Part shown: positions 1 through 64,000 of the stretch, one piece after another
Position numbering within the stretch: the first letter of the stretch is position 1
How the letters are laid out: every line of letters begins with the position of its first letter
Assembly (NCBI GenBank): GCA_003388505.1
Contig: QQVO01000004.1
Span: 62,001 to 126,000, forward strand
DNA length: 64,000 nucleotides
Source: Planctomycetota bacterium
GTDB taxonomy: Bacteria; Planctomycetota; Planctomycetia; Planctomycetales; Planctomycetaceae
Direction of reading: 5' to 3'
Program-made: the position numbers and the translations under genes
The notes under the pieces: model-generated
Databases searched by the model: none
Seen by the model: the letters and a program-made list of their open reading frames with translations, nothing else
Told to the model about the DNA's origin: nothing

Positions 1-129
1 TCGATCATCGCGATTATCGTCCCGGGCCGGACTGAGCAGTGGTTCTTCAAGCTGCAGGGAACAACGGCGGCCGTCGAGGCGGAGCGGGAACGCTTCGATG
101 CGTTTGTCGAGTCGATCCATTTTGAGTAG
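1..129 (+). CDS. C-terminal end of an uncharacterised protein (5' truncated by the window)
   Basis: The first 42 codons are open in frame 1 and end in TAG. The tail contains QWFFKLQGTTAAVEAE followed by FDAFVESIHF. I recall this ending (W-F-x-K-L-x-G, a charged helix, then F-x-x-F-x-x-S-I-x-F) in planctomycete proteins of unknown function located near cytochrome c biogenesis genes. It lies 124 bp upstream of the ResB-CcsA fusion on the same strand. The start and any signal peptide are outside the window, so no function is assigned. Confidence 0.6.
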   Translation, partial: SIIAIIVPGRTEQWFFKLQGTTAAVEAERERFDAFVESIHFE

Positions 130-141
130 CCGGGCAGCGAA

Positions 142-169
142 CATAGAGCATAGAGCAGAGGTCAGAGGT
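142..169. repeat. Four tandem heptamer units (period 7)
   Basis: The stretch reads CATAGAG twice and then CAGAGGT twice, with an exact 7-bp period over 28 bp. It lies just after the stop of the truncated gene. A second period-7 tract follows at 204-231. Neither is in a plausible reading frame. Confidence 0.6.
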
Positions 170-203
170 TATGAGATTGCTCGTATGAACGATCCGACCG
201 ATC

Positions 204-231
204 ACTGACAACCGACAACCAGGAACGACAA
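204..231. repeat. Degenerate heptamer repeat (ACTGACA-like units)
   Basis: Four consecutive 7-mers (ACTGACA, ACCGACA, ACCAGGA, ACGACAA) share an ACnnACA pattern. They end 22 bp before the start of the cytochrome c biogenesis gene, so they lie in its 5' leader or promoter region. Confidence 0.5.
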
Positions 232-253
232 CCCCACACTTGGGGGAGCGATT

Positions 254-3200
254 ATGGCAACCACCACGAGACCGGAAACGACTTCGCGCCAGCCGGCTGA
301 CGAAGGGGGCTTTCTCGATGCGCCGGGAGATGCGGTGCCGGGGACGTACTCCGTTTCCGAACCGGTGCGGAGGGCGCTGAAGCCCCTGGCTTCGCTCAAG
401 TTGACGGTCGTCCTGTTTGCGTTGTCGATCTTCATCGTCCTGGCGGGCACACTCGCGCAGGTCGAGAAAGACATCTGGGACGTCATCAACGAATACTTCC
501 GCGTCGACTTTGCGCACATCACTCAGCAAAGCTTCCCGTGGATCAATTTCGGTGCGTTTTTCACGTGGATCGACGTGCAGCTCTTTTTCCCGGTTTCGTT
601 TTTCCCGTCGCGGCCCGACCTGCCCGACTGGCTCGGGTTCCCCTTCCCCAAGGGCTGGCTGATCGGCGCGGTGATGATGCTGAACCTGTTCGCGGCGCAC
701 ACCGTGCGGTTCAAGGTGCAGGCTTCCGGGATGCGGCTGTTGACGGGTTGCGGCGTGCTGGTGTTGGGAGCGATCGTGACGACGCTCGTGATTGCGGGCG
801 GCAGCGGGGCGGGCGGCTTCACGGGTGACACGCTCATCAGCTACGGCATGCTGTGGAAACTGATGCAACTCAGTCTGCTGGCGCTGCTGGCCGGTTGCGT
901 GTACGGCGTTGTGGCTCTGAGTCGTGAACGGTCCGGTCTGCGGTGGCTGCTGGGAATCTGCGGAGCGTTGCTGGCAGTCGCGCTCTATTTCAGTTGGGCG
1001 TACGCCTCCGGCATCGACGATTCGTCGATGCGGATTCTCTACCAACTCGTAAAGGGGACGCTAGCGGGCCTGGTGCTGCTGGCCGGTTGCGTGATGGTAT
1101 TTCGCAAGCGGGCCGGCATTGTGCTGTTGCACGGCGGCATCGGGCTGATGATGGTCAGCGAAGTGGTGGTCGGCGTGCAGGCGACCGAAGCGCGGATGCA
1201 AATCGAAGAAGGTCAGTCTTCGAACTTCGTGGAGGACATCAACACGTCGGAACTCGCGTTCGTCACCGACGCGGACGAAGGCGAACAGCGGCACATTGTC
1301 GTTCCCGAGCGATTGCTCAAAGCGGGAGAAACGATTTCGAGCGACGAACTCCCGGTGGATGTCGAGGTTCTGCAGTTCATGCGGAACTCTGACATCGTTC
1401 CACTGCGGCGAGCGCCGGATGGCCTGGAGAATCCGGCCACCGCTGGTGTCGGCACGGCGAATGTCGCCGTCGAGAAGAAGCCGGTGACGGGGATGGAGAG
1501 CGAAGTGAATCTTCCCTCCGCGTACGTCACGCTCCGTGAAAAGGAGACCGGCCGAGAACTGGGAACCTACCTCGTCAGCGCCGCGCTGGACATGTTCGAT
1601 CTCGACTGGAATTACCAGACGGTGAACGTCGACGGCGTCGAATACAAGCTGAACCTGCGGTTTGAGCGGTCGTACAAGCCTTACGTTGTCACTCTCAAGA
1701 ATGTGGAGAAGGAAGACTACATCGGCACCGACACGCCGCGCGACTATTCGTCGTACATCAGCCTGAAGGATGAATCACGCGGCGAGGAACGGTCGACGAT
1801 TCACATCTGGATGAATAATCCGTTGCGTTACGCAGGGGAGACGTTCTACCAGAGCAGTTATACGCCGGCGAATGCCGTGTATGAGGGGTCGAAGGAATGG
1901 ACGTCCCTGCAGGTCGTCAAGAACAGCGGCTGGATGATCCCCTACGTGGGGTGCATGATCGTGCTGGTCGGGATGTGCGCCCAGTTCTGCCTGACGCTGT
2001 TGAGGTTTCTGCAGCGAAGGACAAGGGAGGCAGAGCAGGCGGCGATTCCGGCTGCGGCTGAGGAGTTCCGTAAGGAAAGCAACAAGGCCCGTAAACGGAG
2101 AGCGTCCCGCGAGAGCACGGGAATTGAGATTCCGGATCATCTGGGTGGCGGAAGCATTGCACTCGGGGCGCTGATTGCGCCCGCCGTGGTGGTGACGCTG
2201 GCCGCCGCGTTCCTGCTACATAAAGCCCAGCCGGCGGAGTCGAAGAAGGGGGAATTGGATCTGGCGGCGTTCGGCCGGGTTCCGGTCGTGGACGACGGCC
2301 GGCCGAAGCCGATTGACACGCTGGCTCGAAACAGCCTGTTGCAGATTTCCGACGCGCAGAGTTTTCGCGGCCGGATGGACGAGCGGACGCTCAAGAAGAA
2401 CTGGCCGGAGATTCGCGAAGAGATTGCCGATGAGTGGGACGAAGTCGACGTCGACGACCTCTCCGACTTCGAGGGCCGACTCGCCGATCTGCCGGAAGTC
2501 GCCGCCGTTATCGAAGATCTCACGGGTGCAGACCGGCAGGCGATTGAAGACCAGATCTACCAGGCGACGTCGGAAAAGCTTCCTGCCGTCCGCTGGCTGC
2601 TCGACGTGATCGCTGCTCCGCAGGTCGCGATGCAGCACCGGGTGTTCAAGATTGAGAGTCTCGAACTGCAGGCGACGCTCGGTTTGCCCCGGCGTCAAAG
2701 GTTCCGCTACGCGTACGAGGAATTCGAGCCTGGGCTGACGGCGTTTTTCGAGGAACTGGCGGAAGCGGGCCGCGTGCGCGAGGAAGAGGGGGACGAGGCC
2801 CTTTCCGCTTACCAGCGAAAACTGGTCGAGTTTCGGCAGAAGCTGGGAGTTCAGGAGGAACTGCTGAAGGCGTTCAGCATTCCGAACCTGCCCGACATCC
2901 CGACGCCGGAGGAACTGGAGTCGAATCCCGCGCGGGTCGAGCAGTTTCGCGGCGACCTGATGGCTGCGCTCGCCGAGTCCGACCGCTTGGAAGCGGAGGG
3001 CCTGCCATTGAGCGTTCCGGTTGCGACTGAACGGGAAGAGAGCGACGAAGAACGAACGGCCCAGTGGTTCCCCTATTCGACGGCGATGATGCGGGCGTTT
3101 CTGCAGGCGCAGATCATGGGTGAACGGCCGCCCAAACCGACCTTGAGTGTCCACGAGATCATTCTGGCGTACGCCGAGGGTGAGCCCGAGGCGTTCAACG

Positions 3201-4399
3201 ACGCCGTGAAGGACCATCAGAAGTTGATCGCCGGAATGAATCTCCCCGATCTGAATCTGAACAAGATCGACCGGGAGGCGTACTTCAACCACACCGCTCC
3301 GTTCTACTGGTGTGCCGTGCTGTACGTGTTCGGGTTCATTCTGACGGCGGCAAGCTGGCTGGGGTTCCGGAGGCCGCTCGGCTGGTCCGCCTTCGCATTG
3401 ATGGCCCTGACCTTTCTGGTGCACACGATCGCAATCATCGCGAGAATCTACATTTCGGGACGGCCGCCGGTGACGAATCTCTATTCGTCGGCCGTCTTCA
3501 TCGGCTGGGCGGCGGTCCTGCTCGGGCTGGGACTCGAAGTCGTCTACCGGCTGGGCGTCGGCAACGTCATCGCATCGGTGGCCGGGTTCATCACGCTCGG
3601 CATCGCGCACCTGTTGGCGGGCGACGGTGACACGTTCACCGTTCTGCAGGCGGTCCTCGACACGCAGTTCTGGCTGGCCACGCACGTCGTCACGGTCACG
3701 CTGGGATACGCGACGACCTATGTGGCCGGGTTGCTCGGTCTGAGTTACCTGATAGGAAACGCACCTCCTCGGCATATCATCGCTCAAACCTTGCTTTGGA
3801 CGCCTGTGGGATGCTGGTTGCTGCCGGATTTTCTGGCGCATCAGTTTGGTATTCCGGGTTTTGTGACACTGACGTTTCTGTTGCTGATCGGCGTCGGAAT
3901 CATTGCCGGAGTCGTACTTGTCGAACGCCGAATTGGATTCGCAAGAACGTCGCTGCTGGTCAGCAAGAATCTGACGCGCATGACCTATGGGGCCCTCTGC
4001 TTCTCGATCCTGTTCAGTTTCGTCGGGACCGTCCTCGGCGGGCTGTGGGCGGATGATTCGTGGGGGCGGTTTTGGGGCTGGGATCCGAAGGAGAACGGCG
4101 CGTTGATCATCGTGTTGTGGAACGCGCTCGTGCTGCACGCCCGCTGGGGTGGCATGGTCAAGGATCGCGGACTGGCGGTGCTGGCGGTGCTCGGCAACAT
4201 CTGCGTGAGCTGGTCTTGGTTCGGTGTGAACGAACTGGGCGTCGGGCTGCACTCCTACGGCTTCACGGAAGGGGTGCTGATGGTGCTGGGACTGTACTGC
4301 CTGTCGCAACTGCTGATCGCCGGGATGGGCTGCGTCCCGAAAGACCTGTGGTGGAGCCATACGGCTCGGAAGGCAGGGGCCGAGGGTGGTTCGGCATGA
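254..4399 (+). CDS. ccsBA: ResB-CcsA fusion, cytochrome c biogenesis (heme export/ligation) protein
   Basis: This is a 1381-residue membrane protein. Residues ~45-330 form a ResB-type N-terminal part with the hydrophobic helix ending in IVLAGTLAQ and further TM helices, followed by a large extracytoplasmic ResB domain and a helix near residue 560. A second hydrophobic segment near 645 precedes a long hydrophilic acidic stretch (~660-1010). The C-terminal third is a multi-TM CcsA/CcmF-type heme handling domain. It carries the tryptophan-rich motif FWGWDPKENGALI near residue 1275, flanked by candidate heme-ligand histidines in THVVTV and GLHSYG. CcsBA proteins carry heme across the membrane and attach it to apocytochrome c (system II). 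The hydrophilic insert between the halves is longer than in classical fusions. The ATG start has a GGGGGAG tract upstream. Identification is secure; the role of the insert is unknown. Confidence 0.93.
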   Translation: MATTTRPETTSRQPADEGGFLDAPGDAVPGTYSVSEPVRRALKPLASLKLTVVLFALSIFIVLAGTLAQVEKDIWDVINEYFRVDFAHITQQSFPWINFGAFFTWIDVQLFFPVSFFPSRPDLPDWLGFPFPKGWLIGAVMMLNLFAAHTVRFKVQASGMRLLTGCGVLVLGAIVTTLVIAGGSGAGGFTGDTLISYGMLWKLMQLSLLALLAGCVYGVVALSRERSGLRWLLGICGALLAVALYFSWAYASGIDDSSMRILYQLVKGTLAGLVLLAGCVMVFRKRAGIVLLHGGIGLMMVSEVVVGVQATEARMQIEEGQSSNFVEDINTSELAFVTDADEGEQRHIVVPERLLKAGETISSDELPVDVEVLQFMRNSDIVPLRRAPDGLENPATAGVGTANVAVEKKPVTGMESEVNLPSAYVTLREKETGRELGTYLVSAALDMFDLDWNYQTVNVDGVEYKLNLRFERSYKPYVVTLKNVEKEDYIGTDTPRDYSSYISLKDESRGEERSTIHIWMNNPLRYAGETFYQSSYTPANAVYEGSKEWTSLQVVKNSGWMIPYVGCMIVLVGMCAQFCLTLLRFLQRRTREAEQAAIPAAAEEFRKESNKARKRRASRESTGIEIPDHLGGGSIALGALIAPAVVVTLAAAFLLHKAQPAESKKGELDLAAFGRVPVVDDGRPKPIDTLARNSLLQISDAQSFRGRMDERTLKKNWPEIREEIADEWDEVDVDDLSDFEGRLADLPEVAAVIEDLTGADRQAIEDQIYQATSEKLPAVRWLLDVIAAPQVAMQHRVFKIESLELQATLGLPRRQRFRYAYEEFEPGLTAFFEELAEAGRVREEEGDEALSAYQRKLVEFRQKLGVQEELLKAFSIPNLPDIPTPEELESNPARVEQFRGDLMAALAESDRLEAEGLPLSVPVATEREESDEERTAQWFPYSTAMMRAFLQAQIMGERPPKPTLSVHEIILAYAEGEPEAFNDAVKDHQKLIAGMNLPDLNLNKIDREAYFNHTAPFYWCAVLYVFGFILTAASWLGFRRPLGWSAFALMALTFLVHTIAIIARIYISGRPPVTNLYSSAVFIGWAAVLLGLGLEVVYRLGVGNVIASVAGFITLGIAHLLAGDGDTFTVLQAVLDTQFWLATHVVTVTLGYATTYVAGLLGLSYLIGNAPPRHIIAQTLLWTPVGCWLLPDFLAHQFGIPGFVTLTFLLLIGVGIIAGVVLVERRIGFARTSLLVSKNLTRMTYGALCFSILFSFVGTVLGGLWADDSWGRFWGWDPKENGALIIVLWNALVLHARWGGMVKDRGLAVLAVLGNICVSWSWFGVNELGVGLHSYGFTEGVLMVLGLYCLSQLLIAGMGCVPKDLWWSHTARKAGAEGGSA

Positions 4400-4439
4400 G
4401 GGTGGAGGAGAGGGAGCGGAAGTCGGAGCGGTTCTCGAC

Positions 4440-4468
4440 TTTTCAATGACGTGGGGCCCGCGTATACT
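4440..4468 (+). promoter_or_regulatory. Candidate sigma70-type promoter for the 34-residue basic protein
   Basis: A good -10 hexamer TATACT (4463-4468) lies 48 bp before the small gene's ATG. The -35 region at 17-bp spacing (TTTTCA, 4440-4445) is weak. The position, between the ccsBA stop and a gene with its own terminator, makes an independent promoter plausible. Confidence 0.35.
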
Positions 4469-4515
4469 TCTTGGCCTGAAGCCTGTATTGCGATTGAGAC
4501 GAAAGTGAGTCAGTG

Positions 4516-4620
4516 ATGGCGAAGAACGGACGAAAACTGAAGAAAGCCAACCACGGCAAGCGGCCGGCCAGTTCCAAGGCGCGTCGCCTCAAGCGGGCGC
4601 ACATCAAGACCGGTCGCTGA
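4516..4620 (+). CDS. 34-residue highly basic protein, putative ribosome- or RNA-associated
   Basis: ATG at 4516 opens a 34-codon frame beginning MAKNGRKLKKANHGKRP and ending RAHIKTGR. Fourteen of 34 residues are Lys or Arg and there is no acidic residue, a composition like the smallest ribosomal proteins. An intrinsic terminator lies 25 bp after the stop and a TATACT box lies upstream, so it looks like a monocistronic gene. I recall nearly identical short proteins in other planctomycetes, all unnamed. Nucleic-acid or ribosome binding is inferred from charge only. It is shorter than many gene-calling cut-offs. Confidence 0.75.
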   Translation: MAKNGRKLKKANHGKRPASSKARRLKRAHIKTGR

Positions 4621-4645
4621 TCGCCGCATTCCTGCAAACGATTCA

Positions 4646-4677
4646 CCCTCGCAGACCGATGTCCGCGAGGGTTTTTC
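4646..4677 (+). terminator. Rho-independent terminator
   Basis: CCCTCGC (4646-4652) pairs perfectly with GCGAGGG (4665-4671) across a 12-nt loop and is followed directly by TTTTT. It ends the transcript of the 34-residue basic protein. Confidence 0.85.
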
Positions 4678-4761
4678 GTTGCGCAGAGCGCGCGATTCGG
4701 AGAGCCGTCTCCCTGATCACACCGAATTCGCTTACCACAGCATCGGGGCAGCGACGAAAGG

Positions 4762-4894
4762 CTCACGCAGAGACGCCAAGGCGCAGTGGATTCGTAGTTT
4801 CAATGCTCGCAGAATGAGGATGTGGATTGAATCATGGCTCAGTTCCGGTGTCCGTCCAAACGCTTCTCTCTGCGTCTCCGCGCCTCCGCGAGAG
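4762..4894. repeat. Inverted-repeat element, copy A (arms 4762-4790 and 4866-4894)
   Basis: The left arm contains CACGCAGAGACGCC and the right arm read on the minus strand contains CGCGGAGACGCAGAG. The arms are imperfect inverted copies around a ~75-bp core. The same arm consensus (CGCAAAG-type units) occurs around 8326-8542. The 330-bp gap between the terminator and the ATPase gene holds this element and nothing else I recognise. Confidence 0.5.
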
Positions 4895-5009
4895 ACCAAT
4901 GACAGTCCGTTCCGCGGGCTCTGTTTCCTTCGTTTTGGGTCGTCCGATAGGATCGAATGGATGTCGCCAGGCGGCGGCGTCGGCGGGATTCGGAACTCCA
5001 ACCGTTTAG

Positions 5010-6458
5010 ATGTCTTCAATGAACTCACCTGACAAGAACCTCCCCGCGACACTTGGTGAACTCCGGGCCCGCGGCTACGAGCCGACGCCGGTCAAGCTGG
5101 AGATGCGGCGCAATCTGATCCGCAAGCTGGAAGCGGGCGACGACTTGTTTCCCGGCATTCTGGGATACGACGAGACTGTGATTCCGGAGATCACCAACGC
5201 GGTGCTCTCGCGGCATGACATGCTCTTTCTCGGCCTGCGGGGCCAGGGCAAGACGCGGATGCTGCGGATGCTCACCGGTCTGCTGGATGAGTTCGTGCCG
5301 GTGGTTGAAGGTTCGGAGATTCACGACGATCCGCTGGCGCCGGTGTCGCGGTATGCGCGCGATCTGGTTGAACAGCGGGGCGATGACATGCCGGTTGCGT
5401 GGATCGGCCGGGATGAGCGGTATCACGAGAAACTGGCAACGCCAGACGTGACGATCGCTGACCTGATCGGCGAGGTGGATCTCATCAAACATGCGGAGGG
5501 ACGGCATCTTTCCAGCGAAGACGTGATGCACTTCGGGCTCATTCCGCGGAGCCATCGCGGTATCTTCTGCATGAACGAACTGCCAGACCTTTCTCCCAAG
5601 ATCCAGGTCGGGCTGTTCAACGTGCTGGAGGAGCGGGACATCCAGATCCGGGGATTCACGGTGCGGCTGCCGCTCGACTTGTGCATGGTGTTCTCGGCGA
5701 ACCCCGAGGACTACACGAATCGCGGACGGATCGTCACGCCGCTGAAGGACCGTATCGGTTCGGTGGTTCGCACGCATTACCCGCTCTCCAGGGACATCGG
5801 CGCGCGGATTACGGAGGAGAACGCCTGGACCGACCGGGGCGGGGCCGGGCGAGTGGCTGTGCCTCACTTTTTGCAGGAGGTTATAGAGGAAACGAGCCGC
5901 CTGGCGCGGACGAGTCCGCATGTCAATCACGCGTCGGGCGTGTCAGTGCGGATGTCGATCGCCAATTACGAGAATCTGGTGTCGAATGCCGAGCGGCGGG
6001 GCATCCTGGCCTCGGAGAACCCGGTCGTGGCGCGGCCGAGCGATCTGGGATTCGCTGCGGCCAGTTCACGCGGCAAGCTGGAACTTGCGATGAGTGAAGA
6101 GGCGGGGGATGAAGACCGGTTGATTGAGCGGATCGTCGAAGAGGCCGTGAAGACGGTGTTTGACGAACACCTGCAGACGGGACAGTTCGACCGCGTGACG
6201 GAGTTTTTCGAGTCGGGGAACCGGCTGAAGATTTCGGACGGGGAGTCGACCGCAGCGCTGCTGGAACAGATCGACGGAATACGGGGGTTTCGCAAGCAGG
6301 TGGATCGCATCGCGGCGGAACTGGAACCGGAACTCGCCGCGGGAGAGACGGCAGCCGGAACGCAGGCGGCCGTTGCGGAACTGATACTCGACGGGCTGTA
6401 TGCTCACAACCGGATCAACAAGCGGTCGCGGCGGGCTGGCGTGACCTACGGGGCGTGA
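5010..6458 (+). CDS. MoxR/magnesium-chelatase-type AAA+ ATPase
   Basis: This 482-residue protein has a Walker A GLRGQGKT at residues 75-82. A Walker B/sensor region includes GIFCMNELPDLSPKIQ, then VFSANPEDYTNRGR and LKDRIGSVVRTHYPL. This order is typical of ChlI/MoxR AAA+ proteins, which remodel client proteins and usually work with a von Willebrand factor A partner. No VWA gene is adjacent; the nearest VWA protein in the window is at 54-56.6 kb and belongs to another class. It is unlikely to act in chlorophyll synthesis, as no other such genes are here. ATG at 5010 is used; the next Met is at 5019. Confidence 0.85.
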   Translation: MSSMNSPDKNLPATLGELRARGYEPTPVKLEMRRNLIRKLEAGDDLFPGILGYDETVIPEITNAVLSRHDMLFLGLRGQGKTRMLRMLTGLLDEFVPVVEGSEIHDDPLAPVSRYARDLVEQRGDDMPVAWIGRDERYHEKLATPDVTIADLIGEVDLIKHAEGRHLSSEDVMHFGLIPRSHRGIFCMNELPDLSPKIQVGLFNVLEERDIQIRGFTVRLPLDLCMVFSANPEDYTNRGRIVTPLKDRIGSVVRTHYPLSRDIGARITEENAWTDRGGAGRVAVPHFLQEVIEETSRLARTSPHVNHASGVSVRMSIANYENLVSNAERRGILASENPVVARPSDLGFAAASSRGKLELAMSEEAGDEDRLIERIVEEAVKTVFDEHLQTGQFDRVTEFFESGNRLKISDGESTAALLEQIDGIRGFRKQVDRIAAELEPELAAGETAAGTQAAVAELILDGLYAHNRINKRSRRAGVTYGA

Positions 6459-6603
6459 TGCGAGGCACGACCCGAACGGGCCGCGGATGAGGCAGGTTTG
6501 GCGGATTGTCACGGATCGAGAGATGGATTTCGGCCGTGAGGATTCGACCACGCAGAATGATGCCCGTGCTACGATCGGGCGGCGTTGTGCGAATGATGAG
6601 CGT

Positions 6604-8169
6604 CTACGACTTGTCGTCGGACTTCTTTTTTGGCGATTTGCTGCCTTCCGGGCGCAGCAGCGGGAAGAAGATGACGTCGCGGATGGTGCGGCTGTCGGTG
6701 AGGAGCATGACGAGCCGGTCGATGCCGATGCCCAGGCCTCCCGCCGGCGGCATGCCGACCTTCAGGGCGCGGATGAAGTCGTGGTCCATTTTGGCCATTG
6801 AGTCTTCTTCCGCCAAGCCCTCGAGTTGCGTCAGGAACAGTTCCTCCTGCAGGCGGGGGTCGTTGAGTTCGGTGTAGGCGTTGGCGATCTCCATCCCCTG
6901 GATGAACAGTTCGAAGCGTTCGGCGACGGTCGAGTCGGACTGTTTCCGCTTGGTGAGGGGACAGAGCGAAGCGGGGTAGTCGATGCAGAAGAGCGGTCCG
7001 GTCAATTGCGGCTCGACCAGTTCCTCGAAGAGTTCGCTGACGATGACGTCGTGGTGGACGTCGCCCGACTCCATGGCTGCAATCAGATCTCGCGGCAGGC
7101 CCCCCTGCCCTGCCACAGTCCGCGCCTGTTCGCGGACTGCGGCTTCATCGTGCATGTCGCAACCGACGAATTCGCGAAACAGGTCGGCGTAGGTCTTCCG
7201 GGGCCAGGGGGGCGTCAGATCGATTTCATCCTCTCCCCAGGGGAGCGCGACACGATCGCCGTTCCCGTCGCTGCCCGGACTTCGCCCCAACACTTCCCAT
7301 GCGGCGTTGACGACGATGGCTTCCGTCAGGTCCATCATCGATTCGTAATCGCCATAGGCCTGGTAGGCTTCGAGCATCGTGAATTCGGGATTGTGCGTGG
7401 CGTCGATGCCTTCGTTGCGGAAGACGCGGCCGATTTCGTACACCCGCTCGACGCCGCCGACCATCAGCCGCTTGAGATGCAGTTCGAGAGCGATGCGGAG
7501 GTAGAGATCGATATCGAGCGCGTTGTGGTGCGTGGTGAACGGCCGGGCGGCGGCTCCGCCGGCGATGGCGTGCAGGACGGGCGTTTCGACCTCAATGAAC
7601 CGCTGATCGCGCAGCGTGGCGCGGACCGAATCGACGATGACGCTGCGGAGCAGCAGCTTGTCGAGGACGCCTTCGCTGTAGATCAGATCGGAGTAGCGCT
7701 GCCGCAACCGCGTTTCGACGTCTTCGATCCCGTGCCACTTTTCCGGGGGCTGGACAAGCGATTTGCAGAGGATGGTCAGCTTCTGGACGAAGACCGACTT
7801 CTCGCCGCTGTCGGTCGAACGGAGCAGGCCGTCGACGCCGATGAGGTCGCCGAGATCGAGTTGGCCCATCAGTTCCCATTGCTCTTCCGAGAGGTCGCCA
7901 CGCGAGAAGAGCAACTGGATCGAGGCGGTAGAATCTTTGACGACGTAAAACCGCAGTTTGCCCGCCTTGCGGCGGAACATAATGCGGCCGGCCACGCGAA
8001 CCGCCTCGCCGTCGACGCCGCTTTGCTCGGGGCACAGGGGAAGCACGTCGGCAATGGCGCGATGGCCGTCGAACTTCTGTCCGAACGGGTCGTGGCCCAG
8101 TTCGACGATCTTTTCCAGTTTCTGCAACCGGGCCGCTTCAAAGCGGTCGGGCTTGTTGGGTTGAGCCAT
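6604..8169 (-). CDS. lysS: Lysyl-tRNA synthetase, class II
   Basis: The 521-residue protein has full class II LysRS architecture. An N-terminal OB-fold anticodon-binding domain (residues ~55-150, with [19 protein letters not shown]) is followed by the catalytic core with motif 2 [20 protein letters not shown] and motif 3 [13 protein letters not shown] near the C terminus. It charges tRNA-Lys in the cytoplasm. The C-terminal tail is Lys/Ser rich ([12 protein letters not shown]). It is a single gene on the minus strand, separated from queE by a 391-bp gap that holds a repeat. Confidence 0.96.
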
Positions 8170-8325
8170 TGAGCTGAAGGTTCTGTCGAATCCTGGGGAC
8201 GATCACGGAATGCAATGCGCGTCAGCAGTGAACACTCGACCGGGCATCTTGGTTCCGGCTCCGCGCAGCGTCAATGGATGCGCACGGCAATCGCCGTAGG
8301 CCGCGTGCATCGGGTTGACGTATTT

Positions 8326-8542
8326 CAACGCAAAGACGCGAAGTCGCAAAGAGAACGCAAAGAACGCATGTGATGCTTCATTCAACAGTGCAAGGCAGAT
8401 CTCGCAGACGGAGCGATCTACTGTGCTGTTTCCCTTCCCCCATTGCCCGGTCGCTGGTTACAGACAGTCTCCCACGCTGATTCTCCCATTCGGAAGCTCG
8501 TATGTTCTTTGCGAAACTCTGCGACTTGGCGGCTTTGCGTCG
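8326..8542. repeat. Inverted-repeat element, copy B (arms 8326-8367 and 8505-8542)
   Basis: The left arm carries CGCAAAGACGCGAAGTCGCA and a second ACGCAAAGAACGC. The right arm on the minus strand reads CGCAAAGCCGCCAAGTCGCA, then TTTCGCAAAGAA. The arms match closely as inverted copies around a ~137-bp core and share their consensus with the element at 4762-4894. This fills most of the lysS-queE gap; no gene or RNA is visible in the core. Confidence 0.6.
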
Positions 8543-8560
8543 AATCCAATTCGCTATGAC

Positions 8561-9238
8561 TTAGGTTCCGCGTGTGTTGCCGAAGAGCTCGACGTGCAGC
8601 CTCGGTGACAGCTTCCAGCCGTGGGAGGCTGCCGCGTCTTTAAGCCAGGCGGCTTTTTCCTGGAGCGGGCCGGGTTCGATCGCCTGGGGCATGAGGTAGA
8701 CGCGTCTCGAGTCGGCCTCGGGAAACTCCGAGAGATATTCTTCGACCTCGGTGACGTCGCCGGGAGCGTCGATCACGAATTTGAACTGGTAGTCGTATTT
8801 GTGGATCAGCCGGCGAATGACCTCCGGGCGGTGGCGTCGTTGATCGTGACGGTCTTCCCAGTTGGTGCCGACAGGAGTTGAGTTTGCCAGCTTGGGGCTG
8901 ATCGACATCAATGCGGCGGAGACGGGCTGATCGGCCGTGCCGGCCGTTTCGATCGTGACGAAATGTCCATCGGCGGCGAGTTGCCTTGTGAGCGGCACGA
9001 CGTCGGGGATCAGCAGCGGCTCCCCGCCGGTGACGACGACGTGTTCGCAGTCGAATCCGCGCACTTTGCTCAACAGGCTGTCGACCGACCGCTCCTCCCC
9101 CTCGGGTTCCCACGACGTGTAGGGTGTGTCGCACCACCGGCAGCGCAGGTTGCAACCGCTCGTGCGGACGAACACGCTCGGCACGCCGGCGAAGCGGCCT
9201 TCTCCCTGAATCGAATGGAAGACTTCGGCGATCAGCAT
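8561..9238 (-). CDS. queE: 7-carboxy-7-deazaguanine synthase (radical SAM)
   Basis: The 225-residue protein starts MLIAEVFHSIQGEG, the hallmark of QueE. The radical SAM Cx3Cx2C cluster-binding motif CNLRCRWCDTPYTSW follows and then VVVTGGEPLL. QueE converts 6-carboxy-tetrahydropterin to CDG in the queuosine/preQ0 pathway. No queC, queD or queF neighbours are present. Its start is divergent from the rbfA-like gene, with ~170 bp between them. Confidence 0.93.
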   Translation of the reverse strand: MLIAEVFHSIQGEGRFAGVPSVFVRTSGCNLRCRWCDTPYTSWEPEGEERSVDSLLSKVRGFDCEHVVVTGGEPLLIPDVVPLTRQLAADGHFVTIETAGTADQPVSAALMSISPKLANSTPVGTNWEDRHDQRRHRPEVIRRLIHKYDYQFKFVIDAPGDVTEVEEYLSEFPEADSRRVYLMPQAIEPGPLQEKAAWLKDAAASHGWKLSPRLHVELFGNTRGT

Positions 9239-9409
9239 GGGCCGGCGACTGGGGCGTCGTCAAAAGCGTGGTCAAGAAGCCGCTGAGCGACGGCGAACCT
9301 CCGCAGCGGATCGATGTCTCGGTATGATAGGGGGGGAATCATGGGCGGTCGATTCAGTTCGTCGCGTCCGTCTACCCGTCGCATTACAAACTCTGGCTTC
9401 CACATTCCG

Positions 9410-9796
9410 ATGTCACACAGACACCGTTCCCGTCGGCATGCCGCGTCCTCCGGGACTCCCCGGCGTGCGGACCGAAAGACGCTGCAACTCTGCGGACAGG
9501 TCGCCGATACGCTCAATTACGTGCTGAGCGGTGAACTCGACGACGATGTCCTCCGCAATTTCTACGTCGACAGCGTGCAGCCGGCGCCGGACGCCTCGCG
9601 GTTGCTCGTTGCGGTCGCGCCGCTCGATCCGTCCGATGAAACGCCGCCGGACGTGGTGATCCGGCAGTTGGAGTTCAATACGCCCCGCATCCGCAGCGCC
9701 GTGGCGTCGGCGATCAGCCGGCGGAAGACGCCCGAGCTTTCGTTCTGGTTCGTCCGGCCCGAAATGCCGCAGCGAACAGACGTCGATGAAGACTGA
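9410..9796 (+). CDS. rbfA: RbfA-like ribosome-binding factor
   Basis: The 128-residue form starts MSHRHRSRRH. The core (DRKTLQLCGQVADTLNYVL, then FYVDSVQPAPDASRLLVAV, and RSAVASAISRRKTPELSFWF at the end) follows the RbfA pattern: an N-terminal helix, a central V-x-P-D strand and a terminal R-x-x-x-x-x-x-R-x-x-P-x-L-x-F. RbfA binds the 30S subunit and aids 16S rRNA maturation at low temperature. It is divergent from standard RbfA and is not near nusA-infB. In-frame ATGs at 9314 and 9341 (the latter preceded by a G-rich tract) are alternative starts; I chose the one matching the MxSHR-type N terminus I recall for homologues. Confidence 0.55.
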   Translation: MSHRHRSRRHAASSGTPRRADRKTLQLCGQVADTLNYVLSGELDDDVLRNFYVDSVQPAPDASRLLVAVAPLDPSDETPPDVVIRQLEFNTPRIRSAVASAISRRKTPELSFWFVRPEMPQRTDVDED

Positions 9797-9863
9797 GGCG
9801 AGCCGCTCGGCATGAGCCGGTGGATGACGGTGTTCGGCGATCGACTCCGTCCACCGGCTTCAA

Positions 9864-12800
9864 TCACGACAGCAGCAGTTTGACGTCGTCAGCCGTGAGG
9901 TTCTTCAGCAGGCTGCCTTTTTCTTCCAGGATGGCGTCAGCCAGATCCCGCTTCTTCTTCTGCAGGTCGAGGATTTTCTCTTCGACCGTATCCCGGCAGA
10001 TCAAGCGGTATGCGAAGACCTGGTTTGTCTGCCCGACGCGGTGCGCCCGGTCGATCGCCTGCGCTTCGACGGCCGGATTCCACCACGGGTCGAGCAGGAA
10101 GACGTATTCGGCGGCGGTCAGGTTGAGTCCCAGTCCGCCGGCTTTAAGGCTGATGAGGAAAACGGTGGTGTCGGGATCGTTCTGGAACTGTTCGATGACC
10201 TGCTTCCGCTTGCGGGTCTGCCCGTCGAGGTAGGCGTATCGAATCTGCTTGCGGTCGAGGTGCTCGCGGACGATGGAGAGCATGCTGGTGAATTGTGAGA
10301 ACACGAGCGATTTGTGCCCTTCGTCGATCAGTTCCTGGAGGTGCGGCACGAGGACGTCGAGTTTTGCGAAAGGCGCCTCTGCTTCGCCGCGGTCAAGCAA
10401 CGCCGGGTGACACGCCGCCTGCCGCAGTCTGAGCAGCGCTTCGAGCACGTGCATCTGGGATTTGCCCATCCCCTGCTTGTTGATCAGGCCCAGCAGGGAG
10501 TCGCGATAGTGGTCGCGGAGTTCTTCGTAGAGCTGGCGCTGCCGGCGGCCCATGCGGCAGTAGATGGTCTCTTCGAACTTGTCGGGCAGTTCGGTGGCGA
10601 CCTGCTGCTTAGTTCTCCGCAGCACGAACGGTTTGAGCCCCTGGGCGACAACCTGCCGCGACTTGGCGTCATCGGTATCCGACGCGTACAACTTGAAGAC
10701 CGAGCTGCGGCCGAGCATGCCCGGATTGAGGAATTCAAAGATCGACCAGAGGTCTCCCAGGTGATTTTCGATCGGGGTTCCGCTGAGGGCGATGCGGTGT
10801 TGCGCCTGAATCAGCCGGGCGGCCTTGGCGACCTGCGAGCCGGAGTTCTTGATGGTCTGCGCCTCATCCAGCACGGCGTAATCGAACTGATGCTCCTTGA
10901 GCGCAACGATGTCCCGCCGCAGCGTCCCGTACGTGGTGAGAATGATGTCGTTCCGCTGAAAGTCGTCGCGCAACTCAGCGCGATGAATTCCCGTGTAGTC
11001 CAGGTGCGACAGATCGGGAGTGAACCGTTCGATCTCCTGCGACCAGTTGAAGATCAGCGACTTGGGCACGACGATCAACGACGGCAGATGCTTCTCGCGT
11101 TCCCGCTTTCTCTCCTGCAGGAGAGCCAGCATCTGCACGGTCTTGCCGAGTCCCATGTCGTCGGCGAGGCAGCCTCCCAGGTGGAAGGTCTGCAGGAAAT
11201 GGAGCCAGCCGAGGCCCTCCTGCTGATAGTGTCGCAGTTCACCTTGAAAGCCGTCCGGTTGGGCGACCGGCTCGACGCCTCCGAACGAGCGGAGTCGCTC
11301 TCGAACCGCGGCGAACTTTTCGTCCACGTCGACCGTTTCCTGAGACGACAACAGGGCGTCGAGCAGGCTGACCTGCGAAGTGGAGAAACGGACGTGGTCC
11401 TCGCCCGGCGCGCCCAGACCGGCGAGAATTCCGTACTGCTGCATCCACTCTTCCGGAAGAATCCCGAGCGACCCGTCGTCCAGGCGGACGGTATTGTCGC
11501 CCCGCGACAGGGCCGACAGGATTTCGGGGAACTTCACCGAACGTCCGTCGAAATCGACGTTGGCGGTGAGTTCGAACCAGTCGATTCCGCTCCGCACCCG
11601 GAACTCCAGGCTGCCCGCCTGGCGGACCGGGCTGCCGTCCGCCTGAACCTTCCAGTTGTCGGCGACGAGGGCCCGCACGGCGTTGCCCAGTTCACCGGCC
11701 GGGATTTCGACGTCGTGCGCGCCGCGGCGATGGTCGATGAGGCGGCGGAAGCCGAGATCCTGCAGCCGCCCCCAGGCCGCTGCCTCAAAGTCGCGATCCC
11801 GCAATACGCACCGTTTCTGATCTCGCTGGACGATGGCCCATTGCGTGCTCGACGCGCTGACCTGAGAACCCAGGTACTCGAATTCCACGACGCCCTGCAG
11901 CCGCTCGTGTTTCCAGCCCCGATTGCGAGGGGAACGGACCGTCAGACATGGGTTGGGCGTCGCGCGGACTTCCTCCAGCCGCAACGCCTCGGGGAGTTTC
12001 AGACGCGGCAGCGACGGCATGTCGAGCAGGGTTTCGACGAGGTCATGCTCCTCGCCGAACTTCGCAGTGATTCCGCCTTCCCGCAGCAGACGGATCCAGC
12101 GGCCGGCGCCGTAGTCGTCGACGCGGGCAATGGTGTCGTCGGTGACCACCAGCCCGCCGGGGATGATCAATCGCGCTTCCGAGACGGGAAGCGTTTCCTG
12201 GTCCCGCTGCAATTGCCCCTTCAACTGCCAGGTCTTTGTCGTCTCGTCTTCCTCCACCACGGCGGTCAGGCTCCACGGCGCCCCCTGATCCCATTGCAGC
12301 GGCTGCGACTTCTTGAACGGCTCGTCGAGAACGCGGACGCGCCCGGTTGCGCACATCATCGGCAGCAGCATCAGAGCCAATTCGTAAGAGAGCCGAAACC
12401 GGTGAATCGACGCTTGGACCTCGGCCTGCTGCGCGTACCAGCCGGTCCGCTCAGGAATGCCACCGACGAGATAGGCGAGAATCCTCCGGTCGTCCTCGTG
12501 GACGATTTCATCCAGCCGGCCGGGACGCAGCTTGAGGGGCTTCAGCTTGCCCCACTGGCCGGTCGTCCGGCGCTGCCGCTGAGACGTCTGCACCACGAGT
12601 TCCCTCGCGTTGGAACTTTCCTGCAGATCGATCTCAAAGAAAATCTCGCGCTCGCGTTCGTTGGAGGCGTCGGGACCCTTCCCCGCGAGATCGGCGCGGA
12701 GGTGGTTCAGCTTGACCTCCCAGTCGCGCGACTTGACCTCGACAGTGGGCCGTTCCGAGGCGGTCCGCCGCCGTGGGATCGGGATTTCCACGCCGTCGAG

Positions 12801-13166
12801 GTCGTCGTCCCACAGGTCCTCGTCGAGTCTGGCGGCGGGTTCGACGGCCGCGGCGAAGGGAGGAACATGGCCCCGCGTCGGCATTCCGGAGATCAAGTGG
12901 CCTGCATCGACGGCGAGGATCGTCGCCCACAAATGCTTGCAGGCCGGTTCGCGCGATGAGGAGTCCCCCACGCACGAGCAGAACATTTTCAGATCGTCCT
13001 GCTGGCGGCTGAGTTGTGTGTGGTACTCGACTCCGTCCCGCACCGTGCCGTGCAGGTTGTCCGGGGTGACCCTCGTGACGGCGACCCGTTCCGCCTGTAA
13101 GTACGCCGCACCACGGAAACGCACGTCCCCGCGAAACCGGGACTCAAGAAACTTGGACAGCGACAC
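9864..13166 (-). CDS. SNF2/HepA-family helicase with N-terminal SWIM zinc finger
   Basis: This is a ~1100-residue protein. A SWIM-type Cys/His zinc motif near the N terminus (FCSCVGDSSSREPACKHLW) suggests nucleic acid or protein binding. The C-terminal ~500 residues are a SNF2 ATPase: DDMGLGKTVQML (motif I), TTYGTLRRD, DEAQTIKNSGSQ (motif II), LSGTPIENHLGDLW (motif III), and LKAGGLGLNLTAAE with DPWWNPAVEAQAIDRAHRVG (motifs V-VI). Such bacterial Swi2/Snf2 proteins translocate on DNA and may recycle RNA polymerase or act in repair; the exact role here is unknown. GTG at 13166 has a GGGAGG ribosome binding site 5 bp upstream; ATG at 13235 is the longer alternative without one. Confidence 0.88.
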   Translation of the reverse strand: MSLSKFLESRFRGDVRFRGAAYLQAERVAVTRVTPDNLHGTVRDGVEYHTQLSRQQDDLKMFCSCVGDSSSREPACKHLWATILAVDAGHLISGMPTRGHVPPFAAAVEPAARLDEDLWDDDLDGVEIPIPRRRTASERPTVEVKSRDWEVKLNHLRADLAGKGPDASNEREREIFFEIDLQESSNARELVVQTSQRQRRTTGQWGKLKPLKLRPGRLDEIVHEDDRRILAYLVGGIPERTGWYAQQAEVQASIHRFRLSYELALMLLPMMCATGRVRVLDEPFKKSQPLQWDQGAPWSLTAVVEEDETTKTWQLKGQLQRDQETLPVSEARLIIPGGLVVTDDTIARVDDYGAGRWIRLLREGGITAKFGEEHDLVETLLDMPSLPRLKLPEALRLEEVRATPNPCLTVRSPRNRGWKHERLQGVVEFEYLGSQVSASSTQWAIVQRDQKRCVLRDRDFEAAAWGRLQDLGFRRLIDHRRGAHDVEIPAGELGNAVRALVADNWKVQADGSPVRQAGSLEFRVRSGIDWFELTANVDFDGRSVKFPEILSALSRGDNTVRLDDGSLGILPEEWMQQYGILAGLGAPGEDHVRFSTSQVSLLDALLSSQETVDVDEKFAAVRERLRSFGGVEPVAQPDGFQGELRHYQQEGLGWLHFLQTFHLGGCLADDMGLGKTVQMLALLQERKREREKHLPSLIVVPKSLIFNWSQEIERFTPDLSHLDYTGIHRAELRDDFQRNDIILTTYGTLRRDIVALKEHQFDYAVLDEAQTIKNSGSQVAKAARLIQAQHRIALSGTPIENHLGDLWSIFEFLNPGMLGRSSVFKLYASDTDDAKSRQVVAQGLKPFVLRRTKQQVATELPDKFEETIYCRMGRRQRQLYEELRDHYRDSLLGLINKQGMGKSQMHVLEALLRLRQAACHPALLDRGEAEAPFAKLDVLVPHLQELIDEGHKSLVFSQFTSMLSIVREHLDRKQIRYAYLDGQTRKRKQVIEQFQNDPDTTVFLISLKAGGLGLNLTAAEYVFLLDPWWNPAVEAQAIDRAHRVGQTNQVFAYRLICRDTVEEKILDLQKKKRDLADAILEEKGSLLKNLTADDVKLLLS

Positions 13167-13422
13167 CAACGCCTCCCTGCGGTCTTGTCTTTCACTCAGC
13201 GGCCAATCGGAGAAGCACTTCGCGCTGAAGCGCATCCGGCAAGGTTAGTGAATCCCGGCCGCGCGACGCCAGCCTGAGTTGGGCATGTTGACCGAGAATT
13301 CTCGCAGGGCGGATTTGGAAGACGCGCATGGGACGCGGAGGGATGCGGATTCGGCGGATGGGCGCGGATTGTCGGAGAAGCAACTCACAAAGGGGCGGGA
13401 AAAACCGGATGCGCCGCCGGGT

Positions 13423-13986
13423 TCAGGCAGCATCGAATCCGCGCCAAAGTTGAGATGCCAACACTCCAGCCACGCCTGCCTGCCAGACGACAAACTCGAA
13501 AACGATCCAGCAAATCGAGGGAATCGACGATGCGGAGCCGAATGCGTCGACGAAGGAAAAAAGGGCAAGCGTTACCGCTTGAAGTGCTGCGCCGGTGAGT
13601 GCAACCCAAGCAATCCCAGCCTCTTCACTTAAAAAGACGCCCAAGGGAATTGCGACAACAAATGCTCCCGTTCCGCCCACCAATCCTCCACGAAACACGT
13701 GCTCAATCACCCCCCCACCAGCCCCGTAGAGTCCTCCAGCCAGGGCGAGAACGGCCCACGCCAGCGGGTTCGCCACGGCTGAAGAGGCGACGATTGCAAT
13801 CCTGCGAACCGGGGAGGGGGATCCGATTGTGTGCGAAATCGCGATCAGCAATGCGAATCCAAAGAACAGGCCGGGCAGAATCAAGCCGAGTGGCCAGCAG
13901 ACGAAACTTACGGATGCGGAAGCCGCTCCGGAGGCCATACCTGCTAACAGGAACACGGGAACGGGTCGACGTTGTACGGTTCTCAT
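13423..13986 (-). CDS. Small integral membrane protein of unknown function
   Basis: The 187-residue protein is almost entirely hydrophobic and Gly/Ala-rich, with about five or six predicted membrane segments (for example LILPGLFFGFALLIAI and GAFVVAIPLGVFL). I recognise no family. It sits alone on the minus strand between the SNF2 gene and the plus-strand LarA-like gene. Codon and base use match its neighbours, which supports a real gene. No clear ribosome binding site precedes the ATG. Confidence 0.6.
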   Translation of the reverse strand: MRTVQRRPVPVFLLAGMASGAASASVSFVCWPLGLILPGLFFGFALLIAISHTIGSPSPVRRIAIVASSAVANPLAWAVLALAGGLYGAGGGVIEHVFRGGLVGGTGAFVVAIPLGVFLSEEAGIAWVALTGAALQAVTLALFSFVDAFGSASSIPSICWIVFEFVVWQAGVAGVLASQLWRGFDAA

Positions 13987-14192
13987 CTGTGTCGAACCGC
14001 AAAATGGCTCGTCAGATAACCCGGACTATGAAGTTCGTGGCACTTCACGTCACTCAAGCAGTGTCGGTTGACTCAGCGTTTACGAGACAATGCGCCCCCT
14101 GCGGCGTCCGTTCACCCGGCGGAGGAAATCTGTTTGCGGCTCACCTACAATAATGAATTGGACTGCGATAGCGCCGAAACAAAGCATCCGAC

Positions 14193-15440
14193 ATGCCGCA
14201 GGAATTGCCCGTATTGAGTGACGAACAGGTTCGGTCCTGGATTGCCCAGAATGTTCGGACCGAAGACTTCACGGGGCGGCGGACGCTGCTCATCGTTCCC
14301 GATCACACGCGAACCGCGCCGCTGCCGCTGCTGTTCGATGCGCTGTTTCAGCAACTCAGGCCGGTCGTCGCGTCGCTGGACGTTATGTTTGCGCTCGGAA
14401 CTCACCCGCCGCTCTCTGAATCCCGGATGTGCAGGTTGCTGGGGATTTCTCCCGAGGAAAGGGGACGCCTGTTTTACCAGACGGAGCTCCTCAACCACGA
14501 ATGGGACAATCCCGAAAGTTTGCACACCCTGGGAGTGCTCACCCGTGAGGAGACGCTTGAAATCTCAGGCGGTTTGCTGGAGGTCGATGTTCCGGTTCGC
14601 ATCAACAAGCGGGTTCTCGACTACGACTCGCTGCTTGTCCTAGGGCCGGTCTTTCCGCATGAGGTCGTGGGATTCTCGGGCGGAAACAAATACTTCTTCC
14701 CCGGTATTTCCGGCCCTGAACTGCTCAATTTCTTCCACTGGCTCGGCGCGCTGATCACGAACGTGGGGATCATCGGCGTCAAGGACACGCCGGTTCGGCG
14801 GGTCGTCGACCGCGCGGCTCGGATGATTCCGACCGAGCGGAAGGCCGTGACATTTGTCGTGACGCCGGACGGGTCAGCCCGCCTGCACGGCCTGTTTTAC
14901 GGGTCGCCGGAAGAGGCCTGGAACGGCGCCGCTGACCTTTCAGGCCGTGCGCACATCGAGCAGAAGGCGCGGCCGTTTCATACGGTGCTGTCCTGCGCTC
15001 CGCCGATGTACGATGAGTTGTGGGTTGCGGGAAAATGCATGTACAAGCTCGAGCCGGTCGTGGCCGACGGGGGAGAACTGATTATCTATGCTCCGCACAT
15101 GGAAGTGATTTCGGTGACGCACGGCCGGTTAATCGCAGAGATCGGCTATCATTGCCGCGACTACTTCACGAAGCAGTGGGACCGCTTCAAGGACTATCCG
15201 TGGGGTGTGCTTGCTCACTCCACCCACGTGCGGGGCGGCGGGACTTTCGAAGGCGGTGTTGAGAATTGCCGCGTGCGAGTCACACTGGCGAGTGCCGTTC
15301 CGCCGGAAGTCTGCGAGAAGATCAATCTGGGTTATCGTGATCCGGATTCGATTGACCCCGAGGACTACGCAGACAGGGAAGAGGAAGGGATTTTGCTGGT
15401 GCGAAAAGCCGGCGAGCAGTTGTATCGCCTGATCGACTGA
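14193..15440 (+). CDS. LarA-like (DUF2088) nickel-pincer racemase-family protein
   Basis: The 415-residue protein keeps LarA-type motifs: IVPDHTRTAP (substrate-site D-x-T-R), LGTHPPL (catalytic His of the GTH motif) and FPHEVVGFSGGNKYFFPG, which aligns with LarA's H-x-x-x-G-F-S-G-G-x-K-x-x-P-G segment. That segment's Lys holds the nickel-pincer cofactor. LarA enzymes racemise or epimerise 2-hydroxyacids such as lactate or malate. The cofactor needs LarB, LarC and LarE, none of which is in this window, and the substrate cannot be read from sequence. A 101-bp repeat copy begins 32 bp after the stop. Confidence 0.75.
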   Translation: MPQELPVLSDEQVRSWIAQNVRTEDFTGRRTLLIVPDHTRTAPLPLLFDALFQQLRPVVASLDVMFALGTHPPLSESRMCRLLGISPEERGRLFYQTELLNHEWDNPESLHTLGVLTREETLEISGGLLEVDVPVRINKRVLDYDSLLVLGPVFPHEVVGFSGGNKYFFPGISGPELLNFFHWLGALITNVGIIGVKDTPVRRVVDRAARMIPTERKAVTFVVTPDGSARLHGLFYGSPEEAWNGAADLSGRAHIEQKARPFHTVLSCAPPMYDELWVAGKCMYKLEPVVADGGELIIYAPHMEVISVTHGRLIAEIGYHCRDYFTKQWDRFKDYPWGVLAHSTHVRGGGTFEGGVENCRVRVTLASAVPPEVCEKINLGYRDPDSIDPEDYADREEEGILLVRKAGEQLYRLID

Positions 15441-15472
15441 GTGGTGACCCGCAGGACTCACCCTGCAGGCTT

Positions 15473-15573
15473 TAGAGCAAATTGCTCTACCATGTGTCCG
15501 CGTCGAGCGGTGTTCGGACTGTCGTGGACGAAAATCCGCGAGACAGATCGCCAACACTGATTTGCAAAGCGCT
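15473..15573. repeat. 101-bp dispersed repeat, copy 1
   Basis: It starts with a perfect 8+1+8 palindrome (TAGAGCAA, A, TTGCTCTA) and ends with TTTGCAAAGCGCT. I count 3 mismatches against copy 2 (16403-16503) and about 21 against copy 3 (56753-56853), with no length change. It lies 32 bp downstream of the LarA-like gene and 31 bp upstream of the phosphatase gene. Confidence 0.9.
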
Positions 15574-15604
15574 AAAACGTTCGCAACGACCAATGGGATC
15601 TTGC

Positions 15605-16405
15605 ATGCCGGCGGATACGACGGAATTGAAGCAGCGTCTTGAATTCGCCCTTGCGGCCGCGCGGGAGGCTTCGACGCTGATCCTGCCTTACTACAACAAC
15701 CCCGATCTGGCGGTGGAGTTGAAGGGGGACGAGTCTCCGGTGACGGCGGCCGACCGGGGCGCCGAAGAACTGTTGCGCAAGCTGATTGCGGAGGAGTATC
15801 CGGCTGACGGGATTCTCGGTGAGGAATTCGGGGAGCGCGAGGGGACTTCAGGGTATCGGTGGATTCTTGACCCGATCGATGGCACCGTGTCGTTCGTGCA
15901 TGGTGTGCCGCTGTTCGGAACACTGATCGGTCTGGAACAGGCGGGCGAGGCGAAGCTGGGAGTCTGCCGGATGCCGGCGCTGGACGAGACGGTCTACGCA
16001 GCATCGGGTTGCGGCGCCTGGTGGCAGACGGGCGGGGCCGATCCGCGGCCGGCCCGCGTGAGCGACACGGACCGGCTCGATCGGGCGCTGTTCTCTTATA
16101 CGGCGCTCGAGTTATTCGCCGAGTACCACCGCCGATCGGCCTTCGACGCCCTTATGGATTCGGTCGCGTCGAGCCGCGCGTGGGGCGACTGTTACGGACA
16201 CATTCTGGTGGCGACGGGCCGTGCAGACCTGATGGTTGATCCGGTGATGAACGCTTGGGACGCGGCGCCTTTGTTGCCGATCCTGCGGGAAGCCGGCGGA
16301 TCGTTTGTCGACTGGACCGGGTCCGAGACGATTTACGGCGGCAACGGCATCTCGGTGAACGCCAGGCTTCGCGATGCTGTGGTGGAGGTCGTCACGCGCG
16401 ATTAG
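15605..16405 (+). CDS. Inositol-monophosphatase-family phosphatase (possibly histidinol-phosphatase HisN)
   Basis: The 266-residue protein has the Li-sensitive phosphatase signature: GDESPVTAADRGAEELLR (first metal-binding region), GEEFGE, the core DPIDGTVSFVHGVP, and the second metal motif AWDAAPLLPILREAGG. These Mg2+-dependent enzymes dephosphorylate inositol phosphate, histidinol phosphate or PAP. The pattern DPIDGTxSFVHGVPLFGTLI resembles HisN-type enzymes more than SuhB. No histidine biosynthesis genes are adjacent. ATG 15605 is chosen; ATG 15593 is also in frame. The gene is bracketed by two copies of a 101-bp repeat, and its TAG stop is the first triplet of the downstream copy. Confidence 0.85.
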   Translation: MPADTTELKQRLEFALAAAREASTLILPYYNNPDLAVELKGDESPVTAADRGAEELLRKLIAEEYPADGILGEEFGEREGTSGYRWILDPIDGTVSFVHGVPLFGTLIGLEQAGEAKLGVCRMPALDETVYAASGCGAWWQTGGADPRPARVSDTDRLDRALFSYTALELFAEYHRRSAFDALMDSVASSRAWGDCYGHILVATGRADLMVDPVMNAWDAAPLLPILREAGGSFVDWTGSETIYGGNGISVNARLRDAVVEVVTRD

Positions 16406-16503
16406 AGCAAATTGCTCTACCATGTGTCCGCGTCGAGCGGTGTTTGGACTGTCGAGGACGAGAATCCGCGAGACAGATCGCCAACACTGATTTGCAAAGC
16501 GCT
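16403..16503. repeat. 101-bp dispersed repeat, copy 2
   Basis: It differs from copy 1 at three positions over 101 bp. Its first three bases, TAG, are the stop codon of the phosphatase gene, so the repeat abuts or overlaps the coding sequence exactly. Same orientation as copy 1, 930 bp away. Confidence 0.9.
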
Positions 16504-16659
16504 ATAGCGGCGCGGTGTGCGACGACTGCGGCCCGCGCTGTGGTGCCGGCGAATCGGCCTCTTGCCGGGATTATCGGCCGGATGTATCCTGAAAGCGGGG
16601 GCGGAGTCCCTCATTGGAACGGGGTCGGCAGACTTTTGGCTCATCCCGGCTGAATAGAC

Positions 16660-16735
16660 GGGTGCCACTGGCTCCGCCAGTGCGAACCAGACAGGACTTC
16701 GACTCCGCGATGCACTGGCAAAGCCAGTGGCACCC
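16660..16735. repeat. REPIN-like double palindrome
   Basis: The left arm (16660-16683) and right arm (16712-16735) are 24-bp inverted repeats with two mismatches, both beginning GGGTGCCACTGGC when read inward. Each arm itself folds into a CACTGGC/GCCAGTG hairpin with a 3-nt loop. Two inverted hairpins around a ~28-bp spacer is the architecture of REP doublets, which RAYT (Y1) transposases mobilise. With copy 2 it fills the 430-bp gap before the TPR gene; nothing else is seen there. Confidence 0.75.
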
Positions 16736-16837
16736 AACGCGTCAATTCAGGATTGAACAACCAATCTTGCCTGTCACCAATCAACGGCGCATCGAGCCGT
16801 TCAGGAATTGACACATCAATCTCCCGCAAGGTTCTCC

Positions 16838-19800
16838 ATGATCGAACGGTTTTCGCACCGCCGGCGCGAGGTGTTTCGGACGTTCTGCCTGCTCGTGCTG
16901 CTGGCGGTCGCTGCACGGACAGCGCCTGCGGATGAGCCCTACCTGAAGTTTCTCGAGGGGCTTCGCCGGCAGGGCTACCACGACTATGCGCTCATCTACC
17001 TCGACCAGATCTCGGAAGACCCCGACCTTCCGGCGGACGTCCGCGAAGTCCTGCCGTATGAGCGGGCGGTGACCTTGCTGGAAGGGGCGGCCTCGCTGAC
17101 GAATTCGAAGAACAAGCGGGAGCAACTCGACGCGGCGCAAGCGGCATTTGAGCAGTTCACATCGGCCTCTCCCGACCATCCACTGGCCGGCCGGGCGAAC
17201 ACCGAAACCGCGAAAATCCTGATGGAGCGGGCGAAGGTCGAGATCTGGGACGCCGAAGATCCGGCGAACTCGGAGAATCGATCCGCGTTTCAGCAGCGTG
17301 CCCGGGAGTACATCGACGAGGCCCGAGCGGTGTTTGAGAAAGCGCTGGAGCAGCATCTGGCGGCGGTGCGGGAGTTTCCGTTGCAGATTCCGGAAGAAGA
17401 GAAGGTGCTCATCGCGCAGCGCGAGGAAGCGGAAGGCCGCTATCTCAATGCGCTGCTCAACGTCGTCGAATGCACCTATTGGAAGGCGCAGACCTACGAC
17501 CGTGGATCGGATGAACGAACGGCCCTGCTCGAACAGGCAGTGGAAGAATACAACGAGATTTACACCGAACATCGCTTGCAGACGGCCGGGCTGATTGCGC
17601 GGCTCTGGCAGGGCAAATGCTTCGAGGAAATGGACCGGATACGGGAAGCATTGGGGATTTACAACGAAATCCTCGGCCATCCCGGCAGCAACCGTGCGAT
17701 GACGGAACTGAAGGCCCGCGCGCAACGGTTTCGGCTGATCTGCCTGAACCACGACATCCGCAATCCCGAGCCCGGGGAGCGGAACGAGTATCGTCTGGTC
17801 ATCGAGGAAGCGACCGACTGGCTCTCGGACGCCGGGGCGATGGCGCGGACCGATATCGGCATGGGAATCCGTTACGAGATGGCCCGCGCCCAGGAGCAGC
17901 TCGGGACGTTGCGGACGACACCGCCCGCCGACGCCCAGAATTATCTCACTCAGGCCCGTCTCAACGCGCAAACGGTGGCCCGTTATCCGGGAGAACTCAA
18001 GCAGCCGGCCCTGGCTCTGGTCCGGCGCGTGGCGGCGGCCACCGGCCGGCCGGAGGAAGACCCTGAAGACTTCGAAACCGCCTACGGTCTCGCGCTGCAA
18101 TACATCTCGGACACGACAAGCCTGAACGACTCGATCGAGCAGGCTCAGGCCGAGGGGCGCACGGAAGAGTTGTCGCAACTGGTCGAGTCGCGCACGCTGA
18201 CCGCGGCGGAAGCGACCCGGTTGTTCGACATCGCACTCAGACTGGCCGATGAAACGACCGACCCGCAGCAGGTTGCCACGGCTCTCAGCCGCCTCCCCTA
18301 TGGGTACTTTCTGCAAAACCGGTACTACGAATCGGCCGCCGCGGCTGATTATGCCCTGCTGCATATTCCGGATGATTACGACGATCTGCGGCAAACCTGC
18401 TCGTATCTGGAACTGTTCGCTTACGACGCGGCCTTCACGGAGGCTGATCCCTCCAACCGCGAGTTCGAGGAAAGCCGCGTGATCGCCACGGCGGAACGGC
18501 TGATCGAGCGCTGGCCCGACTCCGACTACGCCACCGACGCCCGCGGCACCATCGCCCGGATGTATCTGAATCGCGGTGAAATGGCGAAGGCGGGAGAGTG
18601 GTACGCCAAGGTGCCCAGCACCGCCAAGGGGTACGCGCGGTCGCAGATTCTGGCCGGTTCCTCCTACTGGGACGCGTACAACACGACCGCCGCGAAACCA
18701 GAGGCGGAGCGGGAAGTTGATCAGGAGACGCTCAACGCCTGGCGAACCGCGGCGGAGACCCACCTGCAGACGGGAATCGACGTCTGGCAGGCCCAGTTGC
18801 CCGAAGAATCCAAACCGCCGCGCGAGTTCGTGATCGGCAAGTTGACGCTGGTCGAGATTCGCAACCTCAACGGCGTCTATACGACGACCGACGGAGTGAT
18901 CGGGGCCATCGAGTTGCTGACGGCTGATCCGCATTCGGTCCTCAAATCGATCGAAGTTGCGCCCGGAGAGGAGCGGCCAACCGATCCCAGCGACGTCAGG
19001 AGCGCCCGGATCGCTGCACTCGCGTACCAGCACCTGCTGCGGGCCTACATCGGCATCCGCAATCTTGAAGCAGCGTCGGACGCCCGGTTGCAACTGGAGC
19101 AGATTGCGGGCGGCGAAGACTCGGCCGCGCTGACGGCGATTTACGTCGAATTCGGGAAGGAATTGCAGAGCGAAATGGAGCAACTGCTGGCCAGCGGCCA
19201 GACCGAGCGACTTAACGACGTCCGGCAGGGCTTTGAGGAGTTCCTCGATTCGGTGGCTCAGCGGGAAGACCAGACTTACGGGTCTCTGCTCTGGATGGCG
19301 GAAACGTACACCAGTCTGGGAGAAGGCTCCCAGGATGCACCGGAGCGGGCTGGAACGTTTTTCGCCAAGGCGGCCGAAACATACGAGCGAATGTTGAACG
19401 ACGCCGCCGTCAGCGGAAATCCCAAGCAGGAGACGGTGGTGAAGTTGCGGCTGGCCGATTGCCGCCGGCGGGGCGGCGACTTTTCAGCGGGTGAAGATGT
19501 GCTGCTGGAAGCCGTGCAGACGACTTCCGACGCGCCGAACGTCCAGTTTGAAGCCGCGCTGTTCTACGAGCAGTGGGCAAAGAGCAGCAGCGCCCAGTGG
19601 GAGAAGTATGAAACGGCGATCAACGGCAGCGAGGAGCAGAAACTCTGGGGCTGGTCGGGACTGTGCCGCAGACTGTGGGGGGCGATCATGGAAGGCAACC
19701 AGGACACGTCGATCGCCGAACTCCACACAGACGCCCGATACCACCTGGCGGATTGCCAGCGTGAATTCGGGTTGCAGCAACCGGATCAGGTCAAGTCCGA

Positions 19801-20233
19801 CAAGCTCCTGAACGAAGCCAAAGGGACGGTTGAGAACTTTGTGCGGATCTCGTACGAACTTCCTCCGGACGAATTTCGCCGCTTTGACGAACTGTATCAG
19901 GAGATCCGTTCTGACCTGGGGGAACCGACGCTCTCGCTTGCGGAAGCCGTGGGGAGTTCGCCCACCGGTCAGCACACCGCGGCCGCTGTCACTCCGGAGC
20001 CCGGAGGCTCACCGGCCGCGTCGCGCAACCCGTCAGGAGACGGGACTGACGCTGCGGATCAGCCGGCCGGTCCCTCAACGAACGTGTTCATGATCGTGGT
20101 GCTCGTGGTGGTGGGGATCGCGGCCGTCGCCGGCCTGTACTTCCTGGCGGTCGGGCAGGACAAGAAGCGGCATCAGAAGATTGCCGCGGCCGCGGCATCT
20201 TCGGGCAAGTCGCGACGCAAGTCGAAGAGGTAG
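16838..20233 (+). CDS. Large exported TPR protein with C-terminal membrane anchor
   Basis: The 1131-residue protein has a signal sequence (MIERFSHRRREVFRTFCLLV, then LLAVAARTAPA). A long Ala/Glu-rich alpha-helical array follows, with recurrent TPR-like pairs such as YHDYALIYLDQI and ARTFFAKAAETYERML-type helices. Near residue 1090 a single TM helix (VFMIVVLVVVGIAAVAGLYF) precedes a Lys/Arg-rich tail. The bulk should face the periplasm. It is the first gene of a same-strand set with a second TPR protein, ExbB and two ExbD genes, so a scaffolding role beside this proton-driven motor is likely but inferred. The start ATG 16838 has AAGG upstream. Confidence 0.75.
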   Translation: MIERFSHRRREVFRTFCLLVLLAVAARTAPADEPYLKFLEGLRRQGYHDYALIYLDQISEDPDLPADVREVLPYERAVTLLEGAASLTNSKNKREQLDAAQAAFEQFTSASPDHPLAGRANTETAKILMERAKVEIWDAEDPANSENRSAFQQRAREYIDEARAVFEKALEQHLAAVREFPLQIPEEEKVLIAQREEAEGRYLNALLNVVECTYWKAQTYDRGSDERTALLEQAVEEYNEIYTEHRLQTAGLIARLWQGKCFEEMDRIREALGIYNEILGHPGSNRAMTELKARAQRFRLICLNHDIRNPEPGERNEYRLVIEEATDWLSDAGAMARTDIGMGIRYEMARAQEQLGTLRTTPPADAQNYLTQARLNAQTVARYPGELKQPALALVRRVAAATGRPEEDPEDFETAYGLALQYISDTTSLNDSIEQAQAEGRTEELSQLVESRTLTAAEATRLFDIALRLADETTDPQQVATALSRLPYGYFLQNRYYESAAAADYALLHIPDDYDDLRQTCSYLELFAYDAAFTEADPSNREFEESRVIATAERLIERWPDSDYATDARGTIARMYLNRGEMAKAGEWYAKVPSTAKGYARSQILAGSSYWDAYNTTAAKPEAEREVDQETLNAWRTAAETHLQTGIDVWQAQLPEESKPPREFVIGKLTLVEIRNLNGVYTTTDGVIGAIELLTADPHSVLKSIEVAPGEERPTDPSDVRSARIAALAYQHLLRAYIGIRNLEAASDARLQLEQIAGGEDSAALTAIYVEFGKELQSEMEQLLASGQTERLNDVRQGFEEFLDSVAQREDQTYGSLLWMAETYTSLGEGSQDAPERAGTFFAKAAETYERMLNDAAVSGNPKQETVVKLRLADCRRRGGDFSAGEDVLLEAVQTTSDAPNVQFEAALFYEQWAKSSSAQWEKYETAINGSEEQKLWGWSGLCRRLWGAIMEGNQDTSIAELHTDARYHLADCQREFGLQQPDQVKSDKLLNEAKGTVENFVRISYELPPDEFRRFDELYQEIRSDLGEPTLSLAEAVGSSPTGQHTAAAVTPEPGGSPAASRNPSGDGTDAADQPAGPSTNVFMIVVLVVVGIAAVAGLYFLAVGQDKKRHQKIAAAAASSGKSRRKSKR

Positions 20234-20296
20234 GCGGATCAGCGACGAATTGCGCTGCAGCCGCGACTTCAAATGAATTCGAGACAGGAAACCAGA

Positions 20297-21370
20297 ATGT
20301 TTGTGAGATTCTCCTTCCTGCGGGTCTTGGCGTGTCTGACACTGGTTGCGGGCGTGGCGCCGCAGGCGATCGCTCTGGATCAGGTATTTCGCCGCAGCAC
20401 GGAAAAACCGGCGCAGGGGGAGATCACGTCCGTCTCCCGGAACGAGGTGGTCGTCAAACCGAGCGTGGGCGAGGCCGTGACGGTTCCGGCCAACGACATC
20501 GTCGACGTCAACTGGGAAGCGGCCCCGCCCGCATTCAAGCTGGGGCGTAGCCAGGAAGCGAACGGGCAGTTCGACCTGGCGATCAAGTCGTACCAGCAGG
20601 CGGCCTCGGAGAGCGCATCAACAAACGCCAACCTGCAGTCCGAGATCGCATTTTCGATCGCCCGCACCAACGCCAAGATCGCAATGGCCGACCCGGCGCA
20701 GCTCGCGGGCGCCCAAGCGGAGCTTGTGGCCTTCACCGAGAAGAACCGCGACCATTACCGGTTCTACGAGGCTCAACTGTTATTGGGCGACGTGGCGCTC
20801 GCGAATTCCGACCTCACTGCGGCCAATGCTGCCTACAGTGTTGTGGCCGGGGCTCCCTGGGCCGACCATCAGATGGCCGGCGAGATCGGCAAGGCGCGGA
20901 TTCTGTTTGCCCGGGACGACATCGCCGGGGCCAAGGCGGCGTTCGATAAGGTGGCGTCCACCGAAGCAACCGACGCCGGGGAGCTTTCGCGAAAACTGGA
21001 AGGCATGCTGGGCCAGGCGAAATGCCTGCAGGCGGAATCGCAGCACGCAGAGGCCGTCGCCATCCTGGACGAGGTGGTCAGCCAGTCGTCCGAGAGGGAC
21101 TCGCGACTGCAGGCGGAGGCCTATTTGCGGCAAGGCGCATCGCTGGCGGCGCTGGGAGACCGGGTGAAGGAGGCGATCCTGGCGTATCTGCACGTCGACG
21201 TCGTGCCGACGCTGTCCCAGCATGGTGACTTTCACGCGGAGGCGCTGTATCAACTGGCTCAGCTCTGGCCTGCCGCGGGCCAGCCGGCGCGGGCGGCGGA
21301 GGCGGCGGGCAAACTGGAACAGACTTATCCCAACAGCGAGTGGGTGAAAAAACTTGCGGGAGGCGGATAA
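20297..21370 (+). CDS. Exported TPR-repeat protein
   Basis: The 357-residue protein has a cleavable signal (MFVRFSFLRVLACLTLVAGV, ending APQAIA). A short beta-rich segment (ITSVSRNEVVVKPSVGEAVT) then precedes TPR-like helices: AFKLGRSQEANGQFDLAIKS, GMLGQAKCLQAESQHAEAVA and EALYQLAQLWPAAGQPARAA. It follows the larger TPR gene by ~60 bp and precedes ExbB by ~180 bp on the same strand. AGGAAAC at the usual distance supports ATG 20297 over the in-frame ATG 20273. Function is unknown; the partnership with ExbB/ExbD is inferred from gene order. Confidence 0.72.
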   Translation: MFVRFSFLRVLACLTLVAGVAPQAIALDQVFRRSTEKPAQGEITSVSRNEVVVKPSVGEAVTVPANDIVDVNWEAAPPAFKLGRSQEANGQFDLAIKSYQQAASESASTNANLQSEIAFSIARTNAKIAMADPAQLAGAQAELVAFTEKNRDHYRFYEAQLLLGDVALANSDLTAANAAYSVVAGAPWADHQMAGEIGKARILFARDDIAGAKAAFDKVASTEATDAGELSRKLEGMLGQAKCLQAESQHAEAVAILDEVVSQSSERDSRLQAEAYLRQGASLAALGDRVKEAILAYLHVDVVPTLSQHGDFHAEALYQLAQLWPAAGQPARAAEAAGKLEQTYPNSEWVKKLAGGG

Positions 21371-21553
21371 CGGATCGCACGTTTTGCGGCCGGGAGCGGT
21401 TGGTCTTTTGTGGCAATCGGCCGGTGGCTGCCTTAGAATTGCGGATTCCGATGGTGGCGGCCGCGCCGGCGGGGTCCGTTTGTGCTTTCCGGCCCCGCAC
21501 AGCCTCCTCTGGAACAATCAGCACACGTCATAGACAGGATTTCGGAGCTGCCC

Positions 21554-22444
21554 ATGTTGAACGGTGTGAGGTCCATAAACGGTCGCTGGAACGTGTTCTC
21601 CCTGCTGGCGGTGCTGCTGGTCGGCCTGTCGGTCGTTGCCTTTTCCGGCCCCGGCTGGGCGTATCAGGATGCCGAGGACGCGGTGGGAGAAGCGGGCGAG
21701 GAGCCGGAGGCCCCTCCGGCAGACACAGTCGACGACGGCAGTGAAACAACGCAACCAGCGCCGACCGGCGAACCCCCGGAGTCGTTTCTTTCGTGGGCGA
21801 TTGAGGCCTCCGGATTCATCGGGCTGCTGATTCTGCTCTCTTCGTTTGTCATGGTCGCAGTCGCTTTCATGGTGTTGTTGCAGGCGCGGCGGGACAACTT
21901 CCTGCCGGCGGCCTTCATTGAGGCGTTTGAGCAGAAGCTGAACGCCAAGGATTACCAGGGCGCCTACGAGACGGCCCGCGCCGATGACTCGTTTCTCGCC
22001 CGCGTCCTCGCCGCTGGACTGGGACGCCTCAATCGAGGGTATGAAGAAGCGGTCGAGGGGATGCAGGAGGTCGGCGAGGACGAAAGCATGGCGATCGACC
22101 ACAAGTTGAGCTACATTGCGCTGGTGGCCTCGGTCGCCCCGATGCTCGGGCTGATGGGGACGGTGAAAGGCATGATCGACGCATTTTCCGTGATCGCCAA
22201 CTCACCGACCCAACCGGCGCCGAAGGATCTCGCGAAGGGAATTTCGACGGCCCTCTTCACCACGCTGGAGGGGCTGATTGTCGCGGTCCCGGCGATCATC
22301 ATCTACGGACTCTTGAAGAACCGCATCGCCCGCCTCGTGCTCGAGGTGGGCATGGTGAGTGAAGGGCTGATGAGCCGCTTCAGCAGCAAAGGCAAGGCGG
22401 GCGGCGCCGCTCCCGCGCCAGCCCCGGCCAAGCCGGCCGAATGA
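21554..22444 (+). CDS. MotA/TolQ/ExbB proton-channel family protein
   Basis: The 296-residue protein has an N-terminal signal or TM segment (residues ~15-33), an acidic Pro-rich linker, a TM helix (~95-115), a cytoplasmic domain (~120-190), and two TM helices in the conserved core (LSYIALVASVAPMLGLMGTV and TTLEGLIVAVPAIIIYGLL). The P-M-L-G-L-M-G-T-V-x-G-M motif is diagnostic of TolQ/ExbB. With the two downstream ExbD proteins it should form a proton-driven stator complex. The extra N-terminal extension is a common planctomycete variant. No TonB or TolA is encoded nearby. ATG 21554 gives a complete signal sequence. Confidence 0.9.
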   Translation: MLNGVRSINGRWNVFSLLAVLLVGLSVVAFSGPGWAYQDAEDAVGEAGEEPEAPPADTVDDGSETTQPAPTGEPPESFLSWAIEASGFIGLLILLSSFVMVAVAFMVLLQARRDNFLPAAFIEAFEQKLNAKDYQGAYETARADDSFLARVLAAGLGRLNRGYEEAVEGMQEVGEDESMAIDHKLSYIALVASVAPMLGLMGTVKGMIDAFSVIANSPTQPAPKDLAKGISTALFTTLEGLIVAVPAIIIYGLLKNRIARLVLEVGMVSEGLMSRFSSKGKAGGAAPAPAPAKPAE

Positions 22445-22535
22445 CCGCGGGCAGGGGGAACGAATCGATTCAAGGATTGACCGACGGCCGAGTGCCCTGT
22501 CAGGGCTTTGTTTTCGGGTTGGCCGGACTGCGACT

Positions 22536-22553
22536 CCGCACGAAACCGTGCGG
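22536..22553. other. Intercistronic hairpin between exbB and exbD
   Basis: CCGCACG (22536-22542) pairs perfectly with CGTGCGG (22547-22553) over an AAAC loop in the 175-bp spacer. There is no T-tract, so it is unlikely to terminate transcription; it could affect mRNA processing or stability. Confidence 0.35.
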
Positions 22554-22619
22554 GATGTGTGCTCCCGAGCGAACCGCTCAACCCGAAGATTTTCATTCGA
22601 CAAACCACGAGCCTGATCA

Positions 22620-23096
22620 ATGCGTTTCAAGAAATCGGATTCGAGCGGGATCACTCCCGACATGACGCCGATGATCGACATGACGTTTCAGTTGATCACC
22701 TTCTTCATGGTGGTGATCAACTTTGAGCAGACCCAGGCCGACGAACGGATCAAGCTCCCCGCCGACCAGCTCGCGATTCCCCCCAAGCAGGCGCGGGAGA
22801 ACGAACTTATCCTCAACGTCGGCATTCCCCGCGACGAAGACGGCAACGAAATCGGCGAACCGGCGGTCTACTACGGGGGCGTTCCCGTCCCGGTTCTGGA
22901 ATACGGCGCGAACCTGAAGGCCGAACGCGACCAGGCGCTCGCCCGCAACAAGGATCTGGAGGACATTACGGTCGTCATCCGGGCTGATGCGACGGTTGAA
23001 ACCGGTCTGATCCAGGAGCTGATGCAACTGGCCCAGGAGCAAGGCTTTACTAAATTCACATTCAAGGCGATGCAGGAGAATCCCGACGGCCAGTAG
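22620..23096 (+). CDS. ExbD/TolR family protein (first copy)
   Basis: The 158-residue protein has the ExbD layout: a short cytoplasmic tail, a TM helix with the essential Asp in MTPMIDMTFQLITFFMV, and a periplasmic domain ending DATVETGLIQELMQLAQEQG. It contains an extra segment (residues ~70-95, PRDEDGNEIGEPAVYYGGVP) seen in planctomycete ExbD proteins. It pairs with ExbB upstream and a second ExbD downstream; the motor probably uses a heteromeric pair of ExbD subunits. Confidence 0.9.
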   Translation: MRFKKSDSSGITPDMTPMIDMTFQLITFFMVVINFEQTQADERIKLPADQLAIPPKQARENELILNVGIPRDEDGNEIGEPAVYYGGVPVPVLEYGANLKAERDQALARNKDLEDITVVIRADATVETGLIQELMQLAQEQGFTKFTFKAMQENPDGQ

Positions 23097-23193
23097 CGTT
23101 CGCTGCTGCGCGTTCCCGCGACGCTGAGTTCCCTGGGAGCCGCTTCGCACCCCTTTCCTTGAAGTATTCAACGGCAGTTCCGGAAACTACGTC

Positions 23194-23682
23194 ATGAAGA
23201 TCCGCAGCATCGGCAGTCAATCCGCTGACAAGATCGACATTAACATGACGCCGATGATCGACGCGGTGTTTCAACTGTTGATCTTCTTCATGCTCACGCT
23301 GAAGATCCTGCCGCAGGAAGGCAACTTCGACATTAACATGCCGGTCAGCGGCGTGCCGGGCGAAGCGGCGCCGGACCTGGCGATCAAGGTCTTCCTGGCC
23401 GCCAACCCGGACGGCACGCTGGCCCAGATCCGCCTGGGCGGCAAACCGCTGGGCAACGACGTGCCGCTCTGTTACCGCCGCCTTAACGGCGAAATCGCTG
23501 CGCTGGCCGGGGCTGGCGCAGGGGACGAGATGGAGGTCGAAATCACGGCCGATTACGACCTGCACTACGAGCACGCGATCAAAGCCGTATCCGCGTGCAC
23601 GGGGCGGCTGGGGCCGAACGGGCAACTGATCAAGTACGTCGAGACGGTCAAGTTCACGCCTCCGCAGCGTCCCGGCGGGTAA
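23194..23682 (+). CDS. ExbD/TolR family protein (second copy)
   Basis: The 162-residue protein carries DKIDINMTPMIDAVFQLLIF, the ExbD TM helix with the proton-relay Asp, and a periplasmic domain (EVEITADYDLHYEHAIKAVS). It is clearly related to, but not a recent duplicate of, the preceding ExbD; identity is confined to the TM motif. It is the last gene of the cluster and converges with the PQQ propeller gene on the other strand. Confidence 0.9.
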   Translation: MKIRSIGSQSADKIDINMTPMIDAVFQLLIFFMLTLKILPQEGNFDINMPVSGVPGEAAPDLAIKVFLAANPDGTLAQIRLGGKPLGNDVPLCYRRLNGEIAALAGAGAGDEMEVEITADYDLHYEHAIKAVSACTGRLGPNGQLIKYVETVKFTPPQRPGG

Positions 23683-23733
23683 GGCCGGGAGGAAGCGAAT
23701 TCGTCAGACGAACCGGCGTGCTCTCGCTGTCGC

Positions 23734-23753
23734 CCGAAGTCTCACGACTTTGG
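23734..23753. repeat. Palindromic hairpin between convergent genes (REP-like)
   Basis: CCGAAGTC and GACTTTGG pair (one G-T wobble) over a TCAC loop in the 86-bp gap between exbD and the convergent propeller gene, followed by CTACGG. I recall the GAAGTC/GACTTCGGCTACG palindrome as a recurrent intergenic repeat in planctomycetes. It may act as a bidirectional terminator although it lacks a T-run. Confidence 0.4.
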
Positions 23754-23768
23754 CTACGGGATGATTGG

Positions 23769-25025
23769 TCACTGCTTTGCGCCGAAGCAGAGAATCCGGC
23801 CGTCCCGGCCTTCGGTCCCGATGACGAGCCGGCCGTAACCGACCGCCGGCGAGGCGGTGATCCGCTGACCCGCCCCGTACCGGAACCGCTCGCTGCCGTC
23901 TTCGATCGACACGCCGTAGAGTGTGCGGTCGGCCGACCCGAAGAAGACCCGGTCGCCCACGACGACGGGCGAACTGTCCACCGCGCCGCGGGTTTCGAAG
24001 TTCCACCGCTCCTCGCCGGTCTCCCGGTCGATGGCGTGCAACCGTTTGTCGCCGCTGCCGATCAGGACAAGCTCGTCAGTGACGGCCGGGGTGGAGTGGA
24101 TTTCCTGACCCCGTCGCGGGTCGGACCAGGTCCAGACGGTCTGCTCCTCCTGCCAGGCCAGAGCGAACACTTCGCCGTCGGGCGTGCCGAAGTAGAGCAC
24201 GTCATTCATGAGAGCCGGCGAGGCGATCAGCAGGCCTTCGAGCGGAACTTCCTTTTCCTGCTTGCCGGCTTCAACGTCGACGACGCGCAGCACCGGTTTG
24301 TCGCAGCCCGTCACAAACGTGAACTGCCCGTCCATTGCCTGCGAGCCGTTAACCGGACCGAATGTTTCGCAGGCCCACACCTCCTCGCCCGTCCCGGCGT
24401 CGAGACAATACAGATGTCCGTCGTGCGAGCCGACCATCACACGGCCGTCCGGCAGCAGGGTCACGCCCCCCTTGATCTCGCCGTTGGTCTGGAAGATCCA
24501 GCGTTTCGCGCCGGAGTCCCGGTCGACGGCGTGCACGACGCCGTCCTCGTCGCCGATGTAGACGGCGGTTTCCGAGACGGTGGCCGGGGCGTTGAAGCCG
24601 GGTGCGAACTGCTTGGGATCAGTCGATTCGATCGAGCGGTAGCTCCAGATTTCGCTGCCGTCTTCGAGGTCGAGGCACAGAACCTCGCCGTGCAGCACGC
24701 CCAGGTAGACGCGGCCGTCGACGATCGCGGCGGTGGCGGTCACGCCGTCCGGCGTCGGCACTGCCCAGAGGAGTTCGAGATCGTCCGGCAAATCGGAACT
24801 GGCGATGCCTCGCAGGTGGGCACCGTTGCGGAAGTTGGGCCAGTCCGGGGTCGCCGGCTCGTCGCCCGCCTCCGTCGTGTTGGCAGCGAGCAATTTGGCC
24901 GCGGCCCCGGTGGGAGGCGCAGCCGATGTGTTGGCCAAGCCGCCGATCAGCAGGACGGCGACGCAGCGCATCACGCGGAATCGCCGGAAGGGGAATCTCA
25001 CAGCGCTTTTTCGGTCAACGCGCAT
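23769..25025 (-). CDS. Exported PQQ/WD40-like beta-propeller protein
   Basis: The 418-residue protein has a signal sequence (VMRCVAVLLIGGLANTSA). It then repeats the PQQ-propeller unit: GRVYLGVLHGEVLCLDLEDG, TAVYIGDEDGVVHAVDRDSG, GRVMVGSHDGHLYCLDAGTG and ELVLIGSGDKRLHAIDRETG, at about 40-45-residue spacing. It lacks catalytic features of quinoprotein dehydrogenases, so it is more likely a BamB-like scaffold or binding protein. ATG 25025 has GAGGA at good spacing but lies inside the end of the upstream dehydrogenase gene (28-bp overlap); ATG 24971 would avoid the overlap but lacks a ribosome binding site. Confidence 0.82.
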   Translation of the reverse strand: MRVDRKSAVRFPFRRFRVMRCVAVLLIGGLANTSAAPPTGAAAKLLAANTTEAGDEPATPDWPNFRNGAHLRGIASSDLPDDLELLWAVPTPDGVTATAAIVDGRVYLGVLHGEVLCLDLEDGSEIWSYRSIESTDPKQFAPGFNAPATVSETAVYIGDEDGVVHAVDRDSGAKRWIFQTNGEIKGGVTLLPDGRVMVGSHDGHLYCLDAGTGEEVWACETFGPVNGSQAMDGQFTFVTGCDKPVLRVVDVEAGKQEKEVPLEGLLIASPALMNDVLYFGTPDGEVFALAWQEEQTVWTWSDPRRGQEIHSTPAVTDELVLIGSGDKRLHAIDRETGEERWNFETRGAVDSSPVVVGDRVFFGSADRTLYGVSIEDGSERFRYGAGQRITASPAVGYGRLVIGTEGRDGRILCFGAKQ

Positions 25026-26188
25026 CGATACAGTTCCTCAAACTCGGTTGCCTGGACCGACCGGGGGTTGAACCTCCCGGTCCATTGCTCGGCCGCCTCG
25101 GCGGCGAGCTGGGGGATCATCTCCTGGGTGACCCCGCAAGCCGTCAGCGACGTCGGCGCCCCTGCGTCCGCCACCATTCGGCGAACAAACTCCGCCAACC
25201 TGAGGGGCGCTTCGGGATCGCCCGGTTCCGCGAGTCCGGCGTCGGCTGCGAGATGGCCGTACAACTCGGGAACGGCCCGGGCGTTATACCGGATGACGTG
25301 CGAGAGCATGACGCCGATCGCCAGCCCGTGGGTGAGTCCGTAATGCGCCGTCAACGGGTTGGCGAGCGCGTGGGTTGCGCCCAGCATGGAGTTTTCGATG
25401 GCTGCGCCGGCCAGGTGAGCGCCCAGCAGCATCGCGCCCCGCGCCGGCTCGTCGTTCGGGTTTCTCTGGACAACCGGAAAAGCCGCGCTGAGCAGCGCCC
25501 AGGCCTGACGGCTGAAGAGTTGCGAGACGGGGTTGCGTTTGGTGGTGACGTAGGTTTCCAGGGCGTGGCTGAGCGCGTCGATTCCGGTCGCGGTGGTGAC
25601 GGCGGCCGGCATGGTGACCGTCAGTTCGGGATCGAGGATCGCCAGCCTGGCGGCCGCCTTCTTGTCGCCGCACGCCATCTTCATGTGCGTCTGAGGGTCG
25701 GCGACGACCGCGAACGACTGCGCCTCGCTGCCGGTTCCGGCGGTGGTGGGGACTGCGATGAGCGGGAGCATCGGGTTCTTGGCCTTGCCGATGCCGCGGT
25801 AGTCCTGCATGCGTCCGCCGCTGGTGAGGATGAAGTTGATGCCCTTGGCGCAGTCCATGCTGCTGCCGCCGCCAAGCCCGATAATGAGATCGATGTTCTT
25901 ACTGCGGGCCGACGCCGCGCCGCGATCGATGTCGTCGGTGGTTGGATTGGCGGGCACATCGTCGTAGCGGACGACTTCCAGTCCTTCTCCGGTCAGGATC
26001 GACTCGGCCCGCTCCGAGTGACCCGCTTGGACAAGTCCCTGGTCGGACACCAGCAGCACGCGCGTGCCGCCCAGCTTGCGCGCCCGTTCGCCGAGCCGAT
26101 CGACGGCGCCCGAGCCGAACATCACCCGGGTGCGGGGGTCGTAGTCGAACGCCGGCACGTTGAACTGTGGAGGGAGCGTATCGGGCAT
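24998..26188 (-). CDS. Iron-containing alcohol dehydrogenase (group III)
   Basis: The 396-residue protein shows the NAD-binding IDLIIGLGGGSSMDCAKGIN, then VPTTAGTGSEAQSFAV, the metal-binding region ATGIDALSHALETYV and GATHALANPLTAHYGLTHG. These are the Fe-ADH family hallmarks; ligands are normally one Asp and three His, and all candidate positions are present. The enzyme oxidises or reduces alcohols/aldehydes with NAD(P); its substrate is not evident. The ATG at 26188 begins MPDTLPPQF; an upstream ATG (26251) would add 21 unsupported residues. Its 3' end overlaps the PQQ propeller start, so the two are probably co-transcribed. Confidence 0.9.
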   Translation of the reverse strand: MPDTLPPQFNVPAFDYDPRTRVMFGSGAVDRLGERARKLGGTRVLLVSDQGLVQAGHSERAESILTGEGLEVVRYDDVPANPTTDDIDRGAASARSKNIDLIIGLGGGSSMDCAKGINFILTSGGRMQDYRGIGKAKNPMLPLIAVPTTAGTGSEAQSFAVVADPQTHMKMACGDKKAAARLAILDPELTVTMPAAVTTATGIDALSHALETYVTTKRNPVSQLFSRQAWALLSAAFPVVQRNPNDEPARGAMLLGAHLAGAAIENSMLGATHALANPLTAHYGLTHGLAIGVMLSHVIRYNARAVPELYGHLAADAGLAEPGDPEAPLRLAEFVRRMVADAGAPTSLTACGVTQEMIPQLAAEAAEQWTGRFNPRSVQATEFEELYRCALTEKAL

Positions 26189-26339
26189 GAATCTTCGGGA
26201 GGGTCGGTTCACCGACTGTCGCTGCGGTGCAGAGGCGTACATCCGCAACATTGCGGCGGGGAGGGAGTCACTTCATGCAACCGAATTGTAGCGCGCCGGG
26301 ATTCGGGCGGCAATTTCCGGCGTGCTTCCCGCAACGGCA

Positions 26340-26369
26340 AAAGCCCGCCGAGCGAACTCGGCGGGCTTT
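26340..26369. terminator. Perfect bidirectional terminator hairpin
   Basis: AAAGCCCGCCGAG (26340-26352) and CTCGGCGGGCTTT (26357-26369) form a 13-bp perfect stem with a 4-nt loop. A/T ends on both sides make it a bidirectional intrinsic terminator. It lies 35 bp downstream of the minus-strand gene 26405-26980. Confidence 0.85.
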
Positions 26370-26404
26370 GAAGAGCCGATGAAATTTTCTCGGAAAGGGG
26401 GAAA

Positions 26405-26980
26405 TCAGTCGTCGTATTCGACTTCGATTCCGCCCCGCTCGAGCTTCACTTCGACGCTGTACTTCCCGAAGTCGTACACGTATTTCCGCCCGTTGTGGCG
26501 CACCGATGGTTGCGGAACGGGACAGTTGGGCGGAATACAGATTTCGACGTAGGCCATCGGTTGCACACAGTCGTTGTTGCAGGGCGCGTCGCCGACCAGC
26601 CAGTAGAAGGGGTGCTTCACGCTGGACGGATCGGGCACGGCGACGATGACGGGTTCCGCGTAGGGATGCATCTCGTCCCGGTCGTCATAGCTGACGTTCG
26701 GATACAATTCGATCGCGGGGGCGGGAGCAAGCATCGGCGCGCTTGGCACGGGTTCGTCCGGAACAGCAGGCAACGGGGGCTGCTCGCTCTCCGCTTCCAC
26801 CGCAGGCGGAGGCACAATGGCCGGACCGCTCGGCGGCTCGACCTGGGCGGCCGTTTCGTACACGCGCGGCGGCCCGGCAAGCTTCGACTCCAGAAAATCG
26901 AACAGGCCGGCTTGGGCCGAACCTCCACAAATGCCCAGTGCCGCCAGCACCAGCAGGCCAGTGGAAATGTGACGTCTCAT
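26405..26980 (-). CDS. Secreted Pro-rich protein of unknown function
   Basis: The 191-residue protein has a signal peptide (MRRHISTGLLVLAALGICGG, ending SAQA), a Pro/Glu-rich linker (residues ~45-95) and a conserved-looking C-terminal domain. That domain has Cys pairs (GDAPCNNDC, ICIPPNCPVP) and ends KYVYDFGKYSVEVKLERGG. The four cysteines could form disulfides or bind metal. GAGGGG upstream of ATG 26980 supports this start. I recognise no family. It has its own terminator downstream, suggesting a monocistronic transcript. Confidence 0.7.
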   Translation of the reverse strand: MRRHISTGLLVLAALGICGGSAQAGLFDFLESKLAGPPRVYETAAQVEPPSGPAIVPPPAVEAESEQPPLPAVPDEPVPSAPMLAPAPAIELYPNVSYDDRDEMHPYAEPVIVAVPDPSSVKHPFYWLVGDAPCNNDCVQPMAYVEICIPPNCPVPQPSVRHNGRKYVYDFGKYSVEVKLERGGIEVEYDD

Positions 26981-27156
26981 GGCAGTTGCCCCTCTGTGAT
27001 CCAGTTTGCTTGTCGTTTCAACGGTTAATCCTTGTAACAATAGCCTATCTTGACGCGCATGCAACCCGCTGCAACTGGACGTGCGTACATATTTTTCCCG
27101 CTTTTTATCGAATGTCTGGGAGAGGCGCGATCGAGAGGGAGGACGGAGGATATGGG

Positions 27157-27199
27157 GCGAATTGACAATCTCTGTTCCGCCGGGAACAGGTCAATTCGC
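27157..27199. other. Nested inverted repeat downstream of the DUF4349 gene
   Basis: The outer arms GCGAATTGAC (27157-27166) and GTCAATTCGC (27190-27199) are a perfect 10-bp pair. They enclose CTGTTCC (27172-27178) and GGAACAG (27183-27189), with a 5-nt bulge on one side. It starts ~20 bp past the stop of the minus-strand gene. No T-run follows, so it may be a structured 3' end, an operator or a degraded repeat. Confidence 0.5.
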
Positions 27200-27218
27200 A
27201 ACGAGCGGATCAACCAGG

Positions 27219-28112
27219 TCAGAAAGTTTTCGCCTGCGATCGTCTCAACGCATGGCGAATGAGGAAGAACAGGATGGACGCCGGGATTGCCAGCAAGAGC
27301 AACCAGGGGGCGAGAGCCACCACGACGATGACGAATGCCTGCCCCGTTTCCAGCAGTGCGCCGATCGACTGGGACCAGGCCCGACTGATGCGCGTTCCGA
27401 ACGTCGGGCTTTCTTCGGGGACGTAGCCGGAGAGTTCGTGAATCCGCAGGGTGACGGTTGAGAGCGACGTCTGGTCCTGGAGCATGCGCAGCCGGCCCTG
27501 TAACTGTTCGACCTCGGTGCGGACGCGCGCCACTTCGGTTTCGACTTTCAGAATCTCTTCCAGTTTTCCGGTGCTTGTCTCGAGATGCTCGAGGAGGCGG
27601 TCCTCCTCGCGCTGCTTGTTGCGGATTCTGATCTGGAGGTCGTAATACTCGGCCGTCACTTCCTGCGAATCTTCCGACCGGCTCTGTAGTTCGGCCAGCG
27701 ACTCGGCCGAGTTGAGAAACTCGCTGTATCGGTTGACGGGCACCCGGATTCGCCATTCGCCGCTGCGCGGGGATCCCGACGCCGTTCGCAGGTTGGAGTG
27801 GGCGATGAACCCGTCATGTTCTGCGACGAGTTTTTCGACCTGTGCGGGGATTTCAGCGAAATCTTCGACCGTGAGATCGAGTGTGGCGTTGTAGATGATC
27901 TTTCGTTCGACCGGTTCGACCGTGGCGGAATCGGTCTCCGCGTTGCCCGGAAGCTGCGCGACTTCGACCGGCCCGGCCGGTTCGTCGACAATGGCAGCGT
28001 AAGTGTCCCCCGCGTCTGGGCTACGTCCCGGTGCGTAATCGGCGCCGCTGCAACCGACGACGCTGAACAGACAAAGCCATAACGGACCGTGGGCGCAGAG
28101 AGAGTGTGGCAT
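27219..28112 (-). CDS. DUF4349-domain lipoprotein
   Basis: The 297-residue protein has a lipoprotein signal (LWLCLFSVVGCSG, with the Cys at the lipobox end). A DUF4349 domain follows: RKIIYNATLDLTVEDFAEIP, a WRIRVPVNRYSEFLN segment, then a coiled coil (RNKQREEDRLLEHLETSTGK, then EVARVRTEVEQLQGRLRML). A C-terminal TM helix (~265-290) precedes a basic tail. Proteins of this family are envelope-anchored and of unknown function. ATG 28112 has GAGGTGGAG directly upstream and yields the canonical lipobox. Confidence 0.85.
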   Translation of the reverse strand: MPHSLCAHGPLWLCLFSVVGCSGADYAPGRSPDAGDTYAAIVDEPAGPVEVAQLPGNAETDSATVEPVERKIIYNATLDLTVEDFAEIPAQVEKLVAEHDGFIAHSNLRTASGSPRSGEWRIRVPVNRYSEFLNSAESLAELQSRSEDSQEVTAEYYDLQIRIRNKQREEDRLLEHLETSTGKLEEILKVETEVARVRTEVEQLQGRLRMLQDQTSLSTVTLRIHELSGYVPEESPTFGTRISRAWSQSIGALLETGQAFVIVVVALAPWLLLLAIPASILFFLIRHALRRSQAKTF

Positions 28113-28395
28113 ACTCCACCTCGCGGGAGTTGTTAAGAGGCAGGCGATGCAGCGTATGGAAAACCCGCAAACGAGACTCTCGACCGTTCGCCATCGCACC
28201 GGCGAGTGCCAGTGGCACTTGATCGTGGCGGCGTCTGGTCGCGTTTCTTATTTCGTACGCGGGTTCTTACGCCGCCAGAACCGCTACTTGAATGAAATTC
28301 GCTGTAGTTGGAGTCAAGACAGGTCTGTTTCAATGACCCTGAACCGGCTCGGTTTATTCCCGGCAATTTCAAGAGTGTGCTGGTTTCGTGCGGGA

Positions 28396-29172
28396 TCAAT
28401 CCCGCACGTCGTCTGTCGAGAATTCGATCTCGACGTTCAATTCCTCCCCCGCTTTCACAGTGGTCTCGCGCTTCTCGGAGAAACCGGCGTCCGGTTGGCG
28501 GATGATGAGCGTGTAGTCGCCGGGGGGCACGCCGCTGATTTCGAAGTTGCCGAGTTCGTCGGTGACGGCGAAGTAAGGGTGGTCAAAAACGTAGATCCAG
28601 GCACTCATCCAGGGGTGGATGTCGCAGCCGATGCGGACCGGACTGTACTTGCGGCTCATGTGCAGCGTATGCGTATACTCGCCGCCCGCGGCGGTGGTGA
28701 CGTTGAACTCGTTCCGCTCCTCCAGCGTGGCCGAACGGACGTTGTGATTCCCGCCGTCGCTGTTCCGGAACCGCACGTCACGGCCGTCGCGAATCGCGAT
28801 CACGTGCGGTTCGAATGTCTCGTCGATCTGGTCAATCAACACCGGTTCCTCGTCCGACGCGTCAGCCGATGAATCGCCTTTTTCCGGGAACTCCCCTAAC
28901 AGATAGACGACGGCGTAACGGAGTCCGCTCGACCTGCGGTCCACCTCCAACAGTTCGCGGCGAACGCCGCCGTTGTCGACGAACTTCAGTTGGGGGACTT
29001 CGCCGGTGTACTTGACCGTGCCGGTGATTGACGCCGATTCCGCGGCGGCGACTTGCTGGCCGCAAGCCTGAACGCAACAGATAAAAATCACCAACAGCAG
29101 CAAGGTCGCCGAAGTACTCGAAGCCTTGGGTCCGCGGTAGAGAGGAATGATCGGCAAATTCGTGTCCCACAA
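28396..29172 (-). CDS. Secreted cupredoxin-like protein with carboxypeptidase-regulatory-like C-terminal fold
   Basis: The 258-residue protein has a hydrophobic signal (LLLLVIFICCVQAC, possibly a lipoprotein). A plastocyanin-like domain follows: IAIRDGRDVRFRNSDGGNHN, then RIGCDIHPWMSAWIYVFDHP. It supplies His, Cys, His and Met in the order of a type 1 copper site. The tail (ELGNFEISGVPPGDYTLIIR) is typical of a carboxypeptidase-regulatory-like beta sandwich. Copper electron transfer is plausible but unproven. The start is weak: the reading frame opens with TTG 29172, no good ribosome binding site is seen, and a later TTG start is possible. It lies 9 bp behind gene 29182-29811 and is probably co-transcribed. 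Confidence 0.75.
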   Translation of the reverse strand: MWDTNLPIIPLYRGPKASSTSATLLLLVIFICCVQACGQQVAAAESASITGTVKYTGEVPQLKFVDNGGVRRELLEVDRRSSGLRYAVVYLLGEFPEKGDSSADASDEEPVLIDQIDETFEPHVIAIRDGRDVRFRNSDGGNHNVRSATLEERNEFNVTTAAGGEYTHTLHMSRKYSPVRIGCDIHPWMSAWIYVFDHPYFAVTDELGNFEISGVPPGDYTLIIRQPDAGFSEKRETTVKAGEELNVEIEFSTDDVRD

Positions 29173-29181
29173 TGTGTTCGT

Positions 29182-29811
29182 CTAGCACGGGAATGAGAAG
29201 AACCACTGTGGGCGATCCCCGTGGCGCCTTTTGGCCGGTTGCCAGGTGGCGTTTTCAATAACGAAGGGGAGGTAAGGCCACGGCTGGCCCTCGATCTGGA
29301 TCTTGTCATCCTCTTCGATTCGGAGCGTGCCCCGAATCAAGAGAGGGCGCACGTATCGACCTCTGTTGAACTCGATGGTCGATCCTTCCGTGAGTTGAAT
29401 CTGAATTAGATACCGCATCCGACGCAGTTCAGCGTTGCCTTGGGGTTTGACTCGAGAGGGTTTGTCATTGTGGACCACAGGGACTGAGTTCAACCACGTT
29501 GCCCTGCCTGAGACGCCGGAATCCGGAAGCATGTATACGCGTAGTTCCACGGCTTGACCATCAAGGCTAACGATGCTCTCCGGAAGCGAGATACCTGCCA
29601 GCTCATTATCGACGAAGTCCGGTAGACCGAGATCATCAAATTCGATCACATTCGGGACCGTCTGCGCAGCATCTTCGGATAGCTCTTCCGCGATCGCTTC
29701 AGTCGCCACAGATCGCTCACCGGCATCCGGTACACCGACCATTGGGGCGTCTGCGATTTGTGAACCGCAAGCTGCAAGACCGAGCGCGAGTGAAACTGCC
29801 CATCGCAGCAT
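29182..29811 (-). CDS. Putative lipoprotein, DUF3299-like
   Basis: The 209-residue protein starts MLRWAVSLALGLAACGSQ, a clean lipoprotein signal with lipobox LAAC. The middle (SLPESIVSLDGQAVELRVYM, then LP) resembles the DUF3299-type pattern of a conserved L-D-G-x-x-V-x-(I/L)-x-G-Y-M-x-P segment. The C-terminal half is beta-rich (GTLRIEEDDKIQIEGQPWPY). GGGGAAG precedes the ATG. It is the first gene of a likely two-gene unit with the cupredoxin gene. Function unknown. Confidence 0.65.
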   Translation of the reverse strand: MLRWAVSLALGLAACGSQIADAPMVGVPDAGERSVATEAIAEELSEDAAQTVPNVIEFDDLGLPDFVDNELAGISLPESIVSLDGQAVELRVYMLPDSGVSGRATWLNSVPVVHNDKPSRVKPQGNAELRRMRYLIQIQLTEGSTIEFNRGRYVRPLLIRGTLRIEEDDKIQIEGQPWPYLPFVIENATWQPAKRRHGDRPQWFFSFPC

Positions 29812-29836
29812 TTCAGACTTCCCCTTTCAGTGCATC

Positions 29837-31120
29837 TTACGCCAGCACGGCCTCAATCGGCTCACTCCCGAAATCACTCAACGGAATAGGCCGGCTGCCG
29901 AGCATGTATTCCTTGTCGTATTCGACACCCAGAGCGGAGAAGATTGTGGCGAACAGGTCGCCGGCGCCGGTTTCGCCTTCAACGACCGTCTGACCGTTCT
30001 CGTCGGTCTTGCCGTAGGCGGTGCCGCCCTTGACGCCGCAGCCGGAGAGGGAGCAACTCCAGGCGTTGGCGAAGTGGTCGCGGCCGAGGCTGCCGTTGAT
30101 GTTCGGGGTGCGGCCGAACTCGCCAAGCGTGATGACGAGCGTGCTTTCCAGGAGGCCGCGGTTCGCGAGGTCGTCGAGCAGGGCCGACATGGAGTGGTCG
30201 AGGTCGGCGCACAGTTCGCGGTGCGTTTCGAAGTTCTGTCCGTGGCTGTCCCACCAGGCGCGGGCCACCTTGACGAACGGTGTGCCGGCTTCGATCAGCC
30301 GGCGGGCGATGAGGCACTGCTGTCCGAGCTGCGTCGGCCCGTACATGTCCCGCATGGAGGTCGGTTCCTGTTCGATGTCGAACAGGTGGTCGCTCGCCAT
30401 CAGGCCTCGCACACGCTCGTACGCGGAGTTCTGACTGTTGACCGAACTGCTGGGGACGTCCCGCGCGAATCGGTCGGCCAGCAGCTTGCGGAGGGCCGCG
30501 CGGTCGGCGTGGTCGTCGGAACTGATCGATTCCAGCCGGCGGATGTTCTCCGGCATTGTGTTCTCGGTGAGGAACATCTCGCCGTACCGAGCGCCGAGGA
30601 ACCCCGGCGTCCCTTTCCGGCGGCCTTCGGTCGAGGTGTACATCGAGACGTGATCGGGAACCTGGCTGTCGATGCGGCCCAGTTCGCGCGCCACCAGCGC
30701 GCCCAGATGCGGGAACTCGACGCCGGTTTCCGGCCGGCGGCCTGTCTCCATCAGCTTGTAGCCGCCGCCGTGGTCGGCGATCCGCGTGTTGAGCGAACGG
30801 ATGACCGCAGTGTGCTGCATCCGCTGGGCCAGTTTCGGGAGCAGTTCGCAGACTTCGATTCCCGGCACATTGGTCGAGATCCTGGCGAACGGCCCGCCCG
30901 TCGGCGCGCCGGGCTTCGGATCCCACGTCTCGAACTGACTCGCCCCGCCGGCCAGCCAGAGCAGGATAACCCGCTTGTCCTGCTGCTTGAGTTCATCAGC
31001 CAGGACCGGCGACTTGAGGGCGTTGAGGACCGTCATATCGGCGGCCGCGGCGCCGGCGCCGAGGGCTGTGGTCCCGAGGAAGCGGCGGCGGGTGAAATCT
31101 CTTGAGGAATCGATCGCCAT
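29837..31120 (-). CDS. DUF1501 protein (sulfatase-like fold) with Tat signal
   Basis: The 427-residue protein begins with a twin-arginine-type leader (DFTRRRFLGTTALGAGAAAA). DUF1501 markers follow: VILLWLAGGASQFETWDPKP, a YKLMETGRRPETGVEFPHLG segment, WDSHGQNFETHRELCADLDH and TLGEFGRTPNINGSLGRDHF. DUF1501 proteins are extremely expanded in planctomycetes and normally sit next to a DUF1549/DUF1553 cytochrome-like protein. Here the DUF1549 gene is at 32080-33717 on the same strand, but two unrelated genes lie between. ATG 31120 has AGGA upstream. Biochemical role unknown. Confidence 0.9.
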   Translation of the reverse strand: MAIDSSRDFTRRRFLGTTALGAGAAAADMTVLNALKSPVLADELKQQDKRVILLWLAGGASQFETWDPKPGAPTGGPFARISTNVPGIEVCELLPKLAQRMQHTAVIRSLNTRIADHGGGYKLMETGRRPETGVEFPHLGALVARELGRIDSQVPDHVSMYTSTEGRRKGTPGFLGARYGEMFLTENTMPENIRRLESISSDDHADRAALRKLLADRFARDVPSSSVNSQNSAYERVRGLMASDHLFDIEQEPTSMRDMYGPTQLGQQCLIARRLIEAGTPFVKVARAWWDSHGQNFETHRELCADLDHSMSALLDDLANRGLLESTLVITLGEFGRTPNINGSLGRDHFANAWSCSLSGCGVKGGTAYGKTDENGQTVVEGETGAGDLFATIFSALGVEYDKEYMLGSRPIPLSDFGSEPIEAVLA

Positions 31121-31195
31121 GATGGAGGTTCCTGATCGTATGCTGATTCTCACAACTGATTCGTGCCAGTGGCTGTTCAGTATCCTGTCACGACG

Positions 31196-31678
31196 TTAAA
31201 CCGGCAGGTCGGCAGTTGGACTGACCGATCTAACGATCGCGTTCCGAACGCCTCGAAACCACGTTTCCCCGATCCATTGTTCCCCGTCGTAGGGGACGAT
31301 ACGGATTGTTGTCCAGCCTGCATCGTCGAGGACAAATCGCATTCCGTCGCCGGCGGGGTTGTTCGTTGTGTGGATGACGACAGGACAAACCGGTTTCATC
31401 GTCGCAAGGCAATCGGCGACGTCGCGGCCGCATCCGGGATCACTGCCCGGCTGATTGGGTGGCGGCTCAAGATCGTGATCGAGGCTGATCAGCATCAAAT
31501 CGTCGACAGTTTGTTCTTTCAAGTACTCAACCATCTCTGGTGCAGTCAGAAAGAAGCGAACGCCGTACTGCGGAAAGCGATCGGAAAGATAGTCTTCCAT
31601 CACGCTGCGGCGATCGGCGCAGTCCTCAAGAATCAGAATTCGGACCGGCAGATTGTCTTGAGCGGGGGTATCGATCAT
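31196..31678 (-). CDS. Stand-alone receiver-like protein (cREC, cyclic-phosphate-processing receiver type)
   Basis: The 160-residue protein has a flavodoxin-like receiver pattern: VRILILEDCADRRSVM at the N terminus, a central strand LMLISLDHDLEP, and PVVIHTTNNPAGDGMRFVLD. ISLDHDL followed later by a V-I-H-x-x-N-x-x-G-x-x-M stretch matches my recollection of the short cREC family, proposed to act on cyclic phosphates in RNA-repair or conflict systems rather than in phosphorelay. There is no output domain or histidine kinase. Its ATG overlaps the stop of the upstream gene by 4 bp (ATGA), so the two are translationally coupled. Confidence 0.6.
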   Translation of the reverse strand: MIDTPAQDNLPVRILILEDCADRRSVMEDYLSDRFPQYGVRFFLTAPEMVEYLKEQTVDDLMLISLDHDLEPPPNQPGSDPGCGRDVADCLATMKPVCPVVIHTTNNPAGDGMRFVLDDAGWTTIRIVPYDGEQWIGETWFRGVRNAIVRSVSPTADLPV

Positions 31679-32043
31679 CGCAGTACTCCTGGCCGACTTC
31701 CGTCCTGCGGAAAGAAACGAACCGCTCCAGGGAGCAATTCAAATCCCACTCTCTCCAGTTCGTCAGCGACGGAGAGTAAACCCGCCGGATCGTCGAATTG
31801 GAATGTGCCGGAAAGGTTTGTCACGTCCTGTATTCTACCATTCTCGATGCTCAAGTCGCCTGCATACTTCGCCGGTTGACCACCCCCCAGCACTCGAGGG
31901 TGCCGGTGTGGTCCGTCGCGAAGTATCCAAATGACACCGTTGCCATCCTGCACATATACGTAGGCGCCGTCCGGCCCACCGGGATTGATTGGTTTGCTAC
32001 GACGATCTTGAGGAATTCGACTCGGATCGCGAGGCGCTTTCAT
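31675..32043 (-). CDS. Conserved hypothetical protein coupled to the cREC gene
   Basis: The 122-residue protein has no signal or TM. Its core (VYVQDGNGVIWILRDGPHRH, then PRVLGGGQPAKYAGDLSIEN and GRIQDVTNLSGTFQF) matches a motif I recall from uncharacterised proteins around polymorphic toxins: HPxVLGxGxPxxxAG(D/E)xxIxxGxIxxVxNxSGxY. I cannot name a family. The C terminus (LSVADELERVGFELLPGAVR) looks alpha/beta. The 4-bp overlap with the receiver gene indicates a two-gene module. A structural or ligand-binding role is inference only. Confidence 0.55.
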   Translation of the reverse strand: MKAPRDPSRIPQDRRSKPINPGGPDGAYVYVQDGNGVIWILRDGPHRHPRVLGGGQPAKYAGDLSIENGRIQDVTNLSGTFQFDDPAGLLSVADELERVGFELLPGAVRFFPQDGSRPGVLR

Positions 32044-32079
32044 TGTGTGCCCGAATCGGCCGAGCGCTCGTGTCCACTC

Positions 32080-33717
32080 TCAGTGATTGAACCGAAACTC
32101 CGGTGTCGTCAGCAGCGCCCACGTGAGTTGTTGGATGCCGGCGACGCGGCGGTCGGGGCGAGCGGCGAGGTAGTCGGTGCATGCGGCGATCTCTTCTTCG
32201 GTGGGCGGACGCGACAGCACGGCTTCGAAGAGAGTGACGATCGACTCCCGGTCGTCTTCAATTGCCTTCAGATTTCCGACCAACTTGTCCCCGCCGTCGC
32301 GGAGATAGTCGTTCTCGATCCGCTGGCTGTTGCTGAACAGGAGCGCCTCCTCGACGCTCACCTGAAAGCCGTCTTCGGGAATCTCAATCAGCGACGCCAT
32401 GCCGTTCGCCTGGTTCTCCAGATTCTCGCGTCGCTGGGGCCAGTCTTCCGGTTTCTCGAGGCCGGGCAGTTGTTCTGGATTGGATGTGGAGATTGTTAAC
32501 GAGAGCGCAAGTTGCCGCGGGGTCAGCGGCCGGGGGATTCCCACGGCGAACAGTTCGTCTGCCGGCGGTTCGCTTTCGCCTGTCCAGCGTGTGTCCCGCG
32601 CGTAGGTCTCGCTGAGGACGATGCCGCGAATCAGTCGCCGCAGATCGTAGCCGTGGGATGCGAAGTCGCGGGCAAGCCAGTTCAGGAGTTCCGGATGACT
32701 GGCCGGGTTCTCGGAGTGCATCTGATCGAGGGGATGCACCAGTCCGCGGCCCATCAGGCGGGCCCAGGTGCGGTTGACCATGTTTCGCGCGAGAAAATTC
32801 TGCTCGGCGTCCTCGACGGCCAGCCGCACCAGTTCGGTCCGGGGGCTGAATTCGGGCAGCGGCGGCGGATCGGCGTTGTCTTCTTTCTCAGCCTGCTGGA
32901 TCGCCTGCTGGATTTTCTCTTTTTCCTCGTCGCTCACTTCACGGGGCGGTTCTTCGATCGCGGTCCCCGTGAGGAACATGAAGGCGGCTGGCTTCTCCTC
33001 ACCGGCAACCGTCGTGAATTTCACGTCCCCCTCGAACCGTTCAGCCAGCATGCCCTGCTTGGTGCGATAGGTCCGCTTGAAGAACGACGTCATGCCGAAG
33101 TAGTGGTCCTGCAGCCAGTCTGCGACCAGCGGGTGATCGTGACATTTGGCGCAACTGATGTTCACGCCGAAGAACAGCGACGCGGTGTCGTTCGTGAGAT
33201 CGTCGATCTCCTTCACCCGCTCCCGGAGAAACGCCCCGGCCCCCTTCTCGTCCGGCTTCTCGCGTTCGGGCAGCATCACCTCACGGAAGATCCGGTCCCA
33301 CGCACGGTTTTCCCGGGTCGCGGCGAGCAGATAACTCCGCCACTCTCCGTCTTCCCGGATTTTCGCGAGGAGCTGCAGGTCGAGTTCGTTGCGGAGATGA
33401 AACGCAAAGTCGGGGCTCTGCACCAACTGGTCGACAACCGCGGCGCGCTTGTCCACGGTATCGGAGCTTCGAAACTCCTCCAGTTCCCGCAGGGTCGGCA
33501 CGCGACCGGCCAGATCGAGCATGATGCGTCGCAGCCAGGCGTCGTCGTCAATGATCTGGGCGGCTTCGACGCCCGCCTCCGTCATTCCGGCGTCGCGATA
33601 ATGGTCCACGGCTGTCTCGATAGAGACATCCGCCGGGAGGAGGTCATCGCCGGCCGCCGCGACAGCGGTCAACCGAAGACAGACAAGCGTGACAGTCGCT
33701 GCAATCCGCCCCCGCAT
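32080..33717 (-). CDS. DUF1549/DUF1553 protein with cytochrome-like CxxCH motif
   Basis: The 545-residue protein has a signal peptide (MRGRIAATVTLVCLRLTAVA). A DUF1549 region follows (IIDDDAWLRRIMLDLAGRVP, then LRELEEFRSS) with the heme-type motif ISCAKCHDHPLVADW. The DUF1553 half contains NFLARNMVNRTWARLMGRGL and HPELLNWLARDFASHGYDLR. These exported proteins are planctomycete hallmarks and usually partner with DUF1501. The start at 33717 has AGAGGG at 9-bp spacing; ATG 33723 is an alternative. The typical direct DUF1549-DUF1501 adjacency is broken by the cREC module. Confidence 0.9.
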   Translation of the reverse strand: MRGRIAATVTLVCLRLTAVAAAGDDLLPADVSIETAVDHYRDAGMTEAGVEAAQIIDDDAWLRRIMLDLAGRVPTLRELEEFRSSDTVDKRAAVVDQLVQSPDFAFHLRNELDLQLLAKIREDGEWRSYLLAATRENRAWDRIFREVMLPEREKPDEKGAGAFLRERVKEIDDLTNDTASLFFGVNISCAKCHDHPLVADWLQDHYFGMTSFFKRTYRTKQGMLAERFEGDVKFTTVAGEEKPAAFMFLTGTAIEEPPREVSDEEKEKIQQAIQQAEKEDNADPPPLPEFSPRTELVRLAVEDAEQNFLARNMVNRTWARLMGRGLVHPLDQMHSENPASHPELLNWLARDFASHGYDLRRLIRGIVLSETYARDTRWTGESEPPADELFAVGIPRPLTPRQLALSLTISTSNPEQLPGLEKPEDWPQRRENLENQANGMASLIEIPEDGFQVSVEEALLFSNSQRIENDYLRDGGDKLVGNLKAIEDDRESIVTLFEAVLSRPPTEEEIAACTDYLAARPDRRVAGIQQLTWALLTTPEFRFNH

Positions 33718-34093
33718 CCGCATCAACCCTCTGGTTTGACAAAAGTTCAATTCCAGACGCCGGTTACGCCATTCAGCGTCCTGCAAAACAGTTTAACGAA
33801 CGTTGATGCGTCCCTCAATCCCTGTCATTTCCGCTCAAGACGGCTGCGCGGAAACATCAGTCTCCTCAACAATCTGCTTGAGAACGCCATGCGAGCAGTC
33901 GATATGCAGAACTCCAACGCGAACTGAACAGGTTCCGGGACGGTTGCTCCTGCGTGGTCGACGTGCTAACCTCTGTACTGGATTCAATTTCCTGTCGATA
34001 CCTCATCGTCGGCAGCCGTTCTTTATCAATTCGCGGTCAGCAATCACGATCAGGGATCGTGCGTTTCACTGTCTTAAGAGAAGGAGGACTCCC
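33718..34093. other. 376-bp intergenic region with a 7-bp hairpin (34047-34063)
   Basis: Divergent spacer between the DUF1549 gene and the 56-residue protein. CACGATC and GATCGTG pair perfectly over an AGG loop at 34047-34063, about 15 bp before the AAGGAGG site. It may be an operator or a leader structure. No other gene or RNA was recognised. Confidence 0.3.
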
Positions 34094-34264
34094 ATGGAGA
34101 CTTCGGCGGTTTTAGAGGGGGGCGTGGGCGTCGATCCGATCGAAGAAATGCGCCTCAGGGCCTGGGCCCGCCGCAATTACGTTCCCCAAGACGACCGAGA
34201 ATCTGAGTGGCATCCGGTCATTCTGGAGGAGATGCGACGCAAGGAGCGCGAGCATCGGTCGTAG
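34094..34264 (+). CDS. 56-residue conserved small protein
   Basis: ATG 34094 is preceded by an excellent Shine-Dalgarno sequence (AAGGAGG, 34081-34087) at 6-bp spacing. It opens a 56-codon frame starting METSAVLEGG and containing PIEEMRLRAWARRNYVPQDD, then WHPVILEEMRRKEREHRS. An intrinsic terminator follows 60 bp after the stop. The sequence is charged, soluble-looking and rich in Arg/Glu, with a Trp-Ala-Arg-x-x-Tyr-Val-Pro centre that I recall from short planctomycete proteins of unknown function. The strong translation signal argues it is real. A longer in-frame extension upstream has no support. Confidence 0.72.
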   Translation: METSAVLEGGVGVDPIEEMRLRAWARRNYVPQDDRESEWHPVILEEMRRKEREHRS

Positions 34265-34324
34265 ACCAGCCAATCGCAGTGTCGACTATCGCTGACCGGC
34301 GAATTCCGGTGTGAATTGAAATAT

Positions 34325-34351
34325 CCCGGGACGGGATGTCCCGGGTTTTTT
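34325..34351 (+). terminator. Rho-independent terminator
   Basis: CCCGGGAC (34325-34332) pairs with GTCCCGGG (34338-34345) across a 5-nt loop and is followed by TTTTTT. It terminates the small-protein transcript and insulates the gat operon. Confidence 0.88.
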
Positions 34352-34431
34352 CATGCGCCGGGGAATGATCGAACGCCCGGAACCTCATAGAATCGAGCGT
34401 TGTCACGCTACAAGCATCGACCCGCAACGCC

Positions 34432-34731
34432 ATGGCAGAACAACTCTCCACCGACGACGTCCGCAAAGTCGCGCATCTCGCCCGGCTGAAACTCAGCGAT
34501 CAGGACGTTGAACGTTTCACCGGCCAACTGGCAGACATCCTGCGGTACGTCGAGCAACTCAAAGAAGTCGACACCGACGCCGTCGAACCGCTGGTGCACG
34601 CGGTGGAACTGACAAACGTTCTTCGCGACGATGTTCCGCGCGCCTCACTGCCGCGCGACGCCGCCCTCTCCAATGCTCCCGCCGCTGACGGAGCCTATTT
34701 TCTCGTGCCGCCGATTCTGGAGAACGCCTGA
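34432..34731 (+). CDS. gatC: Asp-tRNA(Asn)/Glu-tRNA(Gln) amidotransferase subunit C
   Basis: The 99-residue protein has the GatC pattern: LSTDDVRKVAHLARLKLSDQ, FTGQLADILRYVEQLKEVDT and a C-terminal LRDDVPRASLPRD segment that wraps around GatA. GatC stabilises the GatA-GatB complex, which amidates mischarged Glu-tRNA(Gln) or Asp-tRNA(Asn). Its TGA is immediately followed by the gatA GTG start, so the two are translationally coupled. Confidence 0.95.
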   Translation: MAEQLSTDDVRKVAHLARLKLSDQDVERFTGQLADILRYVEQLKEVDTDAVEPLVHAVELTNVLRDDVPRASLPRDAALSNAPAADGAYFLVPPILENA

Positions 34732-36222
34732 GTGTCGAGCCGACTGACAGACACCGGGGCCCGCGATCTCCTGCGGCTGCTGGAGACTGGTGAAGTTTCC
34801 TGTGTGGACGTTGCCGCCGCGCATCTGGACCGGATCGGTGCGGTGGACGGAGCGGTTGAAGCCTTTCTCAGCGTCGATCGGGAGCAGGTTCTTGCAGACG
34901 CCGCGGAAGTGGACCGCAAGCGCCAAACCGGCGAGTCCCTCGGGCGCCTGGCCGGTCTCCCGGTCGCGATCAAGGACAACATCTGCGCGGCCGGGGCGCC
35001 GGCGACGTGTGCCAGCCGGATGCTCGAACAGTTTGTTTCACCCTACGATGCCCACGTCATTGGACGACTACGGGCTGCCGACGCCGTGCTATTGGGACGG
35101 ACCAACCTCGACGAATTCGCCATGGGGTCTTCGTGCGAATCGTCGGCGTTCCAACCGACCCGCAATCCATGGGACGCCGAGCGCTCTCCGGGGGGATCGA
35201 GCGGCGGTTCGGCCGCTGCTGTTTGCGCCGGGATGGCGCCCCTGGCCCTCGGATCAGACACCGGCGGATCGATCCGCCAGCCGGCCTCGTTCTGTGGTGT
35301 GGTTGGAATGAAACCGACCTACGGTCGCGTTTCCCGCTACGGACTGGTCGCCTTTGCCAGTTCGCTCGATCAGATCGGGCCGTTCGCGCGCGGGGTCGAA
35401 GACGCGGCTTTGTTGCTGGAGATCATCGCCGGACACGATCCACGGGACACCACCAGCGTCGATCAACCTGTTCCCTCGTATCTGGATACGCTCGATGAGC
35501 CGCTTAAAGGACTCCGGATCGGGGTCGTTCCCGAGCATTTTGGCGAAGGGCTCGATTCCGACGTGGAAACACGGGTGCAGGACGCGATCGACGTCTACCG
35601 CTCGCTCGGCGCGGAAATCCGCGAGGTTTCCCTTCCCCATTCAAAGTACTGCGTCGCCGTCTACTACATCGTGGCTCCGTCCGAAGCTTCGAGCAACCTG
35701 GCCCGGTACGACGGCGTCCACTACGGTTTTCGCGCCGCGGAATACGACGGCCTGATCGACATGTACGCCGCCACACGGGGCGCGGGCTTCGGCGACGAAG
35801 TCAAACGCCGCATCATGCTCGGCACATACGCCCTCTCCTCCGGCTACTACGACGCCTACTACGTGAAGGCTCTGAAGGTGAGGCGACTGATCCGGCAGGA
35901 CTTCGATGCGGCCTTCCAGGAGGTCGACGTGATCGCCGGACCGGTCACTCCGGCGCCGGCCTTTCGCATCGGAGAACTGATCGACGATCCGCTCGCCATG
36001 TACCTCAACGACATTTACACGATCAGCGCCAATCTCGCCGGCGTTCCCGGCATCTCTCTGCCGTGCGGATTCACGTCCAGCGAGCTGCCGGTCGGTCTGC
36101 AACTGATGGCGGCCCCCTTTGAAGAAGAGCGACTGCTCAGGGCGGCGCGGATGTACGAACGCGAGGCGGATGTGCCAATTCGTAGACCCCCGCTGGGCAT
36201 GCTTCCCGGCGGGTCGGTATGA
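34732..36222 (+). CDS. gatA: Asp-tRNA(Asn)/Glu-tRNA(Gln) amidotransferase subunit A
   Basis: The 496-residue amidase-signature protein has the Ser-cisSer-Lys triad visible: Lys81 (GLPVAIKDN), cis-Ser156 (SPGGSSGGSAAAV) and nucleophile Ser180 (GSDTGGSIRQPA). GatA hydrolyses glutamine and channels ammonia to GatB. It starts with GTG directly after the gatC stop. Its own stop overlaps the ATG of the following Uma2 gene (ATGATGA), unusual because gatB normally comes next. Confidence 0.96.
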   Translation: MSSRLTDTGARDLLRLLETGEVSCVDVAAAHLDRIGAVDGAVEAFLSVDREQVLADAAEVDRKRQTGESLGRLAGLPVAIKDNICAAGAPATCASRMLEQFVSPYDAHVIGRLRAADAVLLGRTNLDEFAMGSSCESSAFQPTRNPWDAERSPGGSSGGSAAAVCAGMAPLALGSDTGGSIRQPASFCGVVGMKPTYGRVSRYGLVAFASSLDQIGPFARGVEDAALLLEIIAGHDPRDTTSVDQPVPSYLDTLDEPLKGLRIGVVPEHFGEGLDSDVETRVQDAIDVYRSLGAEIREVSLPHSKYCVAVYYIVAPSEASSNLARYDGVHYGFRAAEYDGLIDMYAATRGAGFGDEVKRRIMLGTYALSSGYYDAYYVKALKVRRLIRQDFDAAFQEVDVIAGPVTPAPAFRIGELIDDPLAMYLNDIYTISANLAGVPGISLPCGFTSSELPVGLQLMAAPFEEERLLRAARMYEREADVPIRRPPLGMLPGGSV

Positions 36223-36863
36223 TGAACAGAAAGTCCCCCTTGATAGAAGCCACGATGTCGACTCTCGTGAACGATACTGACAGGCGCTTGATCGAGCATG
36301 AGTACGCGGCGGCTCGCTTTACCGTGGATGAATACTTTGGAATGGTTTCGCGAGACGCCTTCGCCGGTCTCGGCCGCCTCGAACTGCTGGAAGGCGTACT
36401 GGTCCGCAAGATGACCAAGAATCCTCCCCATCGCGTCGCCCTTGGAAAGACGGAGCGCGGGTTACGCGCGATCATCGGCTCCGGCTGGCATCTTGCGAAT
36501 CAAGAGCCGATCCGCCTCTCGGCCAGCGCGCCGGAACCCGACCTGGCGGTTGTGCGAGGCGAAATCGAAGACTACCTCGAACGTCACCCGGGCGCCGCTG
36601 ACGTCGGGCTTGTCGTCGAAGTGGCGGACGAGTCTCTGCAGACCGATCATCGCAAGGCGACGACTTACGCCGCCGAAGGCGTCCAACAGTATTGGATTGT
36701 CAACCTGCCGGATCGCTGCGTCGAGGCGTTTCTCAATCCCGATTCGACTTCGGACCCGCCCCATTACGTCGAACGCAAGGTGTATCGCGACGGCGATTCG
36801 ATTCCGGTCGTCATCGACGATACCGAAGTCGGAGTTCTGCAGGTGGCGGACATGCTTCCCTGA
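36219..36863 (+). CDS. Uma2-family (DUF820) putative PD-(D/E)xK restriction endonuclease-like protein
   Basis: The 214-residue protein shows the Uma2 layout: [20 protein letters not shown] then [24 protein letters not shown] (catalytic D of P-D), [20 protein letters not shown] (E-V-x-D-x-S-x-x-x-D-x-x-K) and [17 protein letters not shown]. The family adopts a PD-(D/E)xK nuclease fold, is massively expanded in planctomycetes and cyanobacteria, and has no established function. It sits inside the gatCAB operon, with the ATG overlapping the gatA stop by 4 bp. ATG 36255 (MSTLVND) is an alternative start. Confidence 0.85.
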
Positions 36864-36907
36864 AGCGCGGCCGTCGTTTGCGGTTTGGTCGTTTGTGGAG
36901 ATTGGTC

Positions 36908-38413
36908 TTGCCCGACGTTGCGCACACACCCGTCATCGGTCTTGAAGTCCACGTCCAGTTGCTGACGCGGACGAAAATCTTCTGCGGCTGCGTCAACCGG
37001 TTCAATCCCGATGAACCCAACACGCAGACCTGCCCGGTCTGTCTCGGCCTGCCGGGAGCGCTGCCGGTCATGAACCGGGAGGCGTTCCGCTTGTCGCTCA
37101 TCACCGCCGCGGCCCTCGAGTGCGAACTGGCCCGGTTTACGAAGTGGGACCGGAAGCAGTATTACTACCCTGATCTGCCGAAGGGATATCAGATCAGCCA
37201 ATACGATCTGCCCTTCAGCGAGCATGGGGCGCTGGAAGTCACGACGGAATCAGGCGAATCGCGCCGCATCCGGATTCGCCGCGTGCATCTCGAAGAAGAC
37301 GCCGGGAAGAATCTGCACGACGAATCGGGCCGCGGCGCCGACAGCCGCGTGGACCTCAACCGGGCCGGCACGCCTCTGCTGGAGATTGTGACGGAGCCGG
37401 ACGTCCGCTCGGCGGCCGAAGCAAAGTCGTTTCTTGACGAACTCCACCTTCTGTTGACCTACCTCTGCGTTTCGGATTGCAACATGCAGGAAGGCAGCCT
37501 GCGCTGCGACGCCAACGTCAATCTGCATCTCAGCACCGGCGCCGGTGATGCGATCGCCACGCCGATCGTCGAAGTCAAGAACCTCAACAGTTTTCGGGGC
37601 GTTGAGGCGGCGGTGGAATTCGAGATCGCACGGCAACTCAAGGAGTTCCACGAAACCGGGCGCAAACTCGGCGACCCGGGCGTTGAGAAGGAGACGCGCG
37701 GCTGGGACGCGCAACGAAACGTTACGTTTGCCCAGCGCGGCAAAGAGGAAGCATCAGACTACCGCTACTTCCCCGATCCCGACCTCGCTCCGGTCACGTT
37801 GACGGACGAAGAGATCGAGTCGATCCGCGCGGGGCTCCGCGAACTGCCCGCCGCCCGCCGATCGAGATACCGCAACGACCTCGGCCTCTCGGAATACGAC
37901 GCTGACGTGATTGTCCGCCAGGGCGAACGGTTCGCGGATTATTTCGAGGAGACCTCCGGAATCTGCGGCGACGCCAAGCAGGCGGCCAATTGGGTGACCC
38001 AGGACGTGCTCCGCGAGATCAACGACCGCGGCGTCGAAATTGGCGACCTGCCTGTATCCAGCCAGGCACTCGGCGCGTTGATTGGCCGGATTGTCGACGG
38101 GACCATTACAGTCAAGAGCGGACGCGAACTCTTCGGCCTAATGCTCGACGAGAGTGAACGGAACGACGAACATTCACCGGACACGATCGACCGGTTAATC
38201 GAAGAACGCGGCCTGCGCATCGTCAACGACAGCGGTGCTTTGGAATCCGCGATTGCGGCGGCAATCGCCGCGAGCCCCAGGGCCGTTGAAGACTTCCAGG
38301 CCGGCAAACAGCAGGCGATCGGCCCGCTGATCGGTAAGGTGATGCGCGACGTGAAGGGGGCCGACGCGAAAGCGGTGAGGACGTTATTGATTGAGAAACT
38401 GAAAGAAGCGTGA
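36908..38413 (+). CDS. gatB: Asp-tRNA(Asn)/Glu-tRNA(Gln) amidotransferase subunit B
   Basis: The 501-residue protein has [20 protein letters not shown] at the N terminus, zinc-binding Cys pairs (FCGC and [16 protein letters not shown]), [18 protein letters not shown] in the kinase-like active site, and a C-terminal YqeY-type tRNA-binding tail ([20 protein letters not shown]). GatB activates the mischarged tRNA for amidation. There is no ATG at the conserved N terminus; TTG 36908 with GGAG 7 bp upstream fits best, giving normal length. The only in-frame ATG lies within the Uma2 gene. Confidence 0.95.
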
Positions 38414-38530
38414 CGGTCCATTAACCGATGAAGTCTCAAGAAATCGGAACGGTCGTTCCAACAGCGTGACGAGATCTCGCGTAGTCAGATTAGCTTCAAC
38501 GGGTCATTTCAAAGTCGGGAGGCCGACACC

Positions 38531-39091
38531 ATGTGGTTCACCGAAACTCCCTGGCCTCCGATCTTTATTCTGGCAGTCATTGCGGCCTGTCTGGCGGCCG
38601 CATTCTCTGCGACGCAAAGGTCGGTCTATCTCGCCGGAATACTCGTGCTCGCTCTGCTCGGCGGCGGAATCTACTTCATCGAGAAGCAGATCGTCACTGA
38701 ACGAGAGCGCGTTGAGGCGGCGATCTACGGAGTCGCGGACGCGTTTCAACGACGGGACGTTGCTGAAACGGTGGGATATATTTCACAGAACGCCGTCCTG
38801 CTGAGGCTGCTCGTTTTGTCGAAACTGCGGGAGGTCCAGGTCCGCGAAGATTTGCGAATAACGGATGTGAGCATTGAGACAAGTAACCAGGATTCGCGCG
38901 CCACTTCACACTTTCGTGCCAACGGGACATTCGCGGTTGCGGGTTACGGCGACGTCGGGCATCAGCCGACTCGTTGGGAAGTTGACTGGCAGAAGGAAGG
39001 TGGAGAATGGCGAATCATCAATGTCCGAAGACTTGATCCAATCAACGGTGATGTGATGAAGATCGACGAACGAGCCGTCCGTTCGGAGTGA
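38531..39091 (+). CDS. Membrane-anchored protein with NTF2-like C-terminal domain
   Basis: The 186-residue protein has two N-terminal TM helices (PPIFILAVIAACLAAAFS and VYLAGILVLALLGGGIYFIE). A domain follows with the pattern of small NTF2/SnoaL-like folds: VEAAIYGVADAFQRRDVAET early and RWEVDWQKEGGEWRIINVRR at the end. GGGAGG at proper distance supports ATG 38531. No family name is certain. It follows gatB by 117 bp but seems unrelated in function. Confidence 0.7.
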   Translation: MWFTETPWPPIFILAVIAACLAAAFSATQRSVYLAGILVLALLGGGIYFIEKQIVTERERVEAAIYGVADAFQRRDVAETVGYISQNAVLLRLLVLSKLREVQVREDLRITDVSIETSNQDSRATSHFRANGTFAVAGYGDVGHQPTRWEVDWQKEGGEWRIINVRRLDPINGDVMKIDERAVRSE

Positions 39092-39130
39092 CAGCGCCGG
39101 AGGAGTTTGTCAGAGACACAGTCGGCTTGG

Positions 39131-40273
39131 TCACTCGCTGTAGCATAAGTGCGCCGCATGGATGCTCGTCCCTTCGGGCGTGCCCGCGTACCAGGCCAGC
39201 AGGAGTCGGTTCTCACCCAGTCGGCACACGGCCGGGTGACCGAACGTCCACTTGCCCATGTCTTCCCAGTACTGAGCGAAGTCGACGTCGTCCGTGCCCT
39301 GCGTGACGGCGCCGCGTTCCTCGTGTTCGTAGATGACCATTGAGTCCTCTTCCGGCCAATTGGCTCCGCCGTCCGCCGATACCCACAGTTTCATCGTGGC
39401 GGGACGATTCCTGTCGACGACGAAAGCGGCCAGCCGGCCGTCAGCGAGCAGACAAGGCGCGGCAATCTGGCCCTGAATCGGCGTCTCGTTGATGGGGCCC
39501 ATCTCGATCTGAGCGTCCCTGACGCGGCCGGTCGCGAAGTGAACGCGGAGGTCTTTCTGCTGCGCCCGGTCATGCGTCCAGAACATTGCCGCGAAACCGC
39601 CGTCGTCGCTCGTACGGCACAGCCGCTGGTCCCAGTAGTAGATCTGATGCTCCGGATCCTGGGCGATCAGCAACGGCGCTGAGAACGACCGTCCGCCGTC
39701 GACTGACGTGACGATCCAAGCGGCGTGCTTCGGCGGGGCGGGGTCATCGTATTCCTTGAAGCTCTCGAAGGCGTAGGCGAATGGTCCGTCCGGCCAACTG
39801 ACGATCGGGCCCGTCGTCGCGCACCCGCTCAGCCCCGGCGTCGGGACGGTCGACCAATCGGACCAGCTTTCTCCGCCGTCGGTCGATACTGCGTAGAGTT
39901 GTTTCGATCGGAGAATGCCCTCCGTCTCCGGATTGAACAGCGGCCGGTCCGGATTGCTGCGATCGAACCACGTCGTAAACAGCAGCAGCCGCCGGGGTTC
40001 GGTCTCGACGATCTCCGCCCCCGCCAGCGACCCCGGCGTCGCATCGACGGTCGACGAGAACCTCGCTTTCACGTCGGACCAGGTGCGTCCTTCGTCCGTC
40101 GAGCGTGAGAGGCGCAATGTTCCGTCGGGCGAGTGCTTGCCGGAACCGACGAAGTAACCGCACAGAACGTCTCCGCTCTGCAGACGAGACAACGACGTAA
40201 AATAAGCGATCCGTTCGTGGGCGGAGCGGTCCGCGGTATTGCTGACGATCGCTCGATGTTGGATGCGGCTCAT
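39131..40273 (-). CDS. Sialidase/BNR-repeat family protein
   Basis: The 380-residue protein carries four Asp-box (BNR) motifs, S-x-D-x-G-x-(T/S)-W-like: STDEGRTW, STDGGESW, SVDGGRSF and SADGGANW. They are spaced as in a six-bladed sialidase propeller. No signal peptide is visible with start MSRIQHRAI, so it may be cytoplasmic. Comparable planctomycete proteins are annotated as exo-alpha-sialidase, but the catalytic Arg triad and Tyr/Glu pair cannot be confirmed by eye, so activity is uncertain. Confidence 0.78.
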   Translation of the reverse strand: MSRIQHRAIVSNTADRSAHERIAYFTSLSRLQSGDVLCGYFVGSGKHSPDGTLRLSRSTDEGRTWSDVKARFSSTVDATPGSLAGAEIVETEPRRLLLFTTWFDRSNPDRPLFNPETEGILRSKQLYAVSTDGGESWSDWSTVPTPGLSGCATTGPIVSWPDGPFAYAFESFKEYDDPAPPKHAAWIVTSVDGGRSFSAPLLIAQDPEHQIYYWDQRLCRTSDDGGFAAMFWTHDRAQQKDLRVHFATGRVRDAQIEMGPINETPIQGQIAAPCLLADGRLAAFVVDRNRPATMKLWVSADGGANWPEEDSMVIYEHEERGAVTQGTDDVDFAQYWEDMGKWTFGHPAVCRLGENRLLLAWYAGTPEGTSIHAAHLCYSE

Positions 40274-40388
40274 ACTGCGGATCCGTACAAGTCCGTGGAG
40301 TGGTTCACAAGGCTGACCTTCGTCTGAAAAATCGGTCCGGAGCACCGAGGGAAACGCCGGTCAGGGTCCTGGGCGCTCGGCGTCACTA

Positions 40389-41498
<1,110 letters not shown>

Positions 41499-41508
41499 TT
41501 GCCTGAGA

Positions 41509-41733
41509 CTACTGCTCTGAGTTAGCGACGCTGTTTACCTGTAGCTCCACGGTGCCCAGGGACTGACCGCTGCAAGGGCACAGTTCCAGTCGATACTGCA
41601 GTTCCCGTTGCATCTTCGCAAGTGCTTCATCACGGGTGCGACCGGTCACTTCCACGTCGCCAAGTGTCGAACCGGCATGGTGGACACGCCAAATGTCGCC
41701 GGGTGACTGCGTGAGTGTGCATTGAGCTTTCAT
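41509..41733 (-). CDS. Small hypothetical protein
   Basis: The 74-residue protein from ATG 41733 begins MKAQCTLTQSPGDIWRVHHA and includes VEVTGRTRDEALAKMQRELQ, then YRLELCPCSG. It ends 10 bp before the antiporter start on the same strand. The single Cys-Pro-Cys near the C terminus is notable. The fold looks like a short beta-beta-alpha-beta unit reminiscent of HicB-like domains, but I cannot assign a family. TTG 41778 could extend it by 15 residues without good translation signals. Confidence 0.5.
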   Translation of the reverse strand: MKAQCTLTQSPGDIWRVHHAGSTLGDVEVTGRTRDEALAKMQRELQYRLELCPCSGQSLGTVELQVNSVANSEQ

Positions 41734-41887
41734 CTCGTGATTCGCCTTTTCTCCATGCCGAATTACCAACTGCGGCAACTCCCGGTTCGCTCAGCAACCA
41801 TTCGACCGGTACTGGACGACGGTGTGTTGAAGCGCAATGTCTTTGCGGGACAGAGCGATGGATTATTTTACTCTGGGAAGACCTGTT

Positions 41888-41913
41888 CTCGGCAGGGCGA
41901 GGCTCCTGCCGAG
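41888..41913. repeat. Palindromic repeat (CTCGGCAGG/CCTGCCGAG)
   Basis: CTCGGCAGG (41888-41896) and CCTGCCGAG (41905-41913) form a perfect 9-bp stem over an 8-nt loop, in the gap between the small gene and the second exchanger. I recall this palindrome as an intergenic repeat in planctomycetes. It lies just downstream of the exchanger stop and could double as a 3' hairpin. Confidence 0.5.
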
Positions 41914-41941
41914 CCGGAGCCACTCCCGCCCCCGAACATTG

Positions 41942-43003
41942 CTACGTAATGAAATAGAGAAGTGTCAGTCCCGCGACGTACGCGATCAGCACCCACCACG
42001 AGTCGACCCCCATTCCGAAGACTGATTTGTCGCGGCGCTCCAGAAGTCCCCATAGATACAGGGATGTCATGATGATCCCCAGGCTCGCCAGCAGTATCGC
42101 CGAGCCGTCGGCGGCATTGACGACGGCTCCTGCCCGGTATCCGAGGTCGCTGGGCAGGAGCAAAGCAACCTCCAGCGTGTTGGTGCCGAAGATGTTCGAA
42201 ATCGCCATCGTGTAGGCGCCGCGTCGAACCGCTCCAGCAGTCGTGCTCACCTCCGGCAAAGACGTTGCGATGGCGACCAACGTGGCGCCGATGAATCCGC
42301 TCCCGATCCCGGTCTGCTCCGAAAGGACGTCTGCCGCGGTCGAAACGGTCCACCCTCCGGCGAGTACGAGCAAGCACATCGTCGCGAAGGAGCCGTACAA
42401 CAAGACCATACGGCTCTCGTTATTTCCGTGATGGGCTTCATTGGAATCGTCGCCGTTGCCGCCATGCTCCGGAAGTCGGGTGGGCGTCCAGGTCTCCCGT
42501 TTGGGAAAGCGGTTCATGAAGTAGAGCGACATCAAATAGACAACCAATAACAGCACCGGCCAGACGCCGACATGGGCAATTATCAGCACGTCGCCGACTG
42601 CGATCGCCGCGACCGCGAATGCAATTTGCAGAATCAGCAGCACGCCGCCGAGCAGCAGGACCGGCGCCGGAGAAAAGAAAGTCAGCGGGCCGTTCCTCAC
42701 AAACCAGAAATCGATCAGAGCCAGGACCGCCAATTGCATCGCGACGCCGCCAAACAAGTTATTGACCGCGAGCGTGGCGTTGCCAATCAGGCTGGCGGAG
42801 ACCGTGGTCCCGATTTCGGGCAGCGACGTCGCCGCACCGAGAAGGAGCGCTCCCGCCAGCACGTGTGACAGTCCTGTCTGCACGGAAATTTTGTCCGCCA
42901 CATGCGCGAGCCTGGTTCCTGAAAGCCAGACAACCGTTCCCGCCACAAGCAGAATCAAGAGGTTGAGCCAGACCGGAAACGATGTCAGATCGATGAAGTG
43001 CAT
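41942..43003 (-). CDS. Second CaCA-type cation exchanger-like membrane protein
   Basis: The 353-residue multi-TM protein has two alpha-repeat-like regions, [20 protein letters not shown] and [20 protein letters not shown], then [19 protein letters not shown]. The paired S-L-P-E motifs are the CaCA signature, though the N-terminal repeat has N-N-L-F-G-G in place of G-S-x-x-F-N. A His-rich hydrophilic loop ([16 protein letters not shown]) separates the halves and could bind metal. ATG 43003 begins MHFIDLTSF; an earlier in-frame start would add 40 unlikely residues. Substrate ion unknown. Confidence 0.8.
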
Positions 43004-43362
43004 GTTCGAAGGCGGCGCGATTCCGGCATGACGATTGAGGCACGTCGGATCATTGAATAGTTGGCTGTCTTGCAGTGACCACAGGTTGGCAGTGATCACA
43101 GGGGGCGTGTTCGGGACCGTCAAGGACGGCAGCGACCAAGTCGTCCTGCTGGACGGCGAACGTAACAGGCTGGCAGGCCTGGTGTGCGTATTTCAATTCG
43201 GGCGGACGGCGCAACTCTGTGGCGATGTTGTCATGTTTCTTGCGATTGCGGCAATGCGCCGGGTCTCGCGATGACCACGGGGTCGAAGATCACACGGACG
43301 GCTGCGGGCAATCCACTCGGTCGACCGGGCGTTCCCCTGCGGATAGCACACACTGATTTCGC

Positions 43363-43833
43363 CTATGGCATGACGAATTGATGTCCCTCGGGTCGCACAG
43401 TCAGGACCGGGCAAGACGCTTTCCGAACGACCCTCTCGGCAACGCTTCCGAGCAGCATTTGCTTGAGCCCGGTGTGTCCGTGCGTTCCGATGACGATCAA
43501 GTCGATGCCCGCCTCTCTGGCATACTCAATGATCCTGACAAATGGCGTCCCGTCCCGGACGACATGCTGAACTGTTGGGTTCCCGCCTTCGTTCGACGGC
43601 ATGAGCGAGTGCAGCTTGTCGGCGGCTTCGAGGCGGTGCCGTTCTTCGGCTTCCACCATCGAAGGGGGAACGTATCCACTCGAGGACCAGGGCATGGCCG
43701 CCATCGGGGGCACGACATAGAGCGCATGGAGTTCGGCGTCGAATCGCTGAGCTAATTCCAGCGCATAGGCCATGGCCTGTCGGGCCGGTTCGCTGAAGTC
43801 GGTCGGGTGCAGAATGTGGCGTAGTTGAATCAT
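43363..43833 (-). CDS. Universal stress protein, UspA family
   Basis: The 156-residue protein starts LRHILHPTDFSEPARQAMAY and ends with the ATP-binding signature IVIGTHGHTGLKQMLLGSVA, then ERVVRKASCPVLTV (G-2x-G-9x-G-S/T type). USPs bind ATP or cAMP and respond to stress. It lies beside two cation exchangers on the same strand. AAAGGA precedes the ATG. A TTGACA hexamer is present upstream on the minus strand (43881-43886) without a convincing -10. Confidence 0.92.
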   Translation of the reverse strand: MIQLRHILHPTDFSEPARQAMAYALELAQRFDAELHALYVVPPMAAMPWSSSGYVPPSMVEAEERHRLEAADKLHSLMPSNEGGNPTVQHVVRDGTPFVRIIEYAREAGIDLIVIGTHGHTGLKQMLLGSVAERVVRKASCPVLTVRPEGHQFVMP

Positions 43834-44365
43834 GGTCAGATTCCTTTGAAGCAGCGACGGATCGTTGCGGTTTAACCTCGTGTCAACTCGTCAGGCCCGC
43901 TCTCTCTCACCGACGGTCAAAGTTTTTGCGAACGGGATCACGTTTGGCCGCCGACCGTCTGAGAGCGAAATCAGTCGTTCTCAGTCACTCAGTCGGAAGC
44001 CAATGTGGGCCCAAGTCACCGGTGGGCACCCAAGCTCTCTAATGAGAGAATAAGCGAGAGGTCGTCGACACCGTCCTGGGGAAACATCTGCCGTTCACCG
44101 TGGGAGATTCCCCCAGTGCGAAGGATTCCGCCTGCTCGGCAACAGAGACGCATCGTCGGCGCCTCCCAGGCTTGAACGCGTAGAGAAGAGATCGCCGTTG
44201 CGACATTGAAAATGTCACGTCCAGTTGCTGCTCTGCCGCGGAAATCATCTCCTCGGATGCGGGATCCGCGAGCACCGAATCTTCCAACATCCGTGCTCTC
44301 GTGCGCAGTCGGCCGCTTGATTACGGCAAGCGCCGGGGCCAGAATGCGCCCGGGAGTCCTTGCTC
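43834..44365. other. 532-bp intergenic region without a recognised gene
   Basis: Divergent spacer between UspA and the glycerate kinase gene. It holds short palindromes (GACATT-GAA-AATGTC at 44202-44216 and CTCTC-TAAT-GAGAG near 44036) and the weak UspA promoter candidate, but no coding frame with credible composition. Confidence 0.3.
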
Positions 44366-45754
44366 ATGCCGGCTGACAATCTTCCCGCAGCTTCGCGCGA
44401 TCTGCGTTCGGACGCGCTTGCGATCTGGCGCGCCGGGTTGGACGCGGTGAAGGCGGAGTCGTTGACTCGCAATGCGTTGCAGGTCGACGGGGCGGCGATC
44501 GAGATCTGTGGCCACCCCGTCAGCCTTGGTGAAAAGAGCCAAATTTGCGTCGTCGGCGGCGGAAAGGCGGGAGGGGCCATGGCGGCCGGCTTGGAGCAGG
44601 CGCTGGCAGGGACGGTCGTCTTTGACCGGTTGGAAGGGTGGATCAACGTCCCGGAGAACTGTGTGCGGCCGCTGAAGCGGATCCATCTTCACGGAGCGCG
44701 TCCGGCCGGACGGAATGAGCCGACCGAAGAGGGTGTTCGCGGGTCGCTTCGAATTCTGGACATGGTCGCCGGCCTGAATGCAGACGATGTCTGCGTCGTT
44801 CTGCTTTCAGGCGGCGGGAGCGCGTTGTTGCCCGCGCCGGCGGAGGGCGTCCGGCTGGAAGACAAGCTGGCCGTCACCCGGTTGTTGTCGGCCGGGGGCG
44901 CGACGATTCAGGAACTCAACTGTGTCCGGAAGCAGTTGTCGCGAATCAAGGGCGGCGGGCTGATGCGAGCCTGCACGGCCGGATTGACGATCGCGCTGAT
45001 TATTTCCGACGTGATTGGGGATCCGCTGCAATCGATCGCTTCCGGACCGACTGTTCCGAACTCGGAGACGCCCGTGGATGCGCTCGCGATTCTGATGCGC
45101 TACGCCGGGCAGAGCGAATCACCGCCGCCGGCTGTGATGGAGTACCTGGAACAGAAAGCGGGCGAATTCTCGCCCGATGCTCCCGAAGTTCCCTCCCATG
45201 TTTTCAATCACATCATTGGCAACAACCGACTGGCGGTCGAAGCCGCCGCAGTCGCTGCTCGCGAACTCGGCTATGAGGTTCCCGATCCCCAAGCCGACGT
45301 GGACGGAGTCGCCCGGGAACTTGGAGAGGCGTTGGGAGCGCAGTGCGTTGCGGTTCGGGAGGGAGCTGCGGTAAGCGGGCGCGGCATCTGTTTCCTGAGC
45401 GGCGGCGAACCGGTCGTCAATCTCGTAAAGACCGACGGCCCGCAAAAAGGGGGACGAAATCAGGAACTCGTTCTGGCGGCCGTGAATCGCCTGTGGGACG
45501 ACGGGATGGCGCGAATCGCGATTCTCTCCGGCGGCACCGACGGGGAAGATGGACCGACCGACGCAGCGGGGGCCGTTGCAGACAGCGAACTGATCGCGCG
45601 GGCGAAGGCTGCCGGTCTCGATCCGGCCGACTTTCTCTCCGTCAACAATTCGTATCCGTTTTTTGATCGCACGGAGGGTCTGATCCGAACGGGCCCGACG
45701 GAGACGAACGTGATGGACCTCCGCGTCGCACTCGTTTCGTCGCAGGCGTCCTGA
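44366..45754 (+). CDS. Glycerate 2-kinase (GckA/DUF4147-MOFRL family)
   Basis: The 462-residue protein contains ICVVGGGKAGGAMAAGLEQA in the N-terminal DUF4147 domain, CVVLLSGGGSALLPAPAEGV, NCVRKQLSRIKGGGL, and a MOFRL domain with IAILSGGTDGEDGPTDAAGA near the C terminus. These are the signatures of class II glycerate kinases, which make 2-phosphoglycerate from glycerate with ATP. GGGAG upstream supports ATG 44366. A cupin gene follows 76 bp later on the same strand. Confidence 0.9.
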   Translation: MPADNLPAASRDLRSDALAIWRAGLDAVKAESLTRNALQVDGAAIEICGHPVSLGEKSQICVVGGGKAGGAMAAGLEQALAGTVVFDRLEGWINVPENCVRPLKRIHLHGARPAGRNEPTEEGVRGSLRILDMVAGLNADDVCVVLLSGGGSALLPAPAEGVRLEDKLAVTRLLSAGGATIQELNCVRKQLSRIKGGGLMRACTAGLTIALIISDVIGDPLQSIASGPTVPNSETPVDALAILMRYAGQSESPPPAVMEYLEQKAGEFSPDAPEVPSHVFNHIIGNNRLAVEAAAVAARELGYEVPDPQADVDGVARELGEALGAQCVAVREGAAVSGRGICFLSGGEPVVNLVKTDGPQKGGRNQELVLAAVNRLWDDGMARIAILSGGTDGEDGPTDAAGAVADSELIARAKAAGLDPADFLSVNNSYPFFDRTEGLIRTGPTETNVMDLRVALVSSQAS

Positions 45755-45830
45755 TTCAAGAGAGGTCGCAGCGTCGCCCGGAGACCGATTCGAATCGACC
45801 ACTTGACCACTGATCCTCGTGGAGCTTGCC

Positions 45831-46163
45831 ATGCCGTCACGAACCTTCGTTGATCAATCTCAGTGCTCCCGGCACACCATCTTCCCCGGTGTCGACGTGT
45901 TGACCGCGGCTGGTGAGCAGATGATGCTCTCGCTGGCCGTCTTCGAGCCGGAGGCCGTGGTCGAAGCGCACTCGCATCCTCACGAGCAGGTCGGGATGGT
46001 TGTCGAGGGACGGGCGAGATTCATCGTGGGAGACGAGGAGAAGATCCTTGGTCCGGGGGAGATGTATTTTATTCCCGGCGGCGTCACTCACCGCGTGATC
46101 GCCCTCGAAGAAGGTTGCAAGGCTTTGGATGTCTTCCATCCGGTCCGCGAGGAATACCTCTGA
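45831..46163 (+). CDS. Single-domain cupin protein
   Basis: The 110-residue protein contains the cupin motifs: HSHPHEQVGMVVEGRARF (motif 1, with two His plus Gln in the usual Glu position) and GEMYFIPGGVTHRVIALEEG (motif 2, with the third His). It likely binds a divalent metal. Such small cupins bind sugars or act as isomerases or sensors; no substrate is evident. GGAG 7 bp before ATG 45831 sets the start. Probably co-transcribed with the upstream glycerate kinase. Confidence 0.85.
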   Translation: MPSRTFVDQSQCSRHTIFPGVDVLTAAGEQMMLSLAVFEPEAVVEAHSHPHEQVGMVVEGRARFIVGDEEKILGPGEMYFIPGGVTHRVIALEEGCKALDVFHPVREEYL

Positions 46164-46186
46164 ACGGACCTGCGTTTGCCGCCGGG

Positions 46187-47257
46187 TTATCGTCCGGCAG
46201 GCGCAGCGCCGGCGGCCGGGATCACGGCGGACGACGATTCGCGGCTCGCTTCCAGCAGGAGCGTGAGTGACGCGTCGTCCGGCCATCTCTGCAAGGCGGA
46301 CTCGAAGATTCGGGCGGCTGCGCGTGTGTTGCCGCGACGCAACTCGCAGACGCCGCGGAGGGCGGCGATCTCTCTGGCATGGGCGCCTTCGGTTCCGATT
46401 TCGTCGAACAGCCAGGCGGCGCGGTCATAGTCTCCGGTGTGGAGGCAGGAATCTGCGTACTCAATGCGGTCATTTGTCGTCAGACAACGGATATCGGCGT
46501 CCAGGCATGTCTGAAACTCTCCGGCGGCAGTCTGATAGTCCTCCAGTCGATAGAGGCATTTGGCGCGTTGTCGCCGCCACGCCGTGTTTCTCGGCTGCCG
46601 CTGCAAGGCGGCGGTGTAATAGGTCGAGGCGGAATGCCAGTCTCCGGTTGTTTCACTGAGTCGGGCCAGCGCGACAGCCAGGTCCGCGTCCACGGGATTG
46701 CGTTGCCGCGATTCGGAAAGCACGTCGATCGCCGCGGAGACGTCGCCCAGATCGACAAAGATCCCGGCCAGATCAAGTGCCGCCGCGGCGTCGTTCGGGG
46801 CCAGTTCGATGGCGCGGCGCATTGCCGCCAGACCCTCCTCGCGCAGACCCGCCTGGACCAGCATTTTTCCGGCATTTCGCTGCAAATGGTGTGTTTCGGG
46901 ATGTTCCCGAATCACCTTGCGGAGCGTGTCGACATATCCCTCTTCATCTCCAAGATCCGCCTGGAACATCGCCTCCAACTCGTGGGCGGAGGCGAGCGAC
47001 GGATCGAGTTCGCGCGCTTTGCGGACTTCCTTCAGCGCCCGTTCGAATTCACCGGCATGGTAGAACTGCAGAGCGCTTGAAACATGTTCGGCGGCGCGCG
47101 CCGCCCGCCCGGGAGAAACCTCACGCGGACCGTTCTGCCCGATTGGACCGGTGAGGGCGCAGCCGCAGGCGAAAACCAACAGCGCGCCGGCGATCAGCGG
47201 CCGAATTCGGCGTCGCTGGTCACCGTATCGCGAGTTTCCCGAGAACGGCGGTGTCAT
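46187..47257 (-). CDS. TPR-repeat lipoprotein
   Basis: The 356-residue protein has an N-terminal signal ending GALLVFACGCALTG, where either Cys could be lipidated. Tandem TPR motifs follow: ALQFYHAGEFERALKEVRKA, then ARELDPSLASAHELEAMF, GMLVQAGLREEGLAAMRRAI-like units, and YTAALQRQPRNTAWRRQRAK. It overlaps the upstream gene's stop by 4 bp (ATGA), so both proteins are made together. An assembly or scaffold role in the envelope is inferred. Confidence 0.82.
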   Translation of the reverse strand: MTPPFSGNSRYGDQRRRIRPLIAGALLVFACGCALTGPIGQNGPREVSPGRAARAAEHVSSALQFYHAGEFERALKEVRKARELDPSLASAHELEAMFQADLGDEEGYVDTLRKVIREHPETHHLQRNAGKMLVQAGLREEGLAAMRRAIELAPNDAAAALDLAGIFVDLGDVSAAIDVLSESRQRNPVDADLAVALARLSETTGDWHSASTYYTAALQRQPRNTAWRRQRAKCLYRLEDYQTAAGEFQTCLDADIRCLTTNDRIEYADSCLHTGDYDRAAWLFDEIGTEGAHAREIAALRGVCELRRGNTRAAARIFESALQRWPDDASLTLLLEASRESSSAVIPAAGAAPAGR

Positions 47258-48561
47258 GGAGAGTCAATCTCGAACAGGTCCAGTCTCGGACCGGAATCGG
47301 TTGCGGGTGGTGGATCGTCGTACACGGGGATCGATGTGTTCCCGGCTGCTCCTTCAATGAGTCGCGGGGAGAGAACCACGAGAATCTCCCGGCTCCGTCC
47401 TCTTCGATTCGAGGGCGTTCGCTCCCGGTCGACTTGCGCGGCGAATTCATTCTGCGATCGCGCGACGGGAATTGTCAGCACCAAGACTCCGTCGCTTGGA
47501 ACGGCGACATGATTCCAGTCTCCGCTGTCGTGTGAGCCCCGAACTGCGAATTCCACCTCGACGAACCCCGGCTGAACTTCAAAGGCGCGGATTTCCAGAT
47601 GGTCTGCAGCCGCGATGGGCAGGCGTTCGATGATCTGGCGGCCGCGGGCCTGCTCCATACGCGGTGCGAGGGGCTGCATCAGGTCGAGACGCGCAGTGGA
47701 CGTAGGTGACAGCCGGAGTGTCCTCATTGTCATTTCCCGCGACGCGGTCACCTGATTCAGCCAACGCAGGATTCGTTCGGGGGGCTCGTCGACCCATGCG
47801 CACTGGAACGCGCCTCGCGAGGACGGACCCGCCGTTGCGGTGGCGAGCGACTGCCAGTTCAGCATTGCCGTGACGACGCCGGAGGTGGCTTCGCCCTGTA
47901 ACCCAACCGACGCAACCCATGTTCGGATTTCGACTTCGCGAGGAATCCGGCGGGTTGCGTCTTCGGCAGCGAGCTGTTCGAGAGAGCGTACAACGGTCGT
48001 TTGCGATTCCTTCAGCGACGAGACGTCTGAGCGCAGTCCCTCGATTCTCGTGTTGAGTTCGGAAAACTGCTCGACAAACTCGATGAACGCCGGATCGATC
48101 GGCGGCGGTTCGTCCTGGGGAACGTCCGCCGTAAACTCCGGGGGGGGAGGCAACTCGTCGAACAGTGCCTCTTCGGGACGCCGGTGGGTGGTCGTGACGA
48201 CTGGAACAGTCGGCGACTCCGCGAGCGTCGGCTTCAAGTCCGGTTCCGGCCACCCGGCGACATCCGCAGCCTGCAGATCGCCGTCGAGTTGGGGCGGTGC
48301 CGGGTCGGGAAGTGGTTCCGGGTCCGGTGCTGAGGGCAATGGCTCAACTGCGCCGAAGGCCACGCGCGATCCGGGCATCTCAAGCGTTTGAACCGGCGGT
48401 TCAGTCAGCGACGCGCGGGGGGTGACATCAACCGGCGGAAGCGCCTGACGGCTCAACAGGATTGACCGCGCCTGCTCCGGATCGGTCAGCAGCATGCAGG
48501 TGCTCAGCGCCACGGCGATGCACAGGGCCCAGCAGGCGGCACGAAATGAGTGATTGGCCAT
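47254..48561 (-). CDS. Exported protein of unknown function with secretin-like C terminus
   Basis: The 435-residue protein has a hydrophobic N-terminal segment (FRAACWALCIAVALSTCMLL), a long Pro/Glu-rich linker (~45-145), and a predicted coiled coil (FVEQFSELNTRIEGLRSDVS, then SLKESQTTVVRSLEQL). A beta-rich C-terminal domain includes GVLVLTIPVARSQNEF and ends SREILVVLSPRLIEG. That ending resembles the E-(I/L)-x-(I/V)-x-(V/L)-x-P-R-(I/L) strand of GspD/PilQ secretins, but I see no other secretin feature. It is coupled to the TPR lipoprotein gene. Function unknown. Confidence 0.65.
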   Translation of the reverse strand: MANHSFRAACWALCIAVALSTCMLLTDPEQARSILLSRQALPPVDVTPRASLTEPPVQTLEMPGSRVAFGAVEPLPSAPDPEPLPDPAPPQLDGDLQAADVAGWPEPDLKPTLAESPTVPVVTTTHRRPEEALFDELPPPPEFTADVPQDEPPPIDPAFIEFVEQFSELNTRIEGLRSDVSSLKESQTTVVRSLEQLAAEDATRRIPREVEIRTWVASVGLQGEATSGVVTAMLNWQSLATATAGPSSRGAFQCAWVDEPPERILRWLNQVTASREMTMRTLRLSPTSTARLDLMQPLAPRMEQARGRQIIERLPIAAADHLEIRAFEVQPGFVEVEFAVRGSHDSGDWNHVAVPSDGVLVLTIPVARSQNEFAAQVDRERTPSNRRGRSREILVVLSPRLIEGAAGNTSIPVYDDPPPATDSGPRLDLFEIDSP

Positions 48562-48822
48562 AAACAGTCGTCATCCGTGATCGACTTTGTCACTCGACGG
48601 ATTCGTCAGCACGAGAACTAGCGGACTCCGGACGAGCAGGTTCGCCGGTCCATGCACGGACCGCAGGCGCCATCGACAGAGCCCATGTTCACCGTTCTGT
48701 TATCGACAGTCGGACCGGGGACTCGCCGGTAAAACCGGCAAATTCCGAAGAATCAACCCGACTTCCGCAAGCGACCTGCTTTCACTCATTTCGCCTGTGC
48801 GGGCAAGCACCAACTGCGCACG

Positions 48823-48870
48823 AAAAAACGCGGCAAGGTCCCCTCAAAGCTCCCAGCTTTCCTTGCCGCG
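48823..48870 (-). terminator. Strong Rho-independent terminator with internal hairpin
   Basis: CGCGGCAAGG (48829-48838) and CCTTGCCGCG (48861-48870) make a 10-bp perfect stem. On the minus strand it is followed by TTTTTT (48828-48823). The loop contains its own 6-bp hairpin, AAAGCT/AGCTTT around three bases (48846-48860). Confidence 0.88.
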
Positions 48871-48961
48871 CTCGTGTCGTCGCGCGAATTCTCAAGATGT
48901 GGACGATCCAGAGGGGGGCTTGCTCCGCTTCGGATTCGGACGTTCGTGGACAAAACGCCGA
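48823..48961 (-). ncRNA. Candidate small RNA (promoter to terminator, ~139 nt)
   Basis: On the minus strand a -35/-10 pair (TTGACT, 16 bp, TATGTT) predicts a start near 48961. A strong intrinsic terminator ends at 48823. Between them I see no credible coding sequence; a 26-codon Arg-rich frame (48892-48972) begins inside the -10 box and so cannot be translated from this promoter. The unit lies alone in a 625-bp gap between genes 47254-48561 and 49187-50155, both minus strand. A leader or attenuator for gene 47254-48561 is the main alternative. Confidence 0.5.
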
Positions 48962-48967
48962 CGGGGA

Positions 48968-48995
48968 AACATACGTCCCGAATTGACGAAGTCAA
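48968..48995 (-). promoter_or_regulatory. Sigma70-type promoter of the candidate small RNA
   Basis: The -35 TTGACT (48990-48995) and -10 TATGTT (48968-48973) are separated by 16 bp. The -35 is part of a perfect inverted repeat TTGAC-GAA-GTCAA (48983-48995 on the plus strand), which could also serve as an operator. Confidence 0.45.
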
Positions 48996-49172
48996 AGTGC
49001 CGGCTGCTCGATTGCAGAAAATCCTTGGCGGGAGGATGTCGCCCGTCCCGGTCAATCCGCGGATTTCCTGCTGGCGCGTCAACTCAGTCTTTCGGGGCCG
49101 AGCGGCTGCCGCAGTAGCACGAATCTCGCAGAATTTCGTGCGAATGTGCAGCCCCGGCAATCTCCCCAAAGA

Positions 49173-49185
49173 GCCCTTTCAGGGC
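49173..49185 (-). terminator. Weak hairpin after the YHS lipoprotein gene
   Basis: GCCCT and AGGGC pair over a TTC loop 2 bp past the stop codon of the minus-strand gene, followed on that strand by TCTTTGG. The stem is short, so termination would be inefficient. Confidence 0.35.
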
Positions 49186-49186
49186 A

Positions 49187-50155
49187 CTACTCGGCGTCTG
49201 CCTGTTTGGCTTCGAACTCCGCAATCCAGGTCGCGGGGTCTTCTTCAAAGGCGGCTTTGCAACCGGTGCAGCAGACCCAGTAGCTCTTTCCCTGGTAGCT
49301 GACCTGAATCGTCCCCAACCCTCCCGAAATGACGCAGGTTCTTGTTCCGTAGTCTTCGTCACTGGCGGCGATCGATGTTCCCTGCCGCTGAGTCGAGACG
49401 GTGTCGAACCGGCGAAACGAACTCCCGCGACGTTCATAGAGTTCCACCAGGTAGCGGTTGTTCTCCTGCTGATTCAAGACAATCTGCCACTGGTCCTTTT
49501 CGTCTTCCGGATCGGACTCGGTCAGTTCCAGTTTGTAGGTGCGATGCAACTTCTTGTCGTCCCCCTGCACATCTTCGGGGCCTTGGGAGAATGTTCCGAG
49601 GAAAGTGCGCGTCTTGTCGTCCGGGTCGGTCAGCGTCAGTCGGTAGAGGTCCTCGTCGGTCAGATAGGTCAGCCGGGCCTCACGGATGTAGGGGCTGCCT
49701 TCAGACGTCATGACCATTGCCGGCTGATCCCGATCGGTCTGAAAATCCCAGACCCAGCGCGGCTGGTCGACGGCGTTGAAATCCCCGATCTGGTTGCGCG
49801 TCGTGCCGCGCCATTCGCCCAGCATGATCTGCAAGGGCATCATCGCGGCCAGAATCGAACGGCGATCCTCGGCCTCGGGGTCGTCGCCTGACTGCTCGGA
49901 CGCCTGCTCGGAGTCCGGCAGGTTGGCACCGGGATCGTCACCGAGGCGAATCGGTGCGAACGCAGGATCGACCGCCTCCATGGGATCGGCGTCCTCCCGG
50001 GGGGCGACCTGCGGCGTTTCTTCCACGGACTCCGCCGCATCGGCCGCGCGTGTCGCCGGTGAGTTGTCGTTTCCGCCGCAGCCGGGAAGCGTCAAGGACA
50101 GGAGCAGAACCGGTTGGATCGGCCACCGGAGGTCGCAACGAAGAGCTTGGCGCAT
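49187..50155 (-). CDS. Lipoprotein with C-terminal YHS/TRASH-like Cys domain
   Basis: The 322-residue protein has a lipoprotein signal (IQPVLLLSLTLPGCGGN, lipobox LPGC) and an acidic linker. A central beta-rich domain follows (IMLGEWRGTTRNQIGDFNAV, then PRWVWDFQTDRDQPAMVM). The last ~45 residues form a YHS-like segment: GTIQVSYQGKSYWVCCTGCK, then AAFEEDPATWI. The Y-x-V-C-C-x-G-C-x-x-x-F pattern is that of metal-binding TRASH/YHS domains. The fusion to a lipoprotein is unusual. ATG 50155 yields the signal; a longer frame upstream has no support. Metal sensing or delivery at the envelope is inference. Confidence 0.7.
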   Translation of the reverse strand: MRQALRCDLRWPIQPVLLLSLTLPGCGGNDNSPATRAADAAESVEETPQVAPREDADPMEAVDPAFAPIRLGDDPGANLPDSEQASEQSGDDPEAEDRRSILAAMMPLQIMLGEWRGTTRNQIGDFNAVDQPRWVWDFQTDRDQPAMVMTSEGSPYIREARLTYLTDEDLYRLTLTDPDDKTRTFLGTFSQGPEDVQGDDKKLHRTYKLELTESDPEDEKDQWQIVLNQQENNRYLVELYERRGSSFRRFDTVSTQRQGTSIAASDEDYGTRTCVISGGLGTIQVSYQGKSYWVCCTGCKAAFEEDPATWIAEFEAKQADAE

Positions 50156-50199
50156 TATGAACCCCACAAGAACTCTCAGAGGCAGCAGCGGCCGCCCTT

Positions 50200-50463
50200 T
50201 CAGAATGGCAACAGAAAGAGCATCAATGCGATCATACCTGCGATTCCAAGGATGATCCACCACGCCGGCCGGCCGTCCCAGATGGTGCGATTGCGCGTGA
50301 CGTACTCGCCGCAGACCGGACACGCAGCCGCATCTTCGTAGACTTCGGCGGCGCAGTTGGGGCATTCGACCGTCGCCGAAAGCTCGTCATCGGCGTCTTC
50401 GTCGGGGTCGGGACACTCCCATTCTTCCAGCGGTTGGTCTTCGTCAGATTGCCAGCGGCTCAT
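50200..50463 (-). CDS. Zinc-ribbon protein with C-terminal membrane helix
   Basis: The 87-residue protein has a very acidic N terminus and a zinc ribbon (VECPNCAAEVYEDAAACPVC, then GEYV) with two CPxC pairs. A C-terminal TM helix (WWIILGIAGMIALMLFLLPF) closes it. Such short tail-anchored zinc ribbons are common in planctomycetes with unknown roles. Its ATG (50463) overlaps the stop of the upstream gene as ATGA, so the two are translationally coupled. Confidence 0.75.
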   Translation of the reverse strand: MSRWQSDEDQPLEEWECPDPDEDADDELSATVECPNCAAEVYEDAAACPVCGEYVTRNRTIWDGRPAWWIILGIAGMIALMLFLLPF

Positions 50464-51035
50464 CCGTCGTGTTCCGTCCCGGTTTTCCACATCGGGGTGA
50501 TTCCCGCATACTCAAGTTCTGCCTGACTTTTTGCGTCGTCGAGCGTCGAGTGGTACGTATCGCTGATAACGTTCCACTCCGAATCGCATCCAAACAAGTA
50601 GCAGTCTGGCTCACCGGGATACCGGCAGATCGCGAGACCGGCTGCCGGACCTCGGACATCACCGCCGCTCGTATGTCGGCAGTTACTTGTCCAGCAGCGA
50701 TCATCGTTGATAACAGCAAAGTAGAGCACCACTGCACCATCGATTTCTGCCGGGGGACGCGAGACCGTCGGGAGGTCTTGATGGGCGCTGAGTGGTGCGC
50801 TCGGAGCAGTCGTCTCCGCAAGCCAATCGATCCGTCCAGTCACCTCGCGAAGTACGATTTCCTCGGAAAGGCAAAACGACTCAGTGTGCTCACCTGAAAG
50901 ATGCCAACACTCCTCGAACGGACCGTCCAGAAACTGCTCTTCGAAGAATCCGTATGTTCCATCTTTGCGCCGAAAGATGCAGACGCGTTGTCGGCGATCG
51001 TCCGAATAGATCGTGCGGATGATTTCGCGCGGCAA
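50460..51035 (-). CDS. Two-module hypothetical protein
   Basis: The 191-residue soluble protein starts at TTG 51035, preceded by GAAGGAG at 7-bp spacing; no ATG gives a comparable context. Residues ~1-70 (REIIRTIYSDDRRQRVCIFR, then RKDGTYGFFEEQF and REVTGRIDWLA) form one compact module. After a Pro-rich linker, residues ~105-185 (CWTSNCRHTSGG, AICRYPGEPDCYLFGCDSEW, then SDTYHSTLDDAKSQAELEY) form a second. Both resemble short stand-alone proteins I recall as hypothetical, here fused. Cys residues in module two could bind metal. No function can be assigned. Confidence 0.6.
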   Translation of the reverse strand: MPREIIRTIYSDDRRQRVCIFRRKDGTYGFFEEQFLDGPFEECWHLSGEHTESFCLSEEIVLREVTGRIDWLAETTAPSAPLSAHQDLPTVSRPPAEIDGAVVLYFAVINDDRCWTSNCRHTSGGDVRGPAAGLAICRYPGEPDCYLFGCDSEWNVISDTYHSTLDDAKSQAELEYAGITPMWKTGTEHDG

Positions 51036-51061
51036 AGCGACACTCCTTCGGTAATTCGTGT

Positions 51062-51268
51062 TCAACGCGCAGGTTCGGTTGCTTCGAAGCCGCACGTTTT
51101 GTGAGTGCCGTCGCAGAAGGGACGGTTTGCTGATTGCCCGCAGCGACAGAGCGCGAAGGTTTCCTTGCCCGTGAGGTTGAACTCGTTCCCTTCATGATCG
51201 AGCACCCTGGCCGGACCGCTGACAAGAAACGGGCCATTCGGGCGGCAGGTGATCGTAACGTCGGCCAT
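51062..51268 (-). CDS. CDGSH iron-sulfur domain protein
   Basis: The 68-residue protein contains CRCGQSANRPFCDGTH, which fits the CDGSH consensus C-x-C-x2-S-x3-P-x-C-D-G-(S/A/T)-H with three Cys and one His ligating a 2Fe-2S cluster. It has the small-protein, one-domain form (MitoNEET-like core without anchor). Role in bacteria: redox or Fe-S transfer, not well defined. GGGAG precedes ATG 51268. Confidence 0.9.
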   Translation of the reverse strand: MADVTITCRPNGPFLVSGPARVLDHEGNEFNLTGKETFALCRCGQSANRPFCDGTHKTCGFEATEPAR

Positions 51269-51360
51269 TGAAAACTCCCGGATGTTTGAACCATCGTTAT
51301 GCAGAATCGGCTCGTACGTTATCAGGCCGATCGCTCGGCTGGCAACGGAGGCCGGAAAAC

Positions 51361-51394
51361 GAAAAAGGCCCACCTGCGTAATGCAGGTGGGCCT
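51361..51394 (-). terminator. Rho-independent terminator of glnA
   Basis: AGGCCCACCTGC (51366-51377) and GCAGGTGGGCCT (51383-51394) form a 12-bp perfect stem with a 5-nt loop. On the minus strand it is followed by TTTTTC, 27 bp after the glnA stop. Confidence 0.9.
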
Positions 51395-51420
51395 GGCGGG
51401 GGTCGAATCCGCAGAGGCTC

Positions 51421-52866
<1,446 letters not shown>

Positions 52867-52903
52867 CGAACTGCATCTCCACTATCGATCTGGTTTGCGA
52901 GGC

Positions 52904-52917
52904 GACAGCATGCTGTC
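52904..52917. promoter_or_regulatory. Perfect 14-bp palindrome upstream of glnA
   Basis: GACAGCATGCTGTC is its own reverse complement and lies 37 bp before the glnA ATG. It could be an operator for a dimeric regulator. No recognised nitrogen-regulator consensus is claimed. Confidence 0.35.
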
Positions 52918-53461
52918 ACGGAGTCACAGAAGCCGGACCCTCGTCCCGCGCGCCGCCGTTGAGCGCAAACGCCGGAATCCTGGTCGATGTCTTCACCTCT
53001 CCGTCGTCAGTCCTTGATGCCGTGGTCTCCTCTGGAAGGAACGAGCAACATGCCCGCCCGGTCAGCAGGCCTGCACAAAGAGGCGGCACGCCTCCGCTGC
53101 GAATCCCTTCGCAAGTTGCATTTCTGCGGCAGAATCTGCTGGTTTCACTTGTGTCGGTTCCAGCGATGGCAAAGGCCATGCCGCCGGACAAGGCGAGACA
53201 AAGCGTGTGCTGTCGCTCCGCCGGCGCCGGTCTGCTGCGCAGGATGCCGACGTCTGCCCGAAGGTCGCCACACTACCGCGATCAACGCCGATATTCCACC
53301 GACGTTCGCAGAAATGGAGATTGAGATCAGAAGCCAACGGTCTGCTGCCCACCGGTCCGCTGCATCGTGCGACAGTTGCCGAATCTCTATGCTCCGGCTG
53401 CGAGGCAGACGGAAGTCCCGGAAGGTTTGTTCGATCGTCCCGTTGCAGTAGGAGATGAACA
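52918..53461. other. 544-bp divergent intergenic region with no recognised gene
   Basis: Region between glnA (minus) and arsC (plus). Open frames here lack credible composition or start signals. A GAGGCGG/CCTCCGC-type short hairpin is present near 53080-53096. A leader for glnA is possible but no known riboswitch pattern was seen. Confidence 0.3.
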
Positions 53462-53923
53462 ATGGCGTCAGGCAGAAAGCGGGTGTTGTTTCTCTGCACC
53501 GGCAATTCGTGTCGCAGCCAGATGGCCGAAGGGCTGCTGAGACAACTGGCCGGAGACCGCTATGAGTCGCTCAGCGCCGGGGCCGATCCGTCCGGCTACG
53601 TGCACCCTCTGGCGGTGCGCGTGATGCAGGAACTGGAGATCGACATCTCGGACCAGCGAAGCAAGCACATCGATGAGTTCCTGCCGCCCGCCGGCAGTCC
53701 GCCCGATCTGATCATCAGCGTCTGCGCTGCGGCGGACAAGCAGTGCCCTGTTTTTCCAGCGGCCGTCGAACAGAAGCACACGCCATTCGACGATCCTGCG
53801 CATGCGGAAGGAACGGACGAACAGAAACTGGTCGAATTCCGGCGCGTGCGGGATGAGATTCGCGCGATGATCGAGCGGGACTTTCTGCCGGCTGATCACG
53901 AAGGGAACGCTCCCCAGGGCTGA
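53462..53923 (+). CDS. arsC: Arsenate reductase, thioredoxin-coupled (LMW-PTPase fold)
   Basis: The 153-residue protein has the P-loop CTGNSCRSQMAEG with nucleophile Cys12, and the relay pair Cys88 and Cys95 in ISVCAAADKQCPVF. The spacing resembles the S. aureus ArsC triad Cys10-Cys82-Cys89. PFDDPA (catalytic Asp region) follows. It reduces arsenate to arsenite using thioredoxin. No arsR, arsB or acr3 gene is adjacent, so it may act alone or be regulated elsewhere. GGAG precedes the ATG. Confidence 0.88.
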   Translation: MASGRKRVLFLCTGNSCRSQMAEGLLRQLAGDRYESLSAGADPSGYVHPLAVRVMQELEIDISDQRSKHIDEFLPPAGSPPDLIISVCAAADKQCPVFPAAVEQKHTPFDDPAHAEGTDEQKLVEFRRVRDEIRAMIERDFLPADHEGNAPQG

Positions 53924-54069
53924 TTCGGCAGGCTGGGACGCTGTTGCAGAACCGGCCGCTATTTGTCCGGAGAACGGTCTGCGTGAGCCAGCAAGCTGAT
54001 TGTCGACCCGTCGGCAGACGCGGTCAGCAGGCATCGCCGCATTCCGCAGGTGTTGCGCTCCACAGGCTG

Positions 54070-56652
54070 CTACGGCAAACCGTTCAGTTTCCGCAGCACC
54101 CACTCCGTTCCGAGCACTCCACAAAATAAGAGCAACGTCAACCAGTGGTCCCAGAGGGAGACTTCCTCTCGAAGGCTCTCGGTCTCGGTGACGTCGTGAA
54201 ACAGGTGCGGCAGTTCGTATACCTGGTGGGGAAAGAAGAGGCGGCCTCCCGTGGCATCGGAAATCTGCTGCAGCAGGTTTCGATTAGCGGAAAGCTCACT
54301 CAGTTCGGATGTCACGCGTTCGGTGACCGTGAGTTCGGTTGAAATTTCCTGTCCGCCGAAATCCGCGTTCTCGACGATCAGCCGCACGCGATACTCCCCT
54401 CCAGGCAATCCCGACGCGCGACCTTCGTGCACGAGCGGGCGGGTTTCCACCGGTGTGAGATCGACGGCCATGACCGGAATCTGGTCGGGGTCGTCGATCC
54501 GGGTCACCTCGGCGCGGGCGGTCAGATCGGGAAATCGACGCAGAAACTGTTCGGTCCAGCGCGCGCGAAACAGGGCGTCTTCTCCATCCTCGACGGTCGG
54601 CCGCTCGGGGCCGAAGCGGACGAAATCGTTGCCGACGGTGGCCTTGAATTCGGCCGCCCACCGGGCCAATTGTCCCCAGAACCGGTGGTGGTACTCGTCT
54701 CCCACCCGATGCCGCCATCGCCAGGTGCTGTCGATTCCCATCCACAGCACCTGTCCGGCCCCAAGGTACTGTTGGACGATGACGGCGTTTTCCCTTTCCC
54801 CCTGCAAATCCGGGGCGTCGCCCGGCCTGAGCGCCGTGGCCCAGACGGTGCAGCCCGGTTTGGCGATTCCGCGGAGTCCCCAGGCGTGGCCCGGCAGCGA
54901 CGACCAGATGCGGCGGTTCTCGATCTCGTCCGGATCGAACTGCAGCATCGTCTCGGCCTCTCCGTCCGGCGTAATTTGCAGCCGGAATCCCCGTTCTGTG
55001 GGAGGCCGCTTCTGGTCTTCGCCTGTGAGTTCGATCGCGTTGAGATCCTGCACCGGCAGCAGGCCGTCGAGCACCGGCGAGCGGTAGGCGAGCGGCATGT
55101 GCCTTCGGCCCGGGATGAGCACGAGGGTTCCGCCTTCTTCCCGTACGAAGCGATCCAGGAGTTCCCACCCGAGTTCCGTCAATTGGTGAGACGCCACGTC
55201 GCCGACGATGACCGCATCAAATTCGCCAAACGGAGTCTCCGCAGTCGTAACGACGTCCGCCGGCAATTCGAGAGTGCGAGGGAAGAAGGTATCGGGCAGA
55301 ACTCCCATGTAGGGTTGCCGGAAGACCACCTTGTCCAGATTCACGTGCTCGTCCCGCCGGAGCGCGGCGTCGATGTATCGAAATTCCCAGCGTCCCTCGC
55401 CCTCGATCAACAGCACGTCCGACTCATCGTCCACGACGTGAAATGAAAACGTGCGGCGATTGTTGTCGTCTCGGGTCTCATCTTCCTGAACGTCGGTGTC
55501 GACCACGTATCTCCGGCGGCCCAGTTCATCCGCTTCGATCGGAAATTCGACCGTCGCCGTCGGACCTCCGGGCGTCACGGTTTCGGTAAGCACTGCCTCG
55601 GGGGCGTCTCCTTGTTCGGTCTGGTTTGCTGGTTCCGCTTGGTCTGCTTCAAGTTCCCGAAGTGAGACGGTCAGCGGTTCCCCCTCGAAGCCCGCCGTCC
55701 GGAGCGATACTTTCACGACAATCTGGTCGTCCTGATAGACGGTGGTTGGCGCGTCGATTCCCGCGATTGCAAGATCTTTCGGTTTCTCCTCCGACCCGAT
55801 CAAGACGGTGTGCACCGGGACGCCGCTTCCACGCAGGCGAGACAATAATTGCTGTTGCTGTGGATTCGCATTATCGCGTCCGTCGGTGAAGAGGACGATG
55901 CCGGCGAGGGGCGCGTCCGCGTTTCCTGTCAGGCTCGCGTTCGCCGGCTGGGTCAGGTCCGAGGAATCGGCACGCAGGCTCTCCGGCGGGGCGGAGATCA
56001 AGTCGGGCAGCGCTGCCGGTTCCGTGCGGGCCGTTTCGCCGGCGAATACGGACAGCTCCAGCAGGGCGAGATCGTCAATCTGCTCAATCAGGGGGGACTC
56101 CCCTCCGGTCAACAGCCGCTCAACGACCTGAGTTCGGGGAAGCTGTTCGACCTCGCGAAAAACGCCTTCGAGGTTCTCCCGGCGCGCCGCAGCGAGTTGC
56201 CGGGCGCGCTGCGGGTCCTGTGCTTCCGCCGGTGAGACCCATTCGGGTTCCTCGCCGTTCTCGAACGCCTCGACCCAGCGGTCCAGACGCTCCGAGGTTT
56301 CCTCGCTGCCGATCATTCCAAGCGCGCGGGCCAGGCGAAGTTTCTCCGCGGAAGACGCATGGCGGTCCGCGGTTTCCATGCTTTGGGAGACGTCCACGGC
56401 GACGACGACGCGCCCCGTCTTCTCGCGGTCAACGGACCAGATGAAAACCGGCTCCAGCAGCGCGGCGAAGACAATAAGCACGGCCAGCACGCGGAGGGTC
56501 AGCAGCAGATAGCCAAGCGGGCGAGGCACGAGCCGCCGCTCGTACCGGTAGAGCAAGGCCACGCAGAGTACGCCCAGCGCAACGACGAGCAGCAGAAACA
56601 GGAACCAGCCTGTCCCCTGGGCGCCGTGCAGCACAAAGTCGCGTTGGAACAT
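54070..56652 (-). CDS. Large membrane protein with VWA-type domain and glutamine-amidotransferase-like fold
   Basis: The 860-residue protein begins with two N-terminal TM helices (WFLFLLLVVALGVLCVALLY and LLTLRVLAVLIVFAALL). A VWA MIDAS sequence follows (VVVAVDVSQSME, later GIVLFTDGRDNANPQQQQLL), then beta-sandwich regions (~300-430). A central class-I-glutaminase-like region includes DVLLIEGEGRWEFRYIDAAL, FDAVIVGDVASHQLTELGW and GGTLVLIPGRRHMPL. A C-terminal TM helix (WLTLLLFCGVLGTEWVLRKL) closes it. This layout is typical of planctomycete and Bacteroidetes BatA/BatB-related proteins next to MoxR ATPases; here no ATPase is adjacent. Function likely envelope stress or assembly, inferred. Confidence 0.8.
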   Translation of the reverse strand: MFQRDFVLHGAQGTGWFLFLLLVVALGVLCVALLYRYERRLVPRPLGYLLLTLRVLAVLIVFAALLEPVFIWSVDREKTGRVVVAVDVSQSMETADRHASSAEKLRLARALGMIGSEETSERLDRWVEAFENGEEPEWVSPAEAQDPQRARQLAAARRENLEGVFREVEQLPRTQVVERLLTGGESPLIEQIDDLALLELSVFAGETARTEPAALPDLISAPPESLRADSSDLTQPANASLTGNADAPLAGIVLFTDGRDNANPQQQQLLSRLRGSGVPVHTVLIGSEEKPKDLAIAGIDAPTTVYQDDQIVVKVSLRTAGFEGEPLTVSLRELEADQAEPANQTEQGDAPEAVLTETVTPGGPTATVEFPIEADELGRRRYVVDTDVQEDETRDDNNRRTFSFHVVDDESDVLLIEGEGRWEFRYIDAALRRDEHVNLDKVVFRQPYMGVLPDTFFPRTLELPADVVTTAETPFGEFDAVIVGDVASHQLTELGWELLDRFVREEGGTLVLIPGRRHMPLAYRSPVLDGLLPVQDLNAIELTGEDQKRPPTERGFRLQITPDGEAETMLQFDPDEIENRRIWSSLPGHAWGLRGIAKPGCTVWATALRPGDAPDLQGERENAVIVQQYLGAGQVLWMGIDSTWRWRHRVGDEYHHRFWGQLARWAAEFKATVGNDFVRFGPERPTVEDGEDALFRARWTEQFLRRFPDLTARAEVTRIDDPDQIPVMAVDLTPVETRPLVHEGRASGLPGGEYRVRLIVENADFGGQEISTELTVTERVTSELSELSANRNLLQQISDATGGRLFFPHQVYELPHLFHDVTETESLREEVSLWDHWLTLLLFCGVLGTEWVLRKLNGLP

Positions 56653-56752
56653 GCGCGGTGAAAGCGTCGGTCCGTTCGAGCCACTTGGTTCTCAAGTATA
56701 CGGATCGACCGAGCCGGACCCCAAGGGGTGACGTCCCGGTTCAGCACCCGCC

Positions 56753-56853
56753 CAGAGCAAATCGCTCTGCTATGTGTCCGCGCCGAGCGGTTTTCGGACT
56801 GTCGAACCCGAGATTCCGCGAGTCGGATCGTCGACGTTCGTTCGCAAAGCGCT
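56753..56853. repeat. 101-bp dispersed repeat, copy 3
   Basis: It aligns without gaps to copies 1 and 2 with about 21 differences. The 5' palindrome is kept, with the outermost pair changed from T-A to C-G, a compensatory change. The 3' end (GCAAAGCGCT) runs directly into CTA, which is the TAG stop codon of the minus-strand CLC gene. Confidence 0.82.
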
Positions 56854-58740
56854 CTACCGCGAGGGGACTGACGTGCGCTCGTCCGCCCGCTGGTGCGAAT
56901 CGGCCTCCTGCTGAAACGCCATCAGGCGGCGATTGTACGATGCGATCACCTCCTTGTGCCGCAGGGTTCCCAAGAGACGCGATGGATCTTCGGCGTCGAC
57001 GACCGGCAGTTCATCAATGGCGACGGTTGTAAAGGCCCGCAACGCTGTGTTGAGATCGTCCTCCGGCGTCACCGAGACCACGTTGGACGTCATCACATCA
57101 CGCGCCACTGCCAACTTCCAGATCGTTTCGTCATAGAGATATCCACGGACGTCGTCGCCGGAGAAGATGCCGATCATCCGGCCCCGCTCGTCAACGACGG
57201 GGAAATAGTGCTGCTGCGTTTCCGCGAGGATATGTACGATGCCTTCCAGCGGCGTTGCCTCCGGGACGCGAGTCACCGCGCGGCTCTGGTCGTAGACGTC
57301 TCCCACGCGCATGCCCTCCAGCACGTCGACGAGAAAGTCTCCGCGATGAGCGGGCGATTCCAGCCGGCTGGGAACCTGTTGCGAGTAGAGTTGTGCGCGG
57401 CGCCCCATCACAAAGCAGAGTGTGGAGACCCACATCGTTGGCAAAAGCAGCCCGTAACCGCCGGTCATCTCCGAGACCATGATAATCGTCGAGAAGGGCG
57501 CGTTCGCGCATCCGGAAAAGAACCCCGCCATGCCGACGATTCCGAACGCTTCCGGATGCGTCACCACGTCCGGCCAGAGTGAGTGGAAGAACAGGCCGAC
57601 GGCGGAGCCAACGCATCCTCCGATGACCATCGACGGACCGAACACGCCGCCGGAACCGCCCGAACCGATGGTGAGCGACGTTGTAACGATCTTCGCCAGC
57701 GCGACGGTCAACAGCAACGGGACGCCGAGTTGTCCGGCGTGAATCAACGCCTCCTGGAGCGTTCCGTATCCCGTCGACAGGACGGCCAGCACGCGACGGT
57801 CGGAGTCGAAGAGGTAGAACAGCCAGACGGCGACGAGTCCGGTGAGTCCGGCGCCAATGGCGGGTCGCACGGCCGGAGGCACGGGCAATTTCTTGAACAG
57901 CGTGTGCACGCCGTAGAAGAGCTTGACGTACAGGATGCCGACGACGACGAGCACGAGCGCCAACGCCGCGTAGGGAAAGAGTTCCAGCGGCGTGACGATT
58001 CCCAGCGTGCTCAGTTCTTCTCCAAAGAGGGGGGCGAAGCGGACCGATTCCGGAAGGAACAGGCAGTAAACGCTGTAGCCGATGATCGACGATGAGGCGG
58101 CCGGGATGATGACGTCCGCTTCCAGATCCGCCTCGCTGTACAGAATCTCTGCGGAAAAGAGCGCCCCGGCGAGCGGCGCGCGGAAGATGGCGCCCACGCC
58201 GGCCCCGACACCGGCGGCCAGCAGGATTCGCCGGTCCCGCACCGGCAGTTTCAGGATCGTCGCCAGATACGATCCGAACGCGCCGCCGATTTGTGCGATC
58301 GGCCCTTCCCGGCCGCCCGAACCACCGGTTCCCAGTGTAATCGCCGAAGCCAGCATCTTGATGATCGGTATTCTGCCCCGGATCGCGCCGCGTTTGTTGT
58401 GGTAGGCGTCAATTGCGGCGTCGGTTCCGTGGCCTTCCGCCTCGGGAGCGAGTGTGAAAACAAGCAGTCCCGATGCAAGACCGCCGGCCACAAGCACGAG
58501 TACGATTCTCCATGGACTCAGTTCGCCCGCCGCGTGCTCGTACACGGAATGCTCGCCCGCGGCGTCGCCCGGGGAATACCCGGCGAACGCGACAAGCGTA
58601 TATTCCACAACGGTCTGCCCGATGAGCTGAAAGACAATCGCCCCGAGACCGGCAATGATCCCGACCAGGATCGAAAGCAGCACCCACTTCCCGGACGCCC
58701 TCCAGTCCAGAAAGTCCATCAACTTCTCAACGAACGACAC
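56854..58740 (-). CDS. CLC-type chloride channel/antiporter with C-terminal CBS pair
   Basis: The 628-residue protein carries the CLC signatures GSGGREGPIAQIGGAFGSYL (gating Glu in GREGP) and GSGGSGGVFGPSMVIGG. The first selectivity motif, GSGIP in E. coli ClcA, reads EAEGHGTDAAI here, a variant known from a bacterial CLC subclass. Residues ~470-610 hold two CBS domains (VARDVMTSNVVSVTPEDDLN and DELPVVDAEDPSRLLGTLRH), which often bind adenine nucleotides. It should move Cl- or another anion across the inner membrane. The TAG stop abuts copy 3 of the 101-bp repeat. Confidence 0.92.
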   Translation of the reverse strand: MSFVEKLMDFLDWRASGKWVLLSILVGIIAGLGAIVFQLIGQTVVEYTLVAFAGYSPGDAAGEHSVYEHAAGELSPWRIVLVLVAGGLASGLLVFTLAPEAEGHGTDAAIDAYHNKRGAIRGRIPIIKMLASAITLGTGGSGGREGPIAQIGGAFGSYLATILKLPVRDRRILLAAGVGAGVGAIFRAPLAGALFSAEILYSEADLEADVIIPAASSSIIGYSVYCLFLPESVRFAPLFGEELSTLGIVTPLELFPYAALALVLVVVGILYVKLFYGVHTLFKKLPVPPAVRPAIGAGLTGLVAVWLFYLFDSDRRVLAVLSTGYGTLQEALIHAGQLGVPLLLTVALAKIVTTSLTIGSGGSGGVFGPSMVIGGCVGSAVGLFFHSLWPDVVTHPEAFGIVGMAGFFSGCANAPFSTIIMVSEMTGGYGLLLPTMWVSTLCFVMGRRAQLYSQQVPSRLESPAHRGDFLVDVLEGMRVGDVYDQSRAVTRVPEATPLEGIVHILAETQQHYFPVVDERGRMIGIFSGDDVRGYLYDETIWKLAVARDVMTSNVVSVTPEDDLNTALRAFTTVAIDELPVVDAEDPSRLLGTLRHKEVIASYNRRLMAFQQEADSHQRADERTSVPSR

Positions 58741-58896
58741 GGACGATTCCTGAGATCAGAGTCTTTCGGCTGAAGATGAGCGCGATTTGCGCGCATGTTT
58801 CGTTTCGGTCATTGGATTCTGTTTGGCTGCGGCAAACCAGCCACGCTGGACGACGGCATGACGGAGTCGATGAGTCGGAGAACCGGCTCCCCTCCG

Positions 58897-60426
58897 TCAG
58901 AGACCGTAGAGCGGATCGATCTTGTTGTGCAGGTAATTCAGAAGAGGAGCCGCAGAGAGCGGTTTTCCGGTGACGATTTCCACGAGCCGGTCGGCTCGGT
59001 ATTGCAAACCCCGTTGATGAATCTTCTCATTCAGCCACGACTTCAGCGGCGCGAACTCCCCTTTTCTGAACATCTCCGGCAGGTCGCCGAGGTCGGCTTC
59101 CGCCTGTTCGAAGAACTGAGCGGCGTACAGGTTGCCCAGGGCGTAGGTCGGGAAGTATCCGATCAGTCCCGCGCTCCAGTGGATGTCCTGCAGGCATCCC
59201 AAGGCGTCGTCCGGAGGCGTCATGCCGAAGTAGTTCTGAAACGTCTCGTTCCAGACACCGGGCAGATCGGCCGGCGAGAGGTCGCCGGAGACGATCGCCT
59301 GTTCCAACTCGAACCGGAGCATGATGTGCAGGTTGTAGGTGACTTCGTCGGCCTCGACTCGAATCCAGGAAGGCCGGACGTCATTGACGGCGGCGTAGAA
59401 GTCGTTGATTGAGACGTCGCTCAATGCCTCCGGGAAAGCGCTTTGAGCCGGCTTGTAGAAATGTTCCCAGAACGCCCGGCTGCGGCCGACCAGGTTCTCC
59501 CACATCCGAGATTGCGACTCGTGGATTCCCAGCGACGCCGAGTGACCGAGCGCCGTTCCGAAATGTTCCGCCGGCAGACCCTGCTCATAGATGCCGTGAC
59601 CGGCTTCGTGGAGAGTCCCGAAGAACGCTCCCGGAAAATGGTGCTCGTCGTAGCGGGTCGTGATCCGGCAGTCTCCCGGCCCGATGCCGCTGCAGAAGGG
59701 ATGGGCGGCGACGTCGAGCCGGCCTGCGTCGAAATCGAAGCCGATGGCGCGGGCGGCGGAGATTGAAAACTGGCGTTGAACGTCGACGGGGTACGAGCGG
59801 GTGAGGATGCTGATATCAGGCTGTTTGTCGGAATCGCGAATGGCCGACACCAACTCGACCAGCGCGTCGCGCAGCGGGCCGAAGACCGACTGCACCTGCT
59901 CCGTTGTCGCCCCCGGCTCGTAGTCGTCGAGCAGGGCGTCGTACTTCACACCGGTCTCGCTCCCGATCGCGTCGGCCTCTTCTCGCTTGAGCGCAACGAC
60001 CTTCTCCAGCCACGGCAGGAATTGGGCAAAATCCTTCGCTTTGCGGGCCTCGATCCAGGCTTGCTGGGAGAGCGTCTCGGTTCGGGACAGTTCCTCGACC
60101 AGTCGCCGCGGCAACTTGACGGCCCTGTCGTATTGGCGTCTCGCCTCGCGAACGACGGCCGCCTGCGGCGACTCCTCGCCGCCAATGTCCTCCGGGTTGC
60201 GGAGGTCGGACAGCATGTCACCGAGTTCGGGAGCGGTCGATTTCTCGTGCACCAATCCGGAGAGCAGCGCCACCTGTTCGGCCCGATGTCCGGCGCCCTT
60301 TTTGGGCAGATTCGTCTGCTCGTCCCAACCGAGCAGGTGCCCACACGACCCCAGCAGAGCTGTTTCACGGAGCCGGGCGACGAGTTGGTTGTAGCGCTCT
60401 TCGATGTCGGGCATTCGAGGATCCAT
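58897..60426 (-). CDS. Carboxypeptidase Taq, M32 metallopeptidase family
   Basis: The 509-residue protein contains the M32 zinc motif in GTLHEAGHGIYEQGLPAEHF (HExxH form HEAGH) and other family blocks: LLGWDEQTNLPKKGAGHRAE, HPFCSGIGPGDCRITTRYDE, IHESQSRMWENLVGRSRAFW and ALGCLQDIHWSAGLIGYFPT, then YALGNLYAAQF. These enzymes remove C-terminal residues from peptides in the cytoplasm. The start is near the family norm at MDPRMPDIEERY (60426 or 60414); the longer open frame to 60627 would extend through the divergent gene's promoter. Confidence 0.92.
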   Translation of the reverse strand: MDPRMPDIEERYNQLVARLRETALLGSCGHLLGWDEQTNLPKKGAGHRAEQVALLSGLVHEKSTAPELGDMLSDLRNPEDIGGEESPQAAVVREARRQYDRAVKLPRRLVEELSRTETLSQQAWIEARKAKDFAQFLPWLEKVVALKREEADAIGSETGVKYDALLDDYEPGATTEQVQSVFGPLRDALVELVSAIRDSDKQPDISILTRSYPVDVQRQFSISAARAIGFDFDAGRLDVAAHPFCSGIGPGDCRITTRYDEHHFPGAFFGTLHEAGHGIYEQGLPAEHFGTALGHSASLGIHESQSRMWENLVGRSRAFWEHFYKPAQSAFPEALSDVSINDFYAAVNDVRPSWIRVEADEVTYNLHIMLRFELEQAIVSGDLSPADLPGVWNETFQNYFGMTPPDDALGCLQDIHWSAGLIGYFPTYALGNLYAAQFFEQAEADLGDLPEMFRKGEFAPLKSWLNEKIHQRGLQYRADRLVEIVTGKPLSAAPLLNYLHNKIDPLYGL

Positions 60427-60626
60427 CCGGACGGGGGTGAGATTCACAAGGGGCAGCGGCAGATGCGATTGTATTGACCGATCCCATGCGAACAAGCGCT
60501 CGCCGTAACCCGCTGCGTCGGTACTGCTCGGCCGGCGCAACGGGTTGCCTTCCCGCCGTCGCGAAACGATGATCCCGCTTTCGATTTCCGCAGACCGCTC
60601 CAGAACATGTGACACAGGTTTTTTCA

Positions 60627-60914
60627 ATGGCTCAGCGCGAGTACTCCAACTACCAGAAGAAGGTGATCGGCCGTTACTACGACAATCGCGATCAGATCGA
60701 CGAGCAGCGCCTCTCGGAACTCGTCACGAATCTGTACCTGGCGACAACGGAGAAGCAGAAGGATCGCCTGTGGAAATCGGCGGAAGAGACAATGACGCGG
60801 CTGAAGGTTCCGCCGACGCGCGTCGAACACGTCATCGCCCGCCGCGAACCGGAGATTCTCGCCGAGGTCGTCAAAGACATTCAGTCGGGCGCCATCAAGG
60901 TGGGGCGGAAATAG
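60627..60914 (+). CDS. Conserved 95-residue hypothetical protein
   Basis: The protein starts MAQREYSNYQKKVIGRYYDN and contains RLSELVTNLYLATTEKQKDR, then LWKSAEETMTRLKVPPTRVE and a basic tail GAIKVGRK. It is all-helical and soluble-looking. I recall near-identical proteins in many planctomycetes, always unnamed. It starts ~200 bp upstream of, and divergent to, the M32 gene. Strong conservation suggests a core cellular role; no function can be assigned. Confidence 0.8.
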   Translation: MAQREYSNYQKKVIGRYYDNRDQIDEQRLSELVTNLYLATTEKQKDRLWKSAEETMTRLKVPPTRVEHVIARREPEILAEVVKDIQSGAIKVGRK

Positions 60915-60969
60915 TGCCCGGCACTGTGGTACCGCAAGGTCTCTTTGGATGACGGGCGTGAACAAGGTA

Positions 60970-60997
60970 AGTGCCACGGCCTTCCAAGGCCGGTGCG
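60970..60997. repeat. Short palindrome related to the GTGCCAC repeat family
   Basis: GTGCCACGGCCTT is followed by CC and AAGGCCGGTGC, a near-perfect hairpin (one extra G in the right arm). It shares the GTGCCAC start with the REPIN-like element at 16660-16735 but has a different stem. It lies between the 95-residue protein gene and the MFS gene. Confidence 0.4.
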
Positions 60998-61092
60998 CAG
61001 CCGATCCGGCCGGCAAACTGTGGGAAGAGTTACGCTGGCACATCGCAGCGGGCGTCCGTCGGCTGACCCCGTCTCACACGGGATGTTGACGG

Positions 61093-62445
61093 TCAACGCA
61101 GCTTGGAATGGCGCGTCGGGCGCGACGCATCAGTGCACTGCGATAATGCGCGGGCCGGCTTCACCGGACTCGGCGGGTCCGATCTTACAGTCACACGCTC
61201 GCTCTGCTCCGTGTGCCGGTCATCCGCCGCAGCGTTCCAGTTCGCCTCCGGATCCGGGACGCGAAAGGTGAGTCCCGCGTAGACGAGAGTCGTGGCGAAC
61301 ATGCAACCGGCCGAGATGAGGAAGACCGGCGAGAAACCACTGCGCTCGATGATGCCGCCGAGAATCGGCGCCGAGACCATAATCCCCAGATCGACGAAGC
61401 CCAGCGTGATGGCAGTCCCCGTCCCGCGAAACGCGGGTGGAAACGCGCCTGATCCCAGGGAGATGACGCACGGAAACAGGAGCGCATGCCCGAATCCGGC
61501 GCACACCGACGGCGGAATCAGCCCCCAGTCGGACTGAACCGGCAACAGCAACAACTGGCCGATTGTATGGCCGGTCAGGCCGAGTAGGATCATCTTGTGC
61601 CGGCCGATGGTCTGGCTCCAACTGCGGCTGAGCAGCCGGAAACAGAACGCGCTGATCGCGTACCCGGTAAAAAACATGCCGATCCCGCTGAGGCCGAGTC
61701 CGGTCGCGTAGCGCGTCAGGAAGACGGTCGAAACCGTGAAACTGAGTCCCATCATCAGCGCGACAAGCACCACCGGCCCGGGCCAGTAGCGAAAGATCAA
61801 CTGATGGATCGGCGGGGCCGGCGTCGGAGACGGGAGTCCGTCGGCCCGCGTCAGCCAGGCGACAATTCCGAGGTAGACGACGCCGAGGGCCGCCGTGATG
61901 CCGAACAGCACCATGAACAGCGTCTGCTGATCGGAAATCGTGCGGAACAGCATGTCGCCCAGATGAGCGCCGGTGATCATCCCGACAAATCCGCTCGATC
62001 CCAGGCTGCCGATGACTTCGGTCCGCCGACTCGCCGGAGCTCGATTCTGAATGTGCAGGATCGAACAGGCGAACATGCTGGCCAGACCGATCATGAAGAG
62101 CACGCGCGCCGCGTAGACTGCGAACCCGAGATCGCGGCAGAAGACGAACAGCGATGTGCCGACGATGAACACCAGCGAACTCGCGATCCACACGCGACGC
62201 ACGCCGAGGCCGTCCAGCGCCTGTCCGAGAAACAGACGGGCCAACAGCGACCCGATCAACCCGGCGCGAACAATTTCCCCGGTGATCGACTCAGTACCAC
62301 CCAGAAACTGCACGAATTCCGCGAATCGGAACGTGAGCGCATTGGCCACCACGAGCAGCAGATTGGCCGTGTAGGCCAGCCAGAAGGCGCGATCGTAGAT
62401 CTGCGGCGACTCCGTATCGGCCGGGACAGTCGGGAGGGTGGTCAT
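61093..62445 (-). CDS. MFS transporter
   Basis: The 450-residue protein has about 12 hydrophobic helices. The N-terminal half has LARLFLGQALDGLGVRRVWI, a variant of the MFS loop 2-3 motif G-x-x-x-D-x-x-G-x-R. A central cytoplasmic loop (TRADGLPSPTPAPPIHQ) and a C-terminal tail rich in charged and Ser residues are present. Substrate is unknown; the AraJ/YfcJ-type sugar or drug efflux subfamilies are possible. It lies alone on the minus strand. Confidence 0.88.
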   Translation of the reverse strand: MTTLPTVPADTESPQIYDRAFWLAYTANLLLVVANALTFRFAEFVQFLGGTESITGEIVRAGLIGSLLARLFLGQALDGLGVRRVWIASSLVFIVGTSLFVFCRDLGFAVYAARVLFMIGLASMFACSILHIQNRAPASRRTEVIGSLGSSGFVGMITGAHLGDMLFRTISDQQTLFMVLFGITAALGVVYLGIVAWLTRADGLPSPTPAPPIHQLIFRYWPGPVVLVALMMGLSFTVSTVFLTRYATGLGLSGIGMFFTGYAISAFCFRLLSRSWSQTIGRHKMILLGLTGHTIGQLLLLPVQSDWGLIPPSVCAGFGHALLFPCVISLGSGAFPPAFRGTGTAITLGFVDLGIMVSAPILGGIIERSGFSPVFLISAGCMFATTLVYAGLTFRVPDPEANWNAAADDRHTEQSERVTVRSDPPSPVKPARALSQCTDASRPTRHSKLR

Positions 62446-62760
62446 TGTGTCGGCAGGTCTGCGCGCACTCCTCTCGGAGTGGCAGTCCCGGTTCCGCCCG
62501 GCCGAGGCCGAGCCGTTGAGTCAGGAGGGAGTTCTGGCAGGATCCGAACGCAGGTGTCCTTACCAATTCGGTCGCAGTCGATTCTAGCAGACGAGCGAGC
62601 CCCCGCCACCTGCGACTTGTCGCGTCGGGACACATTGGACCAGAGCCCACGCGCGACCGGAGGTTCGCCGCGTCCCTTGTCGATTTCGACACAGAGACGC
62701 CAGGTCGCGAGGTCGATGCTGCAAGCTGCGCTGACGCCATCGGACCCGCGTTTCCGCGAT
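62446..62760. other. 315-bp region upstream of the MFS gene, no gene recognised
   Basis: Divergent spacer between the MFS gene (minus) and the SRP RNA promoter (plus). A GAGTGGCAGTCCCGG segment near 62488 and several short GC palindromes are present; nothing coding is convincing. Confidence 0.3.
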
Positions 62761-62789
62761 TTGCAAAGGCGCACGTCATTCGATAGCCT
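62761..62789 (+). promoter_or_regulatory. Promoter of the SRP RNA gene
   Basis: TTGCAA (62761-62766) and TAGCCT (62784-62789) are spaced 17 bp. The predicted start at about 62797 coincides with the 5' edge of the RNA's terminal helix. Confidence 0.55.
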
Positions 62790-62797
62790 GACTCGGC

Positions 62798-62914
62798 GGG
62801 GAGTGAAAGGCTATCTCCCGTGCGGTGAGGCCGTATGAACCGGGTCAGGCGGGAAACCGAGCAGCCCTAAGTACCGTGCTTTCAGGTGTGCGTGGAGATA
62901 GCCTTTCACTCCCT
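62798..62914 (+). ncRNA. ffs: Signal recognition particle RNA, small bacterial (4.5S) type
   Basis: The ~117-nt RNA folds into one long hairpin. The ends (62799-62818 and 62894-62913) form a 20-bp perfect helix. The apex has the SRP domain IV signature: GGGT, CAGG, CGG, tetraloop GAAA, CCG, AGCA, GCCC (62842-62866). This is the symmetric internal loop bound by Ffh, with a GNRA tetraloop. It is the RNA partner of Ffh/FtsY in co-translational protein targeting. A 17-bp-spaced promoter fits the 5' end. No clear terminator follows. Confidence 0.9.
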
Positions 62915-62929
62915 TCGCCGTGCGCGGAG

Positions 62930-63769
62930 TCACTTTTCCTGTTGTGCAGGAATGAAGGGTCGCGATCCGACCGGTCGAAACCGGCCCCGCGGCGGCTCGG
63001 AGTTCTGCGGACTGTCATCGCCGGCCTCCCGATCACTCTCCACCCGCCTCTCGATCGACGTTTCCTCTGCTGCGGAAACTTCCTTGGGGGCGGGTTCCAC
63101 CTCGATTTCCTCGGAGTCGGCGGCTTCTGATGGAATGACGAGCACCATCCCCGGTCTCAGGTCGTCCGGACTGGCCAGCAGATCACGATTGGCCGCGAAG
63201 ATCTCATCGAAGCGGCTGGTTTTGCCGAGCAGACGTCCCGCGATACGGCTCAAGGTGTCGCCGTTGCGGACGGTGTAGCGTTGCACAGCCGGCGCTTCGA
63301 CTGGTTCCGCTGCGACCGAGGAGAGTTCGACGAGAGAGGATGGCGGCGCAGCGGTGGCAGGATCGTGGGCTGCCTCCGCGACAGGTTCGGACGAATCGTT
63401 GATGCCGTGTTCTACAGGTTCAACGCTCGGCTCGCGTGCGAATGCTTCAGGGACGTCGGCCACGGTCGTGGGACGAATCGGCTCCACCGGGTCCGGGGAG
63501 GTGGTTGGAGCGTCCTTCCGGAAACTGGCCCCAGCAGCATCGACCGCGATTTGCCGGGGTTCTGCGTCCCGCGCGGAACTCGTGCCGGGCTCGTCGGATG
63601 ACGTATAGGGCCGAATTGGAAGCTGTTCGATGTCCGAATCAACTTCCGCGAGATCCTCGAGTTCGATCGCGGCCGTCTCGATGGGCGACTCTCTGGGAAA
63701 GCAGAGCGCCGCGGCGAAGCCGACGAGCATTACTCCCAAAGCCAGCCCGAGTTTGTGATCGCGTTGCAT
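62930..63769 (-). CDS. LysM-domain membrane-anchored protein
   Basis: The 279-residue protein has an N-terminal signal-anchor (MQRDHKLGLALGVMLVGFAA, then ALCF). A ~130-residue acidic, Pro-rich disordered linker follows, and one LysM domain (~165-215): RYTVRNGDTLSRIAGRLLGK, then RFDEIFAANRDLLASPDDLR and PGMVLVIPS. The C terminus is Arg/Pro-rich (PRGRFRPVGSRPFIPAQQEK). LysM binds N-acetylglucosamine-containing glycans such as peptidoglycan. ATG 63769 gives the signal; the frame continues upstream without support. It converges with the SRP RNA gene. Confidence 0.85.
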   Translation of the reverse strand: MQRDHKLGLALGVMLVGFAAALCFPRESPIETAAIELEDLAEVDSDIEQLPIRPYTSSDEPGTSSARDAEPRQIAVDAAGASFRKDAPTTSPDPVEPIRPTTVADVPEAFAREPSVEPVEHGINDSSEPVAEAAHDPATAAPPSSLVELSSVAAEPVEAPAVQRYTVRNGDTLSRIAGRLLGKTSRFDEIFAANRDLLASPDDLRPGMVLVIPSEAADSEEIEVEPAPKEVSAAEETSIERRVESDREAGDDSPQNSEPPRGRFRPVGSRPFIPAQQEK

Positions 63770-64000
63770 AAGGACTTCTGTCTGACATCGCGGGACGGAG
63801 AAAGCTCGGCCTCGGTGGGGCATGTCCCGCGGACGACAGTTCGCGGTTGTAAAAACATCGCCACACCTGTTTGCAGCCGATCGCGCCGTGTCCCTGGCAG
63901 CCAGCAGAACGTCTCGGGGTGTCCCGCTATCGAAGTATCGGCCCGATTGCGCGTCGGGCGTCACCCCCATGAGTGAAAGTTGGCCCCGGCCTGCGGATTG

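Follow-up and report, generated by a model that had tools for sequence, protein, structure and literature searches.

The 64,000-nucleotide stretch of planctomycete DNA analysed here (the window) carries three gap-free copies of a short repeat, two of which share a triplet with the stop codon of an adjoining gene. This arrangement raises the question of whether the repeat is a mobile element targeted to stop codons or a structured 3'-UTR element, the two readings put forward in the original prediction. The three copies are clearly above chance, as their core pattern matches the window three times compared with 0.05 times in shuffled sequences. A covariance model returned the same three copies as its only full-length strong matches; of two weak rows, neither of them a copy, one (E 0.04) is the palindrome read on the opposite strand and the other has E 0.23. 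The unit had been described as 101 bp long. We revise this length to 104 bp because the covariance-model matches span 104 bp, consisting of 100 bp flanked by a TA on each side.

Copy 1 (15473..15576, plus strand) is full length, has AA instead of TA as its right dinucleotide and starts 32 bp past the stop of a Lar_N-domain gene (14193-15440), exactly as predicted, upstream of a phosphatase gene. It differs from copy 2 at 3 of 101 positions (4 of 104 over the full unit), in agreement with the predicted number. Copy 2 (16403..16506, plus strand) is also full length, is identical to the family consensus and has TA at both ends. Its first triplet (16403..16405, plus strand), composed of the target TA and the first element base G, is the TAG stop of the inositol-monophosphatase-family gene called at 15605-16405, as had been stated. 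Covariation supports two hairpins on the plus strand: H1 (TAGAGCA-AAT-TGCTCTA, 16403..16419), which overlaps the left terminal repeat, and the internal hairpin P2, with a 5' arm at 16425..16432 (TGTCCGCG) and a slowly varying 3' arm at 16467..16475 (CGCG-A-GACA, with a bulged A). The right terminal repeat (16494..16506, plus strand) resembles IS630 ends and reads TATAGCGCTTTGC on the minus strand, or TAGAGCGC in copies of the GCTCTA type. Copy 3 (56753..56856, plus strand), full length, belongs to an older sequence type with a GCTCTA right end and is more diverged, as expected from the prediction (77% identity to copy 1 over 108 nt). The change of its outermost hairpin pair from T-A to C-G was seen again, and copy 3 begins with CAG rather than with the TAGAGC start ascribed to the repeat. 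The right end of copy 3 forms the minus-strand TAG stop (56854..56856) of a CLC gene (56854-58740, minus strand), again as predicted; its left end does not lie at a gene 3' end, and the proposed 3'-end location holds on one side only. The window also contains a bacterial small SRP RNA at 62809-62906 (Rfam RF00169, 53 bits).

The window's genome (G000, 6.78 Mb) contains many further copies. The core pattern, with up to three mismatches, occurs at 179 places (96 and 83 on the two strands) and the reversed pattern at none. A 103-bp DNA query yielded 209 initial candidates; 40 of these were scored, and at least 41 matches were listed. We examined 109 distinct copies together with their flanks and recognized the right end in 98; this set was drawn from places with 0-1 core mismatches and thus under-represents more diverged copies. 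Two groups of identical sequences (four and two copies) were found among the 98, with unrelated flanks, in line with the predicted mobility. The repeat is a short (104 bp), dispersed and non-coding element without a transposase of its own, as is characteristic of MITEs. Gene calls came from a simple script that relied on codon usage learned from the window, and its errors carry over into the neighbour and stop counts. By these calls, the 109 copies are flanked by a gene 3' end and a gene 5' end (39), two 5' ends (29), two 3' ends (22) or a 5' end and a 3' end (14), with four incomplete cases and one intragenic copy, showing that intragenic insertions are nearly absent. As 29 of the 109 copies have a gene start on either side, the idea that all copies sit at gene 3' ends does not extend to the genome.

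The borders of the copies define the insertion site. The left flank in G000 is Y in 95 of 109 copies, followed by TAGAGC, and the right end is GCTATA in 45 of 98 copies, GCTATC in 10 and GCTCTA in 8, with A (69/98) or G (17) as the next base. The left TA is present in 86 of 109 copies, most changes affecting its outer base, and the right TA in 72 of 98. The target in G000 is described as TA in a YTAR-like context, while that in genome G004 is CTAG-like (left C in 70/112, right G in 50/85), a context known for IS630. Terminal inverted repeats (left TAGAGC, right GCTCTA) are found in G004 (40/85 exact) and in old G000 copies, and are imperfect in most G000 copies, which carry GCTATA (45/98).

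A doubling of the target TA can be read directly from another dispersed G000 repeat, GCGCTCCCCTGCGGGTCGCGGCTA plus AACGG (GCGCTCCCCTGCGGGTCGCGGCTAAACGG), which is present at 122 places (first 24 bases, up to three mismatches). Five copies interrupt the GCGCTCCCCTGCGGGTCGCGGCTA repeat, converting GGC-TA-AAC into GGC-TA-core-TA-AAC with a core of 100 bp. Four of these insertions are in one orientation and one is in the other, and a sixth case is degenerate. These doubled TAs, together with the identical copies at unrelated loci, bear out the mobile-element part of the original prediction. About a quarter of G000 copies lack the last A of the right TA, a loss more frequent than changes of the left TA, and an IS200/IS605-like insertion without target duplication was considered on this ground; the ends in G004 and the two orientations in the host repeat weakened this candidate. 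The GCGCTCCCCTGCGGGTCGCGGCTAAACGG repeat, exemplified by L080-L106 near position 1501, is absent from the window and serves as an insertion target; in L003, its TAA apparently had been the stop of a gene. A third repeated sequence, CCCGGATTATTCATGACGAGGGCCC, lies to the right of the element in L036 and L047 and follows the GCGCTCCCCTGCGGGTCGCGGCTAAACGG repeat in L099.

The genome-wide search and tabulation of stop distances, which the original prediction had called for, revealed an enrichment of left ends at stop codons. The first triplet of the element is the stop of the upstream gene in 32 of 109 copies (31 TAG and one TAA), and one further copy lies at offset -4 from a stop. Intergenic TAs weighted by target context predict 5.6% of left ends exactly at stops (p 4e-15), and a local null, restricted to TAs within the stop or the following 200 nt, predicts 22% compared with the observed 32/60 (p 1e-7); the left-end excess in G000 is thus larger than expected from TA insertion. 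In 26 of 28 stop insertions, the right TA is followed by A or G, and therefore the codon struck was TAA or TAG. No such excess was seen for right ends in G000 (4/28 compared with 23% expected). Three of these four are exact cases with a recognized right end, all of the GCTCTA type, giving TAG on the opposite strand, and the fourth, identified by position, is copy 3 of the window. Exact right-end stops thus occur in 3 of 8 GCTCTA copies and in 0 of 45 GCTATA copies (Fisher p 0.0024, calculated by hand); a further two copies, of the GCTATA type, overlap a stop at offset -5, in a different frame. In G004, 12 of 40 left ends coincide with stops (17% expected, p 0.03), as do 9 of 35 right ends (21% expected, p 0.29), the right end there being most often GCTCTA (40/85). 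Both ends, each bearing TAGAGC, hence meet stops in G004 (12 and 9), whereas the left end dominates in G000 (32 vs 4), where GCTATA is the usual right end.

The two genomes, one with a single stop-making end and the other with two, amount to a natural test of whether insertions are selected once they have occurred. Stops are met by the ends able to restore them and not by the end that lacks this ability, a pattern that suggests selection acting on completed insertions rather than targeting of stops; TA insertion followed by selection therefore accounts for most of the association. The claim of stop-codon targeting consequently survives in part: left ends do coincide with stops beyond the TA expectation, but the target is TA in a YTAR/CTAG-like context and the excess in G000 is confined to the end that recreates the stop. 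The link with stop codons is real but probably secondary. The phosphatase gene ending in copy 2 is consistent in length with its relatives. The nearest orthologues at the window-copy loci are about 60% identical in protein; none of 21 orthologous phosphatase loci contained the element (E <= 0.1), and the protein ends of the 14 orthologues measured lie -3 to +16 residues from that of the window, 13 of them within -3 to +8.

The element is patchily distributed among relatives. The sequence pattern matched 15 of 397 genomes of the class, convincingly only in G000, G004, G307 and G050; the single or few two-mismatch matches in the other eleven genomes proved on reading not to be full elements. With strict filters, the covariance model detected the element in 25 of 170 genomes of the family and in 13 of 58 genera, with at least 23 matches in nine of the 25, one each in G388 and G013 and two in G047. 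Among the matches listed, lengths are about 99-106 bp, and all but one cover the whole model. Searches of Rfam and of plasmid and phage collections gave no match to the element.

Both hairpins covary among these relatives, as found with the covariance model that the original prediction had proposed to build. In an alignment of 51 sequences from five genomes, 93.5% of the cells in H1 and P2 form standard pairs, compared with 89.7% after shuffling and 27-49% when the structure was slid, and 36 cells are doubly changed compared with 12.7 after shuffling. The number of pairs with double changes (5 vs 3.5; 44/500) and that of pair types (18 vs 16.1; 60/500) are less telling. An alignment of 30 family matches, fitted to the model and inclined towards its structure, has 59 doubly changed cells compared with 22, and a covariation of 0.324 compared with 0.106. 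Genera differ in H1, some having TAGAGCA/TGCTCTA and others CAGCGTA/TACGCTG, and the P2 pair 25:78 occurs as G-C, C-G and U-A. A longer hairpin in G004 is weakly supported, with 5-16 of 500 shuffles scoring as high as the real alignment and one slid structure giving double-change counts at least as large. Covariation of the helices is thus observed across relatives, and its causes may lie at the DNA level.

P2 also evolves slowly within genomes. Its 3' arm, which formed no part of the patterns by which copies were collected (except in the full-length DNA search), varies 2.5-4 times less than neighbouring columns: 1.4% vs 5.2% in G000 (p 3e-4) and 3.5% vs 14% in G004 (p 7e-5), both tested column-wise. 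The difference persists in copies with up to eight differences (1.5% vs 3.7%, p 0.009, in G000; 2.3% vs 8.2%, p 0.007, in G004), and for C/G columns alone p is 0.015 and 0.12, respectively. Changes confined to a single copy are not depleted in P2, a test made weak by recurrent mutation. Variant sharing among the 90 least diverged G000 copies (32 pairs vs 33 permuted) suggests that their variants arose after insertion, and the full copy sets of G000 and G004 show subfamilies; the constraint on P2 may accordingly reflect selection either after insertion or among source copies. No signal of a particular strand was detected. G-U does not exceed A-C in paired cells (17 vs 18 in G000, 22 vs 20 in G004), and the element has no orientation bias between tandem genes either in G000 (16 vs 14, stop insertions set aside) or in G004 (29 vs 31, stop insertions included). 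These strand results, together with the 29 of 109 copies between gene starts, speak against the structured 3'-UTR element that had been suggested.

The ends of the element point to a candidate mobilizer. G000 has four DDE_3 matches, and the two proteins tested belong to the IS630 family by NF033545. One IS630 element is 1085 bp long with TAGAGCGCTCTGCA at both ends, and a second has one end reading TAGAGCGCTTCGCAGAACAG. The consensus right end shares 20, 18 and 21 of 27 bases with three G000 IS630 ends and, beyond TAGAGC, 15, 13 and 16 of 21 (shuffle p <5e-5, 2.5e-4 and <5e-5), whereas the left end matches them weakly (15-16 of 27, p 0.026-0.052). IS630 ends starting with TAGAGC are also found in G059, G307, G388 and G008, of which G008 has no element match in the family survey. 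The IS630 copies of G000 are damaged, being frameshifted or incomplete. IS630 (E <= 1e-10) does not co-occur with the element, since it was detected in 18 of 25 element-bearing and 18 of 25 element-free genomes; this sample of 50 out of 170 family genomes comprised all 25 with the element and 25 of the 145 without it. No IS630 match was obtained in G004, a complete genome that has 263 pattern places and two copies at unrelated loci sharing 99% identity; its mobilizer may have been lost or may be of another kind. At the loci around Y1 and IS630 genes, no insertion sequence bounded by two whole element ends was found.

Several other insertions were noted around these genes. In L113 (G000:C17, around 1356-2130), the left border of a copy (CTAG) coincides exactly with another insertion of IS630 type, whose TAGTGGTC / TAGTGGTCTG ends differ from those of the element. 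At L111 (1382-2669, at the end of G000:C9), at least two IS630-type fragments are piled up in different frames, which may reflect nested insertions or an assembly effect. G388 has 29 IS630 matches and a single element match; one of its loci, L359, carries an IS630 of about 1.03 kb whose ends, TAGAGCATTTTCAGAGTTGG and TAGAGCACTTTTGG, resemble the right ends of the element in G004 and G307. The ten Y1 transposase matches of G000 (L070-L079) include several that are flanked by their own inverted or direct repeats (e.g., L070 1314-1342/1915-1943), and other REP-like families probably exist in this genome.

We consider it probable that the repeat is a non-autonomous MITE of IS630/Tc1-mariner type that is mobilized in trans, inserts at TA and works like the pneumococcal RUP. 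Judging from the similarity of the ends, a transposase acting in trans would recognize GAGC...TTGC on the left and, inverted, (T)AGCGCTTTGC or GAGCGCTTTGC on the right. The 100-bp core would then enter a TA in a YTAR/CTAG-like context and leave a TA on each side, as the doubled TA in the host repeat illustrates. When the TA of a TAA or TAG is struck, insertion would be tolerated because the first element base, G, restores TAG and the protein keeps its end. Selection of this kind would help to explain how a compact genome tolerates about 200 insertions: a TA-seeking element whose first base rebuilds the stop would be harmless on TAA and TAG.

A plain MITE, however, leaves the conserved P2 hairpin unexplained. 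The interiors of MITEs are usually thought to be free to drift; an interior hairpin that covaries and varies little implies that either transposition needs the hairpin or the inserted copies are not inert. Covariation and low variation suggest that P2 is probably needed for mobilization or for retention after insertion. More tentatively, we envisage a long-lived mobile element of near-fixed length whose internal hairpin is itself selected, for transposition or for a function of inserted copies, and could act as extruded DNA or as RNA. Such an element, of MITE size, would have a structural code of its own, maintained by compensatory change over at least 13 genera while the sequence drifts.

Other mobilizers and modes of insertion are less consistent with the data. 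Movement of a TA-specific element by a non-IS630 transposase would account for the 263 pattern places and the near-identical pair of copies in G004, where no IS630 match was obtained, and for the equal frequency of IS630 in genomes with and without the element, but we regard it as unlikely given the IS630-like right end in G000, the doubled TA and the TAGAGC-ended IS630 in several family genomes. Active targeting of stop codons or gene 3' ends by the transposition machinery is quite unlikely: the local left-end excess in G000 (32/60 vs 22%, p 1e-7) is what targeting would produce, but the right end of the same element shows none, the excess in G004 is slight or absent (12/40 vs 17%; 9/35 vs 21%), 29 of 109 copies are flanked by gene starts on both sides, and the end variant that makes no stop is absent from exact stop positions.

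A structured RNA (a 3'-UTR hairpin, terminator or small RNA) that serves the host and is selected in place would fit the covariation across genera, the low variation of the P2 arm and the independence of variants in the 90 least diverged copies. It is nevertheless very unlikely, as neither strand has a G-U excess, orientation is unbiased with copies between divergent genes, Rfam gave no match and presence is patchy (25/170 family genomes). An origin as a REP/REPIN-like element linked to a REP-associated tyrosine (Y1) transposase was raised by the minus-strand left end, GTAG-AGCAATTTGCT-CTA, which has the look of GTAG plus a palindrome; G000 has ten Y1 transposase genes, and GTAG REPs are reported, in the accessible part of PMC3733652, to supply TAG stops. 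We rejected this origin as highly improbable: GTAG is not conserved (present in 4 of the 30 aligned family sequences), neither the element nor its ends occur at any of the ten Y1 loci (with about 1.5 kb on each side), and a 104-bp unit with a doubled TA differs from the 20-40 bp of REPs.

The MITE reading has precedents in other bacteria. RUP of the pneumococcus is 107 bp long, has about 100 intergenic copies, inserts at TA, has ends like those of a co-resident IS630 and was proposed to be moved by IS630-Spn1 (accessible part of PMC2229807). Compared by this published description, the planctomycete element resembles RUP in size, intergenic location, IS630-like ends and TA insertion. RUP has stops in all six frames and no structural signature reported there, whereas the element described here has one frame open in its consensus and two hairpins that covary over 13 genera. 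Correia/NEMIS and ERIC are likewise short repeats with TA termini that form hairpin RNA, but they have other hosts and sequences, and the parts of PMC2229807 and PMC10969869 consulted do not mention compensatory conservation of an inner hairpin between genera; neither 'stop codon' nor 'planctomycet' occurs in the portion of PMC10969869 covered. A supply of stop codons by repeats is also known. BOX of the pneumococcus encodes the stop of 36 annotated genes without clear truncation (PMC3049150, in part), but it is modular, has a proposed link to ISSpn2 and provides a stop that is not tied to a TA target, and the fusion of a MITE to a gene end, accompanied by a premature stop, has been described (PMC6382973, in part). 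GTAG REPs, whose termini often give TAG stops and which are reported in Planctomycetes (PMC3733652, in part), share with the present element a palindrome beside GTAG in the minus-strand left end; they are 20-40 bp long and Y1-linked, whereas the repeat studied here lacks a conserved GTAG and has no adjacent Y1 gene. Our literature search, which covered few subscription papers and is weak evidence, returned no description of this planctomycete family. Similar elements are thus known in other bacteria, and what looks unusual here is the combination of a near-fixed length and a conserved hairpin across many planctomycete genera.
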